A DNA stretch of 64,000 nt from Candidatus Heteroruminococcus faecigallinarum (GTDB lineage Bacteria > Bacillota > Clostridia > Oscillospirales > Ruminococcaceae), in assembly GCA_904387055.1 (NCBI GenBank), contig CAJFKV010000002.1:1-64000 (forward strand), written 5' to 3'. The first letter of the stretch is position 1. Each line of letters starts with the position of its first letter. Below are positions 1-64,000 of this stretch, piece after piece. A model generated the notes under the pieces. That model saw only the letters and a program-made list of their open reading frames with translations, was not told where the DNA came from and ran no database searches. The translations under genes were made by a program, and so were the position numbers.

Positions 1-27
1 GGGATGCCCCCTTGGCGAGCTTTCTCC

Positions 28-267
28 CCTATCTTTCGCGGTCGAAAGATAGGGTCGGGGGGTCCGGGGGGCGAAGCGCCCCCGTCGGGAGGCGGGCCGC
101 AGGCCCGCTCGGGAGAAGGGCGGCGAAGCCGCCCATAGGTTTGTCTCGCAGAGACTACCGGTTCCCACCCGCCCGCGTAAGCTTCTGCAAAGGGGTTAGA
201 AGGGGCGAAGCGCCCCCGCCGGGAGGGCCGGGCGCAGCCCGGCCACGGCAGCGGCGGCGCAGCCGCC
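28..267. repeat. Array of short perfect GC-rich hairpins with mostly GAA/GCA-type triloops, downstream of cysS
   Basis: Arms read directly: 28-53 (11 bp, loop CGGT), 67-83, 92-108, 118-134, 143-155, 202-216, 226-244, 253-267; loops AAG/GCA/GAA. Confidence 0.75.
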
Positions 268-274
268 TGCCTCT

Positions 275-1666
275 TTAGGCCCGGTGCCACTTGACACCCT
301 GGGGGGTGTCCTCCAGAACGATCCCCTGGGCGGCCAGCTGATCCCGGATGGCGTCGGCCGTGGCAAAATCCCGCGCCTTGCGGGCGGCCTGGCGCTTCTC
401 GATCAGCTCCTCCACCTCGCTGTCCAGGCTCTTGGACTGGCGGTTGTATACCAAGCCCAGCACCCCGGTCAGCTCGTCAAACAGATCCATTGCCGCCTGC
501 ACCTCCTTGGCGGGGCGGGGAACTGACAGATGGATGTTGCTCTCCCGCACCAGTTCAAAGACGGCGGAGAGGGCGTCGGCCGTGTTCAGGTCGTCGTCCA
601 TGGCGTCGATAAACTGCTGACGGCGGGCCGCCAGGCTCTCCAGAAACGCGGGGGTCCCGGCCACCGAGTCGTCGGCGTTCTTCAGGGCGAAATCCATGTT
701 GTCCCGGCAGGTATACAGGCGGTCCAGGGCGGCCTGGCACTGCTCGATTACCTCCAGGGAATAGTTGATGGGGCTGCGGTAATGGGCCTGCAGCATCAGA
801 TAGCGGATGGGCTCGTAGCCGAACTTCTCCCCCACCTCACGGACGGTGAAGAAGTTGCCCAGGGATTTGGACATCTTCCGGTTATCCACATTGATATACC
901 CGTTGTGCATCCAGTATCGGGCATAGTCGCCGGGGGCGCAGCACTCGGCCTGGGCAATCTCGTTTTCGTGGTGGGGGAAGATCAGGTCCTGCCCGCCGCA
1001 GTGGATGTCGATGTTATCCCCCAGGTGCTTCTTGATCATCGCGGTGCACTCGATGTGCCAGCCGGGACGGCCGGGGCCCCAGGGGGAATCCCAGCTGGGC
1101 TCCCCGGGCTTGGCAGCCTTCCAGAGGACAAAGTCCAGGGGGTCCTCCTTGCGGCTGTCCACCTCGATGCGGGCGCCCGACTCCAGCTCCTCCAGGGGCT
1201 GGTGGGACAGCTTGCCGTAATCCTTAAACTTCCGGGAACGGAAGTACACATCGCCCCCCGCCTCGTAGCCGTAGCCGGCGTCGATGATCTCCTGCACCAG
1301 CTTGATGATCTGGTCCATCGTCTCGGTGGCCCGGGGGTGGATGGTGGCCGGGCGGACCCCCATCCCCTTCACATCGGTCCAGTACTCCTGAATGTACCGC
1401 TCCGCCACATCCTTTGCGGGGATGCCCTCTTCAATGGACTTCTTGATGATCTTGTCGTCCACGTCGGTAAAGTTCTGGACAAAGGTCACCTGGTAACCCC
1501 GGTACTCCAGATACCGGCGCAGCACGTCAAAGACGCAGATGGGCCGGGCGTTGCCGATGTGGATCAGGTTGTAGACGGTGGGGCCGCAGGCATACATCTT
1601 CACCTTGCCGGGCTCCAGGGTAACAAAGTCTTCCTTTTGACGGGTAAGGGTGTTGAATACTTTCAT
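275..1666 (-). CDS. cysS: Cysteinyl-tRNA synthetase
   Basis: ORF 463 aa; CGPTVYNLIHIGNARP, GRPGWHIECTAM and KMSKSLGNF motifs. Confidence 0.97.
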   Translation of the reverse strand: MKVFNTLTRQKEDFVTLEPGKVKMYACGPTVYNLIHIGNARPICVFDVLRRYLEYRGYQVTFVQNFTDVDDKIIKKSIEEGIPAKDVAERYIQEYWTDVKGMGVRPATIHPRATETMDQIIKLVQEIIDAGYGYEAGGDVYFRSRKFKDYGKLSHQPLEELESGARIEVDSRKEDPLDFVLWKAAKPGEPSWDSPWGPGRPGWHIECTAMIKKHLGDNIDIHCGGQDLIFPHHENEIAQAECCAPGDYARYWMHNGYINVDNRKMSKSLGNFFTVREVGEKFGYEPIRYLMLQAHYRSPINYSLEVIEQCQAALDRLYTCRDNMDFALKNADDSVAGTPAFLESLAARRQQFIDAMDDDLNTADALSAVFELVRESNIHLSVPRPAKEVQAAMDLFDELTGVLGLVYNRQSKSLDSEVEELIEKRQAARKARDFATADAIRDQLAAQGIVLEDTPQGVKWHRA

Positions 1667-1763
1667 ATCGTTCTCCTTTTCTTCGGCGGATCAGGCAAGG
1701 CCCAGCCGCCGCCGAACGGCTTTGGGCGTCCCCTCCCTCCGGGGGGTCATTGGAAACGGTAGA

Positions 1764-2429
1764 TCAGGCGGAGGTGCGCCGCCGGGTCTCCGCCAGCTCC
1801 TCCTCCAGCAGCCGCAGCTGCTTCTCCAGGCGCTGGATCTGGACCCCCATCCGGCACATCTCCTGGGCCACGGGATCGGGCATGTGGCGGTGGTCCAGGT
1901 TATCGATCTTCTTGCCGTCCCGCCGGACCACCCGGGCCGGGATGCCCACGGCGGTGCAGCCGGCGGGAATCGGCCCCAGGACCACCGCGTTGGCGGCCAC
2001 CTTGGCCCCGGCCCCCACGGTGAAGGGCCCCAGCAGCTTGGCCCCGGCCCCCACCAGCACCCCGTCCTCCAGGGTGGGATGGCGCTTGCCGGTGTCCTTG
2101 CCGGTGCCGCCCAGGGTCACGCCCTGGTAGAGGGTGCAGTTGTCCCCCACCACGGCCGTCTCGCCGATGACAATCCCCGAGCCATGGTCGATCAGGATTC
2201 CCCGGCCGATGGTGGCGCCGGGATGGATCTCCACCCCGGTGAGCCATTTGCCCAGCTGGGAAAGAAAGCGGGCCGCAAAAAACAGCCGGTGCAGGTAACA
2301 CCAATGGGCCACCCGGTAGATCATCAGGGCGTGAAGCCCCGAGTAGAGCAGCAGAACCTCCAGCGCGCTGCGGGCGGCTGGGTCCCGCTCCCGGATGGCA
2401 TTGATGTCCTTGCGCAGACCTTTGAACAC
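1764..2429 (-). CDS. cysE: Serine O-acetyltransferase (GTG start likely, [21 protein letters not shown])
   Basis: Hexapeptide-repeat acyltransferase; [37 protein letters not shown]; upstream T-box. Confidence 0.95.
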
Positions 2430-2540
2430 AGCAATTCCTCCTTGTTCAGTCGATGGGTAGAATGATGGTAGGATCAGACGGTTGCTGCCAGCGGCCCGGC
2501 GGCCCAAAGGGGCCGGGCGGTTGTGGGAAGATGGTGCAAT

Positions 2541-2790
2541 AAAAAACCGCCTCGCGCCGCATACTGCGACGGAGGCGGGGATTGCCGCGGTTCCACTCCG
2601 GTTTGTTGCTCGGACCCTTAACGCGGGAAACGCCGGGAAGATACTGGGCCCCGCAAACGCGGGACGGGTTCCCCTTCCGGTGCTGGCGGGTGCATTTCCT
2701 CTTTGCGCGGGCCAGGGTCGCTTTCAGCCGGTGACGTCCCCTCTCTGCTGCCCGGTGAGCATTCGTACTTCTCCCGATAAACGCATCGTC
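2541..2790 (-). promoter_or_regulatory. T-box leader (probable tRNA-Cys) upstream of cysE-cysS
   Basis: Minus strand reads GGAGTGGAACCGCGG (T-box core) then a CCCCGCCTCCGTCGC..GCGAGGCGGTTTTTT terminator stem; candidate specifier UGC at 2692-2694. Confidence 0.85.
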
Positions 2791-2938
2791 TATGGACTAT
2801 TTTATGTTACTGTACCACATTCTTGTGCCGAATACAACCCCCAAATTTTCCGTCCCCTTTGGTGAAAAGGGACTATTTCCCCCTTTCCAGTCTTCCCAAA
2901 ACCGCCTCCCGGCATTCCGTTGGGGGGATCTTTCCCGG

Positions 2939-3694
2939 CTACAGAGGCGCCGCAAGCCACCGGGCCAGCAGCCACCCCAGCAGCACGCAGCCGGGAAGGG
3001 TGAGCACCCAGGCCAGGACCATCTCCCCGGCGATCCGCCAGTTGACCCGCTCTCCTCCGCCGGAGGCTGCCGCCCCCAGAATGGCGGCGGTCTTGGCGTG
3101 GGTGGTGCTCACCGGCGCCCCCAGCCCGGTGGAGACGCCCAGGCAGAGGATCCCCGCCAGGTCGGCGGCAAAGCCCTGCTTTCCATCCAGCTGCACCATC
3201 TGCTGGCCCACCGTCCGCACAATTCTTCCTCCTCCCATGGCCGTCCCCAGGGCCATCAGCAGGGCGCAGAGCACCACCGGCAGCGGGCTGTCCGGCGGCC
3301 TCCCGCCCCCGTGGGAGCCCGCCAGCAGCAGGACCCCCAGGAACTTCTGCCCGTCTTGGGCCCCATGGAGAAAGGCCATGGCCGCCGCCCCGGCAATCTG
3401 GCTGCGGCGGAAAAAGGCCTTCTCCCCCCGCCTGCCTTTGGGAAAGCAGCGGTCCAGAAACCGGGCCGCTCCCCAGCCCCCCAGTCCGCCCGCCGCCAGG
3501 GAACCGGCCGTCCCGGCCAGAACCACCAGCCATGGCCCCGGCCGCAGGGCCGAGAACCCTCCCAGCGCCACCGCCTTCTTCATGGGCAGGGCGCCGGTGG
3601 CCACACAGGCGGCAATGGCGTTGGGGGCGTCGGTCCAGCCGTTCACCAGGATCACAGCGAACACCAGGGCCGCCACCGCTCCTTCCCAAAGCAT
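2939..3694 (-). CDS. PiT-family inorganic phosphate transporter, unusually short
   Basis: VNGWTDAPNAIAACVATGAL, HGAQDGQKF and PVSTTHAKT motifs. Confidence 0.8.
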   Translation of the reverse strand: MLWEGAVAALVFAVILVNGWTDAPNAIAACVATGALPMKKAVALGGFSALRPGPWLVVLAGTAGSLAAGGLGGWGAARFLDRCFPKGRRGEKAFFRRSQIAGAAAMAFLHGAQDGQKFLGVLLLAGSHGGGRPPDSPLPVVLCALLMALGTAMGGGRIVRTVGQQMVQLDGKQGFAADLAGILCLGVSTGLGAPVSTTHAKTAAILGAAASGGGERVNWRIAGEMVLAWVLTLPGCVLLGWLLARWLAAPL

Positions 3695-3816
3695 CGTCCC
3701 CCCTCCCTTCCCTCCATCTCTATGTGGACAAAGCCCTGCATATCCGAAAAAACAGCGGGAAGGCGCGGGGAGAGCCCTGCTCTCTCCGCGCCTTCCTGCT
3801 GCCAAAGGGGGAAAAT

Positions 3817-4245
3817 CTATACGATGCCCCGTTCCTTGCCGGTACCGGCAGCGGACCCCCGGTCCGCCAGTTCTCGCAGCCGGGCCTCCGCCGGCGCCAG
3901 CTCCTGCTCATACCGCTCGATCTTGGCATTGAGCCGGTCCAGCGACCGCTGCATCCCCTCCATCCGCTCCATCAGCTGGCGGCGCTGCTCGATCAGCAGC
4001 TCCTTGCGGGCGCCGATCGTCTCGTCTCCCTGGCGGCAGAGGGCCACATAGGCAATGAGGGCTTCAATCTGGATGCCGGAACCCCGCATGCACTTCATCA
4101 TCTCAATCCAGGCGCAGGACACCTCGTCGTAATCCCGCACCCCGCCCTCGGTGCGGGGCACCGGGGGGATCAGACCGATCCGCTCGTAATACCGCAGCGT
4201 ATCGGCGCTCAGGCCGTATCGCTCGCTCACCTGTGAAATGGTCAT
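3817..4245 (-). CDS. MerR family transcriptional regulator
   Basis: MTISQVSERYGLSADTLRYYERIGLIPPVPRTEGGVRDY N-terminal MerR HTH. Confidence 0.93.
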   Translation of the reverse strand: MTISQVSERYGLSADTLRYYERIGLIPPVPRTEGGVRDYDEVSCAWIEMMKCMRGSGIQIEALIAYVALCRQGDETIGARKELLIEQRRQLMERMEGMQRSLDRLNAKIERYEQELAPAEARLRELADRGSAAGTGKERGIV

Positions 4246-4265
4246 ACTATCACTCCTCACCAGGC

Positions 4266-4296
4266 AGTATACTCCCTGTAGTTCCCTCCAGGTCAA
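4266..4296 (-). promoter_or_regulatory. MerR-type promoter: TTGACC - 19 bp - TATACT with dyad CCTGTAGTTCCCTCCAGG
   Basis: -35 at 4291-4296, -10 at 4266-4271 (minus strand), operator 4275-4292. Confidence 0.8.
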
Positions 4297-4316
4297 CCCC
4301 TTTTCGCCAGGAAATG

Positions 4317-4865
4317 TCAGCCTTTTGGAGGAGTGTGCCCGCCCGCCAGATAGTCCAGCAGGGGAGCCAGGCTCGCCCGGTCGGTCCAGTCGCAGACGGT
4401 TCCCCGGGCGCTCAACAGGGCGGCCTCCCACGGCTCCAGGGTCGCCGGGTCCTTCCCCGCCACCGCCCGCTGGAGCCCCCGGCAGAGGGTCCTGTCCAGA
4501 AGGGTCATCCGGGACTCGTCCCAGGCTCCCCGGCCGTAAAAGAGGGGAACCTGGGCCAGCGGCCCGGTCAGGTTCTTCCGGCGCAGCTCCTCCACCGATT
4601 TCTCATCCCAGGGGGAGGCCCCCACGGCAAAGACCGCCACCTGTTTTCCCGCCAGCTGGGACGCCCGCTTCTTCAAGAAGGATACCCCGCCCACCGAGGA
4701 GGCATACACCCCGCCGCAGAGGACCACCGCCCCGTAGGGGGACAGGTCGGGCTTCTCCCCTTTGTCCAGATCGGCCAAGAAAAAACCTGTTTCCTGGGCC
4801 ACCCAGTCGGCGTACCGCCGGGCCGCTCCATATTTGGAGCGGCAGAGAACAATCCCTGTGTTCAA
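4317..4865 (-). CDS. Flavodoxin-domain protein
   Basis: MNTGIVLCRSKYGAARRYADWVAQETG; VVLCGGVYAS. Confidence 0.8.
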   Translation of the reverse strand: MNTGIVLCRSKYGAARRYADWVAQETGFFLADLDKGEKPDLSPYGAVVLCGGVYASSVGGVSFLKKRASQLAGKQVAVFAVGASPWDEKSVEELRRKNLTGPLAQVPLFYGRGAWDESRMTLLDRTLCRGLQRAVAGKDPATLEPWEAALLSARGTVCDWTDRASLAPLLDYLAGGHTPPKG

Positions 4866-4893
4866 TGCCGTTTCCTCCTCTCAGGTCCGCCGG

Positions 4894-5436
4894 CTACCGG
4901 TCGGCCAGCAGGGACCGGTTTCCCCACACGTATTCAAACCCGGACACCAGGCTCAGCAGGGTGGCCAGCGCCGCCCCCGCCAGGTACAGGCCGTTCCACC
5001 AGGGGAGCACCCCGGCATAGGCCGCCAGGGAATAGACGATCCACACCATCTGCACCACCGTCTTGGCCTTTCCCAGCTGGCCGGCGGCAATCACCTTCCC
5101 CCCGCTGGCAGCAATCAGCCGCAGGGAGGTCACCAGGAACTCCCGCGCCAGCAGGATGATGACCACCACCCCCGACAGGTCCATCCGCTCCATCATCATC
5201 ACCAGGGCGGACATCACCAGCAGCTTATCGGCCAGCGGGTCCATCAGCTTGCCAAAGTCGGTCACCAGCCCGCGGCTGCGGGCGATCTTCCCGTCCAGAA
5301 GGTCGGTCAGCGAGGCGGCCACAAAGAGGATCAAGGCAGCCAGCCGGGCACCCGGCAGGCTTTCCAGCACCATGGCCGCCACAAAAAAGGGGACCATCAC
5401 CATCCGCAGCATCGTCAGTTTATTGGGCAAATTCAT
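4894..5436 (-). CDS. pgsA: CDP-diacylglycerol-glycerol-3-phosphate 3-phosphatidyltransferase
   Basis: MNLPNKLTMLRM...SLTDLLDGKIARSRGLVTDFGKLMDPLADKLL CDP-alcohol phosphotransferase motif. Confidence 0.95.
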   Translation of the reverse strand: MNLPNKLTMLRMVMVPFFVAAMVLESLPGARLAALILFVAASLTDLLDGKIARSRGLVTDFGKLMDPLADKLLVMSALVMMMERMDLSGVVVIILLAREFLVTSLRLIAASGGKVIAAGQLGKAKTVVQMVWIVYSLAAYAGVLPWWNGLYLAGAALATLLSLVSGFEYVWGNRSLLADR

Positions 5437-5456
5437 CGCAAGGTTCCTCCCATCCT

Positions 5457-6782
5457 TCAGCAGGCCCGGCCGGTCAGGTCGTAGCCCTCGGTTCCGGTGA
5501 TCTCCACCTGGACAAATTCCCCTTCCCGGCAGGGGCGGCCGCTTGTAAACAGGACCCGGGTGTCGATGTCCGGCGCGTCCATGGGGCTGCGGCCGCAGTA
5601 AAGGCCGGTCTCCTCGTCCATCCCCTCCACCAGTACCGGGAGGGTCTTGCCCACCTGGCTGGCGCTCACCTGGAAAGCGATGGGCATCTGCTCGTTCATC
5701 ACGATCTCGGCCCGGCGGCGCTTTTCCTCCTCGTCCAGCTGGCCGGGCAGCAGCGCCGCGGGGGTACCCTCCTCCTGGGAATAGGCGAAGCAGCCCAGCC
5801 GCTCGAACCGGGCCTCCTTCACAAATCGGCACAGCTCCTCAAAGTCCTCCTCCGTTTCCCCGGGGAAGCCGGCGATGAGGGTGGTGCGCAGGGTGACGCC
5901 GGGGATCTTTTCCCGCACATGGGCCATCAGCCTCAGAAGGCTCTCCCGGTCCCCGGTGCGGTTCATCGCCTTGAGGACCGGGCCGCTGCAGTGCTGCAGG
6001 GGGATGTCGATGTACTTGACGATCTTCTCCTCCCGGGCCATCACCTCCAGCAGCTGGTCGGTGAGGTGATCCGGGTAGCAGTAGAGCACCCGCAGCCACC
6101 GCAGCCCCTCCAGCCTGCACAGCCGGGTGAGGAGCTCCGCCAGGGAATAGGTTCCATACAGGTCCTCCCCGTACCGGCTGGTGTCCTGGGCAATCAGGTT
6201 GATCTCCTGGACCCCTCCGGCGATGAGGCGGCGGGCCTCCTCCACGATGGTTTCCATGGGGCGGCTGCGGAACCGGCCCCGGATCAGGGGGATGGCGCAG
6301 TAGGTGCAGCAGTTGTCACACCCCTCGGCAATCTTCAGATAGGCAAAGTACCCGGGGGTGGTGAGCACCCGCTCCCCCTCCAGAGGCAGGTCGCCCTTGG
6401 GGCCGGAATCCACCACCCGCTCCCCTTCCAGGGCCCGGCGGACCGCCGCCACAATCTCGCTGTTCTTGCCGATGCCCAGGATCACGTCCACCTCGGGGAT
6501 CTGGACGGCCATCTCCTCCCGGTATCGCTCGGCCAGGCAGCCGGTCACCACCACCGCCTTCAGCAGACCCTGCTCCTTCATCTGGCAGAACTCCAGGATC
6601 GTCTCGATGGATTCCCGCTTGGCATCCTCAATAAAGCCGCAGGTATTCACAATCACCACCTGGCACTGGGACGGATCGGCACACAGCTCGTATCCCCCCT
6701 GGCACAGGAGGGACAGCATTATCTCGGCATCCACCTGGTTTTTGGAGCATCCCAGGGACACCATTCCAATCTTGATCGCCAT
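5457..6782 (-). CDS. rimO: Ribosomal protein S12 methylthiotransferase
   Basis: MVSLGCSKNQVDAEIML; radical SAM EGCDNCCTYCAIPLIRGRFRSR. Confidence 0.96.
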   Translation of the reverse strand: MAIKIGMVSLGCSKNQVDAEIMLSLLCQGGYELCADPSQCQVVIVNTCGFIEDAKRESIETILEFCQMKEQGLLKAVVVTGCLAERYREEMAVQIPEVDVILGIGKNSEIVAAVRRALEGERVVDSGPKGDLPLEGERVLTTPGYFAYLKIAEGCDNCCTYCAIPLIRGRFRSRPMETIVEEARRLIAGGVQEINLIAQDTSRYGEDLYGTYSLAELLTRLCRLEGLRWLRVLYCYPDHLTDQLLEVMAREEKIVKYIDIPLQHCSGPVLKAMNRTGDRESLLRLMAHVREKIPGVTLRTTLIAGFPGETEEDFEELCRFVKEARFERLGCFAYSQEEGTPAALLPGQLDEEEKRRRAEIVMNEQMPIAFQVSASQVGKTLPVLVEGMDEETGLYCGRSPMDAPDIDTRVLFTSGRPCREGEFVQVEITGTEGYDLTGRAC

Positions 6783-6851
6783 TTTCTTCTCTCCTTCTAC
6801 ACGGCAAAAACAGGCCCGGGGCAAAAGGCCCCGGGGCCGCGGTCGTTGTGC

Positions 6852-7480
6852 TTACAGGGAAGGATCCTCCTCCCCCTCCCACTGGGTGTACCGGTTGATG
6901 GCCTGGCGGATCTCCCCATAGGAGTACCCCATTCGCAGCAGGCTGTTGACGGTGCGGCGAAGGCCCTTTTCGTCCCCCAGATACCGGGCGTACTTTCTCT
7001 CCAGCAGCCGGCAAAGGCGTTCTTCCGAGTCCTCCTCCCCCAGGGAATCCACCGCCTGCTGGATCTGCTCCTGGGTAAGGCCCTTCTGGCGGAGGGTCTC
7101 GGCCACCCGGCGGGGGCCGTACCCCTTCAGATGGACCAGGTCGGCCGCCAGGCGGCGGGCATAGTCCTCATCGTCCAGGTATCCCAGCTCCAGCATCCGC
7201 TCCACCGCCGCGGCGGCGGCCCGCTCGTCCACCGACCGGCGCAGCTTGTCATAGAGCTGCCGGCTGGTGTTGGCGGCGTGGGAGAGGATGCGGGCGGCCT
7301 TTTCCACCGCCAGGCGGGTATCGCTCTGGAGGCGGATCTCCTCCAGCTGCCGGGGGGTCACCTCCTGGCCCTCCCGCAGGCCGCTTTGATAGTAGGCGTC
7401 CCCGTGGAGGGCGCACCAGAACTCCCCGTCCACCGTCACCGAGTACCGGCCCCGCTTGGTCTGCTGGATGCGGGTGATGA

Positions 7481-7484
<4 letters not shown>
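6852..7484 (-). CDS. recX: Regulatory protein RecX
   Basis: RecX-like 210 aa, overlaps the recA stop by 4 nt. Confidence 0.92.
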
Positions 7485-8590
<1,106 letters not shown>

Positions 8591-8661
8591 AGCGAGACCT
8601 CCGTCTGTCACCAAACTCCGCCCCCTTGGCACCAAGGAGAGGCGGGCGCGTTACCTTCTTC

Positions 8662-8722
8662 AGTATACCCGAAACCGGCGGCAAAAGCAACCGTTTCCAC
8701 GAAGAAATCGAAACTTTGTTCG
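8662..8722 (-). promoter_or_regulatory. recA promoter (TTGCTT-17-TATACT) with an SOS-box-like CGAACAAAGTTTCG upstream
   Basis: -10 at 8662-8667, -35 at 8685-8690, dyad at 8709-8722; 12/14 match to CGAACRNRYGTTYG. Confidence 0.65.
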
Positions 8723-8792
8723 TCTCGTTTTGGTTTCTTCCCCTTTCCGTTCCCGGCCCATGGAATTTTTCGGCCGGCTACCCTCTTGCCCC

Positions 8793-8855
8793 TTGACAAG
8801 GGTGCAAAAATCCGTAGAATATGAAGTATCCTTCACGTGAAGCTTGCTTCATATT
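8793..8855 (+). promoter_or_regulatory. Promoter TTGACA-16-TAGAAT followed by a 38-bp concentric double dyad (operator candidate)
   Basis: -35 8793-8798, -10 8815-8820; AATATGAAG(8818-8826)/CTTCATATT(8847-8855) enclosing CTTCACGTGAAG (8831-8842), same centre 8836.5. Confidence 0.75.
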
Positions 8856-8874
8856 CCAGAAAGGGGGACTCCAC

Positions 8875-9108
8875 CTGCGCAACCGGGTAAAAGAGCTGCG
8901 CCTTCGGGCGGGGATGACCCAGCAGGAGCTGGCGGCGGCGGTGCGGGTTTCCCCCCGCACCATCATCTCCCTGGAGAAGGAACAGTACAACCCTTCCCTC
9001 CTTCTGGCCTACCGGATTGCCTGCCTCTTTGGCACCACGGTGGAGGAGCTGTACTGCCTGCGGGAGAATCTACAGCAGGAGGAAACACGATATGCGGATC
9101 TACAATAA
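8875..9108 (+). CDS. XRE-family HTH regulator (probable CTG start; ORF-track start at 8821 lies before the inferred TSS)
   Basis: LRNRVKELRLRAGMTQQELAAAVRVSPRTIISLEKEQYNPSLLLAYRIACLFG. Confidence 0.85.
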   Translation: MRNRVKELRLRAGMTQQELAAAVRVSPRTIISLEKEQYNPSLLLAYRIACLFGTTVEELYCLRENLQQEETRYADLQ

Positions 9109-9523
9109 GAAGGGACTCATCTGGGCAGTGGCCTGGATTCTTCTGTCCGGCTGGAACCTGGTCCACTCCCTGGCCGACCCCGCCTCCAGCGGCCTGGTGC
9201 AGGGAAAGGACCTGCTCCTTTCCCTCTTCATGCTGGCGGTGGGGATCACCGGGTTTGTGCGGGCCTTTTCCCGGCAGGCCGCCCTGGAGGACCGGATCGA
9301 GGAGGAGGACGAGCGGAACCAGGCCCTCCGCCTGCGGGCCAAGGGCCGCACCCTGGACCTGCTTAATGCTTTGCTGTGGGTCCTCTTCCTGGCCGGCGGC
9401 GCCGGATTTGTCTTTACCCGGGAAACGGGGTGGCTCTATCTGTTGGTGGTTCCGGGGGTGCTGCTGGGGCTGCTGGCCCTGGTGGAATGCCTGGTGACCC
9501 TTTACTATGAATTTCACGGCTGA
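9092..9523 (+). CDS. Small membrane protein, unknown function
   Basis: MRIYNKKGLIWAVAWILLSGWNLVHSL..; overlaps the HTH gene. Confidence 0.75.
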   Translation: MRIYNKKGLIWAVAWILLSGWNLVHSLADPASSGLVQGKDLLLSLFMLAVGITGFVRAFSRQAALEDRIEEEDERNQALRLRAKGRTLDLLNALLWVLFLAGGAGFVFTRETGWLYLLVVPGVLLGLLALVECLVTLYYEFHG

Positions 9524-9554
9524 CTGACCACGAATCAAAAGGAGGTCGTTTCCC

Positions 9555-9965
9555 ATGCTGCGCAACGCCCGTCATCTCATCCTGGCCGCCCTCTGCGGCA
9601 TTCTCTTCGTCCTCTGCCTGGCCTGGATCGGCCTGGAAGGGTTCTCCTGGCAACTGGCCTTTTCCGCCGTCCTGCTCCTCCTGATGGAGGGGATCAGCCT
9701 GCGGCGGTACCGAACCGACGCCGCCCAGGAGCAGCTGGCCGCCGCCGGGGACGAGCGGGACCATCTGGTGGCGATGAAAAGCTGCCAAACCGCCCTCCTC
9801 CTGGCCAACGACCTGCTGTTTTCCGCCGGGGTCCTCTGCCTCTTTCTCCACATCTTCTTTGGGGGAGAGGCCTTCTTCCTGGTGGGGGTCACCCTCTGGA
9901 GCGTGATGATCCTCCTCTTCGTCCTGGTGCTGGCGGCCAACCAGTACCACGAGAAGCGGGAATAG
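9555..9965 (+). CDS. Membrane protein, unknown function
   Basis: 136 aa, four hydrophobic segments; AAGGAGG RBS upstream. Confidence 0.75.
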   Translation: MLRNARHLILAALCGILFVLCLAWIGLEGFSWQLAFSAVLLLLMEGISLRRYRTDAAQEQLAAAGDERDHLVAMKSCQTALLLANDLLFSAGVLCLFLHIFFGGEAFFLVGVTLWSVMILLFVLVLAANQYHEKRE

Positions 9966-10025
9966 GGATTGGGCCATTTCGTGGTATCCGAAGAATTCTG
10001 GACCGGTAAGCGCAGGTGTAAGACG

Positions 10026-10280
10026 ATGAATCGTATCAAATTGCTTTGGATTGCCTCCTATATCTGGACGGCTTTGTCCCTTCTTCTTGCTGGGTTCTTT
10101 CGCTTTGTCCACCCATCCTCCCTGTGGGTTCCCTTTTTTGGCCTGCTGGTTGCAGGGGTGGTGGGGATCCTCCTCATCTCGGATCGCTACAAGAATGGGA
10201 AGATCCATCGACGGACCATTGCCCAGGCAGGGATATTTCTTCTCGTGGTGGGAATTGCATTTTTGAGGAAGATCCTGTAA
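10026..10280 (+). CDS. Small membrane protein, unknown function
   Basis: MNRIKLLWIASYIWTALSLLLAGFFRF.. Confidence 0.6.
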   Translation: MNRIKLLWIASYIWTALSLLLAGFFRFVHPSSLWVPFFGLLVAGVVGILLISDRYKNGKIHRRTIAQAGIFLLVVGIAFLRKIL

Positions 10281-10286
10281 CCGCGT

Positions 10287-10324
10287 ACAAAAAACGCAGG
10301 AGCTGCGGCTCCTGCGTTTTTTGT
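10287..10324. terminator. Bidirectional intrinsic terminator
   Basis: ACAAAAAACGCAGGAGC-TGCG-GCTCCTGCGTTTTTTGT. Confidence 0.95.
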
Positions 10325-10329
10325 TTCTC

Positions 10330-12090
10330 TTATTTCACCAGCAGCGCCTTCACCCGCTCCTCGTCCGGCTCCACATAGGCGGTCTGGTAGCTGTCGTAGA
10401 TCACCATCCCCGGCTTGGCCCCCTGGGGCTTGCGGACATTCTTGATGATGGTGTAGTCCACCGGCACCTTGGCCCCCGGCTTGGCCCGGCTGTTGGTGGC
10501 GGCGATGACCGCTGCCTCCTCCAGGGTCCGGTTGGGGGGCTCCTTCCCCTGACAGAGGATCACCGTGTGGGAACCGGGGATCTTCTGGGTATGGAACCAG
10601 ATGTCGTAGTTGCGGGCGTCCTTCAGGGTCAGCTGGTCGTTCTGCAGGTTGTTGCGGCCGCAGAGGATGGTGAACCCATCGCTGGACCGGTACTGGAGAG
10701 GGGCCAGCTTTTCCGGCTTGCGGCCCCGGTTGCCGGCGGCGGTGCGGCGGATATACCCCTGCTGGGTCAGCTCCTGGCGGATGGCGGTCAGCTCGCTCTC
10801 GGTGGTGGCCCGGGACAGGGCGTCAAAGACCGAGTCGATGTAGGCGTACTCCGCCTCCCCCTGGGCAATCAGCTCCACCAGCTTCTTCTCCGCGTTGTCC
10901 GCTTTCCGATACTCTCCGTAGTATTTCTGCGCGTTTTGACTAGGAGTAAGCCGCGGATCCAGGGGAATCTCCACGGTTGCCCCTGCCGGATCGTAGAAAT
11001 TCTGGAGCACCGCCTTCCGGTCCCCCTTTTGCAGGGTGTACAGGTTGGCGCTGAGGATGTCCCCGTACTGGCGCAGCCGTTCCCGGTCCTTGCTTTGGGA
11101 CAGCTCCAGCTTCTGGGTTTCCACCCGGCGGGCAATCCGGTCGGAGGTATTGGCCAGCAGGCGCAGCAGATCGGAGGACTTCTGCTTCATCCGCTCCACC
11201 AGGTCCCGGTGGGCATAGTACCCATCCAGGAGGGCGCAGCAGCTGGGATACTCCCGGTTCACCCCCGCGTTGCCGTACTGCCGGAGGGGCAGGAAGCTGA
11301 AGTCGATGGGGCTGCCGTCCCGGGCAAAGACGGCGGTCGGGGTATAGTCCCCCTCCAGCCGGTCCCGCAGGCGCTCCACCCCGAAGGCCAGCCGCTGCCA
11401 CTCCTCCTCGTTCAGCTGGGAGACCGCCTTGTCCAGCCCCCGGCAGGCGTAGAAAGCCAGCTCCCGGCAGACCACCGGCGACAGGCCCTGGGCCGCGGCC
11501 AGGATGGCCTTGGGCAGGGGGGCGTCCTTCCCCTCCCGGATCTGCCGGGCCAGCTGGGCGCCGGTGTGGTCCAGGAGGTTCATCTTCTCCTGCTGGGGGG
11601 GCAGGGTATACGCCATCCCGGGAAGGATGGGCCGCACCTGGCTCATCTCCTGGTCCACCCGCTTGATGGCGTCCAGGATCCTCCCGTCCGGCCCCACCAC
11701 AATGATGTTGCTGTGGCGGCCCATGATCTCCACCGCCACCGTCACCACCACCAGGTCCCCCAGCTCGTTGACCGTTTCAAACTTCAGGTGGACAATCCGG
11801 TCCATCCCCACCTGCTCGACCCCCACCAGCCGGCCGGAGCCCAGGTGCTTGCGCAGCAGCATACAGAACATGGGGGCGGCTTTGGGGTTCTCGGGGGAGG
11901 TCTCGGTAAAGTGGATGCGGGGGCTGGCGGCACTGGAGGAGAGGAGGAGCTTGCCGCTTCCTCCCCGCCAGCGGAGGGTGATGATCAGGCAGTCCCGGCT
12001 GGGCTGGCTGATCCGGTCGATGCGGGAGTCCAGCGCTTTTTCCCGGATCTCCCGGCATAGAATGTGCAGAAAGGCGCCGTCAAGGGCCAT
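10330..12090 (-). CDS. rqcH: NFACT family protein (RqcH / fibronectin-binding-like)
   Basis: MALDGAFLHILCREIREK; DIWFHTQKIPGSHTVI; TNSRAKPGAKVPVDYT. Confidence 0.94.
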   Translation of the reverse strand: MALDGAFLHILCREIREKALDSRIDRISQPSRDCLIITLRWRGGSGKLLLSSSAASPRIHFTETSPENPKAAPMFCMLLRKHLGSGRLVGVEQVGMDRIVHLKFETVNELGDLVVVTVAVEIMGRHSNIIVVGPDGRILDAIKRVDQEMSQVRPILPGMAYTLPPQQEKMNLLDHTGAQLARQIREGKDAPLPKAILAAAQGLSPVVCRELAFYACRGLDKAVSQLNEEEWQRLAFGVERLRDRLEGDYTPTAVFARDGSPIDFSFLPLRQYGNAGVNREYPSCCALLDGYYAHRDLVERMKQKSSDLLRLLANTSDRIARRVETQKLELSQSKDRERLRQYGDILSANLYTLQKGDRKAVLQNFYDPAGATVEIPLDPRLTPSQNAQKYYGEYRKADNAEKKLVELIAQGEAEYAYIDSVFDALSRATTESELTAIRQELTQQGYIRRTAAGNRGRKPEKLAPLQYRSSDGFTILCGRNNLQNDQLTLKDARNYDIWFHTQKIPGSHTVILCQGKEPPNRTLEEAAVIAATNSRAKPGAKVPVDYTIIKNVRKPQGAKPGMVIYDSYQTAYVEPDEERVKALLVK

Positions 12091-12120
12091 AACAATCCCT
12101 CCTTTGGAATGGGGATGAGG

Positions 12121-13209
12121 TTACAGATAGCTGACCGTGTCCACACTGGACCGGGCCACCTGGACCGGCAGGGCGGGGAAGGCCTCCCGGATCACCCGGG
12201 CCAGGGCCGGCAGCACCGGATTCTCGGTGGCAAAGTGGCCGGCATCGATGAGGGTAAGGCCCAGCTCCCGGGCCAGGAGGAACTGGTCGTGCTTTACGTC
12301 CCCGGTCACCAAGGCCTGGGCCCCCTTGGCCGCCGCCAGTTCCACGTAATTGCCTCCCGACCCGCCGCAGAAGGCCACCCGGGAGACGGTTCCCGGCCCG
12401 GCATAGTACCGCACCCCGCCGCAGCCCAGCCGTCCTTTCACATAGGAGGCCAGCTGGTGGCCGCTCATGGGGTGGATGAGGGAGCCAATCCCGCCAAAGC
12501 CCCCCACCTGGGCAATTCCCTTGTCCTCAAAGATGTCGTAGGCGGGTAGCTCATAGGGGTGGGCCTCCAGCATCGCCTTCACCACCTGCTTGGTGAGGCG
12601 GCGGGGGCAAATCATCTCTAGGCGCACCTCCGCCACCTCCTGGTGGCAACCGGGCCGCCCCACCGCCGGATGGGACCCCTCCCCCGGCAGGAAGCAGCCG
12701 GTTCCCTCCCCCACGAAGGCACAGCCGCTGTACCCTCCCAGGGTGCCGGCCCCGGCGGCGGTCATGGCGTCGTACACCGCCCCCTCCTGCTCCCGGGGAA
12801 CAAAGACCACAATCTTGTGGTAATGTTCCTGGTAGGTGACCTCCAGGGGGACCACCTCCCGCAGGGCCAGGGCGTCCACAATGGCCTTGCTGACCCCCTC
12901 CGGGGCCACGTCCAGATTGGTATGGGCACAGATGACCGCCATCTCCTCCCGCACCATCCGGCAGAGGAGCCCCTTCCCGGACAGTTTCTTCAGGGGGTGG
13001 AAGATGATGGGATGGTGGGTCACCAGCAGGTTGGCTCCCCGCTCCCGGGCCTCGTCCAGGGCGGCATCGGTCATGTCCAGGGAGACCAGCACCCCTCTCG
13101 CCTCCTGGTCCCGCTCCCCGGCCAGCAGCCCCGGGTTATCAAAATCCGCCGCCCGGTCAAAGGGGGCAAAGCGGTCGATGCAGTCAAACACATCTCCAAC
13201 AGTAATCAT
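12121..13209 (-). CDS. Nif3-like dinuclear metal centre protein
   Basis: DNPGLLAGERDQEARGVLVSLDMT; NLLVTHHPIIFHPLKKL. Confidence 0.93.
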   Translation of the reverse strand: MITVGDVFDCIDRFAPFDRAADFDNPGLLAGERDQEARGVLVSLDMTDAALDEARERGANLLVTHHPIIFHPLKKLSGKGLLCRMVREEMAVICAHTNLDVAPEGVSKAIVDALALREVVPLEVTYQEHYHKIVVFVPREQEGAVYDAMTAAGAGTLGGYSGCAFVGEGTGCFLPGEGSHPAVGRPGCHQEVAEVRLEMICPRRLTKQVVKAMLEAHPYELPAYDIFEDKGIAQVGGFGGIGSLIHPMSGHQLASYVKGRLGCGGVRYYAGPGTVSRVAFCGGSGGNYVELAAAKGAQALVTGDVKHDQFLLARELGLTLIDAGHFATENPVLPALARVIREAFPALPVQVARSSVDTVSYL

Positions 13210-13904
13210 GGGTTCCCCTCCAGTTGTTCCAATTTCTTCCCAATCTGGTCCTCCAGCAGCCGCAGGGAGGCGGTGTCCAGACCCGCCTTCTCCATCCCGG
13301 CGGCCTGCTTGTCCAGCCGGGCCAGGAGCCGCTCCAGATACAGGCGGCTGTCATCCCCCGGCCAGCTGCCCACCTTGCCGGTGAGGGCGGCAAGCCGGTC
13401 CACCGGCCGGCGCTCCCCGGTCCAGCGGGCCTGGAAGATGGAATAGCAGAAGCCTCCCTCCTCCACGCACCGTTCCCTTTCCAGCCCATAGCCCTGTTCC
13501 CCCAGCCATTGGCGGAGCAGGTCCGGCTTGGTCATGGGCTGCAGAAGGTACCGTTGCCCCTTTTTCTCCCGGGAGGAGAAGGGGCTCCCTTCCAGAATCC
13601 GGGCGATCAGCTCGCCCCCCATCCCTGCAATTACGATGTCTTCCACCGGCTCCCCCGCCAGGGCAGCCAGCCCATCGGAGAGGCGGCAGTCCACCAGCTG
13701 GGCGACTCCCGCTTCCCTCGCCGCCCGCACCGCCTTCTCCAGCGGCTTCGGGTTCACATCGCAGGCAAACCCCCGGGGAATCCGGCCGGTCGCCGCCAGC
13801 CATACGATCAGGTGGCCGTGATCGGTGCCGATGTCCGCAGCGATCCTCCCCGGCCGCACCATCTGGGCGATGGCGGCCAGCCGCTTGCTCAGCGCTGGAT
13901 ACAT
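13206..13904 (-). CDS. trmK: tRNA (adenine(22)-N(1))-methyltransferase
   Basis: SKRLAAIAQMVRPGRIAADIGTDHGHL; IAGMGGELI; 4-nt overlap with the Nif3-like gene. Confidence 0.92.
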   Translation of the reverse strand: MYPALSKRLAAIAQMVRPGRIAADIGTDHGHLIVWLAATGRIPRGFACDVNPKPLEKAVRAAREAGVAQLVDCRLSDGLAALAGEPVEDIVIAGMGGELIARILEGSPFSSREKKGQRYLLQPMTKPDLLRQWLGEQGYGLERERCVEEGGFCYSIFQARWTGERRPVDRLAALTGKVGSWPGDDSRLYLERLLARLDKQAAGMEKAGLDTASLRLLEDQIGKKLEQLEGNP

Positions 13905-13935
13905 GGATGGTCCTCCCTTCCCCTGTCCTCAAGAG

Positions 13936-13957
13936 AAAAGCCGGGCCCCGCCCGGCT
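13936..13957 (-). terminator. Intrinsic terminator
   Basis: AGCCGGGC-GGG-GCCCGGCTTTTC on minus strand. Confidence 0.8.
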
Positions 13958-13965
13958 AGTTCCGG

Positions 13966-14160
13966 TTATTTGCCGTTGAGTCGTTCCAGCAGCGGTCCGC
14001 AGTCGATGCCGTGAACCTGGCAGGCCTCCTCCAGGGTCTCCCCCCGGGCTGCCGGGCAGTAGAGGCAATGCATCCCCGCCTCGGTCAGGATCTGGGCCGC
14101 CTGGGGGTTCCGGTCCAGCAGATCGCCGATGATGGTGCCTCGGGTTACCAGAACATCCAT
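13966..14160 (-). CDS. DUF1858 domain-containing protein
   Basis: MDVLVTRGTIIGDLLDRNPQAAQILTEAGMHCLYCPAARGETLEEAC. Confidence 0.88.
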   Translation of the reverse strand: MDVLVTRGTIIGDLLDRNPQAAQILTEAGMHCLYCPAARGETLEEACQVHGIDCGPLLERLNGK

Positions 14161-14272
14161 GGAAATCCCTCCTTTCCTGCTACTGCTCTTTATTATAAAC
14201 AAAAGCCTTCCTCCGTGCAAGCGCCCTCCGCCGGAACCGCCTTTATTCCCCGGTATTTTCTTTTCCAGAACG

Positions 14273-14301
14273 AAAAAAAGGGAACGCAGCGCGTTCCCTT
14301 T
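14273..14301 (-). terminator. Intrinsic terminator
   Basis: AAAGGGAACGC-agc-GCGTTCCCTTT with T-run on minus strand. Confidence 0.85.
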
Positions 14302-14323
14302 GGTTTTCCTAGCAGTGAACCGA

Positions 14324-14605
14324 TTAGCGGCCGCTCTCCTTCATCTTGGCAAAGCACTCGCTGCAGTACACAGGACGATCCTCACGGGGCTTGAAGGGGA
14401 CCTTCGCCTCGCCGCCGCAGTTGGCGCAGACAGCGGTGAACATCTCCCGCTCGGGTCTCTGGGCGTTCTTGCGGGCATCCCGGCAGGCCTTGCACCGCTG
14501 GGGCTCGTTCACAAAGCCTCTCTCAGCGTAGAACTCCTGCTCACCGGCGGTGAAAACGAACTCAGCGCCACACTCTTTGCATACCAGGGTCTTGTCTTCG
14601 TACAT
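14324..14605 (-). CDS. Zinc-ribbon protein with multiple CxxC motifs
   Basis: MYEDKTLVCKECGAEFVF...RCKACRDARKN...AVCANCGGEAKVPF..VYCSECF. Confidence 0.88.
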   Translation of the reverse strand: MYEDKTLVCKECGAEFVFTAGEQEFYAERGFVNEPQRCKACRDARKNAQRPEREMFTAVCANCGGEAKVPFKPREDRPVYCSECFAKMKESGR

Positions 14606-14734
14606 TCTTTTTACCTCGCTTATGGTTATGATTTTACCCGCCAACCGCCAAGCGAGGCAGTGCAACGCTTCAGTGGTGATAGGGTATATTCCACAACCCC
14701 GTCGCCGGGGTATGTGTTGAGATGGGTGATCGGG

Positions 14735-15334
14735 TTATACCTTTTTGAGCTTCCTGCGGATGCGCTGGATGGCGTTGTCCACCGACTTTGGCGATACCCG
14801 CAGAATCTGCGACATCTCCCGATAAGAATGTCCTCTGAGATAGAGCTTGAGCGCATGTTGTTCAAAGACGGATAGCTGGGAAAGGATGCGGCTCAGCAGA
14901 GCGTTTCCCTCTTCCTTGCCGATGAGATACTGCTCCGGGTCCACGTCCCCGAAGGGTTCCATCTCTTCTTCCGAGATGGAGCGATAATCCCGCAAGGGGG
15001 TATTGGCATCGGAGTGAGAGGACCGCACCGCCGACATCATCCGCCGGTTTACACACAGAGCAGCAAAGGTACGAAAGCTGCTCCCCTTGGAAGGGTCATA
15101 GGCCCGGATCGCCTTCAGCAACCCGATAAACCCTTCCTGCATCAAATCCTCCTGTTCCAACCCGGGGCCAAAGTATCGCGCCGCCTGCCCGCGCACCAGG
15201 GGGATGTACCGGGAAACAAGCTGAGCCGTTTCCTCATCCGATCCCTGCTGAGCCAGCGTCACCAGTTCTTCATCTGTCAAGCCTTGGTGTTGAATCCCCA
15301 TACTGTACTCCTGCTGGCTGACATGACGCCCCAT
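14735..15334 (-). CDS. sigH: RNA polymerase sigma factor, SigH-like
   Basis: LEQEDLMQEGFIGLLKAIRAYDPSKGSSFRTFAALCVNRRM; C-terminal region 4 HTH. Confidence 0.85.
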   Translation of the reverse strand: MGRHVSQQEYSMGIQHQGLTDEELVTLAQQGSDEETAQLVSRYIPLVRGQAARYFGPGLEQEDLMQEGFIGLLKAIRAYDPSKGSSFRTFAALCVNRRMMSAVRSSHSDANTPLRDYRSISEEEMEPFGDVDPEQYLIGKEEGNALLSRILSQLSVFEQHALKLYLRGHSYREMSQILRVSPKSVDNAIQRIRRKLKKV

Positions 15335-15414
15335 GGGAAACCTCCGACATTAAGCTATATTGTAAACGATGGCGGTTGAAATGTCAAGATATTTTGTGCT
15401 TTTTTACAGAATTT

Positions 15415-16773
15415 TCAGCGTGTCACGTCTTTTACCCAGTTTCCACGGAAAAGGCGCCACAATCCGGCGGCGGTTTTCAGCACTTCGTCGCTTTTGATGA
15501 CGGCATATACCACCGCCAGCGGCCAGCCCAGCACAAAGCCGGTGAAGGCTCCCAGTGGAATGGAAATCACCCACATAAAAACCGTATCGGCCACCAGCAC
15601 CAGTTTGACATCCCCGCCGCCCCGCAGGATTCCCATGAGGATGGTGGTCTCCACTGCCTGGAAGAGAAGAATCCCCGCCCCAAGGCCCAGGATCTGGTAG
15701 GCCAGCTGGTAGGTTTCCGGGGTGATGTTGTACAGGGAGAGGATGGCCGGCCGGCCCACCCACAGCAGGCCGCCCAGCACCGCCGCCACCCCGAAGGTGA
15801 GGATCAGAACCGCCTTGGCCCTGGGCATCACCAGGGCCAGCTTCCCCTCCCCGATGGTGTTGCCGACGATGACCGCCGCCGCGCTGCTGATCCCCCAGGC
15901 GGCCACCATGGTCAGCTGGTTGACGGTGGTGAAGATTCCGCTGGCCGCCAGGAAACCGGTGCTCAGGTTGCCGATGATGGCGGTGGTGGCGGCCGACCCC
16001 ACCGACCACAGGCTCTCGTTGCAGACCACCGGCACCACGTTGGATCGGAAGTCCCGGCCCACCGCCCAGTCGGGCCGGAGCAGATCCCGGATCCCCATGC
16101 GGATCTTCCCTTCAAACCGGGCCAGAAACACCAGGGTGATGGCCAGCTCCACCAGCCGGGCGATCAGGGTGGCGATGGCCGCCCCCTTGATCCCCAGGGC
16201 CGGCGCCCCCAGGTTGCCAAAGATCAGCACCCAGTTGAGAAAGCCGTTGGTCAGCAGGCTGACGCCGGAGGTCACCATGGCGATGTTCACCGTCCCCACC
16301 GCCCGCAGGGTCATCAGCGCCACGGTGGAGATCGACGCCGGCAGGTAGAGCCACCGGGTCACGTCCAGGTAGACCATCGCCTCCCGGAGCACCTCCGGGT
16401 CCTTGCTGAACAGGGAAAGGATGGGCGCCGGGAAGAAGGTGGCCGCCAGCCAAAACACCGCCGCCACCCCGATGGCCGCCCAGTAGGAGAGGGTGAGCAC
16501 CTTCCGGATGGAGGCCCCGTCCCCTTTTCCCCAGTATTGGGCGGTGAGGACGTTGGTGCCGTTGGCAATACCCACGCACAGGACGTTGCCGATGAAAAAG
16601 AGCTGGTTAGCGGTGGCCGCCGCCGAGATCTCCACCTCTCCCACCGCGCCCAGCATGATGTTGTCCAGGAGATTGATCCCCGACGAAAGAAGGTTCTGCA
16701 GGGCAATGGGAACGGCGATCAGCACCAGGGTACGAAGAAAGGACCGGTCCCGCAGGGTTTCCAGGGCAGTCAT
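15415..16773 (-). CDS. MATE family efflux transporter
   Basis: 12-TM protein, IALQNLLSSGINLLDNIMLG. Confidence 0.93.
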   Translation of the reverse strand: MTALETLRDRSFLRTLVLIAVPIALQNLLSSGINLLDNIMLGAVGEVEISAAATANQLFFIGNVLCVGIANGTNVLTAQYWGKGDGASIRKVLTLSYWAAIGVAAVFWLAATFFPAPILSLFSKDPEVLREAMVYLDVTRWLYLPASISTVALMTLRAVGTVNIAMVTSGVSLLTNGFLNWVLIFGNLGAPALGIKGAAIATLIARLVELAITLVFLARFEGKIRMGIRDLLRPDWAVGRDFRSNVVPVVCNESLWSVGSAATTAIIGNLSTGFLAASGIFTTVNQLTMVAAWGISSAAAVIVGNTIGEGKLALVMPRAKAVLILTFGVAAVLGGLLWVGRPAILSLYNITPETYQLAYQILGLGAGILLFQAVETTILMGILRGGGDVKLVLVADTVFMWVISIPLGAFTGFVLGWPLAVVYAVIKSDEVLKTAAGLWRLFRGNWVKDVTR

Positions 16774-17015
16774 CCAAACACTCCTCTCAAAAAAAGTGTC
16801 CTTCCATACGGCAGACAGTTTTTATCATAGCACAGATGGCTACCCCATTGCAATTCCAACGGAAAAACAGCGGCTTCTCTCGGCTTTTCCCCATAAAAAG
16901 CCGGAAAGAGGGGTGGAAATTCTGTGAAAAAATTGGTACAATGGGGACATGAGGCCTGCCCGTCCTCCGGATGGGCGCCGGCCCCGATTCTATCTGTCAA
17001 AGGAGATTGTTCATT

Positions 17016-17396
17016 ATGAAAACCATCATCAGCACACCCAATGCTCCTTCCGCCATCGGTCCCTATTCCCAGGCCAACGCTCTGGACAACCTGATCCTCA
17101 CCTCCGGCCAGATCGGCCTGATTCCTGCCACCGGCGAGCTGGCCGGCGGCGATATCCAGACCCAGACCCGCCAGGCCCTCAACAACCTGAAGGCCATCCT
17201 GGAGGAGGCCGGCTCCGGCATGGACAAGGTCCTCAAGACCACTGTCCTGCTGAGCGACATTGCCAACTTCACCCCCATGAACGAGGTCTATGCGGAGTTC
17301 TTCAGCGCCGACGGGTATCCCTCCCGGTCCGCGTTCCAGGTGGGCGCCCTTCCCAAGGGAGCCCTGGTGGAGATCGAGGCCATCGCTTACAAATAA
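17016..17396 (+). CDS. ridA: RidA family enamine/imine deaminase
   Basis: MKTIISTPNAPSAIGPYSQAN..SGQIGLIPATGELAGG. Confidence 0.97.
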   Translation: MKTIISTPNAPSAIGPYSQANALDNLILTSGQIGLIPATGELAGGDIQTQTRQALNNLKAILEEAGSGMDKVLKTTVLLSDIANFTPMNEVYAEFFSADGYPSRSAFQVGALPKGALVEIEAIAYK

Positions 17397-17417
17397 ACCC
17401 ATCCCCTTCCCGTGCGA

Positions 17418-17445
17418 ACAGGCCCCTGCGGGGGCCTGTTTTTTT
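17418..17445 (+). terminator. Intrinsic terminator of ridA
   Basis: ACAGGCCCC-tgcg-GGGGCCTGTTTTTTT. Confidence 0.95.
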
Positions 17446-17583
17446 GTGAAAGAGGGGTTCCCTCCATCCTATCTTCTCCCCGCCGGTTGTGTTCCTCCGT
17501 CGGTTTTTCCGCGCCTCTGCCGGGCGTCGAAAAGCCGGGGCGGGAAGCCTTCATCGGTTTCCCGCCCCGGCGGCCGTTGGCTG

Positions 17584-18858
17584 CTATGGGTTGTGCTCCC
17601 TGTCCGGGGCGGCCTGGGCCGCCAGCCGGATCAGGTTCAAGGCGTTGGAGGAGGCCACATGGCGGATATAGGCCCGGGCATCCTCGTCGGTGCGGCGGAT
17701 GTCCAGGGCAAGGACCTTCGACAGCCAGGGGCTGTCCACCGCCACATACACCCGGCCCACCGGCTGGCCGTCCTGGGCGGTGGGACCGGCGTTCCCGGTG
17801 ATCCCCACCCCCACGGCCGCGCCGGACAGGCGGCGCACGCCGGCCGCCATCTCCCGGGCCGTCTCCTGGGAAACCGCCCCCTTCTCCGCCAGCATCTCGG
17901 GGGAAACGGCCAGCAGCTTTTCCTTCATCCCGCCGCTGTAGCTGACGATGCCGCACTGGAACACCTGGGAGGCGCCCGGCACCTGGGTCAGCCGCTGGGC
18001 CACCAGGCCGCCGGTGCAGCTCTCAGCCACAGCGGCCTCCAGCCCCTTCTCCTTCAGGGCGCGGACCGCCGCCGTCTCCAGGTTGCCTACGTCCACCCCG
18101 TAGAGGAACTCCCCGGCTTCCTCCAGGATCCGCCGGATGGCCGGGGCCATGACCGCCTCCACGTCCTCCCCGTCCTTGACCCGGGCGGTCACCCGCAGCA
18201 TGACCTCCCCCGTTTTGGCATAGGGGGCCACGGTGGGGTTGGTGCTGCCAGTCATCAGGTCGTGGAGCTTGCTTTCCAGGGCGGATTCCCCGATTCCAAA
18301 GAAGTGGAGATTGTGGGAGATCAGATGGGTGTCGCTGTCCTTGGTGAGGTAGGGCACCACCCAGTGGTCAAACATGGGCTTCATCTCCCGCGGGGGGCCG
18401 GGGAGCATGATGGCGGTTTTCCCCTCCTGGGTAATGGCACAGCCGGGGGCCGTCCCGTTGGGATTGGCAAAGACCGTGCACCCCTCGGGCATCATGGCCT
18501 GCTTGCGGTTGTTGTCGGTCATCACCGAGCCCCGGCGGACAAAGTAGGACTCCAGCGCCTCCATGGAGGGCTGATGGAGCACCAGCTTCCGGCCAAAATA
18601 GGCGGCGATGGTCTCCTTGGACAGGTCGTCGTAGGTGGGCCCCAGGCCGCCGGTGGTGATCACAATATCCGCCCGGGAGAAGGCCAGCTCCAGCGCCTCC
18701 CGAAGGCGGGCAGGGTTGTCCCCCACCACCGACTGATGGTACAGGTTGATGCCCAGGCCTGCCAGCTCCTTGGCGATATAGGCGGCGTTGGTATTGACAA
18801 TGTCCCCCATGAGGATCTCGGTGCCGATGCAGAGGATCTCTGCGCTTCTCGTTTCCAT
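17584..18858 (-). CDS. cinA: CinA family protein
   Basis: METRSAEILCIGTEILMGDIVNTNAAYIAKELAGLG; C-terminal AVAESCTGGLVAQRLTQVPGAS. Confidence 0.95.
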   Translation of the reverse strand: METRSAEILCIGTEILMGDIVNTNAAYIAKELAGLGINLYHQSVVGDNPARLREALELAFSRADIVITTGGLGPTYDDLSKETIAAYFGRKLVLHQPSMEALESYFVRRGSVMTDNNRKQAMMPEGCTVFANPNGTAPGCAITQEGKTAIMLPGPPREMKPMFDHWVVPYLTKDSDTHLISHNLHFFGIGESALESKLHDLMTGSTNPTVAPYAKTGEVMLRVTARVKDGEDVEAVMAPAIRRILEEAGEFLYGVDVGNLETAAVRALKEKGLEAAVAESCTGGLVAQRLTQVPGASQVFQCGIVSYSGGMKEKLLAVSPEMLAEKGAVSQETAREMAAGVRRLSGAAVGVGITGNAGPTAQDGQPVGRVYVAVDSPWLSKVLALDIRRTDEDARAYIRHVASSNALNLIRLAAQAAPDREHNP

Positions 18859-18875
18859 TGGTGCAAAACCTCGAT

Positions 18876-20186
18876 TCATGGCCGGCCCTTGGGGCCGGCA
18901 TTCTGTGGAGAAGAAGCCCCGCCGGCCTCCTCCCGCTGGATCTTTTCCCGATAGGCGGCAGCCGCCTGCTCGGTTTTGTTCTGGCCGAAGGTGTAGTACA
19001 CCCGGTCTTTCAGCCGGTCGGGCAGATACTGCTGCCGGACGTAGTGATTGGGGTAATCGTGGGGATACCGGTAGCCGGTGGCCCGGCCCAGCTTCTGGGC
19101 GCCGGCGTAGTGGCCGTCCTGAAGATAGGGGGGAATCTCCCCGTAACCCCCCGCTTTTACATCCGCCATGGCCCGGTCGATGGCCTGGATGGCGCTGTCC
19201 GACTTGGGGGCGGTGCTGAGCAGGATCACCGCCTGGGCCAGGGGGATCCTGGCCTCGGGCAGCCCCAGCTGGAGGGCGGTATCCACACAGTTCTTCACAA
19301 TGGAGATGGCCTGGGGATAGGCCAGGCCCACGTCCTCCGCCGCCATCACCAGCAGCCGCCGGCAAGGGGAAAGCAGGTCCCCCGCCTCCAGCAGCCGGGC
19401 CAGATAGTGGAGAGCGGCATTCTCATCCGATCCCCGCACCGACTTCTGCAGCGCCGACAGGATGTCGTAATGCTGGTCCCCTTCCCGGTCGTACCGCATG
19501 GCGCTGCGCTGGGTCACCTGCTCCGCGTCGGCCAGGGTGACGGTCACCGGCCCCCCGGCGGCGGCAGCCGCCAGATAGGCCACCTCCACCCCGTTGACCG
19601 CCTTGCGCACATCCCCCCCGCAGCCCCGGGCAATGGTCTCCACCACCCCCGGTTCCACCTCCAGCGGGCCGTCCTCCCGGAGGATCTGGAAGGCCCGCTC
19701 CACCGCCCGCTGCACCTGGTCCGGTTCCACCGGCCGGAATTCAAAGACGGTACTTCGGCTCAGGATGGCGTTGTAGACGTAAAAATACGGGTTCTCGGTG
19801 GTGGAGGCGATGAGGGTGATCGATCCATCCTCGATAAACTCCAGAAGGCTCTGCTGCTGTTTTTTGTTGAGATACTGGATCTCGTCCAGGTAGAGGAGCA
19901 CCCCGCCCAGCCCGGCAAACCCGTCCAGCTCCCCCACCACGGCCCGCAGGTCGGCGGTGGAGGCGGTGGTGCCGTTCAGCCGGTGGAGGCGCTTGCCGGC
20001 GCTGGCGGCGATGATCCGGGCCACGGTGGTCTTGCCCACACCGGAGGGCCCGTAGAAGATCATGTTGGGGATGACCCCTCCCTGGACCACCCGCCGGAGC
20101 ACCGACCCAGGCCCCAGCAGATGCTCCTGCCCCACCACCTCGTCCAGGGTGTGGGGACGAATCCGGTCGGCCAAGGGTGACGCCAT
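18876..20186 (-). CDS. rarA: Replication-associated recombination protein A (AAA+ ATPase)
   Basis: PLADRIRPHTLDEVVGQEHLLGPG; MIFYGPSGVGKTTVARIIA. Confidence 0.95.
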   Translation of the reverse strand: MASPLADRIRPHTLDEVVGQEHLLGPGSVLRRVVQGGVIPNMIFYGPSGVGKTTVARIIAASAGKRLHRLNGTTASTADLRAVVGELDGFAGLGGVLLYLDEIQYLNKKQQQSLLEFIEDGSITLIASTTENPYFYVYNAILSRSTVFEFRPVEPDQVQRAVERAFQILREDGPLEVEPGVVETIARGCGGDVRKAVNGVEVAYLAAAAAGGPVTVTLADAEQVTQRSAMRYDREGDQHYDILSALQKSVRGSDENAALHYLARLLEAGDLLSPCRRLLVMAAEDVGLAYPQAISIVKNCVDTALQLGLPEARIPLAQAVILLSTAPKSDSAIQAIDRAMADVKAGGYGEIPPYLQDGHYAGAQKLGRATGYRYPHDYPNHYVRQQYLPDRLKDRVYYTFGQNKTEQAAAAYREKIQREEAGGASSPQNAGPKGRP

Positions 20187-20198
20187 GGGTCCTCCCTC

Positions 20199-20963
20199 CT
20201 ATCCCAGCAGGAACCGGATGGCCTTGCGCACCGCCGGGCCCCAAAACGCCCAGTCGTGCACCCCGTCCCATTCCTCGTAGGTATAGCCCAGGCCCACCTG
20301 GTCAAACCGCTGCCGCAGCCGCTGGTTCTCCTGGTAGAGGAAATCCCGCTTGCCGATGGCCCAGTAGATCCGGGGCCGGTCCTCCTGGGGAAGGGCCGCC
20401 GCCTGCTGCGCCAGGGCAAAGAGATCGTCCTCCGGGGGGACCGTTTCCTCCGGGCCCCAGATGGCGGGGATTTCCCGTCGGCAGATGGCGCCTCCCTGGG
20501 GGCTGCGGGCAAAGGCGACCGGGTCGCACACCACCGACAGGGCCGCGCACCCGCCAAACCGCTCCGGCCGCCGCAGGGCCGCCTTCAGCGCCCCGTAGCC
20601 CCCCATGGAGAAGCCACCCACAAAGGTGTCCTCCCGCCGGGACGAGATGCCGAAAAGCTCGCAGCACAGGCGGGGAAGCTCGTCGGCCACATAGGTAAAA
20701 TAGGCGGGGCCCATGGCCATATCGGTGTAGAAGCTCCGCTGCACCTCCGGAACCACCACCGCCAGGCCGGTCTCCTTGCAGTAGGTTTCCAGCTGGGTCC
20801 ACCGGGGCCAGCCGGTGCTGTTGATCTTGATGCCGTGGTACAGATAGAGCACCCGGTAGGGCCGGGGCTGGTCCCGCACCGGCCGGTCGCCGGGGAGAAT
20901 CACCGAGAGGGAGGTATCCATCTCCAGCGCTTGGGAACGGATATCGCCGCGAAAAAGGGCCAT
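20199..20963 (-). CDS. Alpha/beta-hydrolase, esterase family
   Basis: GGFSMGGYGALKAALRRPERFGGCAALS nucleophile elbow. Confidence 0.88.
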   Translation of the reverse strand: MALFRGDIRSQALEMDTSLSVILPGDRPVRDQPRPYRVLYLYHGIKINSTGWPRWTQLETYCKETGLAVVVPEVQRSFYTDMAMGPAYFTYVADELPRLCCELFGISSRREDTFVGGFSMGGYGALKAALRRPERFGGCAALSVVCDPVAFARSPQGGAICRREIPAIWGPEETVPPEDDLFALAQQAAALPQEDRPRIYWAIGKRDFLYQENQRLRQRFDQVGLGYTYEEWDGVHDWAFWGPAVRKAIRFLLG

Positions 20964-21242
20964 CGATCATCATCCTTCCGTATAGTTTGCCGGTTTCATT
21001 ATACCTGCCCGCAGGCGGATTTGCAATTCTTCCCCCGGAAATTCTCCCCCTGCCGCCAAAAAGGGCCCCTCTCCCCAGGACGGGAAGAGGAACCCATCTG
21101 CTGCCGGCCCCTCCGGGCCGGCCCCACAAAAAACAAAGCCCGTATCACCGGAAACGGCCGGCATCCGCCGCCTTTGGAAACAGCCATCCAGGCGCCGACA
21201 AACAACCGTACCCACCCCGGCAGCGGGTTGGCCTGTCCCTTT

Positions 21243-21506
21243 CTAAGCGGCCCTGCCCGCTGCATGGGCCCGGGGGGAAACCGCCGCCCGATGGGGAACG
21301 GCCTTCCGGCCGCGGCCCCGGCGGCCGGTATTCAAGGCGGCCGTAAAGGCAACATAGGCCACCTGAACCCCGATCACCACCTGCACCAGGGCCTGCCCCA
21401 GGCCGATCTGGCCGCTTTCCCAGGCCGTCAAGCTGCCCAGCACCCCCACGATAATGGCCAGCACCCCCAGGGCGCGAAAAAGATCTCTCCGCAGATGCCG
21501 CGTCAT
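21243..21506 (-). CDS. Two-TM small membrane protein, unknown function
   Basis: 87 aa; GGAGG RBS; own promoter TTGACA-17-TATGAT. Confidence 0.7.
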   Translation of the reverse strand: MTRHLRRDLFRALGVLAIIVGVLGSLTAWESGQIGLGQALVQVVIGVQVAYVAFTAALNTGRRGRGRKAVPHRAAVSPRAHAAGRAA

Positions 21507-21530
21507 TCTGCATTCCTCCTCTGTCGATAC

Positions 21531-21653
21531 ACAACCCTTTGTCGTCTATAGCCTAATCATAATACAACTCTCTGTTGTTGTCAATAGAATTTACAACTTT
21601 TATTCGTATTTTTTCATATACATCTTTACAAATACTACAGATAGTTGTATACT
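21531..21653. promoter_or_regulatory. Divergent promoter region with three 15-bp operators ACWACN5GTYGT
   Basis: O1 21531-21545 ACAACCCTTTGTCGT; O2 21564-21578 ACAACTCTCTGTTGT; O3 21634-21648 ACTACAGATAGTTGT; O2 in the spacer of minus promoter, O3 in the spacer of plus promoter TTTACA-17-TATACT. Confidence 0.85.
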
Positions 21654-21685
21654 AATCTTATGATAGGAGAAAGAGGGAAAGTTCC

Positions 21686-22300
21686 ATGTTTCCACAACGA
21701 CTGAAAGAACTGCGCAAGAGCCGCCGCGTCTCCCAGCGGGCCCTGGCCGCCGCTCTGGGGGTTACCCAGCAGGCGGTGGGCAAATGGGAGATGGGCCGCT
21801 CCACCCCCGACCCTGCTACCATCGCCCGGATTGCCGACTTCTTCGGCGCCAGTGCCGACTATCTGTTGGGGTGCAGCGGCCAGCGCCAGAGGGCGGCCTT
21901 TTCCGCCGGGGGGGAGCAGTACGTCTCTGTTCCCATCATCGGCACCGTCAAGGCCGGGTATGATGCCCTCGCCTTTGAGGAGGACTACGGCTCTGCCGTG
22001 GCCGACGTGCACAATCCCCAGGAATACTTTTATCTCTTGGTGCGGGGGGACAGCATGGAGCCCCAGATCAGCGACGGGGACCTGGCCCTGGTCCGCCGGC
22101 AAACGGATGTGGAATCCGGCCAGCTGGCCGTGGTCCTGATCGACGGGGAGGAAGGCACCCTGAAAAAGGTCATCAAGAAAGACGGGGCGGTCATCCTTCA
22201 GCCCTTCAACCCCGCCTATCCCACCCAGGTATTCATGGGCAAGGACCTGGAAAACCTGCAGGTGGTGGGCAAGGTGGTGGAGACCAAGCGCCGCTGGTAG
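21686..22300 (+). CDS. LexA/CI-like repressor (XRE HTH + S24 peptidase)
   Basis: RLKELRKSRRVSQRALAAALGVTQQAVGKWEMGRSTPD; VKAGYD cleavage-site-like; GDSMEPQISDGD and GTLKKV catalytic Ser/Lys motifs. Confidence 0.95.
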   Translation: MFPQRLKELRKSRRVSQRALAAALGVTQQAVGKWEMGRSTPDPATIARIADFFGASADYLLGCSGQRQRAAFSAGGEQYVSVPIIGTVKAGYDALAFEEDYGSAVADVHNPQEYFYLLVRGDSMEPQISDGDLALVRRQTDVESGQLAVVLIDGEEGTLKKVIKKDGAVILQPFNPAYPTQVFMGKDLENLQVVGKVVETKRRW

Positions 22301-22323
22301 CCCGCCTCAACAACGCCCAATCC

Positions 22324-22361
22324 AAAACGGCCGCCGGGCAAACCTGCCCGGCGGCCGTTTT
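22324..22361. terminator. 17-bp-stem bidirectional terminator
   Basis: AAAACGGCCGCCGGGCA-AACC-TGCCCGGCGGCCGTTTT. Confidence 0.95.
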
Positions 22362-22432
22362 TCCGTATGGATCCCCTTCTTTTCCTCCACTCCTCGTCCA
22401 GCTGGTGAAGCAAAACAACCGCCTGCCTCATC

Positions 22433-22465
22433 AAAAAAAGCCGCCTCCCTTGCCGGGAAGCGGCT
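22433..22465 (-). terminator. fakA terminator
   Basis: AGCCGCTTCCCGG..GGAGGCGGCTTTTTTT on minus strand. Confidence 0.85.
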
Positions 22466-22499
22466 CTGCTTGTTCGTTCTAGCGATTTTGCTGCTCCGG

Positions 22500-24170
22500 C
22501 TACTCCACCGAGATCAGCAGATAATAGACCGGCTGGCCGCCGGGGATGGCCACCAACTCCACACTGTCCGGCACCCGGTCCCGAACCGCCTCTTCCACCT
22601 GGGCGGCCTGCTCGGGAGAGACATCCTCCCCATAGATGATGGTGATAAAGGAGGTGTCTTTCTTCATCAGGCTGCGGGTCAGCTTGACCGCCGCATGGAC
22701 CAGGTCCTTGTCGGTAAAGGCCACCCGGCCGTTCTCCAGGGCCAGCAGCTCCCCTTCCTTGATGTGGTGGCCGTCGTAATCGCTGTCCCGGGCGGCAAAG
22801 GTGACCGAACCGGTCCCCACCTTGTCCGCCGCCTTGCCCATGGCGATCAGATTTTCTTCGGTGGCCTTCTCCGGGTCGAAGGCCAGCATGGCCGACAGCC
22901 CCTGGGGAATGGTGCGGGTGGGCAGCACCTTGACCTTCCGGTCCGCCAGGGAGATGGTCTGCTCCGCCGCCATAATGATGTTCTTGTTGTTGGGCAGGAC
23001 GATCACCGTCTTGGCCGGGGTTGCCTGGATGGCGCGGAGGATCTCGTCGGTGGAGGGGTTCATGGTCTGCCCGCCGCTCACCACCTGATTCACCCCCAGG
23101 TCCAGGAAGAGCTGCTTCACGCCCTCGCCGGCGGCCACCGCCACAAAGCCGTAGGGGGTGTCCTCATCCACCGGGGCATAGGGGAAGGGATCCCCCTCCT
23201 CCTTGGGGGCGGCAGCCTCTTGCTGCTGGGCCGCATGCTGCTCCCGCATATTTTCAATCTTGATCTTGGTAAGCTGCCCCAGGGCAAGGGCGCTCTGGAG
23301 GGCGTTGCCGGGATTGTCGGTATGAACGTGGCACTTGATGATCTCCTCGTCGTCCACCACCACGACGCAGTCGCCAATCGACTCCAGATAAGCCCGCAGG
23401 GAAAGGCCGTCCTCCCCCTTGTCCTTTTTCAGGACAATAAACTCGGTGCAGTAGCCGTAGGTAATCTCGCCCTCATACTCGCCGGCGGCATTCCGGTCGG
23501 GATAGATGGACTCCTCCTTCTTGCCCTCTTCTTCCTGGGGAGGAACCATGGCGCCGCCGGAAAAGACCGCGTCCATCCCCTCGAAGATGCAGACCAGCCC
23601 CTGGCCGCCGGCGTCCACCACGCCGGCCTTCTTCAAAACCGGCAGCAGGTCGGGCGTCTGGGCAAGGCTCTCCCGCGCTCCCTCCAGAATGACCTTCCAG
23701 ATGGCAGCCACATCCTCCGGGTCCCCGTCGTAGGCGGATGCCCGGGCGGAGGCAATCCGCGCCACCGTCAGCATGGTGCCCTCGGTGGGCTTCATGACCG
23801 CCTTATAGGCGGACTCCACCCCCAGCGCCAGCGCGTCGCTGATCTCCCGGGCGCCCGCCTCCTGCTTGCCGGCCAAGCCCTTGGAAAAGCCCCGGAACAG
23901 AAGGGACAGGATCACCCCGGAGTTTCCCCGGGCCCCCCGCAGCAGGGCGGAGGCCGCCACCTTGGACACCTGGGCCACCGTGGCATCATCCCGCAGCCGC
24001 TCCAGCTCCCGCTTAGCAGCCGAGATGGTCATTCCCATGTTGGTGCCGGTGTCTCCATCCGGCACAGGGAATACGTTCAGGGCATCCACCTGATGCCGGT
24101 GATTGGCAATATTGTTGGCCCCCGAGATGATGGCATCCCGCAGGATCTTTCCGTTTATCACTGTATGCAC
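22500..24170 (-). CDS. fakA: DAK2-domain fatty acid kinase / YloV family
   Basis: VFPVPDGDTGTNMGMT; RGARGNSGVILSLLFRGFSKGL; DAGGQGLVCIFEGM. Confidence 0.95.
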   Translation of the reverse strand: MHTVINGKILRDAIISGANNIANHRHQVDALNVFPVPDGDTGTNMGMTISAAKRELERLRDDATVAQVSKVAASALLRGARGNSGVILSLLFRGFSKGLAGKQEAGAREISDALALGVESAYKAVMKPTEGTMLTVARIASARASAYDGDPEDVAAIWKVILEGARESLAQTPDLLPVLKKAGVVDAGGQGLVCIFEGMDAVFSGGAMVPPQEEEGKKEESIYPDRNAAGEYEGEITYGYCTEFIVLKKDKGEDGLSLRAYLESIGDCVVVVDDEEIIKCHVHTDNPGNALQSALALGQLTKIKIENMREQHAAQQQEAAAPKEEGDPFPYAPVDEDTPYGFVAVAAGEGVKQLFLDLGVNQVVSGGQTMNPSTDEILRAIQATPAKTVIVLPNNKNIIMAAEQTISLADRKVKVLPTRTIPQGLSAMLAFDPEKATEENLIAMGKAADKVGTGSVTFAARDSDYDGHHIKEGELLALENGRVAFTDKDLVHAAVKLTRSLMKKDTSFITIIYGEDVSPEQAAQVEEAVRDRVPDSVELVAIPGGQPVYYLLISVE

Positions 24171-24221
24171 TCCTTAATTCACGCCCGTAGGGGCGGGCGG
24201 TTACTTTGGCGAGAGCCGGCG

Positions 24222-24572
24222 TCAAGACTTCATCGAATCCACAAACACGTTCACCTTCGCCACTTCCAGGCCGGTGGCCTCTTCCACCGTGTACCGCACC
24301 TTGTTGATGATGCTGTTCACAATGGCGGAGATGTTCACCCCGTAGGTCACGGCGATGTGCAGGTCCACCACCAGCCGGCCGCCTGCCGCCCGGACGCGCA
24401 CGCCCTTATCGGCGGCTTCCTTCCGGGTGAGAGCCTGGCGCAGCCCCTGTCCCGCATTGGAAAAGACCATCCCCGCAACACCAAAGCATTCGGAGGCGGC
24501 GCGGCCCACCAGGTTGGCAAAATACTCCTGGGATATTTCAATGATGCCCAATTCGTTTTCCAACTTAATCAT
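24222..24572 (-). CDS. Asp23/Gls24 family envelope stress response protein
   Basis: MIKLENELGIIEISQEYFANLVGRAASECFGVAGM. Confidence 0.93.
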   Translation of the reverse strand: MIKLENELGIIEISQEYFANLVGRAASECFGVAGMVFSNAGQGLRQALTRKEAADKGVRVRAAGGRLVVDLHIAVTYGVNISAIVNSIINKVRYTVEEATGLEVAKVNVFVDSMKS

Positions 24573-24657
24573 ACTGAACCTCCCTGCTGCCATGCAGCCC
24601 GATTGATGGATTTCACCCGCCCGGCAAGGGGCGGACGGTCTGGCATCGTTTTTCCTT

Positions 24658-26169
24658 CTACCATTCTAATACATTATAGAAAATATCCTGCTCGGTTGCA
24701 ACCACATTTCCGTTAAAATCCGAGGAAAAGGAGACAATTCCCCGCCGGAACATGAGGGGGATAAAGGGCGGCTCCTCCAAAAACGCCCGCAGGAACGCCT
24801 CGTAGCTCCCCTCCCCGCTCTGGAAGGCCCGGAACGCCTCCAGCAGAGTGCCGTCGGAAGCCTGCCCATAACACAGGGCGCCCCCCGGCAGGAGACTGGC
24901 AATATCCATATTATACGGCAGCTTGACCTCCCCTATGTACAGATCATACTCCCCCGCCTCCAGCCGCTGCTGATAGGCGGCCGCGTCGCAGCCGACCAGC
25001 TCCAGGGCGATGCCCTCCTCGGCCATCTGGTCCTCCAGGCGGCCGGCCAGATCGGAGCGGTACTCGTTGTCGCTGCAATAGAGGAGCTGGATGGTCAGGC
25101 GGGAGCCGTCCGCCGCCAGGCGGTACCCCTCCTCGTCCCGCTGGCTGTAGCCCAGGCTGTCCAGCCGCTGGGAAGGGGTGGAGCCCGCCTCCGTCCCCGA
25201 GGGGCGGTATTCGCCGGTGGGGCCAAACACTGGATTCAGCGGGATGGAGGCCGCCAGGGCGCTGCCGTTGTACACCTGGGTCACCAGCTCTTGGCGGTCG
25301 ATCAGGTCATACAAAACCTGGTTGAGGGAGTTGGTGTTGGTGGGGATCGTCCCCTCGTTGATTCCCAGGTACACCAGATTGTTCAGCTGCACCAGCTGGT
25401 AGCTGCCGGTAAAGTTGGCATACCATTTTTCCCGCAGGTCGGTGAAGATATAATCCACCTGCCCCGTGCGCAGGGCGTGGTTGAGGGCGTCGCCGCCGTC
25501 CATCTGCACCAGCCGGAAGGTGTGCACCGGTCCTGCCGGCTCCCAATGCCTTTCGTTGGCCACCAGGGTGTTCCCTTCCATCCGGTAGCGGCCGCTCCCC
25601 TGGGGCAGGGCCTCCCCGGCGGTGCTCTCCTGGATAATGGGGAAGCAGAGGCTCCGGTCAAAATACTGGTCCGGGTGGTCCAGAGTAATCACCAGCTGGT
25701 TCTCCCCCGACGCCTGGGCCCCCGCCACATTGGACAGCCCCGCACCGTAGTATCCCGACTGGATGGCCAGGGAGAGGGAATATTCCACATCCCCGCTGGT
25801 GACCGGGGTTCCATCCCAAAAGACCGCGTCCGGCCGCAGCGTGACGGTACAGGTGGTCCCCTCCAGAGAAATCTCCTGGGCCAGGCAGAGCTCGGCCTCG
25901 TACTGGGGGTTCAGCCGCACCAGGGGATCGTAGAGAAGCTGGGCCGCCTGGGTGTTGTATACGCTCACCGCCGTGTAGGGATGGAGGGAATCGTCCGCCG
26001 CATAGGGCAGGTCCAGGGTGTTCGCCATCTCCTGTGCAGCGGCAGAGGTCTCCTCCTGGGGGCCGGCCTGAACCGGCTGCTCCTCCTCCCCCTGCCCGCC
26101 GCAGCCGCCCGCCAGCAGACAGAGGCTCAGCAGCAGCGCGGCCACAAGGGCCCGCGGTATCATCGCCAT
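24658..26169 (-). CDS. ABC transporter substrate-binding lipoprotein, SBP_bac_5-like
   Basis: Lipobox LLAGGCGG; DAVFWDGTPVTSGDVEYSL. Confidence 0.88.
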   Translation of the reverse strand: MAMIPRALVAALLLSLCLLAGGCGGQGEEEQPVQAGPQEETSAAAQEMANTLDLPYAADDSLHPYTAVSVYNTQAAQLLYDPLVRLNPQYEAELCLAQEISLEGTTCTVTLRPDAVFWDGTPVTSGDVEYSLSLAIQSGYYGAGLSNVAGAQASGENQLVITLDHPDQYFDRSLCFPIIQESTAGEALPQGSGRYRMEGNTLVANERHWEPAGPVHTFRLVQMDGGDALNHALRTGQVDYIFTDLREKWYANFTGSYQLVQLNNLVYLGINEGTIPTNTNSLNQVLYDLIDRQELVTQVYNGSALAASIPLNPVFGPTGEYRPSGTEAGSTPSQRLDSLGYSQRDEEGYRLAADGSRLTIQLLYCSDNEYRSDLAGRLEDQMAEEGIALELVGCDAAAYQQRLEAGEYDLYIGEVKLPYNMDIASLLPGGALCYGQASDGTLLEAFRAFQSGEGSYEAFLRAFLEEPPFIPLMFRRGIVSFSSDFNGNVVATEQDIFYNVLEW

Positions 26170-26203
26170 AAAATCGTCTTCCTCCCTTCGTCCAAAAAGA
26201 CAG

Positions 26204-26238
26204 AAAAACGGGCGGAACCGTCCTTCTGTTCCGCCCGT
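26204..26238 (-). terminator. spoVS terminator
   Basis: ACGGGCGGAAC..GTTCCGCCCGTTTTT on minus strand. Confidence 0.9.
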
Positions 26239-26251
26239 CACACCACCGGTA

Positions 26252-26512
26252 TTACCGTGGTTCCACGATCAGCTTAATGGCTGTCCGCTTTTCATCGTTG
26301 ATGGTTACATTGGCAAAAGCCGGCACACAGATCAAGTCGATCCCTGCCGGGGCCAGATACCCCCTGGCGATGGCCACCGCTTTTACCGCCTGGTTGGACG
26401 CTCCCGCGCCAACCGCCTGAACCTCTACGGCACCGTATTCGCGAACAACACCCGCAATTGCGCCTGCCACCGAATTGGGCACAGACTTCGCTGATACCTT
26501 AAGCACTTCCAT
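26252..26512 (-). CDS. spoVS: Stage V sporulation protein S
   Basis: MEVLKVSAKSVPNSVAGAIAGVVREYGAVEVQAVGAGASNQAVKAVAIARG. Confidence 0.98.
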   Translation of the reverse strand: MEVLKVSAKSVPNSVAGAIAGVVREYGAVEVQAVGAGASNQAVKAVAIARGYLAPAGIDLICVPAFANVTINDEKRTAIKLIVEPR

Positions 26513-26615
26513 CGTGATACCCCTCTCGTTCAGCGATTTACAATAGTTGGAATGCTCTATTGCTATCATATACTAAAATGCCGCCAAATTCAAGAGTATG
26601 GGCTAAAAACATTAT

Positions 26616-27383
26616 TTAATCGATATTTAACCGCTGAATTTTGGTTGTTTTGCCGGTTTTTTCGTCAATCTGCAACAAAATGCCGGAAATTCTTACCGGT
26701 CCGGGATCGTTTTCAAACCGCACCGGCAGGTGGGTGCGCAGCCTCTTGATCGCCAGGGCAGGCTTTACGCCCAAGATCGACTGAAAGCTTCCGCACATTC
26801 CCAGGTCGGTGAGGGCGCCGGTGCCGCCGGGGAGAATCCGCTCATCGGCGGTCTGGATATGGGTGTGGGTTCCCACCACCGCCGACACCCGTCCGTCCAG
26901 GTAAAAGGCCAGGGCCAGCTTTTCGGAGGTGGCCTCGGCGTGGAAATCCACCACAATGTTGGGGGTGGTTACCCCCTTCAGCAGCCGGTCCACACAGTCA
27001 AAGGGATTCTCCAGGGGATCCATATACACCGTCCCCTGGAGGTTGATGACACACAGGGAAAACCGCAGCCCGTCAAAGAGGGTGATCCCCCGGCCGGGGG
27101 CCTCCGGGTGAAAGTTGGCCGGCCGCAAAAGCCAGTCCTCCTCCTCCAGGAGGGGGTAGATCTCCCGCCGGCGCAGCACATGGTTGCCGGTGGTGACCAC
27201 ATCCGCCCCCGCGTCCCGCAGGGCCCGGGCATCCGCCGGAAGGATACCGTTCCCCTCGGCGGCGTTTTCTCCGTTCACCACCGCCACGTCCACGGCGTAT
27301 TCCCGCCGCAGCTGGGGCAGCTTCCGGCAGACGGTACGGCAGCCGTTCTGGCCTACCACATCTCCCAACATCAGCACCTTCAC
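26616..27383 (-). CDS. ymdB: YmdB-family metallophosphoesterase
   Basis: MKVLMLGDVVGQNGCRTV; VVNGENAAEGNGI; TGNHVL; VGTHTHIQTADE. Confidence 0.94.
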   Translation of the reverse strand: MKVLMLGDVVGQNGCRTVCRKLPQLRREYAVDVAVVNGENAAEGNGILPADARALRDAGADVVTTGNHVLRRREIYPLLEEEDWLLRPANFHPEAPGRGITLFDGLRFSLCVINLQGTVYMDPLENPFDCVDRLLKGVTTPNIVVDFHAEATSEKLALAFYLDGRVSAVVGTHTHIQTADERILPGGTGALTDLGMCGSFQSILGVKPALAIKRLRTHLPVRFENDPGPVRISGILLQIDEKTGKTTKIQRLNID

Positions 27384-27470
27384 GGCTGTCTCCTCCTTCC
27401 CACCAGCGCGTTGCTTGTGCTATCAGTATACACGATTTCCCGTAGAAAAGAAAGGGGTTGCTGCTCCCCA

Positions 27471-27511
27471 AAAAGACAGGCGGGCCGCTGCACCGGGCCC
27501 GCCTGTCTTTT
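27471..27511. terminator. Intrinsic terminator
   Basis: AAAAGACAGGCGGGCC..GGCCCGCCTGTCTTTT. Confidence 0.9.
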
Positions 27512-27561
27512 CTATGAACAATCTCCTCCGCGGGCAGCTCCCGCCAAGTCTTCCAAAAGGG

Positions 27562-28332
27562 CTACAACAGAGTATATCCGCCGTCCACGACAATCTCGGC
27601 GCCGGTGACATAGGACGACGCGTCGCTCGCCAGGTAGACAACCGTGCCGGACAGCTCGTACGGATCGCCGAACCGCCCCATGGGGACCCGCTCCATCCAG
27701 ATGGGATGGCAGTCCTCCCACTGGAGGGCCATCTCGGTCATGTGGTAACCGGGGCTGATGCAGTTCACCCGCACATTGTGGGGGGCCAATTCGCAGGCCA
27801 GCGTCCGGGTAAAGGAGAGAACCGCTCCCTTGGAGGCGGCATAGTGGGTCACCTTCTGAGGCACATTGTAAATGTGGGCAGACATGGAGCACATGTTGAT
27901 GATGGACCCCTTCTTCTTGGGGATCATGATCCGGGCCGCCTCCTGGGCGCAGAAAATCGTCCCGTTCACGTTCACATCCATCAGTTCCCGGATCTGTTCC
28001 GGCGTCAGGTTGACGCAGTCGGTGGCAATATTGGCGATGCCGGCGTTGTTGAACAGGATGTCCACCGTTCCAAAGGCTTCCACCGCTTTTGCGAACAGGT
28101 TCTGCACATCGGCGGGATCCTGCACCAGGCATTTGACGCCGATGGTCCTGGCCCCGGTCATCTGGCCAATCTCCTGGGCGGCCTTCTCCGCCGCCGCCTG
28201 GGTGGTCGCCGTGAATACCACGCTGGCCCCCGCTTCACACAGCCCCTTGGCCGTCGCTCTTCCAAAGCCTCTGGAGGAACCCGTTACAATGGCTACCTTG
28301 CCGGACAAACTGAATTGATCCAAAACTCCCAT
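27562..28332 (-). CDS. SDR family oxidoreductase
   Basis: TGSSRGFGRATAKGLCEAGA; NNAGIAN; YAASKGAVLSFTRTLA. Confidence 0.94.
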   Translation of the reverse strand: MGVLDQFSLSGKVAIVTGSSRGFGRATAKGLCEAGASVVFTATTQAAAEKAAQEIGQMTGARTIGVKCLVQDPADVQNLFAKAVEAFGTVDILFNNAGIANIATDCVNLTPEQIRELMDVNVNGTIFCAQEAARIMIPKKKGSIINMCSMSAHIYNVPQKVTHYAASKGAVLSFTRTLACELAPHNVRVNCISPGYHMTEMALQWEDCHPIWMERVPMGRFGDPYELSGTVVYLASDASSYVTGAEIVVDGGYTLL

Positions 28333-28466
28333 TTGTCAAAACCTCCTAGCGTCTGTTCGTTGGGACTTGCCTGACAACTTCAGTATACCAGACGCACCTT
28401 GGAAAACGTTAGGAGGATCTTTCATTTTTTATAATTTTAATTTCGATTTTCTGTGAAAAATTGTGC

Positions 28467-28497
28467 AAAAAGCGCCCTGACAACATCAAGGCGCTTT
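28467..28497 (-). terminator. Terminator of the amino-acid ABC operon
   Basis: AAAGCGCC..GGCGCTTTTTG on minus strand. Confidence 0.85.
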
Positions 28498-28515
28498 GTT
28501 TTACGGCAACTTTGC

Positions 28516-29238
28516 TTACAATACCTTGGACAGGAACTCCTGCAGCCGGGGATTCTTGGGATTCTGGAAGAACTCCTCCGGCGGGGCGCTTTCCAGCACC
28601 ATCCCGTCGTCCATAAAGAGGACGCGGGTGCCCACCTCCCGGGCAAAGCCCATCTCGTGGGTCACCACCACCATGGTCATCCCTTCCCGGGCCAGCTCTT
28701 TCATCAGCTCCAGCACCTCGCCCACCATCTCCGGATCCAGGGCGGAGGTGGGCTCGTCAAAGAGCATCACCTCCGGGTTCATGGCCAGCGCCCGGATAAT
28801 GGCGATCCGCTGCTTCTGCCCGCCGGAGAGCTGGGGAGGATAGGCGCCCGCCTTGTCCTCCAGGCCGATCCGGGCCAGCAGGCGGTGGGCGTTTTCTTTG
28901 GCCTCCTCCGGCGTCTGCAGCCCCAGCTTGACCGGGGCGAGGGTGATGTTCTCCTCCACCGACATGTGGGGAAACAGGTTGAAGTGCTGGAAGACCATCC
29001 CCATCTTCTGGCGGACCTTGTCCACATCCACCCCTTTGGCGGTGATGTCCACCCCATCCACAAACACCTGGCCGCTGGTAGGCTTCTCCAGCAGGTTGAG
29101 GCACCGGAGGAAGGTGCTCTTTCCCGAGCCGGACGGGCCGATGATGACCACCTTTTCGCCCTTGTCAATCTCCTCGTTGAGGCCCTTGAGGACCTCGTTC
29201 TTCCCAAAGGATTTGTGCAGATTCTTAACGCTGATCAC
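28516..29238 (-). CDS. Amino acid ABC transporter ATP-binding protein (GTG start)
   Basis: [52 protein letters not shown]. Confidence 0.97.
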
Positions 29239-29932
29239 TGACCCGCAGCCTCCCTTCCATCTTCTTCTGGAGGGCGGTAAGCCCCAGAACAATTACCAGA
29301 TAGATAGCCGCCACCGCCAACAACGGAACGTAGGCGTTAAAGGTCCGGCTCTTGATGACAGTGGACACCATGGTCAGCTCGCGGACAGCAATCATGGGGG
29401 CCACCGAGGTCTCCTTTACCAGGGCGATAAACTCGTTGAAGAGGGCCGGCAGAATGTTCTTGACCGCCTGGGGCAGGACAATGTACCGCATGGTGACGTT
29501 CTGGGACAGGCCCAGGGAGCGGCCGGCCTCCGTCTGCCCCCGGTCCACCGACAGGATGCCCGCCCGGATAATCTCGGCCACATAGGCGCCGGAGTTGATG
29601 CCAAAGGAAAGCATGGCCACCGGGATGGCCCAGGTGTCGTCGGCGGACGCAAAGACCACATAGTAGAAGATCATCAGCTGGACCACCACCGGGGTTCCCC
29701 GGATGAGGCCGATGTAGACATTTGCCAGCCAGTTGAGGGGGGCCAGGCCCTTGTTCTCGGCGGCGTACACCTTGATGATGGCGATGAGCACCCCAATGAC
29801 GGTGCCGATGATGACGCCGCCCAGGGCCATAAAGAGCGTGTTGCGCAAGCCCTCCAGATAGAGGAGGTACCGGCCGTCGGCGATGATGTTGGTATATAGC
29901 TCCTCCTGCAGGGTTAGCAGCTGCATGGGCAT
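29225..29932 (-). CDS. Amino acid ABC transporter permease
   Basis: His/Glu/Gln/Arg opine family permease motif [28 protein letters not shown]. Confidence 0.95.
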
Positions 29933-30074
29933 GGGGGGAAACCTCCTTTTGAACAAGATACAGGCGCCCACCCGCGGGGAGAAGGCGCCCAAGGCAGGAA
30001 ACACGCCGGCAGGCTGGCGGCAAAACCAGCCTGCCGGGCGGTTCGTTTACAGGGAATGGGGAAGGGGGATCTGG

Positions 30075-30974
30075 TTATGCCGCGTCGGCGGTGTTCTCGG
30101 TGTGGAAGGTAACCAGCTCGTCAATGCTGCCATCCTCCAGCATACCGGCGAGCACCTCGTTGACCACCGGCAGCAGGTCGCTGCCCTTGTTCACCGCCAG
30201 GGCGTAGCTCTCGGAATCGTTGATAGCCCCGTCGCTCAGCTTGAGGGCGCCCTCGTTCTGGCTCACGATGGTCTGGGCAGGGAACTGGTCCAGAACCACC
30301 ACATCCAGACGGCCGTTGAGAAGATCCAGGGAGGCCTCCAGACCGGTCTTGTACTGCTTAAGGGTGGCACCGGTATCCTTCAAGGCACCGTCCGAAATCT
30401 CCCCGTCGATGAACAGGTCGCCGGTGGTCCCGGTCTGGACGCCGATGCTCTTGCCAGCCAGGTCGGCCAGGGAAGCGATGGTGCTGTCGGGAGGCAGGAT
30501 CATGTACTGGGCACTGGTGAAGTACACATCGGAGAAGTCCACGCTCTGGAGCCGCTCCTCGGTGATGGTCATACCGGCGCCGATGATGTCACCCTTGCCG
30601 GAGACCAGCGCGTTGATCACGCCGTCAAAATCCATATCCACCACCCGCAGTTCTACGCCCAGCTCTTCGGCAATGGCAGCGCAGATATCCACGTCTACGC
30701 CGGCGGGCTCGGTACCGTCAATATACTCAAAGGGAGGGAAGCCGCAGTTGGTAAGCATAACCAGCTCGCCGGCCGCCTGGATGCGGGCCACGTCGCTCTC
30801 GCCACTGGAAGCCTCTTCACTGGACCCTTCCTCGCTGGAAGCCTCCGTGGAGCTGCCGGCCTCGCTGGAAGCGGCATCCGTGGAAGCGGCGCTGCTGGAG
30901 CTGGAACCGCCACAGGCGGCCAGAGAGAACATCATCGCTGCGGCAAGCAGCATAGCCAATACCTTTTTCATCAT
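30075..30974 (-). CDS. Amino acid ABC transporter substrate-binding lipoprotein
   Basis: Lipobox SLAACGG; GFPPFEYIDGTEPAGVDVDICAAIAEELG. Confidence 0.95.
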   Translation of the reverse strand: MMKKVLAMLLAAAMMFSLAACGGSSSSSAASTDAASSEAGSSTEASSEEGSSEEASSGESDVARIQAAGELVMLTNCGFPPFEYIDGTEPAGVDVDICAAIAEELGVELRVVDMDFDGVINALVSGKGDIIGAGMTITEERLQSVDFSDVYFTSAQYMILPPDSTIASLADLAGKSIGVQTGTTGDLFIDGEISDGALKDTGATLKQYKTGLEASLDLLNGRLDVVVLDQFPAQTIVSQNEGALKLSDGAINDSESYALAVNKGSDLLPVVNEVLAGMLEDGSIDELVTFHTENTADAA

Positions 30975-31103
30975 TCATCCTCCTTAAATGCATCGTTCAG
31001 GTTGCTGGAACTTGGAAGCTGTCCAGCTGGTATGGTGATTATTATACACGATTTTGCCGCAAAATCAAGAGTTTTATGAAAAAAAATTCAGAAAATATGA
31101 TTT

Positions 31104-31994
31104 TTATTCAAATCTACCACACCCTGCTTTTTCCAGGGCCAATTTCATGTCATTGTGCATATCCAGCGAAAGCTGGATTGCCTCCCCTGTAACCGGGTGC
31201 GGAAACGAAACCCACCCGCAGTGGAGAGCCTGCCGTTCCAGCAGGGCCGCGGACCCGCCATAAAATGTATCGCCCGCCAGCGGGTGCCCCAGATAGGAAA
31301 AATGGACGCGGATTTGATGGGTGCGGCCGGTGTGAAGGATACATTCCACCAAGGTATGTCCTTCCCCTCTGGCCAGGACCCGGTACTGGGTGATCGCCTC
31401 CTGGCCGTCCGGGTCCACCACCCGCCGCATCTCATAGGGTACCTCCCGCAGGATGGGCAGATCGATCACCCCTTCCTCCTGCTCCAGCCGCCCCTCCACC
31501 AGGGCCAGGTACCGCTTCTGCACCTGTTTCCACAGCTTGCCGGCGGCAATCTGGTTTTTTGCCACCACCACCCCGCCGGTGGTATCCTTATCCAGGCGGT
31601 TGATCGGCCGGAAGGTGGTCACTGTCTCCCCCTTCTCCAGGCAGTGGGCGGCGTATACATTGGCCAAGGTATCGTTGTAATGGCCGCCGGACATGTGGCA
31701 GGGCATATCCGCCGGCTTGTTGTACACCAGCAGGTCGTCGTCCTCATAGGCAATTTCCACCGCCCGCTGGCTCACATACATGGGGCGGGGTTCCTCCGGC
31801 AGGTTGATCTCCAGCAGGTCCCCCTCGGCCAGCCGATCGATGGTGCGGGCGTGGCGGCCGTTGAGGAGGATGCCCTCCGGCAGTTTTTTCAGCTGGATCA
31901 CCACCCGATGGGAGATCCCCTGGTCCCCCCGCAGGAACCATTCAATCTTCTTCCCGGCAAAGGGCGCCGTGATCCGAAATTCCAGATGCCGCAT
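31104..31994 (-). CDS. RluA family pseudouridine synthase
   Basis: RPINRLDKDTTGGVVVAKN; HTGRTHQIRVHFSYLGHPLAGD. Confidence 0.95.
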   Translation of the reverse strand: MRHLEFRITAPFAGKKIEWFLRGDQGISHRVVIQLKKLPEGILLNGRHARTIDRLAEGDLLEINLPEEPRPMYVSQRAVEIAYEDDDLLVYNKPADMPCHMSGGHYNDTLANVYAAHCLEKGETVTTFRPINRLDKDTTGGVVVAKNQIAAGKLWKQVQKRYLALVEGRLEQEEGVIDLPILREVPYEMRRVVDPDGQEAITQYRVLARGEGHTLVECILHTGRTHQIRVHFSYLGHPLAGDTFYGGSAALLERQALHCGWVSFPHPVTGEAIQLSLDMHNDMKLALEKAGCGRFE

Positions 31995-32032
31995 GGCCGT
32001 CTCCTTTCCTCCCGGGCCAGAGGCCCGTCCAA

Positions 32033-32066
32033 CAAAAAAAGCATGGCGGTGGTTGGCCGCCATGCT
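32033..32066 (-). terminator. ilvE terminator
   Basis: AGCATGGCGG..CCGCCATGCTTTTTTT on minus strand. Confidence 0.92.
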
Positions 32067-32084
32067 CCCTGTCAATCCTGTTTC

Positions 32085-33161
32085 TCAGCCCTTGCAGACC
32101 TCATACCGCCAGCCCTTGGGGTCCTCCAGGACGCCGGTCTGGATGCCGGTGATGGTGTCGTAGAGCTTCTGGGTCAGCTTGCCGATCTTGTGGTCGCCGA
32201 TCTGCTCGGTCTCGTCGCCCAGGCGCATCTCGCCGATGGGGGAGACCACCGCAGCGGTGCCGGTGCCGAAGGCCTCCTTCAGGGTGCCGTTCTTCACCGA
32301 GGAAACCAGCTCCTCCACCGAGAACTTCCGCTCGGTCACCTTCACCCCCCAGTCCTTCAGCAGCTCGATGCAGGACATCCGGGTAATGCCGGGCAGGATG
32401 CTGCCGTCCAGCTCGGGGGTGACCACCTCGTCCCCCACCACAAAGAAGACGTTCATCGAGCCCACTTCTTCAATATACTTCCGCTCCACGCCGTCCAGCC
32501 ACAGCACCTGGGCATACCCCTGCTCGTGGGCTTCCTCCTGGGAGAGGAGGGAGGCGGCGTAGTTGCCGGCTGTCTTGGCGGTTCCCATGCCGCCCTTGCT
32601 GGCCCGCACCCATTTCTCCTCGATGTACAGGTTCACCGGGTCGAGGCCGCTTTCGTAGTACCGGCCGGAGGGCGAAAGGATAATATAGAAGATATACTCG
32701 CTGGCCACCTTCACTCCCAGATAGTCGTCGTTGGCAATGATGGTGGGGCGGATGTACAGGGAGGTTCCCTCGCTGCGGGGGATCCAGTCCTTCTCCAGCT
32801 CCAGCAGCTGGCAGAGAGCCTTGAGGGCAAACTCCTCGTCGATGTGGGGGATGGCCAGCCGGTCACAGGACCGGTTCATCCGCTTGAAGTTCTCCTGGGG
32901 ACGGAAGAGAAGCACCCGCCCATCGGCAGCCCGGTAGGCTTTCATCCCCTCAAACACCGTCTGCCCATAATGGAGGGTGCTGCAGGCGGGGGAAAGAACC
33001 AGAGGGCCATAGGGAACAATGCGGGCATCGTGCCAGCCCTGACCCTCGGTATAATTCATCATAAACATGTGGTCGGTAAAAATCTTGCCGAAGCCCAGCT
33101 TGTTTTCATCGGCAGGCTTCTCCTTGGGAGTTTTGGTGAGCTCCACACGAATGTCCATCAT
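32085..33161 (-). CDS. ilvE: Branched-chain amino acid aminotransferase
   Basis: LHYGQTVFEGMKAYRAADGRVLLFRP; EEVGSMNVFFV. Confidence 0.96.
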   Translation of the reverse strand: MMDIRVELTKTPKEKPADENKLGFGKIFTDHMFMMNYTEGQGWHDARIVPYGPLVLSPACSTLHYGQTVFEGMKAYRAADGRVLLFRPQENFKRMNRSCDRLAIPHIDEEFALKALCQLLELEKDWIPRSEGTSLYIRPTIIANDDYLGVKVASEYIFYIILSPSGRYYESGLDPVNLYIEEKWVRASKGGMGTAKTAGNYAASLLSQEEAHEQGYAQVLWLDGVERKYIEEVGSMNVFFVVGDEVVTPELDGSILPGITRMSCIELLKDWGVKVTERKFSVEELVSSVKNGTLKEAFGTGTAAVVSPIGEMRLGDETEQIGDHKIGKLTQKLYDTITGIQTGVLEDPKGWRYEVCKG

Positions 33162-33296
33162 CGTTTTCCTTCCCTTCCAATCAAAGAATCGGTTTGTTGT
33201 TATTTTATCACGTTAATAGGTTGATTACAAGCCTTCCTTTCCGGCTTCTTACTGAAATTTCCCTCTCATGGCGTCCAAAATCCTGCCAACATAACT

Positions 33297-33332
33297 AAAA
33301 ACCGCCCTCCCGCAAGCCGGGAAGGCGGTTTT
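33297..33332 (-). terminator. gdhA terminator
   Basis: AAAACCGCC(T)CCCG..CGGGAAGGCGGTTTT. Confidence 0.85.
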
Positions 33333-33384
33333 GTTTCCGGTGCTGCTGCAGGCGGCAGCCGCCTGCGGGAATGGGTCGATCCGA

Positions 33385-34737
<1,353 letters not shown>

Positions 34738-35050
34738 TCATCTCCTTCACGTTGTCTCAATGGTTTTCATCATACTCCAAAATGCAGGTTTTGTAAAGTA
34801 CAAGATTCATTTTTGTGACATCAACATATCACAGATTTCATATTGCCAGGTTTTTTATCCCATTTTGCCAATGTATATGAAAGAATTCCCTTTTCGCTTT
34901 TCAAATCCGTCATTTTCCGTTTCCTTCTGCAATTCCTCCTGCATGGTCAGCTGTCCACAACAGGAGGAAAGCACTGCAAGATTATGCCGCTCCCGGTTCA
35001 TGGAACGGCTTGGGGTTGACGGGGGAGGAATTTTAGGGTACACTGAACAA

Positions 35051-35403
35051 GGCGAGCAGGCAAGACGGCAGCGCGGCCAGGCCGAAAGGCCGTCCGTGAG
35101 GAAAGTCCGGGCTCCGCAGGGCAAGGATAACTGCTAACGGCAGCCGAAGGCGACTTCAGGGAAAGTGCAACAGAGAGATACCGCCGGGGGCTTTCCCCGG
35201 TAAGGGTGGAAAGGCGAGGTAAGAGCTCACCAGCGCACGGGAGACTGTGCGGCTCTGCAAACCCTATCCGGAGCAACACCGCAAAGAGGGACATCATGTG
35301 GCGGCCCGTCACGTCCCGGCAGGTGGCGACGAGCAGCGATGGCGACATGCTGCCCAGATAGATTGTCGTTTCATACAGAACCCGGCTTATATGCCTGGTC
35401 GCC
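35051..35403 (+). ncRNA. rnpB: RNase P RNA (class A)
   Basis: GAGGAAAGTCCGGGCTCC, GAGAGATACCGCC, GAGGTAAGAGCTCACCAG, GATAGATTGTCG..ACAGAACCCGGCTTAT; P1 arms 35051-35061 / 35393-35403. Confidence 0.96.
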
Positions 35404-35417
35404 CGTTGGACAGCAAG

Positions 35418-35453
35418 GCGTCCTCTTCCCCTTGTGGGAAGGGGGCGCTTTTT
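35418..35453 (+). terminator. rnpB terminator
   Basis: GCGTCCTCTTCCC..GGGAAGGGGGCGCTTTTT. Confidence 0.88.
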
Positions 35454-35780
35454 CTGTGCCGGATTCTACCGGGGAGAGCCATCCCCCCAGCGGCCAAAAG
35501 CGGCCCGCTCCAGCTGGGCAGGGCACCGGCAGCCGCCATACCGGCGGATGCACTCCCCCCGGCCCAGGCACCGCTCCCTCCGCCGCCCCCGGCCGTCCCA
35601 CGAGGCGCAAACCGGCATCCCCCGCCCCAGAACCGGGCAATACCGCTGAAAGATGGCATCCATCCCTGTTCCCCCCTTTGGGGGATAGCCTTCCCGGGGC
35701 AAAAATCCGCCATTCCTGTATAATCCTGGTTCTGGCGGGCCATCCTTCCAGCATATCCATACAGCAAAGGAGGATGCGCG

Positions 35781-36059
35781 ATGCTTGCTGCTTTCTTTGA
35801 TACCGCCGCCATCCCCACCGAAGGGGAAACCCGGCGGCGGCAGTTGACCGACCAGCTGGAAAACGTCAAGCGGCAGATGGCCCTGGTGGATGAGCTGTTC
35901 AACCTGGCCTGGGACGACGACCTGATCGAGGCCTGCATCTATCAGACCAAGGCGTTCCACGCTTATTTCCACTACCTTTACAAAGAACTGCGCCGGGAGG
36001 GGGAGGAGGATTCCATGCCTCTCCTCCAGGCAAAGGAGGTGCTGGAACCGGTGGGGTAG
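35781..36059 (+). CDS. YaaL/DUF2508-like small protein
   Basis: 92 aa; position immediately before a bofA-like gene; QMALVDELFNLAWDDDLIEACIYQTKAFHAYFHYLYKELR. Confidence 0.75.
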   Translation: MLAAFFDTAAIPTEGETRRRQLTDQLENVKRQMALVDELFNLAWDDDLIEACIYQTKAFHAYFHYLYKELRREGEEDSMPLLQAKEVLEPVG

Positions 36060-36097
36060 ATCGGTCGCTCTTCTGGGGACTGGCAGCCATTGCCCTG

Positions 36098-36316
36098 GTG
36101 GTGGTTCTGGCCCTGCTGATAAGGCTGCGCCGGTTCTGGGGAGGGGTGCTCTTCTCGGCGGCCAGCGGAATGGGGGCGCTGTGGGCGGTCAACCTGGCGG
36201 GGACCTTCACCGGGATTGTGCTTCCCCTCAATCTTTTTTCCCTGGTGGTCACCTTGGCGGGCGGGATTCCCGGGGTGATCCTGCTGCTGATTTTCCGGTT
36301 GCTTTGGGGCGGGTGA
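36098..36316 (+). CDS. bofA: BofA-like pro-sigmaK processing inhibitor (start uncertain)
   Basis: SAASGMGALWAVNLAGTFTGIVLPLNLFSLVVTLAGGIPGVILL. Confidence 0.8.
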   Translation: MVVLALLIRLRRFWGGVLFSAASGMGALWAVNLAGTFTGIVLPLNLFSLVVTLAGGIPGVILLLIFRLLWGG

Positions 36317-36368
36317 CCGTGTATACTGGTGGTATCTCAACAACCCGCCCAAAGGAGGCCCCCGTTTT

Positions 36369-37220
36369 ATGGATCAGCTGCTGTGGGGAAGCCGGTGGAC
36401 CGGCTTCCAGGTCCCCCGCCTGGTGCGCCAGGCGGTGTTTGTGGAGGAGCAGGGCTTCGCCCTGGAGTTTGACCGGCAGGACGACACCGCCCTGCACCTC
36501 TCCCTCCTGCGGGACGGGCAGCCGGCCGGCTGTGCCCGGCTTTTCCGGGAGGCGGGGGACGTCTTTCACCTGGGGCGGGTGGCGGTGCTCCCGGCCTTCC
36601 GGAACCATGGCCTGGGCCGCCTGCTGGTGGAGGAGGCCGCCCGGAAGGCGGCCCGCCTGGGCTGCCGCCGCCTGGTGCTGAGCGCCCAGTGCCACGCCCT
36701 GGGCTTCTATGACCGGCTGGGGTACCGTCCCCAGGGGGAGCCTTTTTTGGACGAGCACTGCCCCCACCAGGAGATGGCCAAGGATCTGGAAACGGACCTT
36801 CCCCTGGTCCGGTGGCATCTCCCCGGGGAAGGCTGCCCCGCCGCCCTGGCCCTGCGGCGGCAGGTCTTTGCCGGGGAGCTGGGGGTCCCGGTGGAGGAGG
36901 ACCCGCTGGACAGCCGGTCCCATCTTCTCCTTCTCGCCCAGGATGGACAAGCCCTGGCCACCGCCCGCCTCACCCCCCAGGAGGACGGCGTGGTCAAGTT
37001 CAGCCGCCTGGCGGTGGACCCCCGCTGCCGGGGAAAGGGCCTGGGGGCGCTGCTCCTGGAGAATCTGTCCTTCCGGGCAATGGAGCTGGGGTACCGGCGG
37101 GGATGGCTCTCCGCCCGGGCGGCCGTCCTCCCCTTCTACCAAAAGGCCGGTTTTCTCCCCCAGGGGGAGCCCTATCGGGAGGAAGGAGAAACCCATCAAG
37201 CCGTGTGGGCCCGGTTATAA
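36369..37220 (+). CDS. Tandem two-domain GNAT N-acetyltransferase
   Basis: Two GNAT cores: LGRVAVLPAFRNHGLGRLLVEEAARKAARLG and FSRLAVDPRCRGKGLGALLLENLSFRAMELG. Confidence 0.88.
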   Translation: MDQLLWGSRWTGFQVPRLVRQAVFVEEQGFALEFDRQDDTALHLSLLRDGQPAGCARLFREAGDVFHLGRVAVLPAFRNHGLGRLLVEEAARKAARLGCRRLVLSAQCHALGFYDRLGYRPQGEPFLDEHCPHQEMAKDLETDLPLVRWHLPGEGCPAALALRRQVFAGELGVPVEEDPLDSRSHLLLLAQDGQALATARLTPQEDGVVKFSRLAVDPRCRGKGLGALLLENLSFRAMELGYRRGWLSARAAVLPFYQKAGFLPQGEPYREEGETHQAVWARL

Positions 37221-37227
37221 CGGCTGC

Positions 37228-37336
37228 AAGGAGGAATTATGGATGAAGGAACTGCGAAAGAAGAGGGCGGTGGCAGAAGTCTCCCCCAATCTGGCATAGG
37301 AGGTGAACCCAAAACCGAAAGGAGACAATCTTGATG
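37228..37336 (+). promoter_or_regulatory. Candidate leader peptide / translational attenuator before the Vat-like gene
   Basis: SD AAGGAGG 37228-37234; ORF 37243-37299 MKELRKKRAVAEVSPNLA; GTCTCC 37279-37284 complementary to GGAGAC 37321-37326 overlapping the SD of the next gene. Confidence 0.5.
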
Positions 37337-38002
37337 ACCGGCAACCATGCCATTCCCAACCCCAACGACCTGTTCCCCAATCCTTATGGAACATCGATCG
37401 TTTTGAAGAACGCCATCACCCCCAGCATCCAGGCGGGGGAGTATCCATCCTATGACGACAGCGAGAGTCCTGCCGCCTCGGAAAGGCGAAACGCCCTGTT
37501 TAACCGGCCGGAATTTGGCGACCGGCGGATCATCGGCAGGTTCTGCTCCTCGGCCGCCGGCGTCCAGTTCATCATGGGCCCGGCCAACCACCGGATCAGC
37601 AGCGTCACTACCTACCCCTTCCACATCTTTGGCGGCCTGTGGGAGGAGAACACGCCGCCCCACATGGACCAGCTGCCCCGCAAAGGGGACATCGTGGTGG
37701 GCAACGACGTGTGGATCGGCCGGGAGGCGGTCATTCTGCCGGGGGTGACCATCGGGGACGGCGCCATCGTCGCCGCCCGGTCGGTGGTCTGCCGGGACGT
37801 TCCCCCCTATACGGTGGCGGGAGGAAACCCGGTTCAGGTCCGGAAGAAGCGGTTTGACGACCACATGATCCGCCTTCTGGAGGAGGTTCGGTGGTGGGAC
37901 CTCCCTCCCCAGGAGCTGGTGGAGCTTCTCCCCGTTCTGTGCAGCCCGGACCTGGAGCAGGTGCGCCATCTTCTCCAGGCCATGGTGGACAGCCGCGCCT
38001 GA
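37334..38002 (+). CDS. Vat-like xenobiotic (hexapeptide) O-acetyltransferase
   Basis: IIGRFCSSAAGVQFIMGPANHRISSVTTYPFHIFGGLWE; KGDIVVGNDVWIGREAVILPGVTIGDGAIVAA. Confidence 0.9.
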   Translation: MTGNHAIPNPNDLFPNPYGTSIVLKNAITPSIQAGEYPSYDDSESPAASERRNALFNRPEFGDRRIIGRFCSSAAGVQFIMGPANHRISSVTTYPFHIFGGLWEENTPPHMDQLPRKGDIVVGNDVWIGREAVILPGVTIGDGAIVAARSVVCRDVPPYTVAGGNPVQVRKKRFDDHMIRLLEEVRWWDLPPQELVELLPVLCSPDLEQVRHLLQAMVDSRA

Positions 38003-38103
38003 TCCCCTCAAGCAAGAAAAGAACCGGCCGAACCTCCAATCCCCTGCCGGGCCTGTGGAAAGGGGGCAGAACCGGCTGGACGGGGATACCCGTTCCCCAA
38101 CCC

Positions 38104-38150
38104 AAAAGACGCGGGAGCCATCTCACAACGAGGTGCCTCCCGCGTCTTTT
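38104..38150. terminator. Bidirectional terminator with 14-bp stem
   Basis: AAAAGACGCGGGAG...CTCCCGCGTCTTTT. Confidence 0.9.
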
Positions 38151-38156
38151 GCTGCT

Positions 38157-38558
38157 TTATACGGTCTCGCCGGTCATCGCCTGGTGCTCCCGGCGCAGCT
38201 CCTGGATCAGCCGGACCATGGGCCACTTCTGGTTGGTGGGGGTCACCATGGCCTTGAGGGCCACCGTCACCCCCGCCTGCCCCAGGGCCCGGAGCAGCTG
38301 GTCCAGCCGGCGGCGCTCCATGGGGCCGATCACCAGGCACTCCACTGCCGGGATCTCCTCCGGCAAAACCGGCGTCCCCTCTTGGAAGCCCTCCCAGCCC
38401 ATCAGCCGCCCCAGGGGGCTGCCCAGCTGGGCGGGTTCCACCACCTGCACCCGGATTCCCAGGGAGGCGGCCGCCGCCGAGACCGCCGCCTGCCGCTCCT
38501 CCTCCATCCCATACAGGAGGAGCCTCTCCTCCGCCGGGGGAACAATCCGCGCTTTCAT
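38157..38558 (-). CDS. DUF3783-like protein
   Basis: MKARIVPPAEERLLLYGMEEER...KWPMVRLIQELRREHQAM. Confidence 0.75.
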   Translation of the reverse strand: MKARIVPPAEERLLLYGMEEERQAAVSAAAASLGIRVQVVEPAQLGSPLGRLMGWEGFQEGTPVLPEEIPAVECLVIGPMERRRLDQLLRALGQAGVTVALKAMVTPTNQKWPMVRLIQELRREHQAMTGETV

Positions 38559-38606
38559 TCCGCCTGTTCTCTCCTTTCCGCCGGGCAAGCCGGCTCTCCC
38601 ACAAAG

Positions 38607-38634
38607 AAAAAAGCCCCGTCCCGCCGGACAGGGC
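38607..38634 (-). terminator. secG terminator
   Basis: GCCCTGTCC-ggc-GGGACGGGGCTTTTTT on minus strand. Confidence 0.85.
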
Positions 38635-38646
38635 CATCCTTTGCCG

Positions 38647-38895
38647 CTACTGGATATAAACCCCCACGGCATAGACCACAATGGTCAACACCACAAAGGC
38701 AATAAAGGCATACTTGGTATACCGCGCCAGCACCGCGTCGATGGTGCGGTCGCTGTTGCGGCCGAAATAGGAATCGGACCCGCCGGCAAGGCCGCTCAGG
38801 CCGTCCCCTTTGGGAGACTGGAACATGACCAGCAGAACCAGCAGCACCGCCAGCACAATCAGCAGGATCGCGCCGATGATCTCAAATATATTCAT
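38647..38895 (-). CDS. secG: Preprotein translocase subunit SecG
   Basis: LLVMFQSPKGDGLSGLAGGSDSYFGRN. Confidence 0.97.
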   Translation of the reverse strand: MNIFEIIGAILLIVLAVLLVLLVMFQSPKGDGLSGLAGGSDSYFGRNSDRTIDAVLARYTKYAFIAFVVLTIVVYAVGVYIQ

Positions 38896-39134
38896 TTTCA
38901 ACCCTCCGTTGTTTTGTATCTGGATGACCAATTAAGTTTAGCATATCCCACCGGGTTTTGCAACCGCTTTTTCAAATCTTTCCCGGAAAGAAGGGCGCAT
39001 ATTCCCCTGTTTTTTCCCCATACTAACCGGTGTTGAGCGCCGCCGGACCCGCGTTTGCCACAGAAAATCCCGGCAGCCATCAACCGGGCCGGCGGCTGTT
39101 TGGGCTGCTGGCCTTTTTGCCGTCCTGGCAGGGA

Positions 39135-41363
39135 TCACAAGGTCAGCTGCTCCCCCTGATCCTCCGGGCGGGGCAGGGCGCCGGCGGCGGGCAGGGTACG
39201 GGCCCGGTACCGGTGCTCCCCGGCCAGCGTTCCCGGCTGGTAGGGGGCAAAGGAGACCAGGGCCCCCTTCTTCCGCAGGGTCATCACCGCCACCCCCTGG
39301 GTGTCCCGGGTGGACTTGGACGCCAGCACCGCCGTGTTCACCAGCAGCATCCGCCCGCCGGCAGCGGTGAGGAGGAACTCCCGGTCCTCCCCATAGGCGA
39401 TCCCCACCAGGGGGGACTTGAGGCTGTAGGCCCCGGTGAGCTTGCGGCGCTTGGTCTTGGTGGCGTAGGAGGCCATCTCCACCTTGGCCAGCTTCCCGTC
39501 GGCAAAGGCGAAAAAGAGGTAGCCCTTGTAGTCGGCCGTCACCGCCATGTAGAGGGCGTTTTCCCCCTCGTCCATCCCCAGCCGGGCGGGGATGTACTCC
39601 CCCATGACGCTGGCCTTGGTGTCGTCAAAGTCGGCGGCATCCGCCTTGTACACCTGCCCCTTGTCCGAGAAGAAGAGCAGGTGGGCGCCGTTGGTGGTTT
39701 CCACCTCCTCCAGCACCTGGTCCCCCTCCTTCAGCTTCTGCTCCCCGCTCATCCGCAGGGACTGGGGGGTGATCTTCTTGAAGTACCCCTCCCGGGTAAA
39801 GAAGAGATGGACCGGATAGTCGGGCACCGGCTCCTCGTCCTCCCCCGACAGGGCCCAGTCGAAGAGGATCTGGCTGCGGCGGGGGCCGCCGTACTTTTTG
39901 GCCACCGCCCGCAGCTCCTCCACGATGATCTGGTCGATCCGCCGGCGGCTGTCCAGGATGGCCTGCAGCTCCTGGATCTCCCGGGCCAGGCTCTCCACCT
40001 CCTGGGTCCGGTTGAGGATATACTCCCGGTTCAGGTGGCGCAGGCGGATCTCCGCCACATACTCCGCCTGGGTCTGGTCGATCCCGAAGCCGATCATCAG
40101 GTTGGGAACCACTTCCCGCTCCTCCTCGGTCTCCCGGACGATCTTCACCGCCTTGTCGATGTCCAGGAGGATCTTCTGCAGGCCCTGGAGCAGGTGGAGC
40201 TTCTCTTTCTTCCGGCTCAGGTCAAAATAGGTGCGCCGCCGGACGCATTCCCGCCGGAAGGCGGTCCACTCCTCCAGCAGCTCCCCCACCCCCATCACCC
40301 GGGGAACGCCGCCCACCAGCACGTTGAAGTTGCAGGAGAAGCTGTCCTCCAGGGGGGTCATCCGCAGCAGGCGGTTCATCAGCTTGTCCGGGTCCGCCCC
40401 CCGCTTCAGGTCGATGGTCAGCTTCAGGCCGGACAGGTCGGTCTCGTCCCGCATGTCCGAGATCTCCCGCACCTTCCCCTGCTTCACCAGGTCCACCACC
40501 TTGTCCATGATGGCCTCCACCGTGGTGGACGGGGGAATCTGGGTAATCTCGATGCAGTTGTTCTCCTTGTCGTAGGCGTACCGGCACCGGACCCGCACCG
40601 CCCCCCGGCCGGTGGCGTAGATCTTCCGCAGCTCCGCCTCGTCGTAGAGGATGTACCCCCCGCCGGGGAAATCCGGCGCCTGCAGGGTGGAGAGGATGTC
40701 GTGCTCCGGGTCCTTGATGAGGGCCACTGCCGTCTCGCACACCTCCCCAATGTTGAAGGAGCAGATGGAGCTGGCCATCCCCACGGCGATGCCCATATTG
40801 GAGTTGACCAGGATGGTGGGAAAGCTCACCGGCAGCAGGGCGGGCTCCTTCATGGTGTTGTCGAAGTTGTCCACAAAGTCCACGGTATCCTTGTCAATAT
40901 CCCCGAAGAGCTCGTTGCAGATGGGCTCCAGCTTGGCCTCGGTGTACCGGGAGGCGGCAAAGGCCATGTCTCGGGAGTAGGCCTTGCCGAAGTTTCCCTT
41001 GGAGTCCACATACGGGTAGAGAAGGGCCTCGTAGCCCCGGGAAAGGCGGACCATCGTCTCATAGATGGCCATGTCCCCGTGGGGGTTGAGGCGCATGGTT
41101 TGGCCCACAATGTTGGCCGACTTGGTCCTCGCCCCGGTAAGAAGCTTCATCTTGTACATGGTGTAGAGAATCTTCCGGTGGGAGGGCTTGAACCCATCGA
41201 TCTCCGGGATGGCCCGGGAGATGATGACGCTCATGGCATAGGGCATGTAGTTCTCTTCCAGCGTCCGGGTAATGGGCTGGTCGATGACAATGCCGGCGTT
41301 TTCAATATATCCGGTCATCTTTCGGGCAGGGGAGGGAGATTTCGTCTTCTTTGCTTTTGCCAT
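39135..41363 (-). CDS. parC: Type IIA DNA topoisomerase subunit A (ParC/GyrA-like)
   Basis: YAMSVIISRAIPEIDGFKPSHRKILYTMYKM; LNPHGDMAIYETMVRL; SRYTEAKL. Confidence 0.92.
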   Translation of the reverse strand: MAKAKKTKSPSPARKMTGYIENAGIVIDQPITRTLEENYMPYAMSVIISRAIPEIDGFKPSHRKILYTMYKMKLLTGARTKSANIVGQTMRLNPHGDMAIYETMVRLSRGYEALLYPYVDSKGNFGKAYSRDMAFAASRYTEAKLEPICNELFGDIDKDTVDFVDNFDNTMKEPALLPVSFPTILVNSNMGIAVGMASSICSFNIGEVCETAVALIKDPEHDILSTLQAPDFPGGGYILYDEAELRKIYATGRGAVRVRCRYAYDKENNCIEITQIPPSTTVEAIMDKVVDLVKQGKVREISDMRDETDLSGLKLTIDLKRGADPDKLMNRLLRMTPLEDSFSCNFNVLVGGVPRVMGVGELLEEWTAFRRECVRRRTYFDLSRKKEKLHLLQGLQKILLDIDKAVKIVRETEEEREVVPNLMIGFGIDQTQAEYVAEIRLRHLNREYILNRTQEVESLAREIQELQAILDSRRRIDQIIVEELRAVAKKYGGPRRSQILFDWALSGEDEEPVPDYPVHLFFTREGYFKKITPQSLRMSGEQKLKEGDQVLEEVETTNGAHLLFFSDKGQVYKADAADFDDTKASVMGEYIPARLGMDEGENALYMAVTADYKGYLFFAFADGKLAKVEMASYATKTKRRKLTGAYSLKSPLVGIAYGEDREFLLTAAGGRMLLVNTAVLASKSTRDTQGVAVMTLRKKGALVSFAPYQPGTLAGEHRYRARTLPAAGALPRPEDQGEQLTL

Positions 41364-41400
41364 TTTGGGGCTCCCTTCTTATGGATGGTTATGGGGGCGG

Positions 41401-43395
41401 TCAGGAGATATCCGCCAGCTCCAGGTACCGGCTGCCGTTTTGGGAGATGAACTCCTTGCGGCCGGCCAGGTTTTCCCCCAGCAGCAGGTCAAACATCTGG
41501 GCGGTGGCCTCCACCTCGTCGGGCTGGACCTTGATGAGGCGGCGGGTCTCCGGGTTCATGGTGGTGAGCCACATCATATCCGCATCGTTCTCCCCCAGTC
41601 CCTTGGACCGCTGAAGGGTATAGCTTTCCTTCTTCCCCTCCAGCTCCTTGACCAGCCGGGCCTTTTCCCCGTCCGAATAGGCAAAATAGGTCTCGGTCTT
41701 GGTGGTAATTTCGTAGAGGGGGGATTCGGCGATATACACATACCCCTCCTGGATGAGGGTGGGGGCCAGCCGGTAGAGCATGGTGAGGATCAGGGTGCGG
41801 ATCTGGAAGCCGTCCACGTCCGCATCGGTACAGATGACCACCTTGTTCCACCGCAGGTTCCCCAGGTCAAAGGTGCTCAGCTCCTTGTTGGCCTTGGAGG
41901 TCACCTGGACCCCGCAGCCCAGCACCTTGAAAATATCGGTGATGATGTCGTTCTTAAAGATCTTGTCGTACTCCGCCTTCAGGCAGTTGAGGATCTTGCC
42001 CCGCACCGGGATGATGGCCTGGAATTCGGCGTCCCGGCCCATCTTGCAGGACCCCAGGGCCGAATCTCCCTCCACGATGTACAGCTCCCGGCGGGAGACG
42101 TCCTTGGTGCGGCAGTCCACAAACTTCTGCACCCGGTTGGACAGGTCCACCGTGCCGGTGAGCTTCTTCTTCAGGTTGAGGCGGGTTTTTTCGGCATTTT
42201 CCCGGCTGCGCTTGTTGATGAGGACCTGCTCCCCCACCCGGGCGGCGTCGTCCGGGTTTTCCAGGAAGTAGACCTCCAGCTGGTGGCGGAGGAAATCGGC
42301 CATGGCCTCGTAGATAAACTTGTTGGTAATGCTCTTCTTGGTCTGGTTCTCGTAGGAGGTCTGGGTGGAAAAGCTGGAGGAAACCAGGACCAGGCAGTCG
42401 GCCACGTCCTGGTAGGTAATCTTGCTTTCCCCTTTCAGGTACTTGTTCCCCTGCTTGAGCCAGCTGTCGATCTGGCCGGTCACCCCAATCCGCACTGCCC
42501 GCTCCGGGCTGCCGCCGTGCTCCAGGAAGCTGGAGTTGTGGTAATACTCGGTAACGGCCACCTTGTTGGAAAAGCAGAGGGCCACGTTCAGTTTCACCTT
42601 GTAGTCGGGCCGGTCTTCCCGGTCCCGGCCGGTGCGCTCACAGCTCCAGTACTGCACCGGGGTGAGGGTCCCCTCCCCCGCCAGCTCCTGCACATAGTCC
42701 TTGATGCCGTTCTCGTAAAAGAAGGTCTGCTGGGAGAAGCCCTTCTCCTCCTCCACCCGCAGGACGAACTCCACCCCCGGGTTCACCACCGCCTGGCGCT
42801 TGAGCACACCGGTGTAGTACTCCACCGGGATGTCGATGTCGGTAAACACCTCCAGGTCGGGCAGCCAGCGGGTGCGGGTGCCGGTCTGCTTGGAGGCGGT
42901 GGGCTTCTTCTGCAGGCCGCCAACGTTCTCTCCCCGCTCAAAATGGAGGTTGTATTGGAATCCATCCCGTATTACTTCTACATCCATATACCGAGAGGCA
43001 TACTGGGTTGCACAGGAACCCAGGCCGTTGAGCCCCAGGGAAAATTCATAGCTCTCGGCCTGCTGGGTGTTGTACTTGCCCCCGGCATACAGCTCGCAGT
43101 ATACCAGCTCCCAGTTGTACCGCTGCTCCTTGGGGTTGTAATCCACCGGGCAGCCCCGGCCGTGGTCCTCCACCTCCACCGAATGGTCCCGGTACCGGGT
43201 GACCACAATCCGCTTGCCGTAACCTTCCCGGGCCTCGTCGATGGAATTGGACAGGATTTCAAACACCGAATGCTCGCACCCGTCCAGCCCGTCCGAGCCG
43301 AAGATGACCCCCGGGCGCTTGCGCACCCGGTCGGCCCCCTTCAGCGCCGAGATGCTGGCATTGCCGTATTCCTGGGATACACTCTTCTTTGCCAA
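41401..43395 (-). CDS. parE: Type IIA DNA topoisomerase subunit B (ParE/GyrB-like), TTG start probable
   Basis: RKRPGVIFGSDGLDGCEHSVFEILSNSIDEA; EGDSALGSCKMGRD; TDADVDGFQIRTLILTM. Confidence 0.92.
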   Translation of the reverse strand: MAKKSVSQEYGNASISALKGADRVRKRPGVIFGSDGLDGCEHSVFEILSNSIDEAREGYGKRIVVTRYRDHSVEVEDHGRGCPVDYNPKEQRYNWELVYCELYAGGKYNTQQAESYEFSLGLNGLGSCATQYASRYMDVEVIRDGFQYNLHFERGENVGGLQKKPTASKQTGTRTRWLPDLEVFTDIDIPVEYYTGVLKRQAVVNPGVEFVLRVEEEKGFSQQTFFYENGIKDYVQELAGEGTLTPVQYWSCERTGRDREDRPDYKVKLNVALCFSNKVAVTEYYHNSSFLEHGGSPERAVRIGVTGQIDSWLKQGNKYLKGESKITYQDVADCLVLVSSSFSTQTSYENQTKKSITNKFIYEAMADFLRHQLEVYFLENPDDAARVGEQVLINKRSRENAEKTRLNLKKKLTGTVDLSNRVQKFVDCRTKDVSRRELYIVEGDSALGSCKMGRDAEFQAIIPVRGKILNCLKAEYDKIFKNDIITDIFKVLGCGVQVTSKANKELSTFDLGNLRWNKVVICTDADVDGFQIRTLILTMLYRLAPTLIQEGYVYIAESPLYEITTKTETYFAYSDGEKARLVKELEGKKESYTLQRSKGLGENDADMMWLTTMNPETRRLIKVQPDEVEATAQMFDLLLGENLAGRKEFISQNGSRYLELADIS

Positions 43396-43490
43396 ACTTT
43401 CTCCTCCGTTCTTTTCCCCAGCAGCCTGCCGCCGCTGTTCCATCCTCCCCGCTCCTCCCCCGGCAGGGGGCGGAAAACCCAAAACAGGCA

Positions 43491-43518
43491 GTTGCCCCGC
43501 GCGGGGGCGCGGGGCAAC
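43491..43518 (-). terminator. ftsH terminator hairpin
   Basis: GTTGCCCCGCGC-gggg-GCGCGGGGCAAC. Confidence 0.75.
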
Positions 43519-43528
43519 ATCGGCTTTG

Positions 43529-45469
43529 TTAACTCCAGATGTCCCGGGGAGTGTTGGGATCGGGCCGCTGGGGCGCCGCCGGTTCCTCCATGGGATGGGG
43601 AGCCGGTTCCTCCGGCGGGGTGAGGGGCTTGGGGGGCTCGGGCGGAGCCGTCTCCTCCCCCTTCATCAGCTGGTCAAACTCCTCTCCCGACATCTTCTCA
43701 TACTTCATCAGGTACCGGGCCACCCGTTCCAGCTGGGTGCGGTTCTGCTCCAGAATCTCCTTGGCCTTCTCATAGGCGCCGTCGATCAGCTCCCGGACCT
43801 CCGCGTCGATCTCGGCGGCCACGCTCTCGGAGAAGTTCTTCGTCTGGCCGAAATCCCGGCCCAGGAAGACCTCGTTCTGGTCGGTGCCGTAGACCACCGG
43901 CCCCAGCTTGTCGCTGAAGCCGATCCGCATCACCATGTACCGGGCAGTGGCGCTGGCCCGCTCCAGGTCGTTGGAGGCGCCGGTGGAGATGTCGTCCAGC
44001 ATCAGCTTTTCGGCCACCCGGCCGCCCAGCAGGACGCACATCTGCTCGTTCATCTCGGTGCGGGTACGGTAATCCCGCTCCTCGGTGGGCAGCTGGATGG
44101 TGTAGCCGCCGGCCATCCCCCGGGGGATGATGGACACCTGGTGCACCTTATCCTGGTGGGGGCAGTGGTAGGCCACCACCGCATGGCCCGCCTCGTGGTA
44201 GGCGGTGAGGCGGCGGCTCTTCTCGGTCACCACATGGGACTTCTTCTCCGGGCCGGCAATCACCTTGATGGTGGCCTCCTCAATCTCGGCCATGGTGATG
44301 GCCCGGTACCCCTTCCGGGCGGCCAGGAGGGCCGCCTCGTTGAGGAGGTTCTCCAGGTCGGCGCCGGTAAAGCCGGCCGTGGTCTTGGCAATGGTGGCAA
44401 AGTCCACATCCGGGCCGATGGGCTTGTTGCGGGCATGAACCTTGAGGATCTCCTCCCGGCCCTTGATGTCCGGATAGTTCACATAGATCTGCCGGTCAAA
44501 CCGGCCGGGGCGCAGAAGGGCCGGGTCCAGGATGTCCTTCCGGTTGGTGGCGGCCATGACAATCACGCCGCTGTTGGACCCGAAGCCGTCCATCTCCACC
44601 AGCAGCTGGTTGAGGGTCTGCTCCCGCTCGTCGTGGCCGCCGCCCAGGCCGGTGCCTCTCTGGCGGCCCACCGCGTCAATCTCGTCGATAAAGATTATGG
44701 CAGGGGCGTTCTTTTTGGCCTGTTCAAACAGATCCCGCACGCGGGACGCACCCACGCCCACAAACATCTCCACAAAATCCGAGCCGGAGATGGAGTAAAA
44801 GGGCACCCCTGCCTCGCCGGCCACCGCCTTGGCCAGCAGGGTTTTGCCGGTGCCGGGAGGGCCCATGAGGAGAACGCCCTTGGGAATCCGGGCGCCCAGG
44901 TTGTTGTACCGCTGCGGGTCCCGCAGGAACTCCACAATCTCCACCAGCTCGGCCTTTTCTTCATCGGCCCCCGCCACATCGGCAAAGGTGACCTTCTGGC
45001 CGTCCGCGGGGGTGCGGGGCTTCGCCTTGCCAAAGCTCATCATGTTGCCGCCGCCCCTGGTCTGCCGCAGCATGATAAACCAGAAGGCCACCAGCGCCAC
45101 AATCAGCAGCAGGGTGGGCAGCATGGACACCAGCAGCGACTGCTGCTGGGCCTGCTTGAGCACCTCGCTCACATGCCCCAGCTCCCAGCCGTGCTGCTGC
45201 TGGATCGCCCGCACGTCGTTCATAAACAGGTTCAGGCTGGCAACCCGGTACATCATGCTGGGCCGCCCATCCCGGAAATGCAGCACCAGCTCCCCTGTGC
45301 CGAAATCCAGCTCATATTCGGAAATCTCGTCCTGGTCGAAGTATTCCAGCACCTCGGTATAGCTGAGGGTATTGGTCTCGGTGGTGTTGGAAAACAGATA
45401 GCTGGCCCCCAACATCAGCACCAAGAACACCAGGAAGTAGATGAGAAGGCCTCTCGATCTCTTGGACAT
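43529..45469 (-). CDS. ftsH: ATP-dependent zinc metalloprotease FtsH
   Basis: [54 protein letters not shown]. Confidence 0.99.
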
Positions 45470-45519
45470 GAAATGAACTCACTCCCTATCTTACATCCGG
45501 CCCGCAGGCCGCGCCAATG

Positions 45520-46071
45520 TTATTTGCCCTCGTACACCGAAGGCTTGAGAATCCCCACATAGGGCAGATTGCGGTATTTTTCGGCGTAATCCAGACCGTA
45601 TCCCACCACAAAGGCGTCGGGAATCTGGAAGCCCACATAGTCGGGGTGGATGTCCACCTTCCGCCGCTCCGGCTTATCCAGCAGGGTGACGATCCGCACG
45701 CTGGCGCAGCCCCGGTCCCGCAGAAGGTCACGCAGATAGTGGAGGGTCATGCCGCTGTCCAGGATGTCCTCCACAATGAGCAGGTCCTTTCCCTCGATGC
45801 TGCGGTCCAGGTCTTTCAGTATTCTTACCACGCCGCTGGTCTTTACTCCCGAGCCGTAGCTGGACACCGCCATAAAGTCGATGGCGGCGGGAACGGTGAT
45901 CCGGCGCATCAGGTCGGCCATAAACACCACCGATCCCTTGAGCACCCCCACCAGGAGCAGGTCCTTTCCTTCATAGTCCCGGCTGATCTGCTCCCCCAGC
46001 TGGGCCACCTTGGCCTCCAGCTGCGCCTGGTCAAAGAGTATTGTTTCCATGTCTTGTCTCATGTCTTCCAT
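45520..46071 (-). CDS. hpt: Hypoxanthine phosphoribosyltransferase
   Basis: [37 protein letters not shown]. Confidence 0.97.
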
Positions 46072-47459
46072 GAACTGTCCTCCACGCCGCGGCGGCCGCC
46101 CTCCCATGGGCGGACCGCAATCATCAGCCACCGGCGGGTCCGGCTGGTGGGAGCGGCCCGCTGGTCGGGACCGATTCCTTCCACCCACAGGATGCCCTGC
46201 CGGTCGCACAAAATCAAGTTCCGCTGCCGCCTGGCGGAAGGAACCCCTTCCTCCTGGTACAGCTTCTTGAGGGTTTTGGTCATCCCCCGCCCTGCAGGGC
46301 GGAAGGCATCCCCCGGAAGCCGGGTGCGTACAGCAGATTCACAACCTATTCTATCATAGTCCAACTCGTTTTTTAAGGGGCAATTGTTAATTTTTTCAGA
46401 ATTTTGCCCTGGATTTGTGGATAGCTCCAGCACCACCATCCCCACGGGGGTGGCAATCTCCACCCGCTCCCCCGCCTGCAGGGGGGGCAGCGGGAGGGAA
46501 AAACAGGGGACCGGCTCCTCTTCTCTCCGCAGCGTCACCCACCGGGGAGTGGCCAGAAGGGTCCGGCCGGGGGCCAGCTCCACCCCGCCCGCCCCCTGAC
46601 GGGCGGCTTCCATCGCCAGCTCCAGCCGCCGGGAGGACCAGGCGGCTCCCGCCCGGTCCAGCAGCAGCCCCAGCACCCTGGCCTGGAGCACCGGGTCCTC
46701 CCGGAGCAGCCCCGGCCGGTCCAGGGTATCCTCCCGGACCTCCAGGCGGGCCAGCGCCTCCCGGGCCATCCGGTCCAGAAAGGCGTCCTCCCGGCGCAGG
46801 CGAACGCTCATCTCCCCGGCCAGCCGTTCCGCCGCCGGGTTGACCGACAGCAGGGCCGGCACCGCCTGCTGCCGCAGGCGGTTGCGGCTGTACTCCCGGG
46901 AATGGTTGGTGGAATCGGTGCAGTAGGGGATGGCCCGGGCGGCGCAGTACTGCTCCACCTCCCGGCGGGTCAGGGCGATAAGGGGCCGGATGATCCTCCC
47001 CCGCACCGGCGGGATGCCGCACAGCCCCCGCAGCCCCGTCCCCCTGGCCAGGTTCAGGAGGATCGTCTCCAGATTGTCCGAGGCGGTGTGCCCGGTGGCA
47101 ATCTTGCCGCCGGCGGCCGCCTTTTCCAGGGCCTGGTACCGGGCTCTGCGGGCCGCCTCCTCCAGGGAGCCCCCTTTCTCCCGCCGGAGGGCCTCCCCCT
47201 CCAGCCGGACTACCTGGAGGGGCACCTCCAGCCGGCGGCACCAGTCCCGGACAAAGGCCTCGTCCCGGTCGCTTTCCTCCCCCCGCAGGCCGTGGTTCAC
47301 ATGGCAGGCGGAAACCCCGATGCCCAGCGGCTCCTTCAGCTCCAACAAAAAAGCAAGCAAGGCCATCGAGTCGGCCCCGCCCGAAAGGGCGGCGACCACC
47401 CGGTCGCCCTGCTGCAACATGTCGTATTGGGTGATGGTCTCCCAAACCTTATCCTTCAT
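46059..47459 (-). CDS. tilS: tRNA(Ile)-lysidine synthetase
   Basis: [47 protein letters not shown]. Confidence 0.96.
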
Positions 47460-48804
47460 CTCGAAACAGCTCCATACTGCGGAAACGGGTATACTGCCGG
47501 TCCCATCCCAGGGGAACGGTCCCCACCTCCCCGTGGCGGTTCTTGGCGATGATGCATTCGGCTGTATCCGCCGCGTCGGTGGTCTGGTCGTAGTAGAACT
47601 CCCGATAGAGGAAGAGGACGATGTCCGCGTCCTGCTCGATCGAGCCGGATTCCCGCAGGTCGGAGAGCATGGGCCGGTGGTCGGCCCGGGACTCGGGCCC
47701 GCGGGACAGCTGGGAAAGGGTGAGGACCGGCACGTCCAGCTCCTTGGCCATGCTCTTGAGGGAGCGGGTGATCTCCGACACCTCCTGCACCCGGTTGTTG
47801 CTGTTGCGGCTCCCGCCGGACATCAGCTGGAGGTAGTCGATCACTACCAGGCCCAGGTTCTTGAGGCGGCGGAGCTTGGCCTTCATCTCCGCCACGGTGA
47901 TGGAGCTGGTGTCGTCGATATAGAGGGGCGCCTCCGACAGGTACTGGGAGGTCTCGGCCAGCTTGGCCCAGTCCTCGCTCTTCAGGTTGCCGGTGCGCAG
48001 CTGCATGCCCTGGATGGGGGTCTCGAAGCAGAGGATCCGGTTCACCAGCTGCTCGGCGCTCATCTCCAGGGAGAAGATGGCCACCGTCTTGCCCCCCCGG
48101 ATGGCCACATGGGCCGCGATGTTGAGGGCAAAGGCCGTCTTGCCCATGGCGGGACGGGCCGCCAGGAGGATCAGGTCCGACTTGTTCAGGCCGGTGAGGA
48201 TGGCGTCCAGGGCCGAGAAGCCGGTGGACAGGCCCATATAGTTCTTCCGGTCCTCGCCGCTCAGCTTCTGGAGATGGTCGTAGGTCTCCATCAGAATCCG
48301 GTCCACCCGCACCAGGCCGCTGTTTTCCTTCCCCTCCCGGATCTCAAAGAGCCGCTGCTCCGCCGCGTCGATGAGGAGCCGGGGGTCGGCCTGGCCGTCG
48401 GAGGCCTGGTCGGCCATCTCCCGGCCCACGGTGATCAGCCCCCGGAGAAAGTACTTCTCCTGGACAATCCGGGCATAGGAGGCCGCGTTGGAGGTGGTGG
48501 GCACCGCCTGGGCCAGCTGGGTCAGGTAGAGCTTTGCCTCCTCCGGGGAGGGGAAGATCTCCTCCCGCTTCACCTCGTCCAGCACCGTCACCAGGTCGAT
48601 GGCCTGGGCGGCGGTGAACATCCGCACCATCAGGGCAAACAGCTCCTGATGCTGGGGCCGGTAGAAGGACTCGGGCCGCAGGTACTCCAGCACGTCGGAC
48701 AGGCAGCCCGGGTCCAGAAGGATCGCCCCCAGCACCGACTGCTCCGCCTCCAGGCTGTAGGGCATGGGCTGGCCGTACAAGCTCAGGTTTCCGCTCTGTT
48801 CCAC
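47449..48804 (-). CDS. dnaB: Replicative DNA helicase
   Basis: MPYSLEAEQSVLGAILLD; ARPAMGKTAFALNIAAHVA; VIDYLQLM. Confidence 0.98.
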   Translation of the reverse strand: MEQSGNLSLYGQPMPYSLEAEQSVLGAILLDPGCLSDVLEYLRPESFYRPQHQELFALMVRMFTAAQAIDLVTVLDEVKREEIFPSPEEAKLYLTQLAQAVPTTSNAASYARIVQEKYFLRGLITVGREMADQASDGQADPRLLIDAAEQRLFEIREGKENSGLVRVDRILMETYDHLQKLSGEDRKNYMGLSTGFSALDAILTGLNKSDLILLAARPAMGKTAFALNIAAHVAIRGGKTVAIFSLEMSAEQLVNRILCFETPIQGMQLRTGNLKSEDWAKLAETSQYLSEAPLYIDDTSSITVAEMKAKLRRLKNLGLVVIDYLQLMSGGSRNSNNRVQEVSEITRSLKSMAKELDVPVLTLSQLSRGPESRADHRPMLSDLRESGSIEQDADIVLFLYREFYYDQTTDAADTAECIIAKNRHGEVGTVPLGWDRQYTRFRSMELFRDEG

Positions 48805-48847
48805 GCCCTCGTCCCTCCTTTCTCCCGGGCAGTTGTGAGGGGGAGGC

Positions 48848-49291
48848 TTATTCCTCCCCCACCATTACGTAAATCTTGGCGGAGATGCCCGCGTAGAGCT
48901 TGACCTCCCCTTCAAAGGTGCCGAAGCTCTTGATGTCCGACAGGGTGATCTTCCGCTTGTCGATCTCCACCCCGTACTGCTTGGCCAGCTCCTCGGCCAC
49001 CTCCTTGGCGGTGATGGAGCCGAAGAGCTTCCCGCCGGCGCCGGCCTTGGCGGTGATCTTCACCGTCTTCTCCTGGAGGATGCCCTTCTGCTCCTGGGCA
49101 GCCTCCTTTTCCAGCTGAATCCGCCGCTCCTGGGCAGCCTCCTTGGCCCGCAGCTCGTTCATGGCCGCCGGGGTGGCCTCCATGGCCAGTCCCTTCTTGA
49201 GAAGAAAGTTGTTGGCATAGCCGTCCGAAACCTTGACCAGCTCGCCCTTTTTGCCGGTGCCCTTGACATCGGCCTTGAGAATTACCTGCAT
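48848..49291 (-). CDS. rplI: 50S ribosomal protein L9
   Basis: [36 protein letters not shown]. Confidence 0.98.
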
Positions 49292-49324
49292 AGCAACAAA
49301 ACTCCTTTTTCGTGGGATGATCGT

Positions 49325-51325
49325 CTACTTTCCGTTATGCTCCTCCTCCGGCAGGGAGGGGTCGCCGTTCTCGGCAAAATATTCGTTGATGGCCTCCACC
49401 AGCAGCTCCCGGGCTTCCTCCAGGTTCTTGCCGGCCAGCTGGGCCGCCGCCATGGTCTGGTGGCCGCCGCCGCCCAGCTTCTCCATAATCAGCTGCACGT
49501 TGATGGCCCCCAGGGAACGGGCGCTGATGTTGACGCTGCCGTCCTTGTCATACATGACAAAGGAGGCGCTCACCCCGCTGATGGTCAGCAGCTCGTCGGC
49601 CGCCTGGGGGGCGGCGATGCGGATATCGGGGATGTCGCTGGCATCGGTGCCGGTGATGGCACAGCCGTGGTGGATCTCCGCGGTGGAGACCAGGGCGCTC
49701 TTCTGCTGATAGGCGCTCATACTGGAGGAGAACAGCTGGCGCACCTGGACAGTGTCCGCCCCCATCCGCCGCAGATAGGCCGCCGCCTCGAAGGTGCGCA
49801 CCCCGGTGCGGATGGTAAAGTTCTTGGTATCCAGGGTGATACCCGCCAGAAGGGCCGCCGCCTCGGGGGCCCGGATGCGGGTGTTCTCCCCCAGGTACTG
49901 GGCAAGCTCGGTCACCATCTCCGAGGCGGAGGAGGCGTAGGGCTCGTGGTAGAAGATCACCGCATTGGCAATATGGCCCACCATCTTCCGGTGGTGGTCG
50001 ATCACCACCACGTTCCGGCAGGCTTCGTACAGCTCCTTGGATTCCACCAGGTTCTCGATATGGGTATCCACAATCACCAGGAGGGTGTGGGGGGTTACCA
50101 TCTCCAGTGCCTCGGCCGGCATCAGCATCCGGTCCCCATAGCCCTTCTCCAGCACCATCTGCAGCAGGGGGCCGGCCAGGGTGGTATTCTTGTTGATGGC
50201 CACAAAGGCGGGCTTGCCCAGCTGTTCCACCGCCCCCAGCATCCCGATGGAGGCCCCCAGGCTGTCCAGATCCCCCATCCGGTGGCCCATGATGAGAACC
50301 TTGTCGCTGGCCATAACGATCTCGGCCAGGGCATTGGCCACGATGCGGGTGCGCACCTTGTTGCGCTTCTCGATGGTCTTGGACACGCCGCCGTAGAACT
50401 CGTACCCGTTCTGGGTCTTGATGGCGGCCTGATCGCCGCCCCGGCCCAGGGCCATGTCCAGGGCCTGCTGGGCCAACTGCTCGGTCTCCCGCAGGAGCTT
50501 GCCCCCCCGGCCCACGCCGATGGACATGGTGGGCTGGATCATCTTGTCGCTGCCCCGCACCTTGCGGACGCTGTCCAGGATGGAGAACCGCTCCTTGATG
50601 ATCTCCTGAAGATGCCGCTCCTCCACAATGGCCATATAGGTTTCCCGGTACAGCTTGCGCACCAGGCCGTTGTGGCCCTCGATAAAGGTGTCGATGCAGC
50701 CCTCAATCTCGCCCATCACCAGGCCCCGTTCCTTCTCCTTGGCATTCTGGAACAGCTCCTCGTAGTTGTCCACCATCATCAGCAGCACCGCCGGGCGGGA
50801 CTGGAAATACTCGTTGGCATAGAACTTCAGCTTGTCGTCGTCGATGAAGTAGAGGACGTACATATCGTCGCTGTCCGCCCGGATGACATAGGCGGTGAAC
50901 ATCCTCCCGGAGAGCTTCACGTTGTACCCCTCCGGGGGGCAGGCCTTGTCCAGGGGGAGGTCCGGCAGGAGCTCCTGCACCAGATGGCCATACCAATCCT
51001 GGCCGCCCAGAACCAGGTCCTGGCAGCGCTGGTTATACCAGGCAATCTCCCGGTCGCCCCGCAGCACCATCACCGGGAAGGGATACTCGGTGAGGGTATC
51101 CTCCTGGGACTTGGCCACCAGCCGGCCCAGTTCCTGGACGGCATTTTCCACCTGCCGCCGGCTGAAGTAGAGGGTGATGAGCATATAGGCGAAGGCGATC
51201 ATCCACAGCGCTGCGGAAATCAAAAAGATCCGCTGGTCCACCAGGGCGGTGAGCACCGCGATCACCGCGCTTGCCGCCAGCAGAACCCAATAGATGGGCC
51301 GGAATAGGTTTACGAGCTTTTTCAA
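49325..51325 (-). CDS. gdpP: GdpP-like DHH/DHHA1 phosphodiesterase with degenerate GGDEF
   Basis: VLIMGHRMGDLDSLGASIGM; VIDHHRKM; GGGGHQTMAAAQLAG. Confidence 0.95.
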   Translation of the reverse strand: MKKLVNLFRPIYWVLLAASAVIAVLTALVDQRIFLISAALWMIAFAYMLITLYFSRRQVENAVQELGRLVAKSQEDTLTEYPFPVMVLRGDREIAWYNQRCQDLVLGGQDWYGHLVQELLPDLPLDKACPPEGYNVKLSGRMFTAYVIRADSDDMYVLYFIDDDKLKFYANEYFQSRPAVLLMMVDNYEELFQNAKEKERGLVMGEIEGCIDTFIEGHNGLVRKLYRETYMAIVEERHLQEIIKERFSILDSVRKVRGSDKMIQPTMSIGVGRGGKLLRETEQLAQQALDMALGRGGDQAAIKTQNGYEFYGGVSKTIEKRNKVRTRIVANALAEIVMASDKVLIMGHRMGDLDSLGASIGMLGAVEQLGKPAFVAINKNTTLAGPLLQMVLEKGYGDRMLMPAEALEMVTPHTLLVIVDTHIENLVESKELYEACRNVVVIDHHRKMVGHIANAVIFYHEPYASSASEMVTELAQYLGENTRIRAPEAAALLAGITLDTKNFTIRTGVRTFEAAAYLRRMGADTVQVRQLFSSSMSAYQQKSALVSTAEIHHGCAITGTDASDIPDIRIAAPQAADELLTISGVSASFVMYDKDGSVNISARSLGAINVQLIMEKLGGGGHQTMAAAQLAGKNLEEARELLVEAINEYFAENGDPSLPEEEHNGK

Positions 51326-51427
51326 GACTACCCCTCCTGCGCCCAGGCGGCCTCAGCCGCCGCCCCGGCGCCCTGATCTCTTTTTGCATTATACCAGAAT
51401 ACTGGAGAAAAGAAAAGACGAGGCTGT

Positions 51428-51715
51428 TTACAAAGAGCGATAGATGGTCGTCTGGGAACCGGCCGGCTGGCGCAGGGCCTTCATCTGAGGGACGATGGTC
51501 TGGAAATGGCCGCTCCGGTTGTGGGCATCCAGCGCCTGCTGGTCCCGCCACCGCTCCACAAAGGCGAAAACGTTGGGGTCGGCCGGGTCGGCCACCAGGT
51601 CATAGGAGAGGCAGCCCTCCTCGGCCCGGCTTTGCTCCACCAGGGGCGCGGTAACCTCCAAAAACGCCTGACGCCGGTCGGGGCGGATGCAGTTGCGGGA
51701 AACAATGACAATCAT
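51428..51715 (-). CDS. Antibiotic biosynthesis monooxygenase-fold (ABM) protein
   Basis: MIVIVSRNCIRPDRRQAFLEVTAPLVEQSRAEEGCLSYDL; FAFVERWRDQQALDAH. Confidence 0.9.
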   Translation of the reverse strand: MIVIVSRNCIRPDRRQAFLEVTAPLVEQSRAEEGCLSYDLVADPADPNVFAFVERWRDQQALDAHNRSGHFQTIVPQMKALRQPAGSQTTIYRSL

Positions 51716-51946
51716 GGCGATCCCTCCTGATCGAATCAGCCCTCCCCGCAAGGGAGGGAATACTTTATTGTACCATACCAGCCTCATTCCTTCAAGGAAA
51801 TCCCCCGAGAAAACTCTCCTTTCCGCTGTTGCGGCAGCCAGAAACCCGGCAAACAAAGCACTTCCCCCTCCCCGGCAACAAAGCAAGGCCCGGAAACCGG
51901 CTATGGTTTCCGGGCCTTGGAATTGGCGGGGCAAAGAGGGAACGGC

Positions 51947-53104
51947 TTAGCGGTCCAGGGACGCCATGATGTAGTCGCCGAACTCCCGGCAGGTGGCGCC
52001 GCCCTCCCGGCCGGTAATGACCAGCTTCTTGTCCTGGAACATGCAGTAGTCCAGGGCCTTTTCCAGCTTGGCGGCCTCTTCAAAGAAGCTCACATGGTTG
52101 AGCATCATGACGGCGGCCCGCAGGAGGGAGCAGGGATCGGCATACTGGCCGCGGCCCTCCTCCACCATCCGGGGAGCGGAGCCGTGGATCGCCTCAAACA
52201 TGGCGTACCGGTTGCCCAGGTTGGCGCCGCCGGCGGTCCCCACGCCGCCCTGGAACTCGGCCGCCTCGTCGGTGATGATGTCGCCGTACAGGTTGGGCAG
52301 GATCAGCACCTGGAACTGGGTGCGCCGCTTGGGATCGATGAGCTTGGCGGTGAGGATATCCGCATACCAGTCGTCGGTGGTGATCTCCGGATACTCCTGG
52401 CCGATCCGCTTGCAGATGTTGAGGAAGTTGCCGTCGGTGGTCTTGACCACGTTGGCCTTGGTGATGATGGAAACCCGGGTCTTGCCGTTCTTCCGGGCAT
52501 AGTCATAGGCCATGCGGGCAATCCGCTCGGTGGCCTGGGTGGTCTCGATGGTGAAGTCCACCCCCAGGTCCTCGGTCACGTTCACGCCCTCGGTGCCCAC
52601 GGCATAGATGCCCTCCGAGTTCTCCCGGAAGAAGCACCAGTCGATCCCCTGCTCGGGCACCTTGACAGGGCGCACATTGGCAAAGAGGTCCAGCCCCTTG
52701 CGCATGGCCACATTGGCGCTCTCCAGGTTCTTGCAGCCGTCACCGGCGTCGGGGGTGGTGGTGGGGCCCTTCAGGATCACGTGGCAGGCCTTCAGCTGCT
52801 CCATGATATCGTCGGGGATGGCCTTGTTCTGGGCCAGGCGGTTTTCAATGGTGAGCCCCTCGATCATCCGCAGCTCCACCTTGCCGGCACGGATCTTGTC
52901 GGCCAGCAGGGTCTCTAGAATCCGCTGGGCCTCGGCAGTGATGATGGGGCCGATGCCGTCGCCGCCCACGATACCGATGATGAGCTTGTCCAGTTTGGTG
53001 TAGTCGATCATCTCGTTATCCGCCTTCATCCGCTCCACGCGGGCCAGCTGCTTCTCCAGCAGGGCGGCGAATTTCTCGGTTGCAATGCGTACATTCTCAG
53101 TCAT
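51947..53104 (-). CDS. Isocitrate/isopropylmalate dehydrogenase family protein
   Basis: IGIVGGDGIGPIITAEAQRIL; RENSEGIYAVGTEG; NLYGDIITDEAAE. Confidence 0.94.
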   Translation of the reverse strand: MTENVRIATEKFAALLEKQLARVERMKADNEMIDYTKLDKLIIGIVGGDGIGPIITAEAQRILETLLADKIRAGKVELRMIEGLTIENRLAQNKAIPDDIMEQLKACHVILKGPTTTPDAGDGCKNLESANVAMRKGLDLFANVRPVKVPEQGIDWCFFRENSEGIYAVGTEGVNVTEDLGVDFTIETTQATERIARMAYDYARKNGKTRVSIITKANVVKTTDGNFLNICKRIGQEYPEITTDDWYADILTAKLIDPKRRTQFQVLILPNLYGDIITDEAAEFQGGVGTAGGANLGNRYAMFEAIHGSAPRMVEEGRGQYADPCSLLRAAVMMLNHVSFFEEAAKLEKALDYCMFQDKKLVITGREGGATCREFGDYIMASLDR

Positions 53105-53195
53105 TGGGAAGGACCTCCTTACATGCAGATATGAATCCATTCAGCTGGTTATCATGATACAATAGGGGCAGAAAAAATGCAAGTCACCCCTTTAC

Positions 53196-53234
53196 AAAAA
53201 AGCCCCGCGCCCCTCGGTACAAGGGAGCGCGGGC
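53196..53234 (-). terminator. Terminator after the GntR gene
   Basis: GCCCGCGCTCCCTT..AGGGGCGCGGGGCTTTTTT on minus strand. Confidence 0.85.
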
Positions 53235-53253
53235 AGCAAAACAAGCAGGGGGG

Positions 53254-53925
53254 TTATTCCTGATGGGCCCGTTCGGCGCGGTCGCGGCCGGCCCGGATGT
53301 GGGCCAGCACCGCCTGGAACACCTTCTCCGGGTCCCGCTTGCGCAGGGTGTCCAGGATGACCAGGTGCTCCTGGGTGGCTTCTTTGATGACGTCCTCCCG
53401 GGGGGTCTTGCCGTTCTCGGCATAATAGCGCATCCGCAGGGAATGGGCCTTGGTGGTCATCAGCACCTCCCGCAGCTGGCGGTTGGTAACATACTGGAAG
53501 AACATCTCGTGAAGATCCAGATCCGACTGGACATACTCCTGGAAAGACTCCGCCCCGTTGAGGAGAGCATTGATCCGGTTGTACATGTTGTCGATCTCCT
53601 CGTCGGGAATCCGCGGGGTGGAAACCTTTGCTCCGTAGGGCTCCAGCAGCTCCCGCATTTCCCAGTTGTCCCGGATGTCCTCGGGGGTAATGAGGGAGAC
53701 GATGGCCCCCCGCCGGGGGATGATGGTGGCAAACCCATCCCGATGCAGCATGTTGAGAGCCTCCCGGATGGGGGCGCGGCTGATGTTCATTGCCCGAGAG
53801 AGCTCCTCTTCCGGCAGCCGCATGCCAGGGGCCAGCTTGCCGGTGATGATTTGATTCCGGAGATTTTCATACACCATTTCCTTGAGGGAGAGATTGGGAC
53901 CAAGGGCCTCGACCGGATATTCCAT
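53254..53925 (-). CDS. GntR family regulator (FCD type)
   Basis: LKEMVYENLRNQIITGKLAPGMRLPEEELSRAMNISRAPIREALNML. Confidence 0.95.
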   Translation of the reverse strand: MEYPVEALGPNLSLKEMVYENLRNQIITGKLAPGMRLPEEELSRAMNISRAPIREALNMLHRDGFATIIPRRGAIVSLITPEDIRDNWEMRELLEPYGAKVSTPRIPDEEIDNMYNRINALLNGAESFQEYVQSDLDLHEMFFQYVTNRQLREVLMTTKAHSLRMRYYAENGKTPREDVIKEATQEHLVILDTLRKRDPEKVFQAVLAHIRAGRDRAERAHQE

Positions 53926-53960
53926 GAAAGAGCCTCCTTCTTATGCGATGCTATGTCTTT

Positions 53961-53989
53961 ATTATACATAATCGGGAAACGAATGTCGA
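53961..53989 (-). promoter_or_regulatory. gntR promoter TCGACA-17-TATAAT with palindrome ATTATACATAAT over the -10
   Basis: -10 53961-53966, -35 53984-53989, dyad 53961-53972. Confidence 0.7.
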
Positions 53990-54118
53990 CTACTTTTTTC
54001 TCTTTTGGCGGGAAAGTTTGTCAAATTTGCTTTGACAAGGAAATTCCTCTCTGCAAATGGATCCCCCGTACAGCGGCCGCCCCCTTAAATCCAAAGGGAA
54101 AAGAGGAAAAGCACCTGC

Positions 54119-54151
54119 CAAAAAGCCTGGAACGCGGCTGCGCTCCAGGCT
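54119..54151 (-). terminator. nifU terminator
   Basis: AGCCTGGAGCGC..GCGTTCCAGGCTTTTT on minus strand. Confidence 0.85.
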
Positions 54152-54163
54152 GGCAAGGGGCGG

Positions 54164-54601
54164 TCAGGAACAGCAGGGGCCTTCCTCCTCACAGGAGGGG
54201 GAGAGGCGGCCCACCAGGGGCTCCGGGTCGATGCCCAGGCGGGTGTAGTAATCGGCCAGGGCGGCTTTCACCGCCTGCTCGGCCAGGACCGAGCAGTGGA
54301 CCTTGGCGGGGGGGAGGCCGTCCAGGGCTTCCATCACCGCCTTGTTGGTGAGCTGGAGGGCTTCTTCAATGGACCGGCCCTTCACCATCTCGGTGGCCAT
54401 GGAGCTGGTGGCGATGGCCGCCCCGCAGCCGAAGGTCTTGAACTTTACGTCGGTGATGACCCCGTCCTGGATCTTCAGATACATTTTCATAATATCGCCG
54501 CACTTAGCGTTGCCCACCTCGCCCACGCCGTCCGCGTCGGGAATTTCCCCCACATTCCGGGGGTTGTTGAAGTGGTCCAGAACCTTCTCGGTGTATAACA
54601 T
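54164..54601 (-). CDS. nifU: Fe-S cluster assembly scaffold NifU/IscU
   Basis: MLYTEKVLDHFNNPRNVGEIPDADGVGEVGNAKCGDIM; HCSVLAEQAVKAAL. Confidence 0.97.
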   Translation of the reverse strand: MLYTEKVLDHFNNPRNVGEIPDADGVGEVGNAKCGDIMKMYLKIQDGVITDVKFKTFGCGAAIATSSMATEMVKGRSIEEALQLTNKAVMEALDGLPPAKVHCSVLAEQAVKAALADYYTRLGIDPEPLVGRLSPSCEEEGPCCS

Positions 54602-54635
54602 GGCAGTTCATCCTTTCCTAGTACGATGGCTGGGG

Positions 54636-55820
54636 TTAGCAGCGGCCCTCGGCCTTCATCCGCTCCCACACGGGGGACATGGCCCGCAGCTCTTCCACCA
54701 CCTGGGGCAGCACCTCCAGAATGTAGTCCACGTCCTCGCTGGTGTTCTCCTCGGAAAGGGAGAGACGCAGGGAGCCGTGGGCCACCTCGTGGGGCAGGCC
54801 GATGGCCAGAAGCACATGGCTGGGGTCCAGGGAACCGGAGGTGCAGGCCGAGCCGGAGGAGGCGCAGATGCCCCGGGCATCCAGCTTCAGCAGGAGGGCC
54901 TCCCCCTCGATCCCCTCGATGGAGAGGTTCACGTTGCCGGGCAGCCGGCGTTCCCGGTCCCCGTTGAGGCGGGTGCAGGGAATCTGGAGGGCTCCCTCGA
55001 TCAGCCGGTCCCGAAGAGCGGCGATCCGGGGCAGTTCCTCCCCCATCCGGCTGTGGGCGAGCTCCATGGCGGCAGCGGTTCCCACAATGCCGGCCACATT
55101 CTCGGTGCCGGCCCGCTTGCCCCGTTCCTGGCCGCCCCCGTCGATCAGGTTCCAGGGGACGGTGCCCTTGCGGGCGTACAGCACGCCGGAGCCCTTGGGG
55201 CCGTGGATCTTGTGGGCGGAGAGGGAGAGAAGGTCGATGTTGTCCCGCCGGACGTCCAGGTCCAGATGGCAGACGGCCTGAACGGCATCGGTATGGAAAA
55301 GGACGCCCCGTTCCCGGCACAGGGCGCCGATCTGGGCGATGGGCTGGATGGTGCCGATCTCGTTGTTGGCCGCCATAATGGAGACCAGAGCGGTGTCCTC
55401 CCGGAGGGCTGCCTCCACCGCCCGGGGGGAGACGATGCCCTTCTCCCCCACCGGCAGATAGGTGACCGAGAAGCCCTCCTTCTCCAGGGCGGCACAGGTG
55501 TGCAGGACGGCGTGGTGCTCAAAGACGGTGGTCACCAGATGCTTCTTCCCCTGGGCAGCCAGGCGGTGAGCGGTTCCTTTGATGGCCCAGTTGTCCGCCT
55601 CGCTGCCGCCGGAGGTGAAGTATACCTCGCTGCTGTCACAGCCCAGGATGGCCGCCACCCGGCGGCGGGCGTCCAGCACCGCCTGGGCCGCTTCCCGGCC
55701 CTTGCTGTAGATGCTGGAGGGGTTGCCGTATCCCTCGGTGAGCCAGGGCAGCATGGCGTCCAGCACCGCGGGGGAAAGCCTGGTGGTGGCGGCATTGTCC
55801 GCATAGACGAAACGCTTCAT
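54636..55820 (-). CDS. nifS: Cysteine desulfurase NifS/IscS
   Basis: [44 protein letters not shown]. Confidence 0.97.
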
Positions 55821-55877
55821 AAAAGGGTACCTCCTGTTTTGACGATCTGGAATAGGGCCGGCGGTTTCCTTGTCCTT

Positions 55878-55906
55878 ATAATATACCAAAAAAGTATATA
55901 TTTCAA
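55878..55906 (-). promoter_or_regulatory. nifS-nifU promoter TTGAAA-17-TATTAT with dyad ATATACN7GTATAT in the spacer
   Basis: -10 55878-55883, -35 55901-55906, dyad 55881-55899. Confidence 0.75.
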
Positions 55907-56010
55907 GAGAGAAATCCGTACTCGGGACGGCTGCCGGAGGATTTTGGATCACTTGACAGAAACCGACCGCGGCAGGAGGACAAACTATCCACCCTGCCCA
56001 AAAAGCCGCC

Positions 56011-56463
56011 CTACCCCTGGCGGAGCTTCTCGATCTCCCCCACGGCCAGCCGGTCACACCGCTCGTTTTCCGGGTGGCCCGCATGGCCCTTGACCCACCG
56101 CAGGGTTACCTGGTGGCGCCCCAGCTGCTCCAGCAGCAGCGCCCACAGGTCGGCGTTGAGGGCGGGGGACCCGTCCGCCTTTTTCCAGCCCTTCCGCTTC
56201 CAGTTGTAGACCCAGCCCTTCTCCACCCCGTCCACCAGGTATTTGGAGTCGCTGGTGAGCAGCACCCGGCAGGGCTCCCGCAGGGCCTGCAGGCCCCGGA
56301 TGGCGGCGGTGAGCTCCATGCGGTTGTTGGTGGTGGTGGCCTCGCCGCCGCTCAGCTCCTTTTCCACCCCTTTGTATCGGAGCACCGCCCCCCAGCCTCC
56401 CGGCCCCGGGTTGCCGGAGCAGGCTCCGTCGGTAAACAGTTCCACCAGTTTCCGTTCCTCCAT
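56011..56463 (-). CDS. rnhA: Ribonuclease HI
   Basis: [55 protein letters not shown]. Confidence 0.97.
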
Positions 56464-56627
56464 TGGCGCGCCTCCATGCAGAGGGGAGAAGATTCTCCCT
56501 TTGATTCTTCCCAGAAAGTATAGAGGAAATCCATAAATTTTACAAGGGAAGGCTTAAAATTTCCCAAAGGCCCCTATACTATTGGTAGAAAAATTTGCAG
56601 GAAAAGGAGGATTCGAGGGCGGCGGCC

Positions 56628-57091
56628 TTGACAGAGGCCCCCAATAATTGTACACTATAACCAGCGAAGTGTTCGGCTTTTTGGATACCTTTTAAGAAGT
56701 GAGAAGAGACCGCCCTGCCGAAGAGGGCGATCTCGAGGCGGCCGTTTCCCGGGCGGCAAGGCACGGGGCAGGCCGTCGGCCGCAGGGCTGCCGGAACAGT
56801 TGCTGCGGCGTGCAGGAAGGCCCTTCCCTGGGAAGGGCCCAATAGCGGCAAAGAAGTAGTGCTCTCTCCCTGGCCGGGAGGAGGGCGTCTCTTTGGTGCA
56901 GAAAAATCCTTCTTTTGCGGTTCCGTTCCCCGGGATATACCAGTTTTTTTGGATGGGGACAGGCGGCTGGTCCAAAAGGGCGGCGCTTTTCAAGATGGGT
57001 TATTGTCTGCGGCGGGATCGATTGCCGGAGACTGGAAAGAGAAAGGCCCCCTCGAGCAATTGGGGCCCACAGCAAAATGGAGGTACGATTT
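56628..57091 (+). promoter_or_regulatory. Promoter TTGACA-17-TACACT and about 430-nt structured 5' leader of RNase J (possible embedded ncRNA)
   Basis: -35 56628-56633, -10 56651-56656; closing stem 56704-56716/56882-56893; inner stems 56761-56813 and 56819-56839. Confidence 0.6.
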
Positions 57092-59284
<2,193 letters not shown>

Positions 59285-59367
59285 CGACGGTTTCCATACG
59301 AATGCCGCCCGCCTCCCAACAGGGGGCGGGCGGCAGCGGTATCGGGACAGAAAGGATGGTATGATCC

Positions 59368-59883
59368 ATGAGACTGCTGGCGGTAATCGATATGCAGAAC
59401 GATTTTGTAACCGGGGCGCTGGGCACCCCCCAGGCCCAGGCCATCCTGCCCGCGGTGAAAAAGCGGGTGGAGCAGGCCCTGGCCGAAGGCGCCGCCCTGG
59501 TGTTTACCCAGGACACCCACGGCCCCCAGTACCCGGAGACCCAGGAGGGCCGGCGCCTGCCGGTGCCCCATTGCATCCAGGGAACTCCCGGCTGGGAGAT
59601 TGTCCCCGCCCTCCGGTGCTATCTGCCAAGGGGGCGGATTTTTGAGAAGCCGTCCTTCGGCAGCTGGGAACTGGCCGCCTATGCCCGGGAGAAGGGCTTT
59701 GACCAGATCGAAGTGATCGGCTTGTGTACCGATATCTGTGTCCTGTCCAACGTTCTGCTTCTCAAGGCGGCCCTGCCGGAGGCGGAGATCCTGGTGGACT
59801 CCGCCTGCTGCGCCGGGGTAACCCCTCAAAGCCATGAGAATGCCCTGTCTGCCATGAAGGTCTGCCAGGTGACGGTGGTGTGA
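59368..59883 (+). CDS. pncA: Nicotinamidase / isochorismatase-family cysteine hydrolase
   Basis: LLAVIDMQNDFVTGALGTPQAQAI; VIGLCTDICVLSN. Confidence 0.93.
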   Translation: MRLLAVIDMQNDFVTGALGTPQAQAILPAVKKRVEQALAEGAALVFTQDTHGPQYPETQEGRRLPVPHCIQGTPGWEIVPALRCYLPRGRIFEKPSFGSWELAAYAREKGFDQIEVIGLCTDICVLSNVLLLKAALPEAEILVDSACCAGVTPQSHENALSAMKVCQVTVV

Positions 59884-59893
59884 GGAGGAACGG

Positions 59894-60181
59894 CTACCGA
59901 TCCGGGTCCTTTGCCAGCACCTCCATCATGATCCGGGCCCCCAGACGGAAAGCATCCACAAAGACGGCGGCCTCCTCCATGGCCAGCACGGGCATATAAT
60001 CGTCCAGAAAGGCGGTCAGCTCCTCGGCGAGGTCGGGGTCCAGCCGGGCCACTCGTTCCAGCATCCGCTGCTGGTTCTGGGCGTGCTCCCGGGCCAGATG
60101 ACGATATTCTTCCTGCGAGGGGCGGCATCGTTCCGAGGGCATGATTTCTCCGTTGTAAAGGGCTTCCAGAACGCTGTACAT
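59894..60181 (-). CDS. DUF6809-like protein
   Basis: MYSVLEALYNGEIMPSERCRPSQEEYRHLAREHAQNQQRML; AGGAGAGG RBS. Confidence 0.75.
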   Translation of the reverse strand: MYSVLEALYNGEIMPSERCRPSQEEYRHLAREHAQNQQRMLERVARLDPDLAEELTAFLDDYMPVLAMEEAAVFVDAFRLGARIMMEVLAKDPDR

Positions 60182-60219
60182 AGTCGTATCCTCTCCTTTT
60201 TGGTTGGGTTTTCCAGCGG

Positions 60220-60458
60220 TTAGGAACGATAGAAAACCGTCCCTTTTTTTCGTCATTCGGCGCTGCACCGCTCAGTTCCCGTTCCAGCTGCTCCACGCCG
60301 CTTTGGAGTGCCATGCACATAAGCCGATTGCGGGAGTAATCGCTTTGGGCGGACAGCCGATCGAATCGCTGCTGCAGCTTTCTGTCCAGCCGCAGGGTCA
60401 TGGTAATGGCTTCTTTTTTCTCTTTGGGATATGCGATGGATGCAGATTGGCCGGACAT
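60220..60458 (-). CDS. Ribbon-helix-helix-like protein; zero frame has no stop here, needs a -1 shift at A7
   Basis: AITMTLRLDRKLQQRFDRLSAQSDYSRNRLMCMALQSGVEQLERELSG; slippery A_AAA_AAG at 60243-60250. Confidence 0.6.
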
Positions 60459-60699
60459 ACCGGTTCCCTCCCCTGTGTAGAATGGCTTTATTATACTGGA
60501 TACCGGTAGATCTTTCTATAACACATTTTGTGTCACAAATTCGGCAACGGGAACCGGCCCCTGTGGCGTTTGTTCCGGAGAAGGGCAAAACCTTCGGCCA
60601 CCGTTCATTTTATTGTGCTTTCCCCCTTGTGTTCTTCCATCGAATCTGCTAATATAAAAACAAAGATCATTTTTTATTTTTATTTTTTGAGGTGACGCA

Positions 60700-61320
60700 A
60701 TGCCAAAGGTAGCGTATTCTGAAAAGGATCGGGAGCGCATTCGAACGGCATTGCTTTCCGTCGGCCTAGAATTGATGGCTAAACAAGGCATCCAGCATAC
60801 CACTGTAGAGCAGATTTACAAACGTGTTGGCATATCGCGCACCTTTTTCTACTCTTTTTTTGCAACAAAAGAAGATCTGATTGTAGAGGCGCTGTACTTA
60901 CAGCAGCCCAAAATCATCCAGTATGTCCAAACGTTGATGGCCGACCCCTCTTTAAGCTGGCGTGCCGCAGTGAAACAATTCCTCCATGCCTGCTGCTATG
61001 GAGAACGAAATGGCATTGCTGTTTTGACAATCGAAGAGCAGCAGCTCCTCTTCAAGCGCCTGTCAAAAGAAAGCTACCAGATCTTCCGGCAAAAGCAATT
61101 TCGCCTTTTCGGAGCAATATTGGAAACCTTCGGGATACCGGCAGATGCTGCAAAGATTCAATTGTTTACAAATCTGAGCCTGCTCGCGATGATCGTCCGC
61201 CGTGCCATCCCCCATACGCTCCCCCTGTTTGTCCCGGAAGCTGCCGACGAAACGGTTGATTTCCAGCTGAACGCCATTGTGGATGCTCTGGAGAAATTGA
61301 AAACATCCCCCGCGCCATGA
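60700..61320 (+). CDS. TetR/AcrR family regulator
   Basis: RERIRTALLSVGLELMAKQGIQHTTVEQIYKRVGISRTFFYSFFATKEDLIVEALY. Confidence 0.95.
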   Translation: MPKVAYSEKDRERIRTALLSVGLELMAKQGIQHTTVEQIYKRVGISRTFFYSFFATKEDLIVEALYLQQPKIIQYVQTLMADPSLSWRAAVKQFLHACCYGERNGIAVLTIEEQQLLFKRLSKESYQIFRQKQFRLFGAILETFGIPADAAKIQLFTNLSLLAMIVRRAIPHTLPLFVPEAADETVDFQLNAIVDALEKLKTSPAP

Positions 61321-61430
61321 TTGTTGCGGGAACAACGAAATCCGTCCGAATTTTTGTGCTGCGACCTTCTATTCAGGCGGATTTTCTCTTCCTCAAAATA
61401 AATACAATTATTCAAATTTGTTTTTAATCG

Positions 61431-61528
61431 AATGCATTCTGTCGAAGGGGTAACGATACCGCCCCTTTTGGTCCAAACATGTCCAGAAGACTCCTGGTTG
61501 GTCAGTACAACCATGGCATTCGAATGCC
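61431..61528. promoter_or_regulatory. Two palindromes sharing GCATTC/GAATGC half-sites (operator candidates)
   Basis: GAATGCATTC 61431-61440; GGCATTCGAATGCC 61515-61528. Confidence 0.55.
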
Positions 61529-61577
61529 GTGTTCCATGTACCATTCCCTTTCAAAAAACATTTAGGAGGAAAGATGT

Positions 61578-62063
61578 ATGGGATTTTTTAGCAAGCTGTT
61601 TAACGGGCCGGAAATTGACATGGAAAAAAGCAATGCGAACGCGAAGAAAATGCGCGTTCTATTTAACCATGTGGTTGCAGACGGAGACCGGTACCGGTTG
61701 ATCTTTGGCTACACCGAGGATGTAAGTCGTTTCAATTATGGCTTTGTACATGGCAGCAAAACAAAAATCGGGAATTTAATAGTTGGCTGGAGCGAGGCCG
61801 ACCAAACAATTGTGGTCGTTCCCACCGTCCCCGATCTTTCCGGATGCGGCGATCCGACCTACTATCGACGCTCCGAAATTCTGAAAGCCTACCGCAACAA
61901 GTACCCTACAGATGCTTTTATCATTTACCCGGACAAAAAAGGGTATATCGGCATCAACGCCTATGACTGGCTGGAGGATGAAAAGCTGTACGTCTATGTG
62001 TCGCAGGACGAAGAGCTGGCCGCTTTTACCGACTTCTTTATGAATCGATTCGCAACAAAGTGA
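61578..62063 (+). CDS. Hypothetical protein, 161 aa
   Basis: AGGAGG RBS before ATG; MGFFSKLFNGPEIDMEKSNANAKKMRVLFNHVV. Confidence 0.8.
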   Translation: MGFFSKLFNGPEIDMEKSNANAKKMRVLFNHVVADGDRYRLIFGYTEDVSRFNYGFVHGSKTKIGNLIVGWSEADQTIVVVPTVPDLSGCGDPTYYRRSEILKAYRNKYPTDAFIIYPDKKGYIGINAYDWLEDEKLYVYVSQDEELAAFTDFFMNRFATK

Positions 62064-62242
62064 GGGACCCGATGCCTTTTGGAGAAATTGGAGCATTCCT
62101 GCTGTTTCTTGTGGCAGTATTTTTATTTGGCAATCTGTGGTTTCATATTGTAGAAGCGATCCGGAGGACGATCAAAAAGTTATTCACACGCCACAGCAGC
62201 CCTCCGGCATGGCACACGTTCCCTTCGGACAAGGAGGAATGA
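62060..62242 (+). CDS. Small single-TM protein, 60 aa (GTG start; GTGA overlap)
   Basis: IGAFLLFLVAVFLFGNLWFHIVEAIRRTIKKLF. Confidence 0.7.
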   Translation: MRDPMPFGEIGAFLLFLVAVFLFGNLWFHIVEAIRRTIKKLFTRHSSPPAWHTFPSDKEE

Positions 62243-63432
62243 AAATGGCCGATATCAATATAGACGAGATTCGGAAGCGGGCAATGCAGGCCAAGGAGCG
62301 CGCAGCCGCCTCCATGAAAAAAACCATCGAAAAAAGCGAGGAACAGCTTGACAAGATCCTGACTTCCCACCCGGAACAGCCTGCATCGGCGCCTGCCGCT
62401 GCAGCGGAAGAACAGGCCGCCGCCAATGCCCAGCGGCAGGTGGAAATTCTCGGCCAGGTGTTCGGGCCGGACAGCATGGCTCAGATGGCTGCCAATGAGG
62501 AGCTGCTGCAAAAGATGGTAAACGACCAGATTGCGCAGGCAGCCGGCATGACGGCAGAATCTATCATGGAGCAGCTGTTTGGCGAGGAGATGGGCGTGCT
62601 GGCAGCGGCGATGGAAACGCTGGAGATGGAAGAAGAGGACGAAGAGGAGGATCGTCCCTTTGATCTGGAGCTGGAAAACCATCTCTATGCCGTCCTGGAT
62701 GAAGCGATGGCGCGGATTGAGGCGATGCCTGAACCCGAGCCGGTTCCCTATCAGAAAAACGACGTCAGGTGGGAACGGTTCGGCATCCTTCTTTCCGGCA
62801 TCGTGTCCAATCTGAACAGCCACGATCTGCATGGAATGGACGTAGAGGAACACATCCCCGTTATGGAGCAGAAAATTGTGTCCCTTGTCCGCCGCTCCTG
62901 GGGGATTGACGGCCGCAGCGATCTGCTGGATACCATCCGCTATCTGGCTCAGGATGGATACATTCTGCGGTATCAGCTCTACGGCGAAGCATCCTCGCCG
63001 GAGGAGCTGATGGACGAATCCATGGACGAGGACGACCAGGCATCTGTCCGACGTGCATGGCGGTTTGTACAGCGGTATCAGCATCAATATGCCCCTGGCT
63101 TTATGGCCGGATGGGACATTGGCCGAGCGGCGATGCTGACCCGCTGGGGCTCCTATTTGGGCTGGATCACCGAAAGCGAAGCCGTCGGCATCCTCTGGGA
63201 TCTTTCCCAAAAGGTTGTAAAGGAGCTGCACAGCTGGCGGGAATTTGCCCAGTCCTATCTTCTGGGCGGTCTCATGTGGAAACTGCTGTGCGGCGACAAT
63301 TCCGCCGAAAGCTACCTGGGCTACCTTGCCGATGCCGCCGCCGACCTGTTGACTGGAAGAACCGAGGAAGACGGCGGGCAATGGCGCGAATGTCCTTGGC
63401 CCGCCCGAAGAAAAATCGGCTTCACCGAATAA
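62239..63432 (+). CDS. DUF1266 domain-containing protein
   Basis: ATGA overlap with upstream gene; SVRRAWRFVQRYQHQYAPGFMAGWDIGRAAMLTRWGSYLGWITESEA. Confidence 0.85.
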   Translation: MKMADINIDEIRKRAMQAKERAAASMKKTIEKSEEQLDKILTSHPEQPASAPAAAAEEQAAANAQRQVEILGQVFGPDSMAQMAANEELLQKMVNDQIAQAAGMTAESIMEQLFGEEMGVLAAAMETLEMEEEDEEEDRPFDLELENHLYAVLDEAMARIEAMPEPEPVPYQKNDVRWERFGILLSGIVSNLNSHDLHGMDVEEHIPVMEQKIVSLVRRSWGIDGRSDLLDTIRYLAQDGYILRYQLYGEASSPEELMDESMDEDDQASVRRAWRFVQRYQHQYAPGFMAGWDIGRAAMLTRWGSYLGWITESEAVGILWDLSQKVVKELHSWREFAQSYLLGGLMWKLLCGDNSAESYLGYLADAAADLLTGRTEEDGGQWRECPWPARRKIGFTE

Positions 63433-63461
63433 ATCCCCCGGGGACCTTCTGCTGTTCATCC

Positions 63462-63509
63462 CAGCCGCCAGTGAAATCGGCCGTTGTCTGCCGATTTTGC
63501 CGGCGGCTG
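63462..63509. other. 48-nt two-storey hairpin (8 bp + 4/4 internal loop + 8 bp)
   Basis: CAGCCGCC-agtg-AAATCGGC-cgttgtct-GCCGATTT-tgcc-GGCGGCTG. Confidence 0.7.
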
Positions 63510-63698
63510 TCACTTATGGCCTGTCATCATCTCTGCACCGGAAATGTCGCTCCGCTTTCCGGCAGGGAAGATTCCTCACGTTGTTTCCGAGAACGGAAAA
63601 ATTCTGTCGATTTTTCTTTTTCATCTTGTGCAACCTTCCTCTTCCTGGTAAAGTGGAGATAAGGAATATTTTCATCCGACGGCAAAGGAGGTCATCCC

Positions 63699-64000
63699 AT
63701 GAAACTCACATTCTTGGGGGCGGCACGAACGGTTACCGGCAGCTGTTTCCTGTTGGAAAGCGGGGATACCCGTCTGCTGGTGGACTGCGGCCTCTTCCAG
63801 GGCCGGGACGCCGACACCCAGCTTCCCTTCCCGGTCTCCCCTTCCCAGATCGATTACCTTCTGGTCACCCATGCCCATGTGGACCACAGCGGGCGGATTC
63901 CCTGGCTGGTGAAGGAGGGCTTCCGGGGCGAGATCCTCTCCACCCCCGCCACCCGGGACCTGTGCGGCATCATGCTGCGGGACAGCGCCCACATCCAGGA
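63699..64000 (+). CDS. MBL-fold / beta-CASP-type metallo-hydrolase, truncated by window end
   Basis: MKLTFLGAARTVTGSCFLLESGDTRLLVDCGLFQG; LVTHAHVDHSGRIPWL. Confidence 0.9.
   Translation, partial: MKLTFLGAARTVTGSCFLLESGDTRLLVDCGLFQGRDADTQLPFPVSPSQIDYLLVTHAHVDHSGRIPWLVKEGFRGEILSTPATRDLCGIMLRDSAHIQ

Follow-up and report, generated by a model that had tools for sequence, protein, structure and literature searches.

FddR of Francisella, a phage-like S24 repressor that regulates itself through a palindrome and faces a conserved divergent gene of unknown function, has been proposed as the seed of a rebuilt SOS network (PMC13148647). HdiR of Lactococcus and Streptococcus, a phage-type XRE-S24 protein, acts as a LexA substitute in LexA-less Firmicutes and controls cinA-recA in S. 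thermophilus, while in Bacteroidetes a non-canonical LexA, again a phage-type HTH plus S24 protein, runs the SOS network (PMC8565304). Among the SOS division inhibitors known so far, small size and a place in the membrane are shared but the proteins are mutually unrelated, and in B. subtilis the arrest ends by protease clearance (PMC6051672); SidA acts on FtsW (PMC4211646), and SosA without its last residues accumulates (PMC6851548).

The locus described here resembles all of these systems. It lies in the first 64,000 nucleotides of contig CAJFKV010000002.1 of Candidatus Heteroruminococcus faecigallinarum, a stretch that we call the window, and consists of a repressor of the same phage-type build as FddR, HdiR and the Bacteroidetes protein, facing a predicted small membrane protein, hereafter the effector, which is comparable in kind to the SOS-controlled SosA, YneA and SidA (PMC6851548, PMC6051672, PMC4211646). 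Judging from sequence comparison, the two genes very probably form a control module for the DNA-damage (SOS) response that has been overlooked.

The features of the locus are collected in Table 1, in which operators are scored against the consensus ACAAC-N5-GTTGT, with matches counted out of 10 positions. The two divergent promoters are both sigma-70-like, and they are the sole promoter-like sites in 21480-21700. An earlier note, made by a model from the letters of this DNA, had placed three operators here, two of them within the 17-bp spacers of the minus and plus promoters and the third just downstream of the minus promoter; this arrangement was confirmed, and every coordinate was checked and found correct.

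Table 1. Features of the divergent repressor-effector locus (21243-22300), numbered from the first letter of the window.
Feature	Position	Strand	Remark
Effector, 87-aa two-helix membrane protein (predicted)	21243-21506	-	Predicted N-in/C-in hairpin; basic tail ending GRAA
O1 operator (predicted)	21531-21545	unstranded	9/10 match; directly 3' of effector promoter
Effector promoter -10, TATGAT	21556-21561	-	17-bp spacer to -35
O2 operator (predicted)	21564-21578	unstranded	10/10 match; fills 17-bp spacer of effector promoter
Effector promoter -35, TTGACA	21579-21584	-	Promoter-like site search
Extra half-site ACAAC between O2 and O3	21593-21597	+	15-mer 8/10; same place in many relatives
Repressor promoter -35, TTTACA	21625-21630	+	Promoter-like site search
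O3 operator (predicted)	21634-21648	unstranded	9/10 match; fills spacer of repressor's own promoter, touches its -10
Repressor promoter -10, TATACT	21648-21653	+	17-bp spacer to -35
Repressor, XRE HTH + S24, 204 aa	21686-22300	+	LexA/lambda CI fold
Codons Ala90-Gly91, predicted self-cleavage site	21953-21958	+	Aligns with LexA/CI cleavage region
Codon Ser123 (GDSM), predicted nucleophile	22052-22054	+	Ortholog alignment
Codon Lys160 (GTLKK), predicted general base	22163-22165	+	Ortholog alignment

The repressor consists of an HTH_3 and a Peptidase_S24 domain, and its modelled fold (model pLDDT 78) is that of LexA and lambda CI, with the RecA-filament-bound forms of both among the structural matches. 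The XRE HTH, the A-G cleavage-like site and the S24 Ser/Lys motifs that the earlier note had read from the sequence are upheld; Ala90-Gly91, Ser123 and Lys160 do not vary among 10 orthologs (this protein and nine others at 51-69% identity). By its domains and residues, namely an HTH joined to S24, the Ala-Gly pair and the Ser/Lys pair, it is a predicted self-cleaving repressor of the S24 type to which LexA, CI and HdiR belong. An identity with LexA itself was ruled out, because the protein scores 71 bits against TIGR00498, below the cut-off of 110.95 and with only the S24 part matched, and because HTH_3 stands in place of the winged-helix domain. Among records labelled as phage the closest is MT839076 (54%), but this faecal scaffold of 4.6 kb carries no annotation and was not counted as phage evidence.

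In a sample of 299 genomes from this family, several of the relatives being metagenome bins, 56 have clear orthologs of the repressor, with a score gap of 294 versus 232 bits. The orthologs extend across about 20 genera, and the named carriers include Anaerotruncus, Marasmitruncus, Gemmiger, Fournierella, Anaerofilum, Pygmaiobacter and Faecalibacterium prausnitzii. At 70 of the 78 loci with enough upstream sequence, a two-helix ORF that has a start and a ribosome site diverges from the repressor, as against 9 of 612 random windows, so that co-occurrence in other genomes, which the earlier note had named as a check, is borne out, and the divergon is old and conserved. Five human F. prausnitzii-group genomes have no effector, and of the operators they keep just the one in the promoter of the repressor. 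Genome G027 has a transposase-like gene that splits the pair, with the repressor, the effector and the effector's operator all intact; an insert of this kind, IS110-like by eye, lies between the two intact genes at locus L083 (1111-2319) of a Gemmiger relative.

The operators recur together with the genes. The homologous upstream DNA, 17.3 kb in all, contains 183 sites with at least 9/10 matches, compared with 0.54 in shuffles. Of 72 homologous loci, 60 have an operator directly next to the effector -35, with a full 10/10 match in 46 of those 60, and in many relatives a second effector site equivalent to O1 lies about 34 bp from O2. In 57 loci an operator was found in the promoter of the repressor itself, mostly at 8 or 9 of 10, and this site is weaker than O2 in most relatives. 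Stronger effector sites combined with a weaker repressor site suggest that the effector is controlled tightly and that the repressor regulates itself more loosely.

From the distribution of sites in the window's own genome, the reach of the repressor there appears to be short. Four sites in the window have at most one mismatch to the operator, three of them at the locus (shuffles: mean 0.61, maximum 3), and across all 2.3 Mb of the genome exact copies of ACWAC-N5-GTTGT occur at O2 and O3 only, rather than also at recA or other repair genes as in a LexA substitute. A reversed control pattern, with one mismatch, is several-fold commoner genome-wide than the operator pattern. Since the exact motif is confined to O2 and O3 and the reversed control is commoner, the operator regulon of this genome would essentially be the locus itself, and a general regulon was ruled out, there being no site excess beyond the locus.

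This genome also retains LexA; its lexA promoter carries AAACATATGTTT, and in its recA promoter CGAACAAAGTTTCG, which nearly matches a canonical LexA box, stands together with a best operator match of 7/10. Because LexA is kept, the exact sites are local and recA reaches 7/10, we infer DNA-damage control of the pair in this genome from orthology. The recA gene lies at 7583-8545, about 13 kb from the repressor, and in five other genomes (G146, G225, G282, G301 and G178) the two genes stand within about 9-25 kb of each other on a single contig. The locus is flanked by MgsA/RarA and an esterase on one side and by FakA and Asp23 on the other, and no phage genes were seen in the flanks read. Elsewhere in the window, at 60000-63000, the G+C content falls to about 0.49 from 0.63 around a TetR-like regulator ORF (60700-61320, by eye); this segment is possibly a recent import.

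Support for an SOS role comes from the relatives. LexA is present in 8 of the 56 repressor carriers, two of which (G178 and G248) have weak LexA matches only, versus 160 of 243 non-carriers; the other 48 carriers are LexA-less. We examined the recA promoters of 54 carriers, 46 LexA-less and 8 with LexA. The operator was found in 29 of the 46 (27 at 10/10 and 2 at 9/10), leaving 17 without a good site, and in none of the 8, where the best match was 7/10 or less and where two genomes have a canonical LexA-type palindrome (AGAACAAATGTTCT or AGAACATTTGTTCT) in the recA promoter. Among shuffled recA promoters there was no 10/10 match, and 0.5% had a 9/10 match. The association between the recA operator and LexA absence has a Fisher p of 0.001, a value that is uncorrected for shared ancestry and so overstates independence. 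Exact operators precede recA in Gemmiger, Fournierella and Faecalibacterium, and they also stand in the uvrB promoters of Gemmiger formicilis and G. gallinarum.

That LexA-less relatives have the same operator in front of recA and uvrB supports the DNA-damage link that had been proposed for this repressor from the window alone. On these comparative grounds we are confident that it is a DNA-damage regulator, and hardly less so that it is a LexA substitute in the LexA-less clade, where its operator is found at its own promoter, at recA in 29 of 46 carriers, and in two Gemmiger at uvrB as well. In the LexA-less relatives the predicted targets reach beyond the divergent gene, the only divergent target named in the earlier note, and include recA and uvrB. 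Reading the recA-upstream palindromes as mere terminators (the stem in G027 is terminator-like) was rejected as a general account, since such sites turn up in many genera, set in different flanking sequence, and are missing from genomes that keep LexA. Y-family polymerases were ruled out as targets, with no operator of at least 9/10 in 14 such promoters.

Some other genes also lie behind operators in the Gemmiger group. In Gemmiger formicilis a perfect operator precedes a GyrB/ParE-like gene, below family cut-offs (L230, 1-1842, minus strand). Operators also precede prophage-like genes in Gemmiger-type genomes (L076, 2001-2045; L223, 2001; L079, 951), as if prophages there were listening to the host SOS repressor.

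In the repressor tree, which is midpoint-rooted with several branches open, the LexA-less carriers form one nested clade with full support (100/100), except that it includes one weak-LexA genome and that the LexA-less G194 falls outside; the strong-LexA carriers lie outside this clade, near the base.

The effector ORF is preceded by a ribosome-binding site, and the two hydrophobic helices and basic tail noted before are borne out. Its AF2 model is a helical hairpin (helices 3-31 and 36-59) followed by a low-confidence, mostly unstructured tail. Across 77 homologs the tail carries a strong positive charge (mean +7.5) and the loop a negative one or none, which predicts that both ends are cytoplasmic. 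The doubt whether this ORF is a genuine gene can be laid aside, since pN/pS is below 1 in all 59 comparable homolog pairs (median 0.39), indicating a real gene that is fast-evolving under purifying selection. It represents a novel protein family; Pfam and PHROG searches with the effector and 39 relatives gave no convincing family match.

The C-terminus is the best conserved part of the effector. It ends in -AA in 50 of 72 homologs (about 69%) versus 4 of 537 long ORFs (0.7%), a result that holds with an ORF selection giving no preference to a terminal A, and nearly all remaining homologs end in VA, SA or AAS. We take the -AA end to resemble an ssrA-type C-degron. This conserved end, together with the place of the gene beside an SOS repressor, suggests a short-lived checkpoint protein.

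Taken together, we consider it probable that the locus is an SOS unit, made of a cleavable repressor and a transient membrane effector, whose repressor captured recA and uvrB in LexA-less relatives. The repressor would bind the ACAAC-N5-GTTGT sites within the spacers of both divergent promoters, keeping the effector tightly off through O1 and O2 and exerting a looser autoregulation on its own gene through O3. When DNA is damaged, RecA filaments would stimulate its self-cleavage at Ala90-Gly91 and both genes would come on; the 87-aa hairpin would then act in the membrane for a short time, where it most likely holds back division while repair is completed, and be degraded through its degron-like -AA C-terminus. 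In Faecalibacterium, Gemmiger, Fournierella, Pygmaiobacter and other LexA-less relatives, the repressor would have taken over recA, and in two Gemmiger also uvrB, and would serve as the SOS master repressor. The sequences themselves show the anatomy of the locus, its conservation, the coding status of the effector, where the operators lie and their recruitment to recA and uvrB; repressor binding, RecA-dependent cleavage, effector degradation and division arrest are the steps that we infer. As to evolution, there is perhaps an even chance that a captured phage-type repressor at first controlled only a membrane checkpoint protein, with LexA present, and acquired recA and uvrB later on LexA loss, the effector being a new degron-tagged two-helix SOS family.

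Whether the effector is a division checkpoint protein is about evenly balanced in our judgement. That role, drawn by analogy with the known inhibitors, is favoured by its being fast-evolving, tightly repressed, degron-ended, small and membrane-bound, and an unstable checkpoint protein seems likelier than a holin or a TisB-like depolariser. The same SOS module could instead carry an effector that permeabilises or depolarises the membrane, sending badly damaged cells into dormancy or death. No holin, TisB or toxin family was matched, the few PHROG holin matches having E values of 0.07 or worse and involving single members only, so the 'TisB- or holin-like' label given earlier finds no support in homology. 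Its appeal lies in shape and control: a two-helix hairpin with a cytoplasmic basic tail is the form of class II holins (two TM, ends inside, charged C-terminus), a form that hydropathy, charge and the AF2 model suggest the effector may have, and tight double-operator repression suits a toxic product. However, no lysis partner was seen in the immediate neighbourhood read, and the conserved degron-like end better fits transient action than lysis; we find a permeabilising effector doubtful.

An ancient phage origin of the locus is likely. The repressor matches transcriptional repressors in PHROG (phrog_4, 3e-46) and has phage relatives at 36-40% identity, which would agree with a domesticated prophage immunity region, where a CI-like repressor controls a residual membrane gene of the phage and has no part in host SOS. 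Such a region is very improbable, given that no phage genes were seen in the flanks read, the conservation of the locus across so many genera and the operator in recA and uvrB promoters. Of the prophage-type orphan switch of the earlier note, the cleavable-repressor divergon with no phage attached stands, but the locus is better seen as a chromosomal module that likely contains the SOS master regulator of a large gut clade. Slighter still is the chance of a toxin-antitoxin-like addiction pair, in which an XRE-S24 repressor sensing some signal other than DNA damage restrains a membrane toxin. The layout of an XRE protein with a small membrane protein, and the intact state of both separated genes in G027, would agree with it, whereas the fixed chromosomal conservation and the recruitment of recA would not, nor would the human F. 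prausnitzii group, in which the repressor and its operator persist without the effector.

Our literature search found no report of an SOS regulator in Faecalibacterium or Gemmiger, which are abundant gut commensals. If the SOS reading is true, it would name their SOS regulator, its DNA site and its core targets, and would explain the missing LexA. It would also provide a natural series, from the unit alone beside LexA through the loss of LexA to the capture of recA and uvrB, for the rebuilding of a global network after loss of its master regulator, put forward a new small protein as candidate effector of the DNA-damage checkpoint and, since operators also precede prophage-like genes, hint at the prophage-inducing signal in these bacteria.

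The known systems also differ from this one. Gram-positive SOS inhibitors have a single TM helix and a C-terminus outside (PMC6851548), and YneA has a LysM domain, whereas the effector has two helices, a basic tail predicted to lie inside and an -AA end, with no sequence relation shown to SosA, YneA or SidA. As for the repressor, HdiR, which is likened here by its published description, differs in that its targets are mainly umuC loci, and no divergent small membrane protein is described for it in the account consulted (PMC8565304). The non-canonical LexA differs in its operator, CTAA-N5-TTAG, and is described as exclusive to Bacteroidetes (PMC8565304). FddR belongs to gammaproteobacteria, uses the operator GTG-N11-CAC and does not have recA induced (PMC13148647), while here sister genera display the step to control of recA and uvrB, and the bare unit can still be found in genomes that have LexA. 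By this comparison, the LexA-less sister genera appear to represent the path proposed for FddR, taken one step further.
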